NCBI GenBank assembly: GCA_028287765.1
Contig: JAQBPA010000025.1
Span: forward strand, 1-39,763
DNA: 39,763 nucleotides
Direction: 5' to 3'
From: Bacteriovoracaceae bacterium
GTDB taxonomy: Bacteria; Bdellovibrionota; UBA2394
This document shows positions 1-39,763 of the stretch, one piece after another (position 1 is the first letter of the stretch; each line of letters opens with the position of its first letter). A program made the position numbers and the translations under genes. A model generated the notes under the pieces. It made no database searches and was not told where the DNA came from. It was given only the letters and a program-made list of their open reading frames with translations.

Positions 1-910
1 ACGATCCCGCGAAAGAGATAAATATTTTTATCTGAATCTAAAAAGTTAAATATTTTAAAAGTTTGCCAGAATTTACTTTCATCCAAATAACCATATAAAT
101 TCAAATGTGGATCCGGACTGTTGGAGAGAAGAGATAAGAATGGTTTCGTCGGGAGCTCTTCAGCAGATAGGTGGTTATGGCTCGTCCAAATGAAAAGGAC
201 AGCAATGATTGTGGTAGTGCGGAACCTTGTTCTCATCGAGTGTGCAACAATAGCTTTGTATCGAAAAAATGCAAAGTTTATCGGTTATGACTCTTCAGCA
301 AAAAACATCAGTGAAAGTTCAAAGGTTTTGCTTCTATTCACTAGGTGCTAATCTATTCAGCCTCTATCATTTGTGTCGAATAAGTGCGTTTAAAGCCCGA
401 AAGCTCCTCGCTCGTCCACCCCAAAGTACCGCTCTTATTTTGCAAGAAAAATAGACGATCTGCTTTGGGTGAAAGGCTCATCCCTTCTAGAACAGCTATC
501 ATCCGAAATTGAAAAAGGAATTAAACCCCCACTCAAAGGAAAACCTTCAACAGTTCCTTGGAATTCGGAACTCATTCGAAAACTTGTAGAAATTCAGCCG
601 CAAAAAGAAATACCTACGACGTGTTCAGAGGCACTTCAAATGATCGCTAAGTAAAATAATTCGTCTGCCGCAATCATCTACTCGTCTCTCTACCCATTAA
701 TAAGCTGATGTCGCTGACAATGCCACTTGCATCGATATGACATGTAAAATGGGCGGCAGCCGATTCCAAGTATTTATATAAAATGGCACCATTTTAAACC
801 GATCAATAAAATTAAAAGTCTTGGAATTCGATGAAAATCACATTTCTTGCTTTTTCCAAGTTAAAGCAGTAGCAAAAATATTCATGGGGAGGTCTTAGAG
901 GAGCTAGCTT

Positions 911-2866
911 ATGGGAATACTCACCAAACTCTTTCCTGGCGAAATGGGATTAGGCCATCCTTCCGGCATGAAATTGTGGCTTCAAAGTGGTACAGGACAG
1001 ATTGCATTCGACGAGATCGATGCAGGGGAATGGACGCCCATTCTCAACAGCCTTTCAGACGGATTGATTCTAATCGACACAAGCGCGAATACCAAGGTCT
1101 TCAATAGAGCTGCGTTGAAGCTTTTGGGAAGAAAACCTCTCAATCAATGCGCTCTTTTTCATTCGGATAAGATCACCCAATTTGATCCGGAGAAGATGCC
1201 TTTGAAACGCGCGCTCGCGGGAGAAGAAGTGGACTATATTGAAGCGTTCTTGCGAACACCCGCCTATCCAGAGGGAATCTTCATCGAAATTGGCGCAGCG
1301 CCCATTCGTGATCAGTGGGGACATATTTATGGCGCGGTCGCCCTACTCAGAGACATCTCGAAACGAAAAATCGCCGAAGAAGAATTGCGACATAGTAAAT
1401 TTAGATTCGAAACTTTCTCTCACATGGTAAACGACTATGTCTGGGAGTGGGATCTCCTGAGCGATATTTCCTGGCGCCAAGGGCGTCGCAATGCTTACGG
1501 CTACTGCGAAGAAGAAATCCGATCGGCTGACAAGTGGTGGCGAGAAAAAATCCATCCCGAAGACAGAGAGCGGATTTTCTCGCTCCATGAGGAACTGATC
1601 AATGGCATTCGACCGTCATGGCGGGCGGAGTATCGATGGCGGAAGAATGATGGCTCGTATGTTTATGTGATTGGGCAAGCTCACGTCACCCGTCGAGACG
1701 AACACAATCGTCCAATTTACATTATGGGAGCTTCGCTAGACATTACGGATCGACGAGTCACGGAAGAAAGGCTCGCTCAATTAGCTTTAATCGTTGAGTC
1801 CACTGAGGACGCAGTCTTCAGTATTGATCTCAATCGAACTATTCTCAGTTGGAACCAAGGCGCTGAAAAATTATTTGGATACACCGCTGAGGAGGCAATC
1901 GGTCGCGATGCTGGTTTTTTAGGAGATCCTGACGCCGCAGTAGAGGAGGCTGCCAGCAAACTGATGCCAAAAATTTTGAACGGAGAAAGTATTCAAAGAT
2001 TTGAGATGTGGCGGAAGAAAAAAAATGGAGAGAGGATGTTACTTTCCTATACTGTGTCACCAACCAAAAATGAGAAAGGCGAGGTCGCGGGAGTTTGTGT
2101 TGTCGCGCGTGACATTACCGATCTGCGTAAAGCGGAGGACGAAGTTCGGCGCCTGGCCTCCAATCTCGCCCGCTCCAACGAAGAGCTGAAGCAGTTTGCC
2201 TATGTCGCATCGCATGACATTAGTGAGCCGCTCAGGACAATGAGCAATTTTGCGAGTCTTCTAAAAATGGACTATCTAAATCGGCTCGACTCCAGCGGAC
2301 AAGAGTCCGTTAATTTTATCATCGATGCATCGAATCGAATGAAACACCTTATCGACTCGCTCCTCAATTATTCTCAAGTCGAGCAGACTTCCTTGAATTT
2401 GCAGAGAGTAGATTGTGCGCTTTTAATAGAGCGACTAAAAATTGATCTCAAATCCTCTCTAGAGAATAGCAAAGCAGAACTCATCGTCGGTGATCTTCCC
2501 ACCGTGAATGCAGACGAAGTTCAACTGAACCAGCTCTTTCAGAATTTTATTTCCAATGCCCTCAAGTTTTTCCGAAACGCCCCTCCCAGGGTGACCATCT
2601 CGGGGAAAAGAGACGGCGAAGAATGGATTTTTTCCGTAAAAGATGAGGGAATAGGTATTGATCCGAACCATCACGGCCGTATTTTCCAAACTTTCCAACG
2701 CTTAAACAGTAATGGAGAATTCCCCGGCGGTGGACTTGGTCTTGCGACTTGTAAAAAAATCGTCGACCGTCATGGAGGGCGAATCTGGGTTGAGTCATTT
2801 CCCGGCCATGGGACAACTTTTTATTTCTCAATTCCGGCCCTACTGGGAATTGACCAACGCGAATAA
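911..2866 (+). CDS. Multi-PAS sensor histidine kinase (PAS/PAC repeats, DHp 'ASHDISEPLR', HATPase_c)
   Basis: 651-aa ORF; PAC-like 'RDISKRKIAEEEL', 'LDITDRRVTEERL' and 'RDITDLRKAEDEV'; DHp motif 'YVASHDISEPLRTMSNF'; ATP-binding boxes 'DEGIGIDPNHHGRIFQTFQRL' and 'GGGLGLATCKKIVDRHGG'. Confidence 0.93.
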   Translation: MGILTKLFPGEMGLGHPSGMKLWLQSGTGQIAFDEIDAGEWTPILNSLSDGLILIDTSANTKVFNRAALKLLGRKPLNQCALFHSDKITQFDPEKMPLKRALAGEEVDYIEAFLRTPAYPEGIFIEIGAAPIRDQWGHIYGAVALLRDISKRKIAEEELRHSKFRFETFSHMVNDYVWEWDLLSDISWRQGRRNAYGYCEEEIRSADKWWREKIHPEDRERIFSLHEELINGIRPSWRAEYRWRKNDGSYVYVIGQAHVTRRDEHNRPIYIMGASLDITDRRVTEERLAQLALIVESTEDAVFSIDLNRTILSWNQGAEKLFGYTAEEAIGRDAGFLGDPDAAVEEAASKLMPKILNGESIQRFEMWRKKKNGERMLLSYTVSPTKNEKGEVAGVCVVARDITDLRKAEDEVRRLASNLARSNEELKQFAYVASHDISEPLRTMSNFASLLKMDYLNRLDSSGQESVNFIIDASNRMKHLIDSLLNYSQVEQTSLNLQRVDCALLIERLKIDLKSSLENSKAELIVGDLPTVNADEVQLNQLFQNFISNALKFFRNAPPRVTISGKRDGEEWIFSVKDEGIGIDPNHHGRIFQTFQRLNSNGEFPGGGLGLATCKKIVDRHGGRIWVESFPGHGTTFYFSIPALLGIDQRE

Positions 2867-2897
2867 AAATTTTTTCGCTAAGTTCTCCGCGGGCGCT

Positions 2898-3197
2898 TCA
2901 CGCCTTTGATCTTTTTTGTCCGCGTCGTGTGCTTTGTTCAGCCAAATGAAATTCGATATATTTCTTTTGTTCACGCATCAAAAGATTGGTCAGCTCCCTG
3001 ACAGGAAGATTATAGAGAGTTATTAATATTCTAAGTTTATTCAAAGGCGGAGCACAAAGCCCGCGCTCAAAATTTGAAATAAATTGAGCACTAGTATAAC
3101 CAAGCGCCTTACTTACTTCCGCTTGACTGATATTCGCTTGTCGTCGCTTTGCTTTTAAATAATTTCCGAGTTCAACAAATAGGCTTTTCGTTTTCAT
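2898..3197 (-). CDS. XRE-family helix-turn-helix protein
   Basis: 99-aa ORF with HTH signature 'NISQAEVSKALGYTSAQFISNFERGLCAPPLNKL'; overlaps the upstream ORF by 4 nt. Confidence 0.85.
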   Translation of the reverse strand: MKTKSLFVELGNYLKAKRRQANISQAEVSKALGYTSAQFISNFERGLCAPPLNKLRILITLYNLPVRELTNLLMREQKKYIEFHLAEQSTRRGQKRSKA

Positions 3198-3892
3198 AAA
3201 ATTCGCTTTGCTTTTAATGATAAAAGGACTGCATCTGGAGCTCCACCCTCCCGATCTGTTCGAAACAGAGGGGAATGAACGCCCATCTCAATAGAAAAAG
3301 ACCTCTTCTCATCAGAAAACCTCTCCGTAAGTTCGTGAATGGGAATGTTTTCATAAGATTTGGTAGAGCTTCCACTGTTGAAAGATTTTTGTGTTTGTTC
3401 AAAAACTTTTTCCAATATTTTAGCATTTCGATAATACAAAGTTGGCCAATCAAAAACGAGTATGTCGTAGACCGAGTAACTACAAAGTTCAAAAAATCTG
3501 AGATTCCTAAATATTTGGATATGATCTCGATTATAGATTTCAATCACCTCGTCTTCTTTGATTTTATCGAAAACGTCATGGCAAGGTCTCAAATTCAAGT
3601 GACTGAGACAGGCCCAGGTTAATTTTCTGCTTTCGTTCATTTGAATCCGTTGAGCACCCGCTCGCCTTAAATGGGACAAATAAGAATCAAAGTTAAATAA
3701 GATTTTATTTTGCTTTTCGGCAGACATTTGCGCAAATTCCTGGATCGCACCAGGAGACTGCTTGGCGTTGATATTGATTTCATTTTTATACGCAAGCTCT
3801 TTGAACCACTCAACCTGCAAAATAAAGCGTGCAATGCGCGCGGATGAATAAATTTCGTTAGGTTTAAAATTTGCAAGAATTTCGTGTTCCAC
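3194..3892 (-). CDS. Hypothetical protein co-transcribed with XRE regulator
   Basis: 232-aa ORF; 4-nt overlap with the HTH gene; no family recognised. Confidence 0.7.
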   Translation of the reverse strand: MEHEILANFKPNEIYSSARIARFILQVEWFKELAYKNEININAKQSPGAIQEFAQMSAEKQNKILFNFDSYLSHLRRAGAQRIQMNESRKLTWACLSHLNLRPCHDVFDKIKEDEVIEIYNRDHIQIFRNLRFFELCSYSVYDILVFDWPTLYYRNAKILEKVFEQTQKSFNSGSSTKSYENIPIHELTERFSDEKRSFSIEMGVHSPLFRTDREGGAPDAVLLSLKAKRIL

Positions 3893-4038
3893 AGTTTTCC
3901 TTAAAGGAATATCTAGCGCAATTTTTTTAAATTGAACAGTGCGTTATAATCTTACCTAAAAACTAAATAAATTTGATTTACAACTGATTTTAGCTAACTC
4001 AAAATCTTATTGGGGATTCTGTTAGTTAGGAGGGGATA

Positions 4039-4737
4039 ATGGGGGAAATCAGTCATGATGCCTTAAATGGCGTCCAGTATAGGATTTTTGAGGGTCGGCG
4101 CTCGGCGAATGCCTATACCCAATCGCAAAATGCACTGTATCAGACCTGGAAGCTAGGCTGGGACAGCACCTTTCAGGAACTTAGAAGTGACTCCATTGCT
4201 CAATCTCCCGATTTTCTGCGCCAAACCTTGGTCGCTGGACTTTTTATTGGGGAACAAAAAGTCATCGGGCTCCAAGCTTATTCGTTTTTCAATGTACATC
4301 TAGAAGCTCATCTGGAGCATCCCTACTTTCGCACTTACCCTTCGGCCGTTCTCGACGCCTTAAAAAGCCGCGGTGCCCATCAGTTCATGACAATGGAATA
4401 TCTTTACGTGGATCCGAATTGGAGAAGGTCAATCATCGGAATCTCAATGGCAGATGTGATTTGCAGTCTAGGCCTAAAGATTTTCTCAAATTCCGCGAAT
4501 GATGCCGTTATTTCAATCACTCGAAATGAACGCAAGGTGAACCAAATGCTTTACGATAAAGGAGCCGAGTGCCTTGCCAAAGATCTTCAACTTCATAATG
4601 TAACCGTCGATATCATCGGATTTTTCAAAAACAAAATCTTAGAAACGTCTTCTGAAGAAGCCAACTTAGCTAAAAAACTTTGGGAAGAACGATTAGACAC
4701 AACATTACCTACAGAAAAAATAATTCGGGCAGCTTAA
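4039..4737 (+). CDS. Predicted GNAT-fold acyltransferase (N-acyl amino acid synthase/FeeM-like)
   Basis: 232-aa ORF with strong SD TAGGAGGGG just before ATG; 'MTMEYLYVDPNWRRSIIGISMADVICSLGLK' resembles the GNAT beta4/alpha3 CoA-binding segment; 'VISITRNERKVNQMLYDKGAE' resembles GNAT motif B. Assignment by eye. Confidence 0.6.
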   Translation: MGEISHDALNGVQYRIFEGRRSANAYTQSQNALYQTWKLGWDSTFQELRSDSIAQSPDFLRQTLVAGLFIGEQKVIGLQAYSFFNVHLEAHLEHPYFRTYPSAVLDALKSRGAHQFMTMEYLYVDPNWRRSIIGISMADVICSLGLKIFSNSANDAVISITRNERKVNQMLYDKGAECLAKDLQLHNVTVDIIGFFKNKILETSSEEANLAKKLWEERLDTTLPTEKIIRAA

Positions 4738-4762
4738 CTTAAATTTATTGGAGGGGATAACA

Positions 4763-5446
4763 ATGAATAAAGAAAATAATTCTACAGCTCTAAGACTCAC
4801 TTTTGAAAACGAAATGAAAGCCATTGAAACAATCTATGACTCCTTTCCGTGGTCCAACAAGATCGCTTATGGAAATTGGCTGGCTCAAACTTATTATTTT
4901 GTCTGCCATTCGACCCGACTTTTAGCGACCGCAGCAGCCAGATTTAATTTTCAGCAAAACAAACTGCATTTACGATGCATCGACCATATGAAAGAAGAGA
5001 GATCTCATGAAATTTTAGCCTCTCAAGATTTAAAGCATTTAGGTCTCAGCATTGATCAATTTCCAGAACTGCCAGTAACCTCTGCCTTTTATCAAACTCA
5101 ATATTTTTTAATTGAGCATTATAATCCACTCGTTCTCTTTGGTTATATTTTATGTCTCGAAGGTATTTCTTCTCGTCGCGGAAAAGAAGCTTGCAGACAA
5201 GTGGTTCAGAGTTTCGGTGACAAAGCGGCCGGGTTTTGGAAGCTTCATTCAGAAGAAGATGACGGTCATTTAGCTCAAGCTTTCAAACAAATTGATGCAA
5301 GTACTCCTTCGGAAGTTGAAGCGATCTCAAGAGGGCTCGTACAAAGCTCGGCCTTATATCGCCAACTCTTAATCGAAGTCGCTAGCGCAGCCGGTGTCCA
5401 AGTAGACACACGATCGCCAGCTCTTCCGAAAATTTCCGCTGCGTAA
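4763..5446 (+). CDS. Heme-oxygenase-like diiron (iron-containing redox enzyme) family protein
   Basis: ORF track starts at TTG 4748; likely start is ATG 4763 after GGAGGGG. All-helical sequence with metal-ligand-like 'HLRCIDHMKEERSHE' and 'FWKLHSEEDDGHLAQAF'. Confidence 0.65.
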   Translation: MNKENNSTALRLTFENEMKAIETIYDSFPWSNKIAYGNWLAQTYYFVCHSTRLLATAAARFNFQQNKLHLRCIDHMKEERSHEILASQDLKHLGLSIDQFPELPVTSAFYQTQYFLIEHYNPLVLFGYILCLEGISSRRGKEACRQVVQSFGDKAAGFWKLHSEEDDGHLAQAFKQIDASTPSEVEAISRGLVQSSALYRQLLIEVASAAGVQVDTRSPALPKISAA

Positions 5447-5459
5447 GAGTTAGTAAAAT

Positions 5460-6557
5460 TTACTTCGACTTCGACCACCAAAGAAGATTTTTTATTTTTC
5501 GGTCGAAGTCTTCCATCTTGAAAGGCTTTACAAGATACTCTGAAACGCGTTCTTCAACGGCTTCTGCAACTCGGTCTCGGGCATCTAACGCAGTGACCAT
5601 CATAAAGGGAATATCCTTCATCTGATGATTCTTTCTCAGTTTATGAAGTAACTCGAGACCCGAAAGTCGCGGAACTTTCCAGTCTGAAATAATGACATCG
5701 TGAGGAAGTTTTTCCGTAATTCCTTTAAGACATAGATTATAAGCATCTTGGCCGTTCGCTGCATAATCGATCTTAGAGAATCCAAGTTTTTCTAATCTTC
5801 GCATAATAATGCCAGCGATCTCCGGCTCATCTTCAACAATCAAAAATCGAAGGTCAGGACTAGGCGCTGTTCGCCGCATCTCTGGATCTTTCTGAACCAC
5901 ATCTGAAAAAGAACGGAGATCTTTAATAATAGTTGCTAAATCAGAAGCAGCGCTTTGCGCAGACGCCAATAGCTCCAAAGCCTTCACGGTATCCACTTCT
6001 TTTTCACTCATCGAAGTCTCAACGACGCTTAGTCGATCGGTTACCGCTGAAAGAGAGTCTTCTACGCCACCTGAAACATCCGAAGCCATTGTCGCAAGAG
6101 CACTCATTTTGAAAGCATGAAATCCACTTTGAAGAGCGTTCATTTTCGCCTGCGCAAAATGCACCTTTTCAATTCTAGCTCGAATAGATCGAGCCAACAT
6201 CTTGGCTCCAGGTTGTCCTTTAATCCAATAATCCTCTGCGCCCGCTCGGATCGACTGAAGAGCCAAATCTTCATCATCAGCACCGTTGATGACAATACTT
6301 GGTATGCTCTCGACTTTCGCATTGATTTTACTAAGCGTGTAGACTCCCCCACTATCTGGAAGAGACAAATTCACAAGAATTAAATCAAATGTCTGCGTTT
6401 CTAATTTGGCAAAAGCCTCCGAAAGAAGTTTTGCATTTTCAATTTCAAATCGAACTAAAGAATAGGCGTTAAGAGTATCTATAATTTCTTTAACTTCCTT
6501 TATGTCACTCTCAACTAAAAGGATTTTTATTTTCTGAATTTCCTCGCTCGATTCCAT
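5460..6557 (-). CDS. Double-receiver response regulator with a central degenerate DHp-like region
   Basis: N-terminal REC-like fold ('LILVNLSLPDSGG'), middle 'FKMSALATMASDVSGGVEDSLSAVTDRL', C-terminal canonical REC ('FLIVEDEPEIAGI', 'DVIISDWKVPRLSGLELL', 'YLVKPF'). Confidence 0.88.
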   Translation of the reverse strand: MESSEEIQKIKILLVESDIKEVKEIIDTLNAYSLVRFEIENAKLLSEAFAKLETQTFDLILVNLSLPDSGGVYTLSKINAKVESIPSIVINGADDEDLALQSIRAGAEDYWIKGQPGAKMLARSIRARIEKVHFAQAKMNALQSGFHAFKMSALATMASDVSGGVEDSLSAVTDRLSVVETSMSEKEVDTVKALELLASAQSAASDLATIIKDLRSFSDVVQKDPEMRRTAPSPDLRFLIVEDEPEIAGIIMRRLEKLGFSKIDYAANGQDAYNLCLKGITEKLPHDVIISDWKVPRLSGLELLHKLRKNHQMKDIPFMMVTALDARDRVAEAVEERVSEYLVKPFKMEDFDRKIKNLLWWSKSK

Positions 6558-6567
6558 TTTATCACCT

Positions 6568-7908
6568 CTAAGCAGCCACGACCTTGTTTTGACGTTTGGG
6601 AAGAGAAATTACAAATTTTGTGTGACTCGAACTTGTATCAAGCTTCAGAAACCCACTATGTTTTTTGATGATTTCTTTTGAAATACTTAAGCCTAGGCCC
6701 GTACCTTTTTGAACGTCCTTCGTTGAGAAAAATGGCTCTAAAATTTTATCTTTAATTTTATCCGGAATACCATGTCCACTGTCCGTGACAGAAAATTCGA
6801 AATTCACTTCCCTATCTATAGTCTGGATTCTAATCCATTTGCTCGGAAGACCTTCAACTGCATCGACCGCATTGATTAGCAAATTTAAAAGGACTTGGGT
6901 AATTTCTGAGGCGTGACATTCAATCAATGCCTCCGTTTTTGTTTCTTCAATGACCTGAACTTCTGATTGCTTAAATTTACCCTGACAAAGTGCTAGAGCA
7001 TTCTGAATCATTTCCCTGGTCGAAATATTTTGAAACAGATCTCCCGAGATATTTGACTGCAAAACTCCGAGACCTTTTATAATATTCGCTATCCGCACGC
7101 TCGACATGCCAACCGCCTCCAGAGTTTGATTTATTTCTGAATTCCCTTTCGAAAAATCTCGAAGTTCCTCAACTTTTCCCATGATGATCGCCAAAGTATT
7201 ATTAATTTCATGAGCAACGCCGCCAGTCATCTCCCCGAGCGAAGCCATCTTTGAAATATAGGTATGTCGGAGAAGCGCCTGCTCTAAGGCACCTCGAATC
7301 CTTCGTTGTTCAGTCACATCTTTCAAAAAACAGACTTTGTAAGACGTGTCACTCCCGGAAACACTTCTTGTATGAAACTCAGCAAAAATCGTATCACCAT
7401 CTTTTTTTCGCCAAGAAAACTCTTCGGGAATATCATTGACGTCTTGATCACCCGTCAATTTCAGAAGGAGGGGGCCTGAGAACTCTTGAGAATGCAAATC
7501 ACGAATTTGTACACTTTCAAGTTCTGATTTTGTACATTGAAAGAAAGTGCAAGCGGCAGGATTCGCAAAAAGAATTTTATTCGTTTTATTTTCCGTTATA
7601 AGAATTCCACATGGAGAACTCTCAAATAAAATTTGATATTTTACTTTAATATTATTTAATTCATCGGACTGATCATTTCTCGAATCTTTTTCGAGAGGTT
7701 TTTTAACGGGATCGGCAACTTGACCTTCTGATCGCTTAAGTTCATCGATTCGCGCTAAAAGCTCCTCAATTCTTCTTTGTTGAATTTGACCTACACTCTT
7801 CGAATCTCTCTTTACCCGTCGTAAACGAATAATCATAATTGCCTGAAACAAGAACGCGCCAAAACAAATAAGTATTATAAATAATAAAATTGGAACTGAC
7901 CCTTCCAT
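6568..7908 (-). CDS. PAS sensor histidine kinase with one N-terminal TM segment
   Basis: 446 aa; N-terminal hydrophobic segment; PAS 'YQILFESSPCGILITENKTNKILFANPAA'; DHp 'SLGEMTGGVAHEINNTLAII'; HATPase '[40 protein letters not shown]'. Confidence 0.93.
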   Translation of the reverse strand: MEGSVPILLFIILICFGAFLFQAIMIIRLRRVKRDSKSVGQIQQRRIEELLARIDELKRSEGQVADPVKKPLEKDSRNDQSDELNNIKVKYQILFESSPCGILITENKTNKILFANPAACTFFQCTKSELESVQIRDLHSQEFSGPLLLKLTGDQDVNDIPEEFSWRKKDGDTIFAEFHTRSVSGSDTSYKVCFLKDVTEQRRIRGALEQALLRHTYISKMASLGEMTGGVAHEINNTLAIIMGKVEELRDFSKGNSEINQTLEAVGMSSVRIANIIKGLGVLQSNISGDLFQNISTREMIQNALALCQGKFKQSEVQVIEETKTEALIECHASEITQVLLNLLINAVDAVEGLPSKWIRIQTIDREVNFEFSVTDSGHGIPDKIKDKILEPFFSTKDVQKGTGLGLSISKEIIKKHSGFLKLDTSSSHTKFVISLPKRQNKVVAA

Positions 7909-7911
7909 CTG

Positions 7912-7969
7912 AGTAAATCATAAACATAATTTGTTTATAAAATGAAGAAGTATAATATTATGATTTACT
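7912..7969. repeat. 12-bp inverted repeat between the two histidine kinase genes
   Basis: AGTAAATCATAA (7912-7923) / TTATGATTTACT (7958-7969). Confidence 0.65.
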
Positions 7970-9315
7970 TAACGCGCAGAGCGGCTGGGCATTCGAGTTG
8001 CACAAGGCAAGATCGCCACAAAGCGAGTAAATTCAGAAAGTGTATCCAAATAAAATTTTCCACCATGACTCTCAGCGATGCCTTTACTGACACTTAAGCC
8101 AAGACCCGTGCCTTTTCCAACGTCCTTGGTTGTAAAGAAGGGTTGCATAATCTTTTCCCGAATGTTCTCAGGAATGCCAGGGCCGTTATCAGTGACTCCA
8201 AGCGTGACGTGGCCGGCCTCCTCCTGAACTTCGATTTTCACAACAGCACCAGGACGTCCATCAACAGCATCGAACGAATTGTTTAAAAGATTTAACAATA
8301 GCTGACTGATCTGCACGTCTCGACAAAATAATTTCAAATCATTAGGTATATCGTTAACAATTAAATTTACGCCGTGAGCTTTAAAACGATTTTGGCAAAA
8401 ATCCAAAGTCTCGAGTACTATCTTTTTTACGGAACTTAAATCGAAGGGATCATTTTTACCTTCGCGTGCAAATGACTTTAGGCCAGAAATAATTTTAGTA
8501 ATTCGGTCGGTAGTTGTATCTATTTTTTCGGCAAATAAAAGTATCCCTCGCTGATCAAGCTTGTTCGACTCAGCTAACTCTCGTATATATTGAACGTTCC
8601 CCCGGAGAATCATCAGTGGATTACTGATTTCGTGAGAAATTCCTGCCGCCATTTCTCCTAAGGCCGCCATTTTAGTTGAATGAGTCATTTTGGACTGGGC
8701 ATCTATTAATTCCTTAAAAATTTGATCTTTTTCAAATCGAAGGGAGATCGAGTCAGTGACGTATCTACCCATCCGCCTCATCAGGCCCGAAAACAAAATC
8801 ACATAAAGAAGAAGCATAGTAGCCATTTCGTACTGAAGTCGTCCGCCCTCAAAACTTAAACGAGCTGCGAACGGCAAAACCGAAGAAAGGAGAAATAACT
8901 GAACGGCTTTATTTGAACTGCTATAGGCAACCGCAGCTCCGGCTGTTGTTCCTGCAAGGAGAAAAGCAAAAAAAGCCTGATAAGCAATGAGTCCAGGAGG
9001 CAGAAAAAATCCTGCAACACCCCAGGTGCACCCTGAAAGAAATGATCCAAATAAAAAGGCATTTTCCCACAAAGTGGAATTAAAAGAATGCTCCTTTTCT
9101 TTATTATGCCTGGTGAACCATCGCTGAAGTTCCATTCTCGCGATATAAATCAGTAATACACAGGATCCCCAGATAAGTAATGGAGTTACAGAAACAAAAT
9201 CCTTTGAAATAAAAATGAAAATACCTGCATTGAGAAGGCCCGCCGTCTGAGTCACTCGACTCTGCTTAAAAAGCAGCTCAATGCGAACCTGCTCAACTGC
9301 TGGATTTAATGACAC
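7969..9315 (-). CDS. Multi-pass membrane sensor histidine kinase
   Basis: 448 aa, GTG start; about six hydrophobic segments in the first 190 aa; DHp '[20 protein letters not shown]'; HATPase '[40 protein letters not shown]'. Confidence 0.92.
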
Positions 9316-9323
9316 TTATCTAT

Positions 9324-9346
9324 TTATAAACAACAGTTGTTTATAA
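9324..9346. promoter_or_regulatory. 23-bp palindrome upstream of histidine kinase 7969-9315
   Basis: TTATAAACAAC a GTTGTTTATAA, perfect 11-bp arms, 8 nt from the predicted GTG start. Confidence 0.65.
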
Positions 9347-9419
9347 GACAATCCCAGACTTCTTTTTTAAATGATCAAGAGCGCTTATGAACGGGGGCGA
9401 GCAATGCCTTAATAAATTT

Positions 9420-9617
9420 TTATTCTGCTAGCCTTTCAGCCAAAATTCCGTGCTCAACGATATTCTTTAGAATTTCCTGCAGCTGTGCCTGATCGCCTGC
9501 CGTATTAATTTTTGAAAGATAGGGCGAAAGGCTTGCAAATTTTTGAGCATCGACATCGAAAGCGACGAAGTGAATCACCGGGTATTCCGCAACAGGAAGA
9601 AGATTGATGGCTCGCAC
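9420..9617 (-). pseudogene. Short fragment resembling the C-terminal end of a VWA domain
   Basis: 65-aa ORF 'YPVIHFVAFDVDAQKFASLSPYLSKINTAGDQAQLQEILKNIVEHGILAE' resembles the last strand/helix of a VWA domain; no upstream domain in frame. Confidence 0.35.
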
Positions 9618-9802
9618 GATGTCATTTAACTAAGGAGAGGCTTTATCTACTCAATCGAGGCTAGAATCCACTCTCAATCCTCGATAAGGAAAGATTACCG
9701 GGTCGGTCCGTATAAAACTCAGAGGGCTTCCGATTTTGGCCGTCTAATTCTAGACCTAAGTCCGGGTAACCCAAAGTCCAAATCCGACTATGTAGATGTG
9801 CA

Positions 9803-11059
9803 ATGCGGCTGCAGCGAATACTCATTCTTTTTTCAACACCCCTTTTTTTATATTCAATTGCCTTTTCTGCTACACGCGTATCACGACAAAAAATCCCGGA
9901 GTTTTCTGAATCCAGCATGAAAAAGTATCAAAGAATAATGAACCCGCGCAGGCGAACGTGCACAGGCAAATTGATCGGGCTTGCAAAAACACATTTAAAC
10001 CATCATTCAGATAGAACATTCTTTACCCATAAACATTTTATCCCAGCTCTATTTGAAGATCCAAATCCTGATTATTTGATTCCCAATTTCCGTTCAATTA
10101 ATCCAAAAGAACGCGCGAGCATTTTCAGTGATCTAAATATCGCAGAAAGAAAATGGAGAGGGGAAGTTTCAAAAACAGGTCTGCCGCCGCATTTAAGTTT
10201 GGTTCATAGCTATTTCGATGCTGGCATCCATGGCCTCATCATGAGTCATTGGGTTGATGATCCAGCCGTCCGACGCGTAATCATCTTTCTATGTGGTTAT
10301 TTGTTGCATTGGATTGATGATTTAGCTGATGGGCCCTATGCAAAAAAAATAAAGACAATGCCTTTGCCTAATTTTATGTTCCAACCCTTTCAAAACTCAC
10401 TCACGCAATTGCATCCGAAATTGGGAAACCTTTGGCAAGGAGCAATGGAGTACGCCATTCAAGAGGTTCCAGAATTCAAAAACAGACAATATGACTTCGA
10501 GAGCGAAGCTAAAAGAATGTTTTTGAACGGAGTCATGTTTAGTTCGTCAGATAAGGAGATACAACAAATATTCATTTATTATCATCAAGCTTTCTTCCAT
10601 CTCCTTTGGAATGAAAGTACTCATGTGGGAAGGCTTGTGGGAAGCATAACTCCAGGATCTATCGCCAATACAAGCAAGGTGCTTTCACTTGCTTGGCGAG
10701 GAATAAAGCAAGAACCCGATGCAAATTTAGTTCAACTTACGGATCTCTTTATTGCTCCGGGTGTACTCGTTCATGACGACGCGACTGAAAAAGTAATCGG
10801 AGAAGATCAACTGACTGATCAATTTTCAATAATCGATCTGCAGACAGACTTAAGAAAAACTTTTGTCACCATTTTGAAAAATGATGATCACTTTTTAAAA
10901 TTATTTCTAGAACCTATTCCTTTGTTTATCGACGCGTCTGAAGACGTTCTCAGAAAAAGCGGTTGGCTGCCCATTTATCTGGAATTTTTAACCGACCCGA
11001 GAGTAAAAAAGTTACTTCCGGACGGGTGGCTGGATAACTATATTTATGTTTATGAATAA
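9803..11059 (+). CDS. Hypothetical exported protein with an Asp-rich 'DDLAD' motif
   Basis: 418-aa ORF with N-terminal signal-like 'ILILFSTPLFLYSIAFSA'; 'FLCGYLLHWIDDLADG'; true start uncertain. Confidence 0.7.
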   Translation: MRLQRILILFSTPLFLYSIAFSATRVSRQKIPEFSESSMKKYQRIMNPRRRTCTGKLIGLAKTHLNHHSDRTFFTHKHFIPALFEDPNPDYLIPNFRSINPKERASIFSDLNIAERKWRGEVSKTGLPPHLSLVHSYFDAGIHGLIMSHWVDDPAVRRVIIFLCGYLLHWIDDLADGPYAKKIKTMPLPNFMFQPFQNSLTQLHPKLGNLWQGAMEYAIQEVPEFKNRQYDFESEAKRMFLNGVMFSSSDKEIQQIFIYYHQAFFHLLWNESTHVGRLVGSITPGSIANTSKVLSLAWRGIKQEPDANLVQLTDLFIAPGVLVHDDATEKVIGEDQLTDQFSIIDLQTDLRKTFVTILKNDDHFLKLFLEPIPLFIDASEDVLRKSGWLPIYLEFLTDPRVKKLLPDGWLDNYIYVYE

Positions 11060-11069
11060 TTCAAACTGA

Positions 11070-12230
11070 TTAAGGTCTTTTTGTAAGATCGATATCGAAG
11101 GGCCCCGCTCCCAACCTTGACAGAAGACTTCGTGCAGTTCTTTCCCATTGATCGAATTCCAGCTGCATAACCGTAGGCCTACCTGAACCATTACTTTGCT
11201 TGCCGTCACTTGCCGGAAAATCAAGATAGTGAAGACCTAGCCTTTCTGCAATTTCGATTCGGTTGAGCGCCGTTTCTGCAAAATATTTTACAAGTGAATG
11301 ATAAAAAGGAACTTCTTGAGAAGTTCTAGAATGATTCATTAAATCGTAAAAATGTTCGGCTTCAATCAACAGTTCTTTCGTGTTTAGTCGACGAGAAAAA
11401 TTTTGAGTTAAGCGGGTCAGTTCTAAAAGATGATCCAGCTTGCTTTGAATGACGTCGGCTTGATTGTCACCTATCTCGGAATCAGATAACTCTGCATTTC
11501 GAGGTAAGATTCGATGAGTTTGAATAAGTCCTTCGTAAAATTCCTTAACCGATTCGGCATAGATAGTTCTGAATTTCTTTTTTTGCATCCGACCCTCGTG
11601 GGAAAATCCGGGTTCTATTGCTCGATCGAAAAGAACATCGATATTATTTTTTATTTCCAGGGCTTCACCCTGAAGACGTTCCAAAATTCTTTGCTCTTCC
11701 AGAACAAATCGTCTGACCTTTTCATCAGTCGAATCGGCAAGACTCTCTTTAGAATCTTTATAAAGTCGAAGCATTGCTTCGTTTAGCAACTCAATACGTG
11801 CATCGAGTCTGGCGATGAAATCTAAGGGTGGGTCTTCAGACAATAGCTTTGAGAGGAGCCGACCGACGCTAAGCCATTCTTCAAAAATTTTACGATGCTC
11901 TTCGAGTTGAGGAATGATATCGGAGCTGAAATCATGCCCAAACGAAAATCCAGTCAAAAGAACGGGTGTTGATGTTTTTGAAAGTTGCTCAATACGATAT
12001 CGAACCAGATCCCGTTCACGCTTTACTGGTAAATTTTGTTGATATGATGGAGTGGGTCGAGAAGGATATCCGAGACGTTCAAACATTCTTCGACAAAAGC
12101 TTTTTTTGGCAGCAGGCAATTCAGAATCCGTCCAAGCACTGGCGGCACTACTAACTCTTAAGCTAAGAGTTAGTAGAAAAATAATGGGAAAGAAGAAGTA
12201 ATTAATCAAACGGGATTCTCTCAATTTCAT
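11070..12230 (-). CDS. Hypothetical exported protein
   Basis: ORF track starts at 12266; internal ATG at 12230 ('MKLRESRLINYFFFPIIFLLTLSLRVSSAASA') gives a clean signal peptide. Convergent with 9803-11059. Confidence 0.7.
   Translation of the reverse strand: MKLRESRLINYFFFPIIFLLTLSLRVSSAASAWTDSELPAAKKSFCRRMFERLGYPSRPTPSYQQNLPVKRERDLVRYRIEQLSKTSTPVLLTGFSFGHDFSSDIIPQLEEHRKIFEEWLSVGRLLSKLLSEDPPLDFIARLDARIELLNEAMLRLYKDSKESLADSTDEKVRRFVLEEQRILERLQGEALEIKNNIDVLFDRAIEPGFSHEGRMQKKKFRTIYAESVKEFYEGLIQTHRILPRNAELSDSEIGDNQADVIQSKLDHLLELTRLTQNFSRRLNTKELLIEAEHFYDLMNHSRTSQEVPFYHSLVKYFAETALNRIEIAERLGLHYLDFPASDGKQSNGSGRPTVMQLEFDQWERTARSLLSRLGAGPFDIDLTKRP
12148..12176. repeat. Perfect 13-bp-arm hairpin within signal-peptide coding region
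   Basis: CTACTAACTCTTA agc TAAGAGTTAGTAG. Confidence 0.8.
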
Positions 12231-12309
12231 TGTGCGATTTTTATTGTGCGAGTGATATTCGGTCAATATTCAACGATCTAACTAAGGATAGACATCCGCT
12301 CAATTGAGC

Positions 12310-12504
12310 TTAAAGAAAAAAACTACTCGCTCTCCAAAGGAGTGAGGGTCTCTTTTTAATGACACTCCTATAGGAGTCATCTTTTTCTCCGAAAAAAGCA
12401 TAGAGGACAAATGGAATTCCAAGCAAAACAACGTAGGCGATTAAAAGGAAAAAAATATTTCCACCAAAAATGGTCATGAAAGCTGAATAGAGATAGAGAG
12501 TCAT
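12310..12504 (-). CDS. Small membrane protein
   Basis: ORF track starts at 12522; SD GGAGG favours the ATG at 12504 ('MTLYLYSAFMTIFGGNIFFLLIAYVVLLGIPFVLYAFFGEKDD'); two hydrophobic segments. Confidence 0.6.
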   Translation of the reverse strand: MTLYLYSAFMTIFGGNIFFLLIAYVVLLGIPFVLYAFFGEKDDSYRSVIKKRPSLLWRASSFFL

Positions 12505-12673
12505 TTTGAGCATCTCCTCCAATTAGTTTATTATTCGTTAGTGCGCATTCGCCTAAGAACCCAAAAAACGGACTCAGCACTGTAGCGCGTCAGCCAGTGC
12601 TAACCTTCGATGTAAGAATTATATGAAAAGTAGGAAGAGTGAATCAGACCAAGGTGGGGTTGGGTTTAATTAT

Positions 12674-14050
12674 TTAAGCGAGTCCATACTCTTTGCGCTT
12701 TCGCCAGAGAGTCACAGTCGTGATCCCAAGAATGTGTGCAGCTCTTTCCTGATTGCTTTCCGTTGCCAAGACTTTTTCAATATAATCGCGCTCAAGACGC
12801 TCTAAGGTGACGAGCTCTCCCGAAATTTTCTCTGGCTTATGACGAACCGTCTCCGGAAGATCCGAAATATCGATATCTTTACCATTTGATAAGAGGACGA
12901 TCCGTTCGATCACATTACTCAGCTCACGAATGTTACCCGGCCATGAATAATCGAGAAGAACTTTTAAAACGTCGTCCGGAATTTTAACCTGAGTGGCACT
13001 ATTGCTTGAGAATTTAGTCAGAAACTTTTGAATCAAAATGGGGATATCTTCCTTCCGAAAGCGAAGAGGAACTAAAGAGCACTCAAGAACATTTAAACGA
13101 TAATACAGATCTTCCCTAAAGGTGCCCTCCTTCACCGCCTTTTCTAAATTCTTATTGGTCGCCCCAATGATTCTTGTATCCACATAAATAGATTTGTTGC
13201 TTCCTACTCTTTCGATCACCTTTTCTTGAAGGAACCTCAAAAGCTTCAGTTGGCCATTTAAAGAAATATCTCCAATCTCATCGAGAAAGAGCGTTCCGTG
13301 ATTCGCGAGTTCAAATTTTCCGACTTTATCTTGGAAAGCTCCCGTAAAGGAGCCTTTAACGTGACCAAAAATTTCTGACTCAAAAAGGTTCTCAGCTAAG
13401 CTTGTGCAATTCACGGTGACAAAGGGATGCGAATGTCTCTTTGATTTTTCATGAATAGCTCTCGCGAGTTCACTTTTTCCCGTTCCGCTTTCTCCAATCA
13501 GAAGCACCGTTGAGTCTGTAGGAGATACTTTTTGAACGAATTCCTCGAGCCGGTGACTTGCAATGGAAGTGAATCCCGTAAAATATTCATGAACGCTTCC
13601 GCCCTGATCGCGAAGTTTTTGATTTTCTCGCCGCAGAGAAACAACGAGTCGAACTTTTTTAAGAAGATGTTCGAGTTGAGCAGTCGTAAAGGGCTTTGGA
13701 AGGTAATCAAACGCTCCCTCCTTTGTCACTTGGACTGCGTTTTCAATGGAGGCAAAAGCTGTAATCACGACGACAACAGGAGGTATTTGAAAATCTTTTG
13801 TAGCTCGAATGATATCCACGCCTGTTTTTTCGCCCATTCGAAAGTCCGTCAAAATAAGATCAAAATCATCGGATGTGAGGTGCTGGAGTGCCATGGCTAC
13901 GCTTGAAGCTGGCGTGACTTTGCAGTCGAGAAGTTTGAGGCTAAGACTCAGTGTTCTTAAGATATTTGGATCGTCATCAACCAATAAAATTTTAAGGGGG
14001 GTATCGCTCACAAGCACCTCTCTATATATATGTCTTCTGTCACGTATCAA
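12674..14050 (-). CDS. NtrC-family sigma54-dependent response regulator (REC-AAA+-Fis HTH), candidate kdp regulator
   Basis: REC 'ILLVDDDPNIL...LILTDFRMGEKTG...YLPKPF'; Walker A 'GESGTGKSELARAI'; sigma54 contact loop 'GSFTGAF'; Walker B 'GTLFLDEIGDIS'; C-terminal Fis-type HTH 'NQERAAHILGITTVTLWRKRKEYGL'. Confidence 0.95.
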   Translation of the reverse strand: MIRDRRHIYREVLVSDTPLKILLVDDDPNILRTLSLSLKLLDCKVTPASSVAMALQHLTSDDFDLILTDFRMGEKTGVDIIRATKDFQIPPVVVVITAFASIENAVQVTKEGAFDYLPKPFTTAQLEHLLKKVRLVVSLRRENQKLRDQGGSVHEYFTGFTSIASHRLEEFVQKVSPTDSTVLLIGESGTGKSELARAIHEKSKRHSHPFVTVNCTSLAENLFESEIFGHVKGSFTGAFQDKVGKFELANHGTLFLDEIGDISLNGQLKLLRFLQEKVIERVGSNKSIYVDTRIIGATNKNLEKAVKEGTFREDLYYRLNVLECSLVPLRFRKEDIPILIQKFLTKFSSNSATQVKIPDDVLKVLLDYSWPGNIRELSNVIERIVLLSNGKDIDISDLPETVRHKPEKISGELVTLERLERDYIEKVLATESNQERAAHILGITTVTLWRKRKEYGLA

Positions 14051-15825
14051 CCGTGCCCTGATATGAGGGGTAAGGTAATTCGAAAAATCGAGCCATGAGG
14101 TTCGCGATAGATATATTGAATCTCGCCATGGTGGGCTTCTACGACTTCTTTAGCAATGGTGAGACCTAATCCCAAAAATCCCGGCTTTTGCTCGCCTTCA
14201 CCTTTGGCCTGAAAGTAAGGCTCGAAAATCTTATCTCGAATTTCTAGCGGCACGCCAGGACCCTCATCCCAAATTTCTATATGAACCTTGTTGCTGTCCG
14301 TCGACAAAAGAACCTTGATGATTCCTAGAGAAGGAGAAACACGTACGGCGTTTCCCAGCAGATTTGAAATGGCCCAAGGAAATTTAATAAGATCTACAGA
14401 TGCCCAAATTTCGCCCGAGCCTTCTTGAATATATTCGAGTCTTACATTTCTTTCTTTCGAAAGAACATGAAAGGGTCTCATCCATTCTTTCAATTTCTCG
14501 TTGAGTGGAGTGAGCTCCAACTTTAATCTTAAAGAACTTAAATCAACAGAACCCACCTGAATGAACTCATTCGCTACAATTCGAATTCTGGCGACATCAT
14601 CATGAATGGTATTGATGAGCATCTGTTCTTCATCACTCCACTGACCTTTTCTAGAGAGCAAAAGTTCGCTTGCTGTTCCAAGAGATTGAAGAGGGGTTTT
14701 GAGTTCATGCGATAAAATTCCCAAAAAATCTGCCTTCGATTTTTCTCGTTGAATATTTTCCGTAATATCGTGAAGAAGATAAAGCATCATTCCAAGGGGT
14801 TCATCGTTTTTTCCTAAAATGTTTCGACACCGACCGCTAAAAATTCTTTTTTTGCCGTCGAAAGCAAGCTCGACGGATTGATCCGGTGATAGATCCCGAT
14901 TCAAAAACTGCCGCAGCCTCAAATAATTATCTCCGAGTGTCGAAAGGTCAGCCCAGAAGTGATAAAGAACATCTTCCTTTTTGAGTCCAAGCAATTCCAA
15001 CATTCCTTCATTGCACTGGACAACAGTCTGCCGATTGTCGATGACGATAATCCCATCATCCACAGACTCTAAAACGGTTTCAAGCTTTTGGCCCTGAACA
15101 GAAAGTTCTTCGAGATTGAGCTTTTGCAGATCGCAAAGTCTGTCCCAGAGTCTTCCCATTTCGTGATTTAAAACTTTCATTTCAAAGTTCGTGGGTACAG
15201 GAAGTTTCAATTGAGTCCCGAGTCGAGGCTTTCGGCGAAGGGCTTCTGCGATATCTTTAATAGGCCGAGAAATCTTTACGGCCAAACCGTCGGCAAGATA
15301 AATCGCCCAAAGAAGAGAAATCATAAAAAGGACGATACTGAAAATGAGAATTCTCTTACTCGCTAAAACACTTTTCTCTGCAAGTTTGAACATCCCTTTT
15401 TCGTTGAGCTCAATCAGACGATCCAAGTTTTGTCGCATTTCTATAAAATCACGGCCCGAAGTGGCCTCTGGGTTTGTTTTTGAGCGGTCCCAAAGATTTC
15501 TAATTTTTGAAGCGAGCCCGCCTTCTCCTGGCTCCGTGATATTATGTTCTTCAAACGAAATCATATCTTCAAAAAGCTTTTTCCATTCGTTTGGATTTTT
15601 CTCCGGATGGCGTGCTGGCAATGAAAGTGCATTCCATGATTCTTTCATCTTCATGGCTGCAGAAATAGAGTCATAATTAGAATGGATAATCTGCGGAGTG
15701 ACGCCGCTTGAGAAGTACACGGCGAGCATCATGAAAATGCCAACGCCCACATAGAGCGAAACAAGGACGAAGAATTGTCGAAGAATTTTTTGTCTAAGTG
15801 GAGGTAAGTGCGCTTCTTCTCTCAT
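14047..15825 (-). CDS. Membrane PAS sensor histidine kinase, co-transcribed with KdpD-like sensor and NtrC-type RR
   Basis: 592 aa; two TM segments flanking a periplasmic region; PAS; DHp 'FLGILSHELKTPLQSL'; HATPase 'IWDEGPGVPLEIRDKIFEPYF' and 'FLGLGLTIAKEVVEAHHG'; 4-nt overlaps on both sides. Confidence 0.93.
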   Translation of the reverse strand: MREEAHLPPLRQKILRQFFVLVSLYVGVGIFMMLAVYFSSGVTPQIIHSNYDSISAAMKMKESWNALSLPARHPEKNPNEWKKLFEDMISFEEHNITEPGEGGLASKIRNLWDRSKTNPEATSGRDFIEMRQNLDRLIELNEKGMFKLAEKSVLASKRILIFSIVLFMISLLWAIYLADGLAVKISRPIKDIAEALRRKPRLGTQLKLPVPTNFEMKVLNHEMGRLWDRLCDLQKLNLEELSVQGQKLETVLESVDDGIIVIDNRQTVVQCNEGMLELLGLKKEDVLYHFWADLSTLGDNYLRLRQFLNRDLSPDQSVELAFDGKKRIFSGRCRNILGKNDEPLGMMLYLLHDITENIQREKSKADFLGILSHELKTPLQSLGTASELLLSRKGQWSDEEQMLINTIHDDVARIRIVANEFIQVGSVDLSSLRLKLELTPLNEKLKEWMRPFHVLSKERNVRLEYIQEGSGEIWASVDLIKFPWAISNLLGNAVRVSPSLGIIKVLLSTDSNKVHIEIWDEGPGVPLEIRDKIFEPYFQAKGEGEQKPGFLGLGLTIAKEVVEAHHGEIQYIYREPHGSIFRITLPLISGHG

Positions 15826-16949
15826 CTCTCCTCTCCTTCGAGACTGCTTAAAATATGCACATCCACTCCAACGGAGTCGTGAATGAAACTAAGAAGAACA
15901 GAACCTCGAAACCTTTCTCTGAGAGGAGAGAGTCTGGATTTGCCAAAAACTGCATGTCTCACATTGTGCTCGAGAGCGAAGTTACAAAGAAGACTTGCGA
16001 TATCGTCTCCATGGAGCGTGATCACCTCAGCATCGAGACGCTTTGCAAGAGTAAGATTATTCTGAAGCTTCCGCTGAAGTCCGGCGTCAATATTCGTCGG
16101 GTTCTCTTCTGAACTCTGCACGTAGACCACATAGCATTGACTTGAAAGCTGCATGGCCATCCGGCAGCCTTTTCGAATCAGAACTTCGGCACTGGTGGGA
16201 TCTGAACTCAAACAAACCATGACCGTCTCATGCGTAAGAAGAGCATTTCTTTCAGAAAGAATGAGTTGTTCGTCAATACGACGAATCTGATCTCCGGCAG
16301 CTTCTTTGAGTGCCGTCTCACGTAAAACTGAGAGGTTGGAAGGAGAAAAAAAGTTTGTCATCGCGCGTTCAGCTTGTTCTTTGGAGTAAATTTTTCCCAT
16401 TCTGAGTCGCTCGCGAAGATCCTCAATCGTAAGGTCGACATTCACAATTTGATCGGCCCTTTGCAAAATCGAATCGGGCAAACGTTCGCGTATTTCCACT
16501 CCCGTAATCGCGCTGATTTTATCTGCGATCGATTCAAGATGCTGAACGTTTAACGTTGAAATGACATTGATGCGATGATCTAAAATCTCGAGCACATCTT
16601 CGTAACGCTTTTCGTGTTTAGAATGGGGTGCGTTGGTATGCGCCAGTTCATCGATCAGAACGATTTGAGGCTTCCTATCGAGAATGGCGTTCACATCCAT
16701 TTCATAAAAAGTTGTCTGGTTAATTTCGTAAGCACGGCGAGAAATGGATTCTAGATCGCCAACTAGACCTGCAGTATCAGATCGGTCGTGAGGCTCCAAG
16801 TATCCAATGACAACATCAAATCCCCGCGCTTTTAATCGAAGAGCTTCTTGAAGCATGGCATAAGTTTTTCCGACGCCCGCCGCATATCCTAGGTAAATCT
16901 TTAAAGATCCCTTCTTCCGTCGCTCTAAAATTTCATCAAATTGAGGCAT
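15822..16949 (-). CDS. kdpD: KdpD N-terminal sensor (KdpD domain + USP domain) lacking TM and kinase domains
   Basis: 375 aa; 'GSLKIYLGYAAGVGKTYAMLQEALRLKARGFDVVIGYLEPHDR' and 'VLIDELAHTNAPHSKHEKRYEDVLEIL' are KdpD signatures; ends after the USP-like region. Confidence 0.93.
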   Translation of the reverse strand: MPQFDEILERRKKGSLKIYLGYAAGVGKTYAMLQEALRLKARGFDVVIGYLEPHDRSDTAGLVGDLESISRRAYEINQTTFYEMDVNAILDRKPQIVLIDELAHTNAPHSKHEKRYEDVLEILDHRINVISTLNVQHLESIADKISAITGVEIRERLPDSILQRADQIVNVDLTIEDLRERLRMGKIYSKEQAERAMTNFFSPSNLSVLRETALKEAAGDQIRRIDEQLILSERNALLTHETVMVCLSSDPTSAEVLIRKGCRMAMQLSSQCYVVYVQSSEENPTNIDAGLQRKLQNNLTLAKRLDAEVITLHGDDIASLLCNFALEHNVRHAVFGKSRLSPLRERFRGSVLLSFIHDSVGVDVHILSSLEGEER

Positions 16950-17032
16950 CTAATAGGTAAATCCTATCCGTGATCAGAGAAGATTCCAATCCGCAAAGTA
17001 TCTCCAAAAGGGATGCTTTCTGACCAAAGAGC

Positions 17033-17067
17033 ATTACAAAATGTAATGGAATATTTCATTTTGTAAT
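17033..17067. promoter_or_regulatory. Paired 15-bp palindromes (candidate enhancer/UAS) upstream of kdp
   Basis: ATTACAAAATGTAAT (17033-17047) ggaat ATTTCATTTTGTAAT (17053-17067); same 15-5-15 architecture at 24319 and 25880. Confidence 0.75.
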
Positions 17068-17117
17068 TCAATTTTTGCTCCAGGAGGCCTGAATGGCACG
17101 TAAATCAGAAATTTTCT

Positions 17118-17133
17118 TGGCACGTTCATTGCA
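17118..17133 (+). promoter_or_regulatory. Sigma54 (-24/-12) promoter for kdp operon
   Basis: TGGCACGTTCATTGCA matches TGGCACG-N4-TTGCW exactly; GG at 17119-17120, GC at 17131-17132; 51 bp downstream of the paired palindrome. Confidence 0.88.
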
Positions 17134-17204
17134 AACCATTGGAGTGAGAAAGAAATGAGCACGGAAAAAATAAAAAATGAACGGTCGAATTCGAAAGGAT
17201 CACC

Positions 17205-17297
17205 ATGGTCGCAGCAGACTATTTAAATTTAGGCTTTCTTCTTGTGTGTTTTGGTTTGGGAATTGCTTTTGTGTTTGGTTGTGAACGTTTGAAATAG
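17205..17297 (+). CDS. 30-aa single-TM microprotein preceding kdpF
   Basis: MVAADYLNLGFLLVCFGLGIAFVFGCERLK; preceded by AAAGGA; below the ORF-track length cutoff. Confidence 0.7.
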   Translation: MVAADYLNLGFLLVCFGLGIAFVFGCERLK

Positions 17298-17309
17298 GAG
17301 TGTCATCTT

Positions 17310-17390
17310 ATGGATTTTGTATTGCTAGGAGTTTCCGTCGGAGTCTTTATCTATCTGCTTTACGCACTTATTTGTCCGGAGAAGTTTTAA
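17310..17390 (+). CDS. kdpF: KdpF small subunit
   Basis: MDFVLLGVSVGVFIYLLYALICPEKF; SD AGGAG; one TM and typical 'YALI.PEKF' end directly before kdpA. Confidence 0.9.
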   Translation: MDFVLLGVSVGVFIYLLYALICPEKF

Positions 17391-17391
17391 T

Positions 17392-19101
17392 ATGACAACG
17401 AGAGATACTATTCAACTTGGCCTCTATTTGATCGTCTTGATCTTGGCCACTAAGCCACTAGCACTTCATCTTGAAAAGGTTTTTGAAGGTTCAAAGAATC
17501 TTCTGTCTCCTATTTTTGGTCCGATTGAAAAATTAATTTATCGCCTACTCGGTGTGAACCCGGATGAAGATCAACATTGGACGAAGTACTCGATTGATCT
17601 GCTTGTTTTTAGCGGAGTTACTTGTGGATTTACTTATCTACTTTTGAGAGCTCAAAAATTTCTTCCGCTCAATCCACAAGGGTTCGCCGGAATGACTCCA
17701 GACCTTGCCTACAATACTGCCATGAGTTTTACGACGAATACTAATTGGCAGTCGTATGGGGGCGAAAGCACGCTCAGCTATCTTTCTCAAATGCTGGCAC
17801 TTACTTTTCATAATTTTATTTCTGCAGCGGTGGGGATTGCGGTTGCGGTTGCTCTCATTCGAGGCATTTCTAAAAAAGAAGGAAAAGGCATCGGAAATTT
17901 TTGGGCGGATATGATTCGCTGCAATTTATATGTTCTTCTTCCGATCTGCATTGTGTACGCGCTCTTCTTAATTTCACAGGGAGTGATTCAAAATTTTCAT
18001 GCTTACGATATCGCGACAACGCTTGAAGGAGTAAAGCAAACCATCGCTCAAGGCCCAGTTGCCTCCCAAGTAGCGATCAAGATGCTTGGAACAAACGGTG
18101 GAGGTTTTTTTAATGCCAATGCGGCTCATCCCTATGAAAATCCCACGGCTCTCTCCAACTTTTTTCAAATGCTTTCGATCTTTTTGATTCCGAGTGCTCT
18201 TGTTTACTTACTCGGAAGACGAGTTCGAAATAAAAAACATGGTTGGGCTGTTTGGGCAGCGATGGCCATTATTTTCGTGGTGGGCGTACTGATAACAGCT
18301 CACTACGAATATCAAGGAAATCCTAAACTCGCTGAACTCGGCTGCTCTTCGCCAGCAAATATGGAAGGAAAGGAAGCTCGCTTTGGAATCTTTAACTCCG
18401 CCTTCTTTGCGACGATAACAACCGACGCCTCTTGTGGCGCAGTGAATGCCATGCACGACAGTTTCACTCCACTCGGAGGAGCTGTTCCACTTTCGAATAT
18501 CATGTTGGGTGAAATTATTTTTGGAGGCGTGGGATCAGGTCTGTACGGAATGCTCATGTATATTCTGCTCACCGTTTTTATTGCCGGACTTATGATCGGA
18601 CGGACTCCGGAATACGTGGGCAAGAAAATTGAAGGTCGGGAAATTAAGTATGTCATGTTTGCGATGATTGTGATGGCGCTCTCGATTTTGGGATTCACCG
18701 CATGGGGTGCGCTCGATCCGCGTGGACTTGCAGGTCTCAATAATCCGGCTGGACACGGATTTTCAGAAATTCTCTACGCGTATACTTCTGGCACTGGAAA
18801 TAACGGAAGTGCGTTTGCCGGCCTCAGTGCAAACACTCCGTTTTGGAATTGGACCCTCGCTTTTGCAATGTTCTTCGGTCGATTTTTTATGATGATCCCA
18901 ATGCTTGCCGTTGCAGGCTCGCTCGCGAAAAAGAAAATTCATCCCGGCGGTGAGGGTACGTTTCGAGTGGATAATTCACTTTTTGTGGGACTACTTATCG
19001 GAGTGATTTTACTGGTCGGAGCACTCACGTTCTTCCCGGCGCTTTCACTCGGTCCGATTGCAGAACACTTCGATATGCTCCAAGGACATCTTTTTAAGTA
19101 A
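17392..19101 (+). CDS. kdpA: K+-transporting ATPase subunit A
   Basis: 569 aa; filter-like segments '[14 protein letters not shown]' and '[21 protein letters not shown]'; multi-pass; next to kdpB and kdpC. Confidence 0.98.
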
Positions 19102-19120
19102 GAAAAGGAATAAGTTCATT

Positions 19121-21145
19121 ATGACATCTTCTATTTGGAATCCAGAACTCATGAAAACGGCCCTCCGAGATTCATTTATTAAATTGAATCCGAAAGTCTT
19201 GATCAAAAATCCCGTGATGTTTGTGGTGGAAATTGGAAGTGTTCTCACCACAATTGCATTCTTTCACGACATTTTTAGCGGAGGCGAGAGTAATGCGCTT
19301 TTTACGGGACAAATTGCTCTTTGGCTTTGGTTCACTGTTCTCTTTGCAAATTTTGCAGAAGCCATGGCCGAAGGCAGAGGAAAAGCCCAAGCCGAAAATC
19401 TCAAAAAAGCACGAACTGAAACCAAAGCTTATCGACGATCCAAAAGTGGAAAAATGGAAACAGTTAATTCTGTCGTTCTGAGAAAAGGAGATATCGTCGT
19501 TGTAGAAGCGGGCCAATTTATTCCTGCCGATGGCACCGTTATCGAGGGTGTGGCGTCGATTGATGAATCGGCAATTACTGGCGAGTCTGCGCCTGTCATT
19601 CGCGAAGCGGGTGGAGATAGAAGTGCCGTCACCGGAGGAACCAAAGTGCTTTCAGATAAAATCGTGATCGAAATCACGGCAAATCCTGGAGAAGCTTTTT
19701 TGGATCGAATGATCGCGCTCGTCGAAGGCGCTGTTCGACAACGAACTCCCAATGAAATCGCTCTTAATATTCTGCTCGCAGGCCTCACGATTGTATTCTT
19801 ACTTGCAACGGTGACCTTAAAACCATTCGCAATCTATATGCATACATCGATTTCGCTGCCGATTCTGATTTCGCTGCTTGTCTGTTTAATTCCGACGACC
19901 ATTGGCGCACTGCTCTCGGCGATTGGTATCGCTGGAATGGATCGGCTCGTCCAAAGAAATGTACTCGCCATGTCTGGCCGTGCAGTCGAAGCTGCTGGAG
20001 ATATAGATGTTCTCCTTCTCGATAAAACGGGAACCATCACGATCGGAAATCGAATGGCGTGTGAATTTATTCCCGCTCCGGGAGTAAATATTCAGGAGCT
20101 CATGGAAATGGCGCTCTTAGCATCAGCAGCAGATTTGACTCCCGAAGGAAGATCCATCGTCACGCTTGCCGAAAAAAAAGGTATTCGATCTTCCACTCCA
20201 CAGAGCGGAGTGATTGTTCCTTTCTCTGCGGAAACTCGAATGAGCGGTCTCGATTACGACCAAGGATCGATTCGAAAAGGAGCTTTTGATTCTATTCAAA
20301 CCTGGGTGAAAACTCATTTCAAAGGGACCGTGTCTCCTGAAGTCTCACTGGATGTAAAAAGTATTGCGTTAAAAGGAGGAACACCTCTCGTTGTGGCAAA
20401 AAACGCTAAAATTTTAGGCGTTATTCATTTGAAAGACGTTGTAAAGCCAGGCATCAAAGATCGCTTTGAAAGAATTCGCGCGATGGGAATTAAGACAGTG
20501 ATGATCACTGGCGATAATCGGCTGACCGCAGCTGCGATCGCAGCTGAAGCCGGCGTCGACGATTTTTTGGCCGAGGTGAAACCTGAAGATAAACTGCGCT
20601 TAATTAAAAGTTACCAGGCAGAAGGACGAATGGTCGGAATGTCTGGCGATGGAACCAATGATGCCCCTGCCCTCGCGCAGTCCGACGTAGGACTTGTCAT
20701 GAATACTGGCACTCAGGCTGCTCGCGAAGCAGGAAATATGATCGATCTTGATTCCGATCCTACGAAGATTATCGAAATTGTTGAAATCGGAAAACAGCTG
20801 CTGATCACTCGGGGCTCTCTCACGACCTTCAGCATTGCCAATGATGTCGCAAAATATTTTGCAATTATTCCTGCCATTTTTGCGAGTTCGATTCCTGCTC
20901 TCGGTGCTCTCAATATCATGGCGCTCCGTAATCCTCAGAGCGCGATCCTTTCGGCCGTGATCTTTAACGCCATCATCATTATCGCGCTCATTCCGCTCTC
21001 GCTTCGAGGCGTCGTCTACCGACCGCAGTCGCCAAGCAAAATTTTGGAAAGGAATGTTTTTATTTACGGAATTGGTGGAATCATCATTCCCTTTATTGGA
21101 ATTAAAATAATCGACGTTGTGGTCTCGGCATTGGGGCTCGCGTGA
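19121..21145 (+). CDS. kdpB: K+-transporting ATPase subunit B
   Basis: P-type ATPase motifs '[11 protein letters not shown]', '[13 protein letters not shown]', '[12 protein letters not shown]'; ATG 19121 with upstream AAGGAA (ORF track start 19058 overlaps kdpA). Confidence 0.98.
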
Positions 21146-21185
21146 AAGCTGAAGGCACGACACTCGCCTATATAAGGAGTCATTT

Positions 21186-21773
21186 ATGAAAGTACTTTAT
21201 CAATCTTGTTTAGCTACCTTAATTTTAGCTGTCATTCTCTGCGGAATTTACCCCGCTTTGGTAACAGTCGCTGGAAAACTTTTGTTCGCTGAGAAAGCAA
21301 ACGGAGGACTCATCAGCAATCACGAAGGAAACGTTATTGGCGCAGAGATTATCGGCCAGTCGTTTTCGAAGCCCATTTATTTTCACGGTCGTCCATCTGC
21401 AGCCGGCGACAAGGGATACGATGCTGCCAATTCTTCGGGAACAAATCTTGGACCTACGAATCAAAAATTAATTGATGGGATCTCAAAAAATATTGACGAT
21501 CTTTTAAAAGATAATCCGAGTCTAAAAAAGGGGCAGATTCCCACAGATCTCGTGACCGCTTCAGCGAGCGGACTGGACCCCCATATTTCTCCAGAAGCCG
21601 CTTACGTACAGGTAGAGCGAGTAGCCTCAGCTCGCGGCGTGAGTGTTGATGAAATTCGAAATCTCGCAAAAGAACATATTGAAGGCCCAGCGTGGGGACT
21701 CTTCGGCGAACCTGTTGTGAATGTGCTTCTCCTTAATTTGGATTTGGATCGCCGCTATCCTCCTAAAGGTTAA
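21186..21773 (+). CDS. kdpC: K+-transporting ATPase subunit C
   Basis: 195 aa; single N-terminal TM; 'GRPSAAGDKGYDAANSSGTNLGPTNQKL' and 'SASGLDPHISPEAAYVQVERVA'. Confidence 0.98.
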   Translation: MKVLYQSCLATLILAVILCGIYPALVTVAGKLLFAEKANGGLISNHEGNVIGAEIIGQSFSKPIYFHGRPSAAGDKGYDAANSSGTNLGPTNQKLIDGISKNIDDLLKDNPSLKKGQIPTDLVTASASGLDPHISPEAAYVQVERVASARGVSVDEIRNLAKEHIEGPAWGLFGEPVVNVLLLNLDLDRRYPPKG

Positions 21774-21789
21774 CAGAGGAGCTATCCCT

Positions 21790-22107
21790 ATGTGGAAGAA
21801 TATTCAAAGTTTCAGAAATGCTCACATTAAAGAATGGTTCGTGATGAGCATTGTTGCCACTACTCCGCTCTCACTAGCAGCTGTGAATTTTTATCTGCCG
21901 CTATGTGAGACTTACGAGAAAGAAAAAAATCAAGCGCTCACGCGACTAAACCAATGTATCGAGAAAGTAGATGAAAGCACTTCAACAAGTGAAAATTTAT
22001 TCTGCGAAAAGGAACTTAAGGCTGCCCTCAAAGCAGTTCAAGAATTCAAAGCCTGTCAAAATAAAATAAGGTCGGGGCGCCATACGCCTGAAAAAGAAAG
22101 GGAATAA
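21790..22107 (+). CDS. Small kdp-associated protein, one hydrophobic segment
   Basis: ATG 21790 gives 105 aa 'MWKNIQSFRNAHIKEWFVMSIVATTPLSLAAVNFYLPLCETYEKEK...'; lies between kdpC and the beta-barrel gene with 2-nt spacing. Confidence 0.7.
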   Translation: MWKNIQSFRNAHIKEWFVMSIVATTPLSLAAVNFYLPLCETYEKEKNQALTRLNQCIEKVDESTSTSENLFCEKELKAALKAVQEFKACQNKIRSGRHTPEKERE

Positions 22108-22109
22108 TT

Positions 22110-23465
22110 ATGAAATGTACTTTTATGTGGAGAGCTCTATTTACGCTCGGAATGAGTTCGTCTGTTCTAATGGCAGAAGAAAAAAAGAAAGAAGACACTG
22201 CAGTAAAAAAAGAAGCTCCAGCGGACCCATTTGTATTTGCTGACTTTTCATGGGTGCCAGGCAATTACGGGCCGAGCGAAAACCCATTTTCAACGAAATA
22301 TTTTACACCAGAGCTGAGATTAGATGCGGCTTATCACTACTCATTCAATAAACCTTCCGACAATACAATTTCGGGATCGAGTGAAGTCTTCCGCCATAAT
22401 GAACTTCAAATCGCCCAGATTGGTGTGGGCGGGGATTTCAACTACAAGAATGTGGGCTTTCGACTTATGACCCAGTTCGGAATGTATTCGACGACAACTC
22501 CGCGAAACGATGCGAGTCCATCGCGTGGACAGTGGAAACTTGACGATGCTTACAGATATATTTCAGAAGCTTTCGCGACTTACCATCTCGATGTAATGAA
22601 CGGAATTAATATTCAAGCAGGTCTGTTCATGTCGTACGTGGGACTCTGGAGTTATTACAACTTTGACAACTGGACGTATCAACCTTCTTATGTGTCGTCC
22701 AATACACCTTGGTTTTTTAACGGTATGCGAATTCAAATCTTTCCGACGGACAAACTAAAGATCGAGCCTTGGATAGTGAATGGCTGGCAGTCGTACGGAA
22801 AATTCAATAGTCAGCCCGGCCTTGGGCTTCAAGTTCTTTATCGTCCGACCGGATGGCTTTCACTACTTGGAAACCAGTATTACGGAACCGACACTCTCGA
22901 CACACCTGATCGAAAACGTTTTCATACAGACGACAGCATTATGGTCAAATATCACGACAACCCAAGTGCTTTGATCAATCAGGCAGCAGCTTCACTAACT
23001 GTTGATGCCGGTTGCGAATCCGGTGGAGGCGTCCGCTGTGGCAACCAATATTTCTTAGGATTCATGGCTTACAATCGAGTCTGGTTTGACGAAGGCCACT
23101 ATGGTTTTACGTTCGGTGGTGGCGCGATCAAAAATCCTGGACGCTATCTTGTTTTGCTTCCTCCTATTAATGGAGCAACGGCTGCTTCTGGAACTGGAGA
23201 CCCTGCTCAATTCAGTGAGAATCCTGGTGATAAATATTGGGCATGGGATAGCCAAGTTACTGCAGATTATATGCCTACTCGAAATATTACTTTTCGAGCT
23301 GAATACAATTACCGCTATGCAAGCGTTCCCTACTTTAGCGGACACGGCGGTGTCACACCTCCAGGTGGTAACCAAGGAGCGCCGGGATCCAATGTCGCGA
23401 GCTGGTCTCCTGATTTGAGAAAATCAGAAAACAGACTTACGGGCGCTTTCATGGTGCGTTTCTAA
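22110..23465 (+). CDS. Outer-membrane beta-barrel protein (porin-2/OmpL-like)
   Basis: 451 aa, signal peptide, alternating aromatic beta-strand pattern, C-terminal 'RLTGAFMVRF' ending in Phe. Confidence 0.82.
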   Translation: MKCTFMWRALFTLGMSSSVLMAEEKKKEDTAVKKEAPADPFVFADFSWVPGNYGPSENPFSTKYFTPELRLDAAYHYSFNKPSDNTISGSSEVFRHNELQIAQIGVGGDFNYKNVGFRLMTQFGMYSTTTPRNDASPSRGQWKLDDAYRYISEAFATYHLDVMNGINIQAGLFMSYVGLWSYYNFDNWTYQPSYVSSNTPWFFNGMRIQIFPTDKLKIEPWIVNGWQSYGKFNSQPGLGLQVLYRPTGWLSLLGNQYYGTDTLDTPDRKRFHTDDSIMVKYHDNPSALINQAAASLTVDAGCESGGGVRCGNQYFLGFMAYNRVWFDEGHYGFTFGGGAIKNPGRYLVLLPPINGATAASGTGDPAQFSENPGDKYWAWDSQVTADYMPTRNITFRAEYNYRYASVPYFSGHGGVTPPGGNQGAPGSNVASWSPDLRKSENRLTGAFMVRF

Positions 23466-23509
23466 TTTGGACAAATAAAACGAACAACATTCATAGCGGG
23501 AGAATTGAT

Positions 23510-23767
23510 ATGAATAAGAATTGTAAAATTAAAATAATGATATTTACCTCACTGAACATAGTGGGAACCGCACTTATCGCGGTTCCCACCGTGCTCGCAA
23601 CAGAAACGCTCGATCGAAGTTCTTGTATGACAAAGGCAGATCTGACACAAGAAGTGCAAAAGATTTTGGACGAGCGAGAAGCTAAGGCTGAGAATGAAAA
23701 GCAGTCGGAGGAACAAAAAGCCTCAGAGCAATCTCGAAAGAATTTTATAGGCCATCATAATAATTAG
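23510..23767 (+). CDS. Small exported coiled-coil protein
   Basis: 85 aa; signal-like segment 'IFTSLNIVGTALIAVPTVLA'; charged helical C-terminus 'QEVQKILDEREAKAENEKQSEEQKA'; SD GGGAG. Confidence 0.65.
   Translation: MNKNCKIKIMIFTSLNIVGTALIAVPTVLATETLDRSSCMTKADLTQEVQKILDEREAKAENEKQSEEQKASEQSRKNFIGHHNN
23561..23589. repeat. Perfect 11-bp-stem hairpin inside the signal-peptide coding region
   Basis: GTGGGAACCGC acttatc GCGGTTCCCAC. Confidence 0.8.
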
Positions 23768-23783
23768 AAATTTCAACTGAATT

Positions 23784-23849
23784 GATTTTCGAGAGTCGGT
23801 AGAAAGTTCGGCAAATTTTGATCGGCAAAAAATGCCTGACTCTCGAAAA
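23784..23849. repeat. Long-loop inverted repeat downstream of the kdp operon
   Basis: ATTTTCGAGAGTC (23784-23796) and GACTCTCGAAAAT (23837-23849), 13-bp perfect arms, 40-nt loop. Confidence 0.75.
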
Positions 23850-23923
23850 TTTACTGCAAAAGGTAGGTTCTGAGCGCGTCAAGGTCTGGCCCAAGTTTTG
23901 CATAAACATTATCGGAGGCAAGT

Positions 23924-24280
23924 ATGTCGATTAATTTTGGCGTAACCGTATACGCAAAGGCCATGGATTTACAATTGCAGAGACATTCTGCCATCGCCAG
24001 CAATATCGCAAATGCAGATACTCCCGAATTCCGTCCGAGCCAAGTTTCATTTGAATCTGAGCTTCAAAAAGCAGCTGCTTCAAAAAATTCAGATGCCGCC
24101 TTGGGCAAAGTCTTTGGAAAAGTGGAGATAGCAGACGATTCAGTTCCGCGCGCTGATGGAAATTCTGTCGATATGGATAAGCAGCTTGCAGCTCTTTCGG
24201 AAAACTCACTCGTCTATTCAGCAACTGCCACGTTCATAAAGAGCAATTTTGCAAGTCTAAAGCTAGTGATCACAGGATAG
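23924..24280 (+). CDS. flgB: Flagellar basal-body rod protein FlgB
   Basis: 118 aa; 'AMDLQLQRHSAIASNIANADTPEFRPSQVSFESEL' is the rod-protein N-terminal signature; 'DGNSVDMDKQLAALSENSLVYSATATFI' is FlgB-like. Confidence 0.9.
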   Translation: MSINFGVTVYAKAMDLQLQRHSAIASNIANADTPEFRPSQVSFESELQKAAASKNSDAALGKVFGKVEIADDSVPRADGNSVDMDKQLAALSENSLVYSATATFIKSNFASLKLVITG

Positions 24281-24316
24281 TTTAGAAATTCATTCAGTAT
24301 TCATAAAAAAATAAAT

Positions 24317-24355
24317 GGATTACAAAATGTAATCCGAAATTACATTTTGTAATCC
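24317..24355. promoter_or_regulatory. Paired palindrome/perfect 17-bp inverted repeat, copy 2
   Basis: GGATTACAAAATGTAAT ccgaa ATTACATTTTGTAATCC. Confidence 0.75.
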
Positions 24356-24398
24356 TCCTCTTCGAGTTATATCCAAAAAATTTCTTTGATCTTTAACC

Positions 24399-24415
24399 TT
24401 GGGACTATTCTTGAT
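24399..24415 (+). promoter_or_regulatory. Sigma54-like promoter (weak -12)
   Basis: TTGGGACTATTCTTGAT: GG-N10-GA, 48 bp after the palindrome pair; -12 is GA, not GC. Confidence 0.4.
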
Positions 24416-24426
24416 ATTTTATCAAA

Positions 24427-25851
24427 ATGCAAAATAAGGATTTAAATTTTGTCATTCCAACCTATCGCTTGCGAGACGCAGGCGAAACAATTGAAGCCTA
24501 CGATAAAAACTTTTTCTGCAATGGGCATTCACCAAAAATATTTCTCTTCGATGATTCTAGTCTGGGAGTGCATGAGAAATATTATCCCATGCTCGAACAA
24601 ACTAAAACTCATAGTCCCATTTATTATGTTGGGCCCAAAGAAAAGGAACAGTTCATTATTTATTTAAGCCAAAGATTAGGCGATAAAAAACTGGAATCCA
24701 TCGTACGAAATCTTTTTCGACCGAGCTATGGAGGAAATAGAAATTTTTCTCTTATTTATACACTCGGCAATTTGGTCGTGAGCGCTGATGACGATATGCG
24801 GCCCTATGGCCTCGTTGAAGATAGTGTCGAATCACTTCGCGAGCACGAGATCAGCCGGGGAAAACTGATGAAGCGAACAGAAGGGGGCTTTGCTCCAAAA
24901 TCGTTCGATATTCTTTCGACCTTCATTGATGTATTAGGAAAAAAAGTTTCGGATCTCCCTCCCACCTTTCTAAGAGGAGAACTTCTGAATGATACAGCGA
25001 TGCATTTGGAGACGAATGCAACTAAAGGAGCGTTTCGTGAAAATTCATTACTGCTTGAGCATGGGCCTGTGGCGAACGAAAGTGTCGTTAAAATAGCTCA
25101 AACATTTCGATCAGGAACCAACGATATAGACGCCATTGATTTTATCGAACTCTATCTGGCGGACGATACTCAAATGAGTATCGATGAACTGAATGATGTC
25201 TATGTCCTGGTTAATTTTCGGCCCGTAGTAACCAATAAAAATTGGAGAATGGACTGCGGCGTGGCGGGTTATGACAATAGCCTAGGACTCCCTCCATTTT
25301 TTCCCACCAGACTTCGCTTCGAAGATTATATTTATCGGCTATGGATCCAACAAGATAATATCGTCGCCGCTCACGTGGATTCTGCACAACATCATATGAA
25401 AAATAATTATATGAGAAATCCGTTGGCCTCAGAAATTTTCAACGAAGAATTAGCCAATTTACTCAAGAAAAAAATTAAACGATCGATTTCTAACCTAGAC
25501 GATCTAAGTATTTCATTTGATTATGATGGCGAGGTTACAGCGCAGGATACAGAAGAAATTCTTCCGAGAATCAGAGAAATCTATCATCGAGTTTTGAATT
25601 CAGCCAAGAGTACGGTGATTGATGAGCGAAAAAATAATTTGAGAGCCTTTGCCATCGGATTAGAGAGAACGTTCTATAATTTTGAACCCGACTTCTTCCA
25701 ACAAAACGTTGCAAGAATCGTTGACGATGTCATTAGCCAAATTAAATCGTCAATAGAACTCTGGCCGGCACTCGTTGAAATTTGTTATCTGCAGAAACAT
25801 CGAAAAGGATTGCCACAAACATTAGTTAAAAATGTAAAAGCGTTGCACTGA
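24427..25851 (+). CDS. Predicted GT-A-fold glycosyltransferase
   Basis: 474 aa; N-terminal 'NFVIPTYRLRDAGETIEAYDKNF', 'IFLFDDSS', 'YGGNRNFSLIYTLGNLVVSADDDMRP' (DXD-like). Confidence 0.6.
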   Translation: MQNKDLNFVIPTYRLRDAGETIEAYDKNFFCNGHSPKIFLFDDSSLGVHEKYYPMLEQTKTHSPIYYVGPKEKEQFIIYLSQRLGDKKLESIVRNLFRPSYGGNRNFSLIYTLGNLVVSADDDMRPYGLVEDSVESLREHEISRGKLMKRTEGGFAPKSFDILSTFIDVLGKKVSDLPPTFLRGELLNDTAMHLETNATKGAFRENSLLLEHGPVANESVVKIAQTFRSGTNDIDAIDFIELYLADDTQMSIDELNDVYVLVNFRPVVTNKNWRMDCGVAGYDNSLGLPPFFPTRLRFEDYIYRLWIQQDNIVAAHVDSAQHHMKNNYMRNPLASEIFNEELANLLKKKIKRSISNLDDLSISFDYDGEVTAQDTEEILPRIREIYHRVLNSAKSTVIDERKNNLRAFAIGLERTFYNFEPDFFQQNVARIVDDVISQIKSSIELWPALVEICYLQKHRKGLPQTLVKNVKALH

Positions 25852-25874
25852 TTGTCCGAGATCAAAAACAAAAA

Positions 25875-25919
25875 GGAGGATTACAAAATGTAATCTGGAA
25901 TTACATTTTGTAATCCTCC
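25875..25919. promoter_or_regulatory. Paired palindrome/perfect 20-bp inverted repeat, copy 3
   Basis: GGAGGATTACAAAATGTAAT ctgga ATTACATTTTGTAATCCTCC. Confidence 0.75.
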
Positions 25920-25959
25920 GCTTCAAGTTTCATTCAAAAAACTTTATTAATCTTTAATC

Positions 25960-25976
25960 TTGGTGTTGTTTTTGAT
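25960..25976 (+). promoter_or_regulatory. Sigma54-like promoter (weak -12)
   Basis: TTGGTGTTGTTTTTGAT: GG-N10-GA, 48 bp after the palindrome pair; aligned with the 24399 element. Confidence 0.4.
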
Positions 25977-26028
25977 ATTCCATCTATTAGAAAAATGAAA
26001 GTTTTTCTAATTAGTCAGGAATTCACTC

Positions 26029-27162
26029 GTGAACATTATCCGAAAATTTATTTTGTACTCTGGATTATTTTCCCTATTGGGAATGAGAATCTCCTTAGGC
26101 TCTGAAAACGGCAGAGAAAATAAAAGGGCGCAGATGAAAATAAACGTAAGTCTTTACGGCAAAGACGTCGATTCTGACAGCATTCAGAGTCGGTTGGCAG
26201 GAACTGAAATCGTCTCCGACTTCAATTATAAGTTTATGGAAGGATTAACAGCGAATATTGCAGGTGGAGTTACACTCGAAGCAGGAAGTTCACGCTTTTT
26301 ATTTTCGAATGAATATGAACCCAAGCAGGTCCCAGAACTTAAAGAGGCAAATCTTGCTTGGCAGCCATTCAATTTTTTATCACTTAGAGGAGGAGCCCTC
26401 GATCAAGATTCTTTAAACACCCCTCTTCTACTTAGAAATCAATCATTCCCAGGGATATCTGAGACTCTCAACTACCCATTTGATTCTTTTATAATAAAAT
26501 TTTTCTCACAACAATCTTTTGGTGCAGACACACAAAACTCGCAGCCTTCGCTACATTGGAAAAAAGAAGCTTCGATGTTTTTTTTCGATCGATTATCGCT
26601 TGGATATAATTCTAAGAATGCAATTTCTGCTGATTTTCATTTATCGCATTTTCTCTTTCGTGGACTTTCCGCCCTAGCAGCAAGCCAGAGCCGATTCTTG
26701 GGAAACACCGTGAACGGTGAAGGCACTTCGATCAGCGGATTTGGCTATGCCTTTCACGGCTATGAACTTGGCGGCTCCATTTCAGGAATTCTGAATCCGT
26801 GGCTTCATCCCTCAATCCGCGCAAGTGCTGTCCTTAATGACGGCGCACCTTCTGGAAAAAATAAGGGGCTTCGCTCTGAAGCCAGTTGGCAGTTCGATTT
26901 GACAGAAAATTTTCGAATCACTCCAGTTGCAGAATATTTTTACATTCAGTCCGATATTGCACCGGCCCTATTTAACGATCCAGCCGTCGGCCATACAAAT
27001 TATCAAGGTTATGGAGTAGGAGCCGATCTCATATTTCCAAAACAAGCAGCGCACGTTTCCTTTCGATTTTACGATGCCTCGGTTCTAACGCATAATTTTT
27101 ATCAATCAGATATGAAATGGGCCCAACTTCTCTTGAGTGTGAATTATGATGTTCTCAAATAA
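26029..27162 (+). CDS. Predicted outer-membrane beta-barrel protein
   Basis: 377 aa, GTG start with AGGA upstream; signal-like N-terminus; strand-like alternating pattern to 'WAQLLLSVNYDVLK'. Confidence 0.6.
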   Translation: MNIIRKFILYSGLFSLLGMRISLGSENGRENKRAQMKINVSLYGKDVDSDSIQSRLAGTEIVSDFNYKFMEGLTANIAGGVTLEAGSSRFLFSNEYEPKQVPELKEANLAWQPFNFLSLRGGALDQDSLNTPLLLRNQSFPGISETLNYPFDSFIIKFFSQQSFGADTQNSQPSLHWKKEASMFFFDRLSLGYNSKNAISADFHLSHFLFRGLSALAASQSRFLGNTVNGEGTSISGFGYAFHGYELGGSISGILNPWLHPSIRASAVLNDGAPSGKNKGLRSEASWQFDLTENFRITPVAEYFYIQSDIAPALFNDPAVGHTNYQGYGVGADLIFPKQAAHVSFRFYDASVLTHNFYQSDMKWAQLLLSVNYDVLK

Positions 27163-29506
27163 ACAGAAAACTTCGTCCTTTCTTCTACTTGCTCTCCTGA
27201 CAATGACTTCAGGTTGTTCCTATTTAGGCACGGGAGGCAGTTCTGATAATCCAAGTAAGAAATTTGATGAACTAAAAATTTCTACCGAAGGAATCCCTCA
27301 GACTGGATTTTGGATCTTTAAGAAAACTGCGCTTTTTCTTCAGACGTCGATCTCGAGCAGTGAATCATGGGAAGCAGAGTCCACCGTCAGACTCGACGTC
27401 TGTATCAAAAGCTCGCTGGCGGCCCGCTGGAAAGAATTTCCGCCGGAATTCCTAGTGGGTTTGACAAAAAATCAAAGCGATGAGCCGTCTTGGATTTCTA
27501 TCCAACCCAAATTGGAAGAGGATTGTTTGAATTTAATCTGGAATGAGCCCGTCAAATTTCCTTACGCTGCGACGGACACTCGTCCGAGAAAATATTTTGT
27601 TCATATCAAGGGCGCTTCTCCAGAGCTAAAGGACGTTGAACGGGTAGAAGCATTTTCTTTAGATTTTTGGCATCAGACGATTTATGCGACCAAAGCGGAA
27701 ACTGATACCGCAGCAGTCTCACCTGCGGTCGATTCAGTTCAACTGAGTGTTGATCAAATCTTGCAATCAAAAATTCTTAGTCATGAAATTTATATTGAAC
27801 CACCTCTTCGTGCCATGCTTCGACTTCATTATTTCTTCGCTCTTCGTCCCGACCTTATCCGCCCAAGTTCACTTAATACTCCGTTCAGTCTTCGAAATTG
27901 GACCCATTCCCAATTTCGAATCATTGCGGCCCTAGTCTTACCTTCTGTTGACGCTGACTCTAACGACATCCATAAATATCGCTTTCTGGCCGGCTTTCAA
28001 TCGGAAGTTTTTACAGACTCAACAGGAAATCTTCCAATTGAAGGTTGCTTTAATCTCCCCCTCGAGAAATATCCTGATCTAAATTCCAAAGTTCGATTGA
28101 TCGTCGATATCATTCCGCTCTCAAAAACAATATTCAATCCGGAGGCGACTTCTCTTGTACTGACGTTCGGAGAGCACTCCAATATTTTGGGCAAGAGCAT
28201 TATTTCAGCAGCTGAATACATAAATCGGTCTGATAAAAATACGATAGAAACGATCCAGCTCAATAAAACGACGACACAAATCTATTCACTAGGATCTACA
28301 TCCAACGGTCAGCCATTGAATCAGTTTTTGAAAAAGCGAACCCCGCTCGATCTAAAAATGTTTGATTTAGATAAAATCCATGGCCAGCTGCAAGACCTTG
28401 ACATCGCTGCTGAAGACCTAACGCCTCTTATTAAAGAGCACGGAGATGGCCATCAATCAAGGTTGAGTCTCGAAGCATTACTTCAGAAAATGAAACCGTG
28501 GGATTTTGTCCGTGTGACTCGATTTCATTTCGTAGACTCAATTGAATCTATTCCCATCTCCGTCGAAATGCTCCCTCCAGAAAATCTTTCACACGAAGAA
28601 GTTCTTGAAAGAGAAAAAACTGACCAGACTTCACGCGTAACGAGTACCCAAAATTCCGGAAGCTACGAAGTCAGTGTGCCTAAATCTATTGGCCTCGAAG
28701 GGGGCAGTGGGGTTTCGAAACAGCTTCGTGATTCTGTGGAGAAAAGGATTACAAAGCAATCCAATCAAACGGAAGCAACGGAGACGAAAACCGAAAATCG
28801 CTTAGACCATTTTTCAAATTTCTATGTCTACCAATTCGATCTTGGCTTAAAGGCAACTCAAAGAGCTTGCCTCCTAATCGAACTTCAGAAATATCAATGG
28901 AATCTCGCTCAACCAAGTCGAGCTTATCTTTTCTGTCTCCAAGATTCAGGCGAGCTTATTGAATCATGGCGCTATCTTTCAGACGAAAGACTTCCAAACT
29001 TATATGCTGTTCTCGATTCAAAACTTTCATCAGAACATCAATTGGGAAAAGTAATTCGAGGAACCCATAAATTTCAAAATTTTATCAATCGATTAAATGG
29101 AATTATTTTATCGCCTGAACCCGCTAGCTTCGAGCGGATCTTGGCCGACAACCTCAATAAAGAAACAGAGGATGAAGGGATTCTATTCCCACGAGATCTC
29201 ACGCCAGAAGCTCATTACTTTGACGAAGAAGTCAGCGCCCTCACTGGCAAGATCTATCCGGCAGATGAAACGAAGGCCAAAAAATTAGCTGCGTATTTTC
29301 ATGAGATCCAAAGCAATCCACATCGGATGTTGGCAACGGCACAAGGCCAGCGAATATTCGAAGATATTTCGAAGATCCTTGTCGCTAGAAATGATCACTA
29401 TTTCAAATTGCTTCAACTCCTTAATTTTTGGCTACCACAAGCGACTGAGTACGCGTGGTTCAGAACTTTCGTAAACTCAATTCATTCAGGAGAAAATTCC
29501 CCATGA
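27146..29506 (+). CDS. Large predicted lipoprotein
   Basis: 786 aa; lipobox-like 'FLLLALLTMTSGCSYLG'; overlaps the previous gene by 17 nt. Confidence 0.75.
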   Translation: MMFSNKQKTSSFLLLALLTMTSGCSYLGTGGSSDNPSKKFDELKISTEGIPQTGFWIFKKTALFLQTSISSSESWEAESTVRLDVCIKSSLAARWKEFPPEFLVGLTKNQSDEPSWISIQPKLEEDCLNLIWNEPVKFPYAATDTRPRKYFVHIKGASPELKDVERVEAFSLDFWHQTIYATKAETDTAAVSPAVDSVQLSVDQILQSKILSHEIYIEPPLRAMLRLHYFFALRPDLIRPSSLNTPFSLRNWTHSQFRIIAALVLPSVDADSNDIHKYRFLAGFQSEVFTDSTGNLPIEGCFNLPLEKYPDLNSKVRLIVDIIPLSKTIFNPEATSLVLTFGEHSNILGKSIISAAEYINRSDKNTIETIQLNKTTTQIYSLGSTSNGQPLNQFLKKRTPLDLKMFDLDKIHGQLQDLDIAAEDLTPLIKEHGDGHQSRLSLEALLQKMKPWDFVRVTRFHFVDSIESIPISVEMLPPENLSHEEVLEREKTDQTSRVTSTQNSGSYEVSVPKSIGLEGGSGVSKQLRDSVEKRITKQSNQTEATETKTENRLDHFSNFYVYQFDLGLKATQRACLLIELQKYQWNLAQPSRAYLFCLQDSGELIESWRYLSDERLPNLYAVLDSKLSSEHQLGKVIRGTHKFQNFINRLNGIILSPEPASFERILADNLNKETEDEGILFPRDLTPEAHYFDEEVSALTGKIYPADETKAKKLAAYFHEIQSNPHRMLATAQGQRIFEDISKILVARNDHYFKLLQLLNFWLPQATEYAWFRTFVNSIHSGENSP

Positions 29507-30291
29507 ATCGCTTTTTCTCATCTGTTGCTATTTATTTTACCTTGTTTGGACAAATCATGGCTGCGGATCCCGTCGAAAATGATAATGCTCATTGCAGAAT
29601 GCTGATCAGGCAAATGCCGAACGTTATTTCCAGTCGTCTTCCATTTTTGTCTGAAGATTTTACTTATTATCAGGTCCTACGGGCACATCGCTCAAAAAGA
29701 GCTGGGATGAAAAAATACTTTATGAAATCAGGTGCTGCAATCTTGGAAGCACAGTACAGGGCCATACGCTCGCCCCAAGAAACTGAAGAAAAAATTCACC
29801 TCTTATCCGAGAAAGAATTATCCAAAAGAGACAAAAAGAATATGGGGTTGATCGATCAAATTGAACTCAGCGAGGAAATGGCCAGCGAGCTCGATCGAAT
29901 CAGTCGAGCTTCCTACTTCCCACGTTGGTCCATTCACAGGTATTTGAAAAGGCAATCCGGACAAGACTTCGATCTGCTTACCGGGTCTCATGAAGAACAG
30001 TTTTTTGAACGCCACAAGATTCTTCCCAATGTTCTAGGTCTTAGCATTGGAGTTTTTGCGAGTGCGATTATTTCAACAGGCATTTATTTCGCTCTACCCA
30101 AAATTGTTGAAATAAACCCACAAAATGTAAGCAACCATTCGGTCATTATGCCTGTAGACCCCGAACCTCCTAATCATCAAGCTCGAAATGTACGTACGAA
30201 TCGACCGTCTGGACTCAATTCTCAACAGGATATGGCAGAGCCGCTAATAGATGAGGGCCTTCTGTACGCCCACCCGGATAAAAATAAATAA
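29503..30291 (+). CDS. Exported/membrane protein, hypothetical
   Basis: ATG 29503 overlaps the stop of the lipoprotein gene (ATGA); AGGAG upstream; N-terminal signal 'RFFSSVAIYFTLFGQIMA' and a late TM 'VLGLSIGVFASAIISTGIYFALP'. Confidence 0.7.
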   Translation: MNRFFSSVAIYFTLFGQIMAADPVENDNAHCRMLIRQMPNVISSRLPFLSEDFTYYQVLRAHRSKRAGMKKYFMKSGAAILEAQYRAIRSPQETEEKIHLLSEKELSKRDKKNMGLIDQIELSEEMASELDRISRASYFPRWSIHRYLKRQSGQDFDLLTGSHEEQFFERHKILPNVLGLSIGVFASAIISTGIYFALPKIVEINPQNVSNHSVIMPVDPEPPNHQARNVRTNRPSGLNSQQDMAEPLIDEGLLYAHPDKNK

Positions 30292-30344
30292 TACGGACGA
30301 TTTGAGTTTAGGGTGCACTCTATTGTACTCTGCGGCTACTCCTC

Positions 30345-31343
30345 ATGATCACGATGACTTCGAAAGGTCTTTTTTGTAAGGCAGGCAATTTTTATATTGA
30401 TCCGATGCGTGCGGTCGACTCCGCAGTCATCACTCATGCTCACAGCGATCACGCTCGACGCGGCAGTCTTCAATATTATACTGCCCAACGTGGTGTTTCT
30501 CTTTTGAAAGCACGTTTAGGAAAAAACATTTCAGTCCGAGGTTACGCTTACGGTGAAAAATTTAATCTCAATAACGCTCAAGTTTCATTTCACCCGGCGG
30601 GTCATATTTTAGGGTCTTCGCAAGTCAGGATCGAGATTGGAAAAAAAGTTTGGGTGGCTTCTGGTGATTACAAACGCGATCCCGATCCCACATGCGAACC
30701 CTTTGAAGTTGTTCCCTGCGATGTGTTTATTACGGAGGCCACCTTTGGAACACCGAGCTATACTTGGAATAAAGAGGTCAACCTTGGAAAAGAAATCTAC
30801 GATTGGTGGATCCAAAATGCGGATCGCGGCGTGAACAGCGTTCTCTTTGCTTACTCACTCGGTAAGGCGCAAAGAATACTTGGCGTTCTCGAACCCTATG
30901 CACAAAAAGATATTTACTGCCATTCGGCCGTAACTCCACTTAACGAGTGCTACCGAGAGGAAGGAATAAAATTAGCTCGCACGCAATGTTTGAGCCAGAT
31001 CGATTTATCGAAGCAATTCTCTGGAGAACTTTTTCTTGTTCCGCAATCGTTTCTTCAAACGGACCAGAGTAAAATTCTCGGTGGTCAATTTGAAACGGCG
31101 TTTGCATCTGGCTGGATGGCAAAAAATAATTTTGAGTCAGGATATGATCGAGGCTTTGTGATGTCCGATCATGCTGATTGGAATGATCTCGTTCGAACCG
31201 TGAAGGAAACAGGCGCTAGAAGAGTCTATGTTCAGCATCGCGGGAAAGGCTCCTTAGTACGGCATTTAAAATCACTCGGTATGGAAGCATTTCCTGCGGC
31301 GGAACTTTTTTCCAGAAATCCTGATCAGTTAGCTTTATTTTAA
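30345..31343 (+). CDS. Metallo-beta-lactamase-fold (ligase-associated-type) DNA exonuclease
   Basis: 332 aa; 'VITHAHSDHARRG' (HxHxDH), 'FHPAGHILGSSQVRIEIGKKVWVASGDYKRDPDPTCEPFE', 'SDHADWNDLVRTVKETGARRVYVQHRG'. Confidence 0.88.
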   Translation: MITMTSKGLFCKAGNFYIDPMRAVDSAVITHAHSDHARRGSLQYYTAQRGVSLLKARLGKNISVRGYAYGEKFNLNNAQVSFHPAGHILGSSQVRIEIGKKVWVASGDYKRDPDPTCEPFEVVPCDVFITEATFGTPSYTWNKEVNLGKEIYDWWIQNADRGVNSVLFAYSLGKAQRILGVLEPYAQKDIYCHSAVTPLNECYREEGIKLARTQCLSQIDLSKQFSGELFLVPQSFLQTDQSKILGGQFETAFASGWMAKNNFESGYDRGFVMSDHADWNDLVRTVKETGARRVYVQHRGKGSLVRHLKSLGMEAFPAAELFSRNPDQLALF

Positions 31344-31350
31344 AGTTTTT

Positions 31351-33735
31351 ATGAAGAAAATAAATCTCACCGTTTCGGAATTTGCACTCCCCGCTCCACG
31401 AGTGGGAAGCATCGAACCTTATTCTGGCTTTCGAAGTTCATCGTCTGAAGGCATCGAAATTCATCAAAGAATTCAATCCGATCGAAAAAAACAATATTCT
31501 TCGTATCGATCTGAAGTTCTCATCTCTCAAACATTTGAATCGAGTGGATTCGAATTTAAAATGGGTGGGCGAATCGATGGTCTTTTCGATGAAGAGGTAG
31601 CAAAAATCGAAGAAATAAAATCGAGCTTTAGCGCGTACGAACTTTTAAAAGCAATACGGGACGTCGATGAAAATCACCCCTACTGCTGGCAGGTAAAGAC
31701 TTACGGTTACTTTTATTGGCTTCAAACAAAAAAGCTTCCAATTCTTTCACTTCACCTTGTTTCGACTAGAAATCGAAAGAGCGTCGATTTGAATATCGAT
31801 TTAGATATTTATGCTTATGAAAATTGGCTTCAAATTCGACTATCCGAATTAGTGAATGAGGCGAAAATTGCTGAAAAGAATGCTAAGCGAAGAAAAAAAG
31901 TGGCGAAGATTGATTTTTTTCCGTTCGAAGAACCTCGATTAGGTCAAATGGAACTCATCCAGACTGTCGAAGAGGGAATAAAAAATAAAAAGCCCATGAT
32001 GATCCAAGCACCGACCGGACTTGGAAAAACCGTTGGCGTACTCTATCCCCTCCTTCGCGAATCTCTCGAGCGCGGGCAAAGACTCATCTATGTCACGCCA
32101 AAAAATAGCCAGCATAGTGTAGCCGAAGATGCTATCGACAGCTTTCAGGAGAAGGGCGCAAATATTCGAGCGATGACCCTAACGGCAAAAAGTAAAATTT
32201 GCATGAAGAGTGAAGTCCTTTGTAATCCAGAATTTTGTGAATACGCTAAAAATCATTACACAAAAGTCGCTGAAAATAATCTGCTGGAACAAATTTCAAA
32301 AAAAAGAAGTCTCACGTCTAAAACATTTAAAAAATTTGCCGAAAAATTCCAAGTTTGCCCTTTTGAACTCCAGCTCGACTCCACTCGAAACGTCGACGCT
32401 GTCATTTGCGATTACAATTACGTGTTTGCTCCCCGCTCAGCCTTAAGTGGATTGATGGAAGGCGGTCTCGATCAAGAGGGAAGACCCAATCTCATCATTG
32501 ATGAAGCTCATAATCTTCCTTCGAGAGCCATGGACTACTATTCGCCAGAACTCTCCTCATTAATGCTTCAAAAAATGTTGGAAGAAGTTGGAGATATTTC
32601 CGAGAACTTTAGGTATCCGACTATCGAATTATTAAAAGATTGTCTATCGCTCATCTCGACCTATGGATTAAAAAATATTTCAAAACCATCAAAGATGATT
32701 CCCGCTACTGAAGAGTTTTTAAAACAAGAAGAAGAAATTCAGCTACTTCTTTCTTCTTATCTCAATTCGGATGCGCAAATTAAACCTAAAGATGTGCTTT
32801 TAAATCTCTCTTATTATTGGAGCCAGTTCACGTCGGCTCTTGAATTTCTAACCGACGATCATCCCGAGTTTTTTGCAACCTACCATCCGAATCCTCCCGT
32901 TATAAAAATCACCTGCTCGGATGCCTCTCAAATGCTGGAAGAAATTTATGACTTCTATGAAAATGTTGTCGCCTTTTCAGCCACGCTAAAGCCTTTCGAA
33001 TTTTACGGAAGGCTTACCGGACTTGCAAAAAAAGAGAGTATGACGGCTGAATTTAGTTCTCCCTTTCCGAAGGCGTACAGAAAGCTTTTGATCATTCCTC
33101 AGATTTCATCCAAATTTTCGGATCGCGAATCGAATTATTTACGAATTGCTAAAGTTATTTATAGAATTTCGGAAGTAAAACGTGGAAATTATTTCGCGTT
33201 CTTTCCAAGCTTTGATTTTTTGGATCGCGTCCACGAGGTATTTTCGACCCCCTCTGGTTTTAACGTTTTAAAGCAAACGAGGGGAATGAAGTTAAATGAA
33301 ATCGAATTCTTTCTCGAATCTCTTAAAAACTTTCATTCTTCGCATATTATCTTTGCCGTTCAGGGCGGTGTTTTTTCTGAAGGCGTTGATTATCCTGGCA
33401 AAATGATTATTGGAAGTTTTGTCGTTGGCGCACCCCTTCCGGCTCTCAGTCTCGAGCGCGAAAAAATGCGCGAATACTATCAAAAACATTTTTCTGCAGG
33501 ATTCGAATACGCATATGCCTATCCCGCCATGGCGAAAGCAGTGCAATCCGCAGGGCGAGTGATTCGATCAGAAACGGATACAGGAATCGTTATTTTAATG
33601 GACCACCGATTTATAGAGCCTAGTTTTTCTCAATCCATGCCAAAAGACTGGTTCCAAGTCGATCCGAACGAACTCATTTCAAATCAAATTCTGGCCGATA
33701 TCTCAAAATTTTGGACGAGCGTCGAGCCCGCTTGA
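31351..33735 (+). CDS. PD-(D/E)XK nuclease fused to XPD/DinG-type Fe-S helicase
   Basis: 794 aa; N-terminal 'GGRIDGLFDEEVAKIEEIKSSF' (D..ExK); Walker A 'QAPTGLGKTVGVLYP'; Fe-S cysteines in 'KICMKSEVLCNPEFCEYA' and 'FQVCPFEL'; 'IIDEAHNLPSRAMDYYS' DEAH; C-terminal 'QSAGRVIRSETDTGIVILMDHRF'. Confidence 0.88.
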   Translation: MKKINLTVSEFALPAPRVGSIEPYSGFRSSSSEGIEIHQRIQSDRKKQYSSYRSEVLISQTFESSGFEFKMGGRIDGLFDEEVAKIEEIKSSFSAYELLKAIRDVDENHPYCWQVKTYGYFYWLQTKKLPILSLHLVSTRNRKSVDLNIDLDIYAYENWLQIRLSELVNEAKIAEKNAKRRKKVAKIDFFPFEEPRLGQMELIQTVEEGIKNKKPMMIQAPTGLGKTVGVLYPLLRESLERGQRLIYVTPKNSQHSVAEDAIDSFQEKGANIRAMTLTAKSKICMKSEVLCNPEFCEYAKNHYTKVAENNLLEQISKKRSLTSKTFKKFAEKFQVCPFELQLDSTRNVDAVICDYNYVFAPRSALSGLMEGGLDQEGRPNLIIDEAHNLPSRAMDYYSPELSSLMLQKMLEEVGDISENFRYPTIELLKDCLSLISTYGLKNISKPSKMIPATEEFLKQEEEIQLLLSSYLNSDAQIKPKDVLLNLSYYWSQFTSALEFLTDDHPEFFATYHPNPPVIKITCSDASQMLEEIYDFYENVVAFSATLKPFEFYGRLTGLAKKESMTAEFSSPFPKAYRKLLIIPQISSKFSDRESNYLRIAKVIYRISEVKRGNYFAFFPSFDFLDRVHEVFSTPSGFNVLKQTRGMKLNEIEFFLESLKNFHSSHIIFAVQGGVFSEGVDYPGKMIIGSFVVGAPLPALSLEREKMREYYQKHFSAGFEYAYAYPAMAKAVQSAGRVIRSETDTGIVILMDHRFIEPSFSQSMPKDWFQVDPNELISNQILADISKFWTSVEPA

Positions 33736-33739
33736 GAAT

Positions 33740-33865
33740 TTAATGGCAACCTCTCAAAACAAAAATAAGAAATAAAATCGATCCTGGAATTCCGAGAATC
33801 CATGCCACAATGTATGGGAAAAGAGATCCATTTAAATTTTTCAATTTGCTTTTATCTTTTTGCAT
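33740..33865 (-). CDS. 41-aa membrane microprotein (not in ORF track)
   Basis: MQKDKSKLKNLNGSLFPYIVAWILGIPGSILFLIFVLRGCH; AAGGAAAAA upstream; one strong TM. Confidence 0.55.
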   Translation of the reverse strand: MQKDKSKLKNLNGSLFPYIVAWILGIPGSILFLIFVLRGCH

Positions 33866-33926
33866 TTCTATTTTTCCTTTTTTTTCGATGTGCTTTGCAT
33901 CCTATGTGTAACCTTGCGAGCATGTA

Positions 33927-33984
33927 GCTAACTTTAGTAAGAAGAGCTTTGCTAACTTTGGTAAGCCTCTATTTCGTAGCTAAC
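33927..33984. repeat. Direct repeats in the 34025 promoter region
   Basis: GCTAACTTTAGTAAG (33927-33941), GCTAACTTTGGTAAG (33951-33965), partial GCTAAC (33979-33984). Confidence 0.7.
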
Positions 33985-34024
33985 AAATAAAATTTATGTT
34001 TTCTTCCACTCAGGAGAAAATTAT

Positions 34025-34801
34025 ATGGAAACAAACAAAATTCGCAGTTACGAAACTTCATCTGAGCATTTACATTCACTTATTTGCTGGAGATCAATCA
34101 TTGCTGGATTATTCATCACTTTTATCAGTTATCTAATCTTGAGTTCACTCGGGGCAGGAATATTTGGCTTAGCTCTTTCAAGTGCAATCAGTCGTGAAAA
34201 CGGTGGAACAGCTCTCGCGACCGGTGGTGGCGTCTGGCTGGGCATCACAATTGCTGTTTCTCTTTTCTTAGGTGGATATTTTACAGTAAAACTTTCGCAT
34301 TCCGCTGAAAAGAAAATTGGATCTATTCAAGGGACGCTCGTTGCCTCCGTCTTTTTTGTCCTTTCACTTTTGACTGCGGGAACCGTTTTGAGTTCTGTTG
34401 CGAAAGGGGCAGGAAGTTTTACGGCCGCCATCGGTGGAAAAGCGGCTGATATGTCAACGAATCCGATTATTCAAAATTCACTCCAAAATATATTAAGCGG
34501 TACGACTTTTAAATCAGATCCGAAGGAAGTCATTCAAGGACTATCTACGAGATTGATGAGTGGTGATATGGACTCAGCAAAAAATTATTTAGCAGCACAA
34601 ACTAATCTCACACCAGACGAAATTGATGCCAAACTTGATCAAGCAAGGCAGGCTATAAAACGTGCTGGAGAATCTGCCGCAAAGGCAGGCTCAGCAGCCG
34701 GTTGGGCTTTATTTGTTTTACTCTCGATCGGTTTAATTGCCGCAGCATTCGGTGGATACGAAAGCGCCCAGCATAACGCTAAATATCCTCGATCAATATA
34801 G
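34025..34801 (+). CDS. Multi-pass membrane protein, hypothetical
   Basis: 258 aa; SD AGGAG; hydrophobic segments near the N-terminus, middle and C-terminus; Gly/Ala rich. Confidence 0.75.
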   Translation: METNKIRSYETSSEHLHSLICWRSIIAGLFITFISYLILSSLGAGIFGLALSSAISRENGGTALATGGGVWLGITIAVSLFLGGYFTVKLSHSAEKKIGSIQGTLVASVFFVLSLLTAGTVLSSVAKGAGSFTAAIGGKAADMSTNPIIQNSLQNILSGTTFKSDPKEVIQGLSTRLMSGDMDSAKNYLAAQTNLTPDEIDAKLDQARQAIKRAGESAAKAGSAAGWALFVLLSIGLIAAAFGGYESAQHNAKYPRSI

Positions 34802-34820
34802 TTCCTTTAAAGTGCTCGAA

Positions 34821-34848
34821 AAACCCCTTCCTTATGAGGGGTTTTTTT
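34821..34848. terminator. Rho-independent terminator, probably bidirectional
   Basis: AAACCCCT tccttatg AGGGGTTTTTTT; A-tract upstream also gives a U-tract on the minus strand. Confidence 0.85.
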
Positions 34849-34868
34849 ATTTCGCGACTTCTATTTTT

Positions 34869-36047
34869 TTATGCAGCAGGGTTTAGAACAACTTTAACAC
34901 AATCCTCTTTTTTATTTCTAAAGATATCGTAAGCATGAGATGCGTCCGACAAGTTTAATTTGTGAGTGATAACAAAAGAGGGGTCGATTCTGCCATCTTC
35001 AATGAGGTTTAAAAGAGTTGGCATATATTTTTGAACATTGCATTGACCCATTTTAAATTTCAATCCCTTTGCAAAAGCCGCGCCGAGCGGAACCGCATCT
35101 GGATAGCCAACGTAAACTCCGACGATAGAAATATTTCCACCTTTTCGACAGGCGCGAATAGCTTCACGAAGTGCATGCGCTTGATCTGTTCCGATGCCGA
35201 TCGCGGTCTTTAGTCGATCGTAGTACGCATCAAATTGATGACCATGCGCTTCGGCGCCGACTGCATCGATGCAAGCGTCTGGCCCCCTTCCTCCGGTCAG
35301 GACTTTTAAGCGCTCGACCAGATCGTCTTCTTTATCATAGTTAAGAACTTCTGCTGTTGAATTATCGCGCACCATATCTAGCCGTTCTTGAAAGCGATCA
35401 ATCGCAATCACTCGAGATGCTCCTAATAAAAAAGCGCTCTTGATCGCAAGCTGTCCGACTGGACCGCAACCCCAAACAGCAACGATATCCCCCGGTTTAA
35501 TATCACAATTCTCGGCAGCCATGTATCCCGTTGGAAAAATATCCGATAAAAACAAAACTTGCTCGTCCGTGAGTGTAGTCGGAACAACAATCGGACCTGT
35601 ATTGGCAAATGGAACTCGAGCATATTCGGCTTGTCCGCCAGCAAATCCACCATACATATGAGAATATCCGTAAATTCCAGCTGTCTGATATCCCGCAGCG
35701 ATCTCTGCCTTTTCTCCGTGAGGATTTGAATTATCACAGAGCGAGTAAAGTTCATTTTTACAATTATAACATTGGCCACAAGCGATCACGAAGGGGACGA
35801 CGACGCGATCACCTATTTTTAACTTTGTGACGCTAGGACCTTTTTCAACCACTTCTCCCATAAATTCATGTCCCAAGATATCGCCCCTTTCCATTGTAGG
35901 GACAAACCCATCGTAGAGATGAATGTCTGAACCACAAATGGCCGTTGATGTAATGCTTACAACAACGTCCTCTTTATTTATAAGTCTCGGCTCATCCACA
36001 CTTTCGACAGTAACCTTCTTTTTTCCATTCCAACATACCGCCTTCAT
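34869..36047 (-). CDS. Zinc-dependent alcohol dehydrogenase (MDR, formaldehyde-dehydrogenase-like)
   Basis: 392 aa; '[48 protein letters not shown]'; NAD-binding '[30 protein letters not shown]'. Confidence 0.93.
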
Positions 36048-36067
36048 AAACTTCTCCTTCTCGTATT

Positions 36068-36625
36068 TTAAGCAGTCTTTTTATATTCGATTCCCTGGCC
36101 TCTCGGCTGTCCTTCCGTCGAAAGGATATCTCCCGTTTCGATATATGATTTAAATCTCTTCATATCTTCTCGGAGTAACGAATGCGGATCTGCTTTGGTG
36201 AGTTTCGTTATAACGTGGGTAATCTTTCCTAATGGTGGACCATACATCATTCTCACTGTGACTTGAGTTCCTTGGCCTCTCGGAGCCGGCGAAAAATGGA
36301 CTGAGCCCGCAATGGAGATCTCGGATCCTTCGATAGATCTCCAAGAAATAAATTCATCAGGGGTCTCGGCAATCATTTCAGTTTCCCATTCTGTTTCCAA
36401 ATTCTCAAAAGGTTTTGCGCGCCACAATGTGCGCGTATCATTGAGGACCTGCACTTCGTCAAGATGCTTCATAAAACGCGGTAAATTTTCAAAATTACGC
36501 CAAACGGAATAGATAAAAGACGCATCTTTTAAAATCGTTACGGAATATTCTGCTTTAATACCGTCTCCGTCTTTAACAGACGGCTTTGGTAAGCTAGAAA
36601 GAAACGATTTTGTTTTTGTATTCAT
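36068..36625 (-). CDS. SRPBCC/polyketide cyclase-dehydrase family protein
   Basis: ATG 36625 ('[14 protein letters not shown]') with SD AAGGAGAG; '[21 protein letters not shown]' and 'WEAEM'-like '[21 protein letters not shown]'. Confidence 0.85.
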
Positions 36626-36874
36626 AAAATAACTCTCCTTAGAGCAAATGATTTGCCTTCTCCAGACAACTCGAAACATACTTAGGTCGATGGAAATCTT
36701 GCTTAAGTAAATAGTAAAATATTTTGACTTTCATCTAATCTGGAAAATTGAATGACAGATTCACTCCAAAAACAATCCACCCTCTAACTTTAGCCGATTA
36801 CGATCTATTTTCGATCCTGCCAGAACTAAGCGATAGATTTTTAAATGAGTTAGTTAAAGAAAGGATCAAAAAAT

Positions 36875-37411
36875 ATGTTAAAGTTAAAGTTAAAGTTTAA
36901 ATGGATGAATATTTTTTCAATGGCTTTCTTCACTTCGTTAGCCATTTTGAATGCACAGGACAATCCCACCGAACCGCAATCGTTATACATTGTCCAAACG
37001 ATCAATAATGGAGAAATTTCTCTCGCCGACCTTGCAAATCATAACTCCCAGAATAAAGACGTTAAGGATTTTGCAAAAGAAATGATTAGAGATCATAAAA
37101 AATCAAATGACAAAATTCAGGACCTCATAAAAAAAGATAGCATCACTCTTCAAAAGTCCGATACGAGTAACAATTTAGAGAAAACGGCAAACGAGAAAAA
37201 AATGGAATTAAAAGTTTTATCCGGGAAAACTTTTGATAAGGCTTATATTTCAAGCCAGATTACCATGCATCAGCAAGCGCTGAATCTTCTAGATACAAAA
37301 CTTATTCCTTCAGCAACCACGAAGGACGTAAAAGATTTACTTTCGGATGCACGAAAAACAGTTTCAGCGCATTTAGGTCATGCAACAACGATTTCTACAT
37401 ACCTGAAATGA
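36875..37411 (+). CDS. DUF4142-like exported protein (ferritin-like helical)
   Basis: 178 aa; signal peptide; 'TINNGEISLADLANHNSQNKDVKDFAKEMIRDHKKSNDKI' and 'AHLGHATTISTYLK'. Confidence 0.85.
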   Translation: MLKLKLKFKWMNIFSMAFFTSLAILNAQDNPTEPQSLYIVQTINNGEISLADLANHNSQNKDVKDFAKEMIRDHKKSNDKIQDLIKKDSITLQKSDTSNNLEKTANEKKMELKVLSGKTFDKAYISSQITMHQQALNLLDTKLIPSATTKDVKDLLSDARKTVSAHLGHATTISTYLK

Positions 37412-37427
37412 TGCTTAAGAATAAACT

Positions 37428-39020
37428 TTAGGCAGATTGAAGTATTTTTTGAGCGACTAGAGGAAGACTAAATAGAAACGTCGATCCCCTTCCAAATTCG
37501 GACTCCACCCATATTCTGCCACCGTGGCGTTCAACTATTTTTTTAGCGATCGCAAGACCGATCCCCGTGCCGGGATCTTTATCGCGCGCCTCTAATCTTT
37601 GGAAAATTTGGAATATTTTAGAAAAATACTTTGATTCTATCCCCTGTCCGTTATCGCTAACCGAAAAAATATATTCTCCACCGCGACGAACAGCTTTGAT
37701 CTCAATCTCTGGAATTCGACTGCTCTTATATTTTATCGCATTACTAATTAAATTTTGAAACAACTGGGTAAGTTGTATTTTTTCTACTCTTACAACAGGC
37801 AATTGCTCCGAAATGATCGTAGCGCGCGATTCTTCTATGATCTGTTTTAGATTTGAAAGAACCGTTCGTAAAATATCGTTCGAGTCTACTATTTCAGAAA
37901 TAAACTCGCTGTCTCTCACTTTAGAATAACTGAGAAGATCTCGAATTAAATTCGACATTCTTCTCGATGCGTTCACGGTGTACCCGATCCACTCTCGTCC
38001 TTCATCGTCAATGATGTCGCGATAACATTGCTCGATCAGTTGCGTATAATTGGTGACTATCCTTAAGGGCTCCTGAAGATCATGAGATGCGATTGACGCA
38101 AATTGTTCTAAATCAGCGTTTGAGCGCGCTAAAGCTTCTGACTGTTGGATGAGTTTTGTCTCTCCGGCTTTCCGATCATGAATATCCGTGCAAGTTCCAA
38201 TCCACCCGTCGATCTCGCCACTCTTTCGTCTTTCGGGAACCATTCTCATGAGATGCCAGTGATAACTTCCGTCTTTTCTTTTCCAAATGCGGCATTCGAT
38301 TTCAAAATGGTTTTTCCCGGAATTATTTTTCATTAAACTTTCTGAAAAAAAGGATCTAATATTTTTCAAATCTTCGACAAAAATAGCAGAATACCAGCCA
38401 GATCCCTGGCTCAGTTCTAAACTAAGGCCGGTATACTCAAACCATTTTTGATTAAAATAATGTGCATCTCCGTCATTTTTTGCTTTCAAGATCAAATGAG
38501 GAATGGCATCGGCTAAATTTTTATATCGACGAAGCCCATCCAGCTCTAAATCTGCCAGCGCTAGATCTCGATTTCTTCTTTCTTGATCTCTGAGCTCAAA
38601 TGCTTGTTGTTCGATTCTCTTTTTTTGTTGATAGAGCTGCACAAATACAGCCACTTTCGATTTTAAAATATAGGGATCAAAAGGTTTAAAAATATAATCG
38701 GCCGCGCCAAGAGAATAACCTTTATTTACATAAGCAGAGTCCTGATTAATCGCGGTGACAAAGAGAATCGGAATATTTTTAAGATGAACGTCTTTCTTAA
38801 TAATAGCCGCCGTCTCAAATCCATCGATACCTGGCATTTGCGCATCCAATACAATCACTGCAAACTCGCGTTCGCGAAGACGCTCAAGCGCCTCATACCC
38901 CGATACAGCAGTCACCAAATTATAACCTTTCGTCGTTAGCACAGCAGACAAAGCAAGCAAACTATCTGCTCGATCGTCGACCAAAAGAATATTTACATCG
39001 CTTTTTTCTTTATCCGTCAC
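37428..39020 (-). CDS. REC-PAS-histidine kinase hybrid
   Basis: 530 aa; REC '[18 protein letters not shown]...[17 protein letters not shown]...YIFKPF'; PAS; DHp '[16 protein letters not shown]'; HATPase. Confidence 0.94.
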
Positions 39021-39763
39021 GCTACTTGCACTTCCTTTTTATGGAGCCAGATATACATGAGCGACAAAAGTTTTTCGGATTCTACGGGCTTCGTAATATA
39101 ATCCGAAGCACCTGCCTCTAAACATTTTTCGCGATCGCCCTTCATCGCCTTGGCAGTGAGAGAAATAATGGGAATATTCTTTAAATCATTCAGCTGTCGA
39201 ATGAACTCAATGGCTTCTAGCCCATTCATCTCTGGCATCATTGTATCCATAAGAATTAAATCGGTATCACGATTAGCCTCCAGAACTTCAATCGCTATCT
39301 TTCCGTTTTCCGCAGAAATGACTTCAATTTTACGTTCTTCTAAAACACTTCTAATCGCAAAAATGTTTCGAGGATCGTCGTCGACCACTAAGACTTTATT
39401 TCCAGAAAAATCTGCGCCTAGCGGGAGCGGTGGAATTTCCATTGCTGGCTCAAGGATATTTTTATTCTTAAGGAGAGCCGCTTCAGACCAAGTATATTTT
39501 TCTGGTAAATAGAGAGTGAACGTACTTCCGACGTCCGGTGTACTTTCAACATAAATCGATCCGCCTAATAAATTAGCGATCTCTCGACTGATCGTGAGCC
39601 CTAATCCCGTACCTCCGTATTTGCGATTAGTAGTTCCGTCGGCTTGTTGAAAGGCTTCAAAGATGAGTTCTTGTTTATCTTTGGGAATTCCGATTCCCGT
39701 ATCACTCACTGAGAACGAAATGAAGTTCTTCAGAGTGGAAGCATCGGAAAGAGTTCCATGAGC
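39017..39763 (-). CDS. Hybrid histidine kinase C-terminal part (HATPase + REC), truncated by window edge
   Basis: Frame stays open to 39763 (upstream residues '...[16 protein letters not shown]'); '[15 protein letters not shown]'; REC '[14 protein letters not shown]...[13 protein letters not shown]...YITKPV'; 4-nt overlap with 37428-39020. Confidence 0.93.

Follow-up and report, generated by a model that had tools for sequence, protein, structure and literature searches.

Gene layout of the locus

The window is the whole stretch of DNA analysed here, 39,763 nucleotides long, and comes from a draft genome (2.84 Mb, 76% complete). Near its beginning lie two short adjacent genes, one for a GNAT-like enzyme and one for a heme-oxygenase-like diiron enzyme (HDO), with regulator and sensor genes on either side (Table 1). 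Bdellovibrionota is the one phylum indicated by relatives of the window's genes: a 'Deltaproteobacteria' MAG is the nearest that has a name, and a Bdellovibrio plasmid carries another, farther removed.

Table 1. Features at and around the gene pair, with positions in the window
Feature	Position	Strand	Details
XRE-family helix-turn-helix regulator	2898-3197	-	99 aa; Pfam HTH_31 3e-9, HTH_3 1e-8
X234 protein	3194-3892	-	232 aa; helical N-terminus and probable C-terminal PAS-like domain (~residues 110-230)
Shine-Dalgarno leader GGAGGGGATAA, GNAT gene	4029-4039	+	
Putative GNAT/FeeM-like acyltransferase gene	4039-4737	+	ATG start, 232 aa
C-terminal Arg-Ala-Ala tail of GNAT	4726-4734	+	ssrA-like degron candidate
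Shine-Dalgarno leader GGAGGGGATAA, HDO gene	4750-4760	+	
HDO gene	4763-5446	+	227 aa from ATG; ORF open from TTG 4748
C-terminal Ser-Ala-Ala tail of HDO	5435-5443	+	
Double-receiver response regulator, convergent	5460-6557	-	Pfam Response_reg 4e-33, 2 stretches
PAS-HisKA-HATPase histidine kinase	6568-7908	-	ends VVAA
Membrane histidine kinase	7969-9315	-	

Both reading frames of the pair are present, 25 nt apart, as the original prediction had it, and the near-identical leaders that it noticed are real: the 11-mer GGAGGGGATAA is identical before both genes and occurs nowhere else in exact form in the window (4029 and 4750 only), where allowing one mismatch gives three sites against 0.46 expected. 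The element is a strong Shine-Dalgarno sequence with an extension common to both genes. In the nearest relative (L033) the cores GGAGGGG and GGAGGG are kept and the whole 11-mer is not.

Upstream, X234 and the XRE gene are divergent from the pair, and the XRE start overlaps the end of the X234 gene by 4 nt. A search for operators between the divergent genes returned short inverted repeats only, and promoters there were not in excess over shuffles. Downstream, the convergent sensor kinases to which the prediction had drawn attention do exist, together with the double-receiver response regulator (5460-9315 in all); however, neither histidine kinase adjoins the pair in the nearest relative. There, only the double-receiver protein has an orthologue at the same place (10629-11519), and a DEAD-box helicase gene follows. 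A gene cluster shared by L033 and L107 was first read as kinases; its L033 member turned out to be that helicase, of equal length.

Farther along the window, a 418-aa protein (9803-11059, + strand) has no Pfam or NCBIfam match. A Kdp potassium-transport locus, read from translations only, occupies 12674-21773; its histidine kinase (14047-15825) and a KdpD-like N-terminal protein (15822-16949) are encoded by separate genes, and the response regulator (12674-14050) resembles an NtrC-type sigma-54 activator.

The probable diiron oxidase and its acyltransferase-like partner

The HDO protein matches PF14518 in Pfam (E = 5e-12), and a profile of 55 homologues recovered 3DDE (4e-19), the acetylenase MboA (9YPI, 4e-7) and, weakly, UndA and BesC from the PDB; a heme-oxygenase-like helical fold is predicted from these sequence-level matches to solved HDO-fold structures and to the Pfam family. 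Eight columns of the alignment are invariant (E79, H82, D89, G127, E133, H162, D166 and H169), and six of these—E79, H82, E133, H162, D166 and H169, three histidines and three carboxylates—are the predicted metal ligands. They correspond, in the same pattern, to the iron ligands of MboA (E86, H89, E143, H172, D176 and H181; PMC13185094), and the definition of 3H/3C HDOs is that of PMC13108848. All six are present in the window protein, and 90 of 92 homologues carry the full set, which is incomplete only in one diverged paralogue and in a copy with a frameshift. Because the ligands are kept in all but two of the 92 homologues, the window protein is very likely an active 3H/3C HDO, and the HDO identity given by the original prediction, which had made missing metal ligands its test, is supported. 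With UndA, BesC, SznF, MboA and CADD it shares all six ligands, arranged as in MboA (E-x2-H, E, H-x3-D, H), an HDO-type profile and the format of a stand-alone enzyme of ~230 aa; in contrast to them it belongs to a distinct subfamily, whose Bdellovibrionota members are mostly ~27-45% identical to the window protein, and its partner is a GNAT-like enzyme instead of an NRPS or amino-acid pathway.

For the upstream gene, the label GNAT-like is favoured by fold and profile comparisons, but Pfam and NCBIfam lend it no support: scans of the window protein and 55 members returned no significant family, TIGR03694 and PF00765 matched neither the protein nor anything else in the window's genome, and the profile met only chance matches among PDB sequences. 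The AF2 models of this protein and of X234 were built on two-sequence alignments (window and L033), and for the GNAT the mean pLDDT was 47. Submitted to Foldseek, this pLDDT-47 model matched mostly GNATs in the PDB, at a best E of 0.03; AtaT and KacT were the best, and arylalkylamine N-acetyltransferase and GCN5 were also among the matches. In hhalign comparisons the GNAT profile scored 65% (E = 6e-5, 98 columns) against exosort_acyl/FeeM-like proteins and 19.5% against generic GNATs of the same genome, with unrelated controls below 1%; the likeness to the exosort_acyl/FeeM profile is weak and covers the N-terminal half. Conserved positions (W37, F59, R61, P126, R129, R162 and G175) are spread in a way that would fit an acyltransferase core.

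We are fairly confident that the window protein is a GNAT-fold acyltransferase, and it probably stands closer to FeeM-like enzymes than to N-acetyltransferases; fold and profile comparisons together favour a divergent FeeM-like GNAT. With FeeM-type N-acyl amino acid synthases and exosort_acyl proteins it shares, besides the N-terminal profile match, an oxidative tailoring partner; however, it falls below every curated cut-off, with no detectable membership of TIGR03694 or PF00765, and because the curated models do not recognise it we do not name it a member of the FeeM, exosort_acyl or AHL synthase families. As an observation apart, about half of the sampled genomes of the phylum encode a protein of ~290 aa that has, in its N-terminal part, a sub-threshold match to exosort_acyl (L176-L182 and others); this is a second FeeM-like acyltransferase family, not positionally tied to the pair.

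A conserved cassette with variable oxidases and putative sensors

We surveyed 291 Bdellovibrionota genomes with a match threshold of >70 bits, which found the GNAT in 98 and the HDO in 95. The two keep company: 97 of 122 GNAT matches have an HDO gene no more than 3 kb away (median gap 99 bp, 84 genomes), so that the co-conservation on which the original prediction had staked itself holds. The GNAT gene comes first in 83 pairs and the HDO gene in 10; in four they are on opposite strands. Fourteen HDO genes seemed to be orphans; a profile found the GNAT beside 10 of them, three are near contig ends, and one (L086) is a true exception. At L086 the HDO gene sits beside a methyltransferase and a kinase, and no GNAT was found; at L087 it has the same two neighbours, and the contig ends upstream of it. 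In one genome (L133) GNAT and HDO are fused as a single 458-aa ORF.

The GNAT-HDO pair is a conserved unit across the phylum. Distances between HDO sequences covary with those between GNAT sequences across loci (Mantel r = 0.41, against a maximum of 0.28 in 999 permutations), and X234 distances likewise covary with both; shared ancestry accounts for part of the GNAT/HDO covariation. The cassette is patchy (about one third of genomes), multi-copy and once plasmid-borne: a genome can hold up to three copies, those that adjoin different sensors within a genome share 19-38% identity, and a complete GNAT-HDO-X234 module is found at the end of a 161-kb record, plasmid pBdHM1 of Bdellovibrio sp. HM001 (L163 707-2393). 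The annotated start of the pBdHM1 GNAT is too late; the frame runs upstream to an ATG.

Clustering the neighbourhoods of 100 loci, with sensors counted over 90 loci, brought out the pair's regular companions. X234, a protein of ~234 aa, is encoded within two genes of the pair at 64 of the 90 loci, and it accounts for 68 of the 357 genes within that distance versus one of the 690 at a distance of five or more (p = 8e-33). XRE-type genes follow (43/357 versus 3/690, p = 7e-18), although many loci lack one, and histidine kinases are also enriched, more weakly than either (p = 2e-5). Twenty-one loci have a kinase without X234 and five have neither, and a PAS-like protein or kinase is found within two genes at 85 of the 90; kinases mostly substitute for X234. 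The idea that kinases would co-occur with the enzymes is right for those 21 loci, in other lineages, but the usual putative sensor is X234, often with XRE, which had gone unmentioned. By parsimony the sensor label has switched at least six times on the HDO tree and at least ten times on the GNAT tree. At 11 kinase loci the kinase has 4-6 predicted N-terminal transmembrane segments, a pattern that is only suggestive because farther kinases also have such segments, less often.

X234 itself belongs to no significant family in Pfam/NCBIfam scans of 40 members, its profile gave only chance matches among PDB sequences, and a search of viral contigs gave no match. However, hhalign placed its C-terminal 100 residues against PAS domains of the same genome at 66%, over the whole PAS domain (unrelated controls <1%), and the AF2 model (pLDDT 60, two-sequence alignment) has a PAS-like order of elements, with Foldseek matches that are not significant. 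X234 probably has a PAS fold, and we infer that it is a sensor or receptor. Its orientation to the pair varies—convergent, divergent or co-directional—and because it does, the link between them is not mere operon inheritance.

Where the GNAT occurs without HDO, X234 is usually retained and another oxidative enzyme stands in the place of HDO. Most often this is a fatty-acid desaturase (L099, L100, L101 (twice), L208, L209, L213, L216, L222 and L224); elsewhere it is a FAD_binding_4 oxidase (L210 and L220), at L221 fused to the GNAT in one ORF. A flavin monooxygenase-like protein is present at L224 and an acyl-CoA dehydrogenase at L209. Desaturases are frequent in genomes of the phylum, at a few per genome; the 10 found close to lone GNATs far exceed random placement. 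In genus g41 (L102, L218, L219 and L223) the GNAT ends in -AA or -SA, and at most of these loci a gene for a glutathione-S-transferase-like protein comes after it; oxidase and X234 are missing from this context, as at L102, L219 and L223, and it is possibly another branch of the GNAT family.

Outside the phylum, relatives of the HDO occur in an operon of T_hemolysin, AMP-binding, HDO and SDR genes (Vibrio, Citrobacter, Pantoea and Variovorax), and a Streptomyces T_hemolysin locus has a TauD-type dioxygenase instead. The HDO of this operon (for example on Vibrio parahaemolyticus pLH214-1) is homologous to that of the window (hhalign 100%) and is likewise encoded beside a second small enzyme; the operon differs in carrying a ligase and an SDR and in having no PAS-like protein annotated beside it. 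Homology between the GNAT and T_hemolysin was considered and rejected, as hhalign detects none; the parallel is therefore one of gene content only and no proof of common chemistry. On proteobacterial plasmids the order T_hemolysin, AMP-binding ligase, HDO, SDR is widespread and was seen at L164 3817-7351, L165 3829-7363, L166, L167 and L168, often with an added TPR or small protein, response regulator or kinase; at L169 and L172 the listed genes include a longer AMP-binding gene and none for a separate HDO. The annotation 'thermostable hemolysin' may be misleading, and the enzyme may be biosynthetic.

C-terminal tails and the proposed pathway

The enzymes of the cassette share a C-terminal tail. 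GNATs end in Ala in 66% of cases and in Ala-Ala in 30%, HDOs in 66% and 49%, against 5% and 1% in a background of 1060 neighbouring genes; module desaturases end in Ala in six of nine cases and X234 in two of 79. The motif is [KR][KR][AVI]A, with V/I-A and A-S variants, and its information is confined mostly to the last four positions, after an unconserved linker; a shorter form, [KR][AV]A, is common to GNAT, HDO and module desaturases. After clustering at 40% identity the signal is retained in 36 of 58 GNAT clusters and seven of 15 HDO clusters. Eight of 12 desaturases of the HDO-less loci carry the tail, the FAD oxidases end in KFAA and KVAA, and the monooxygenase ends in KKAA. Desaturases elsewhere are mostly without it; one that ends in EKAA (L229) sits in a module locus (L224), and since it was counted as a control, the p = 0.09 for module desaturases versus those elsewhere understates the contrast. 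With GNAT, HDO, desaturase, FAD oxidase and monooxygenase all tailed, unrelated families of one pathway share a C-terminus. Proteins outside the module can have the tail too: histidine kinases not next to the pair show a mild excess (Ala-Ala in 5/40 versus 11/1060 in the background); it may mark other regulated proteins in the phylum.

Judged by its sequence, the tail is likeliest a ClpXP-type degron. ClpX recognises the ssrA tag chiefly by its terminal Ala-Ala carboxylate (PMC7652416), the tmRNA tag of the window's own genome is DESNFALAA, and diiron aldehyde decarbonylases offer a precedent in their conserved Ala-rich C-terminal degron (PMC7325246). As with ssrA-type degrons, small-Ala or Ala-Ala ends occur on several proteins of one pathway; unlike them, the cassette tails are encoded in the enzymes themselves and have basic residues at -3 and -4. 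Those basic residues, together with the V/I-A and A-S variants, make the motif broader than strict Ala-Ala and would suit a signal for docking or localisation by which the enzymes of the pathway assemble on a single partner, with no degron involved. We regard such docking as possible but doubtful, given the ClpX determinant, the ALAA end of the genome's own tmRNA tag and the decarbonylase precedent.

On balance, we lean towards the pair being the core enzymes of a cassette, spread across the phylum, for an oxidised acyl small molecule with a linked sensor, perhaps under regulated proteolysis. The GNAT/FeeM-like enzyme would take a fatty acyl group off ACP or CoA and attach it to an amine, for example an amino acid, and the diiron HDO—or a desaturase or flavin oxidase elsewhere—would oxidise the product by desaturation, decarboxylation or hydroxylation. 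HDO precedents on fatty acids and amino acids include decarboxylation by UndA, desaturation by MboA and N-oxygenation by SznF (PMC13108848, PMC13185094). The adjoining sensor (X234, alone or with XRE, or else a histidine kinase) may perceive the product or control the pathway, in an arrangement like that of luxI/luxR or of synthase/kinase pairs, and ClpXP-type proteolysis through the [KR][AV]A tails would limit enzyme levels. The acyl-amine chemistry, the signalling role and the degradation are all conditional in this scheme; the product is probably a signal, and it is possible that the sensor works upstream of the pathway and does not receive the product. The comparison with luxI/luxR, luxM/luxN and cqsA/cqsS extends to the link, in varying orientation, between an acyltransferase-like enzyme and a sensor and, in the kinase-linked version of the cassette, to the predicted transmembrane segments, up to six in number; in contrast to those systems, the cassette adds an oxidase as a core partner, and its putative receptor is PAS-like with XRE.

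Other roles for the same enzymes deserve weight. The product may instead be a secreted bioactive, a factor in predation or competition that the cell itself does not perceive, with the PAS-like protein or kinase sensing redox, oxygen or prey. Some PAS domains do sense redox or oxygen, and O2 is used by the partner enzymes; the divergence of copies that adjoin different sensors within a genome (19-38% identity) suits product diversification, and the tails would fit a product that is costly or harmful and needs tight control. We nevertheless think this unlikely, as no resistance or export gene recurs among the identified neighbourhood clusters and a tight sensor link in variable orientation is typical of synthase/receptor pairs.

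The replacement of HDO by fatty-acid desaturases, and a GNAT profile that points toward long-chain acyltransferase relatives, would also be in keeping with remodelling of membrane lipids, in which an OlsB-like N-acyltransferase forms an aminolipid and HDO or desaturase edits its acyl chain when the PAS protein or kinase senses envelope stress. However, no OlsA-like second acyltransferase recurs nearby, and a patchy, multi-copy and once plasmid-borne cassette is unlike a housekeeping lipid pathway; we hold this to be very unlikely. It is extremely improbable that the GNAT is an AtaT/KacT-like toxin with XRE as antitoxin and HDO as accessory, as the top Foldseek matches of a weak model and a nearby XRE gene might suggest: the co-transcribed antitoxin of AtaT/KacT systems is absent, XRE overlaps X234 and not the GNAT, lies on the strand opposite the GNAT and is missing from many loci, and the fusions are with oxidases, whose replacement would be senseless for a toxin-antitoxin pair.

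Returning to the oxidised acyl product with a linked sensor, a bolder and quite tentative version would have these loci serve, across the phylum, as one family of chemical-communication cassettes, in which a new acyltransferase subfamily makes the precursor, interchangeable oxidases diversify it into distinct signals, an adjoining PAS-like/XRE or kinase receptor reads each one, and a common degron ends synthesis. The full-text literature, which covers few subscription journals, yielded no description of the module, X234 or the common tail, no signal-synthase system of such a kind in Bdellovibrionota and nothing relevant that pairs Bdellovibrio with these enzymes. The parts are assigned to known folds; the module itself is apparently undescribed.

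Bdellovibrionota include predatory bacteria, and a conserved, mobile, multi-copy synthase-oxidase-sensor cassette is a target in the search for signals or bioactive lipids among them. The tail offers a marker for finding more enzymes of the pathway, and unrelated oxidases swapped around one acyltransferase and one tail would show how a small-molecule pathway diversifies.
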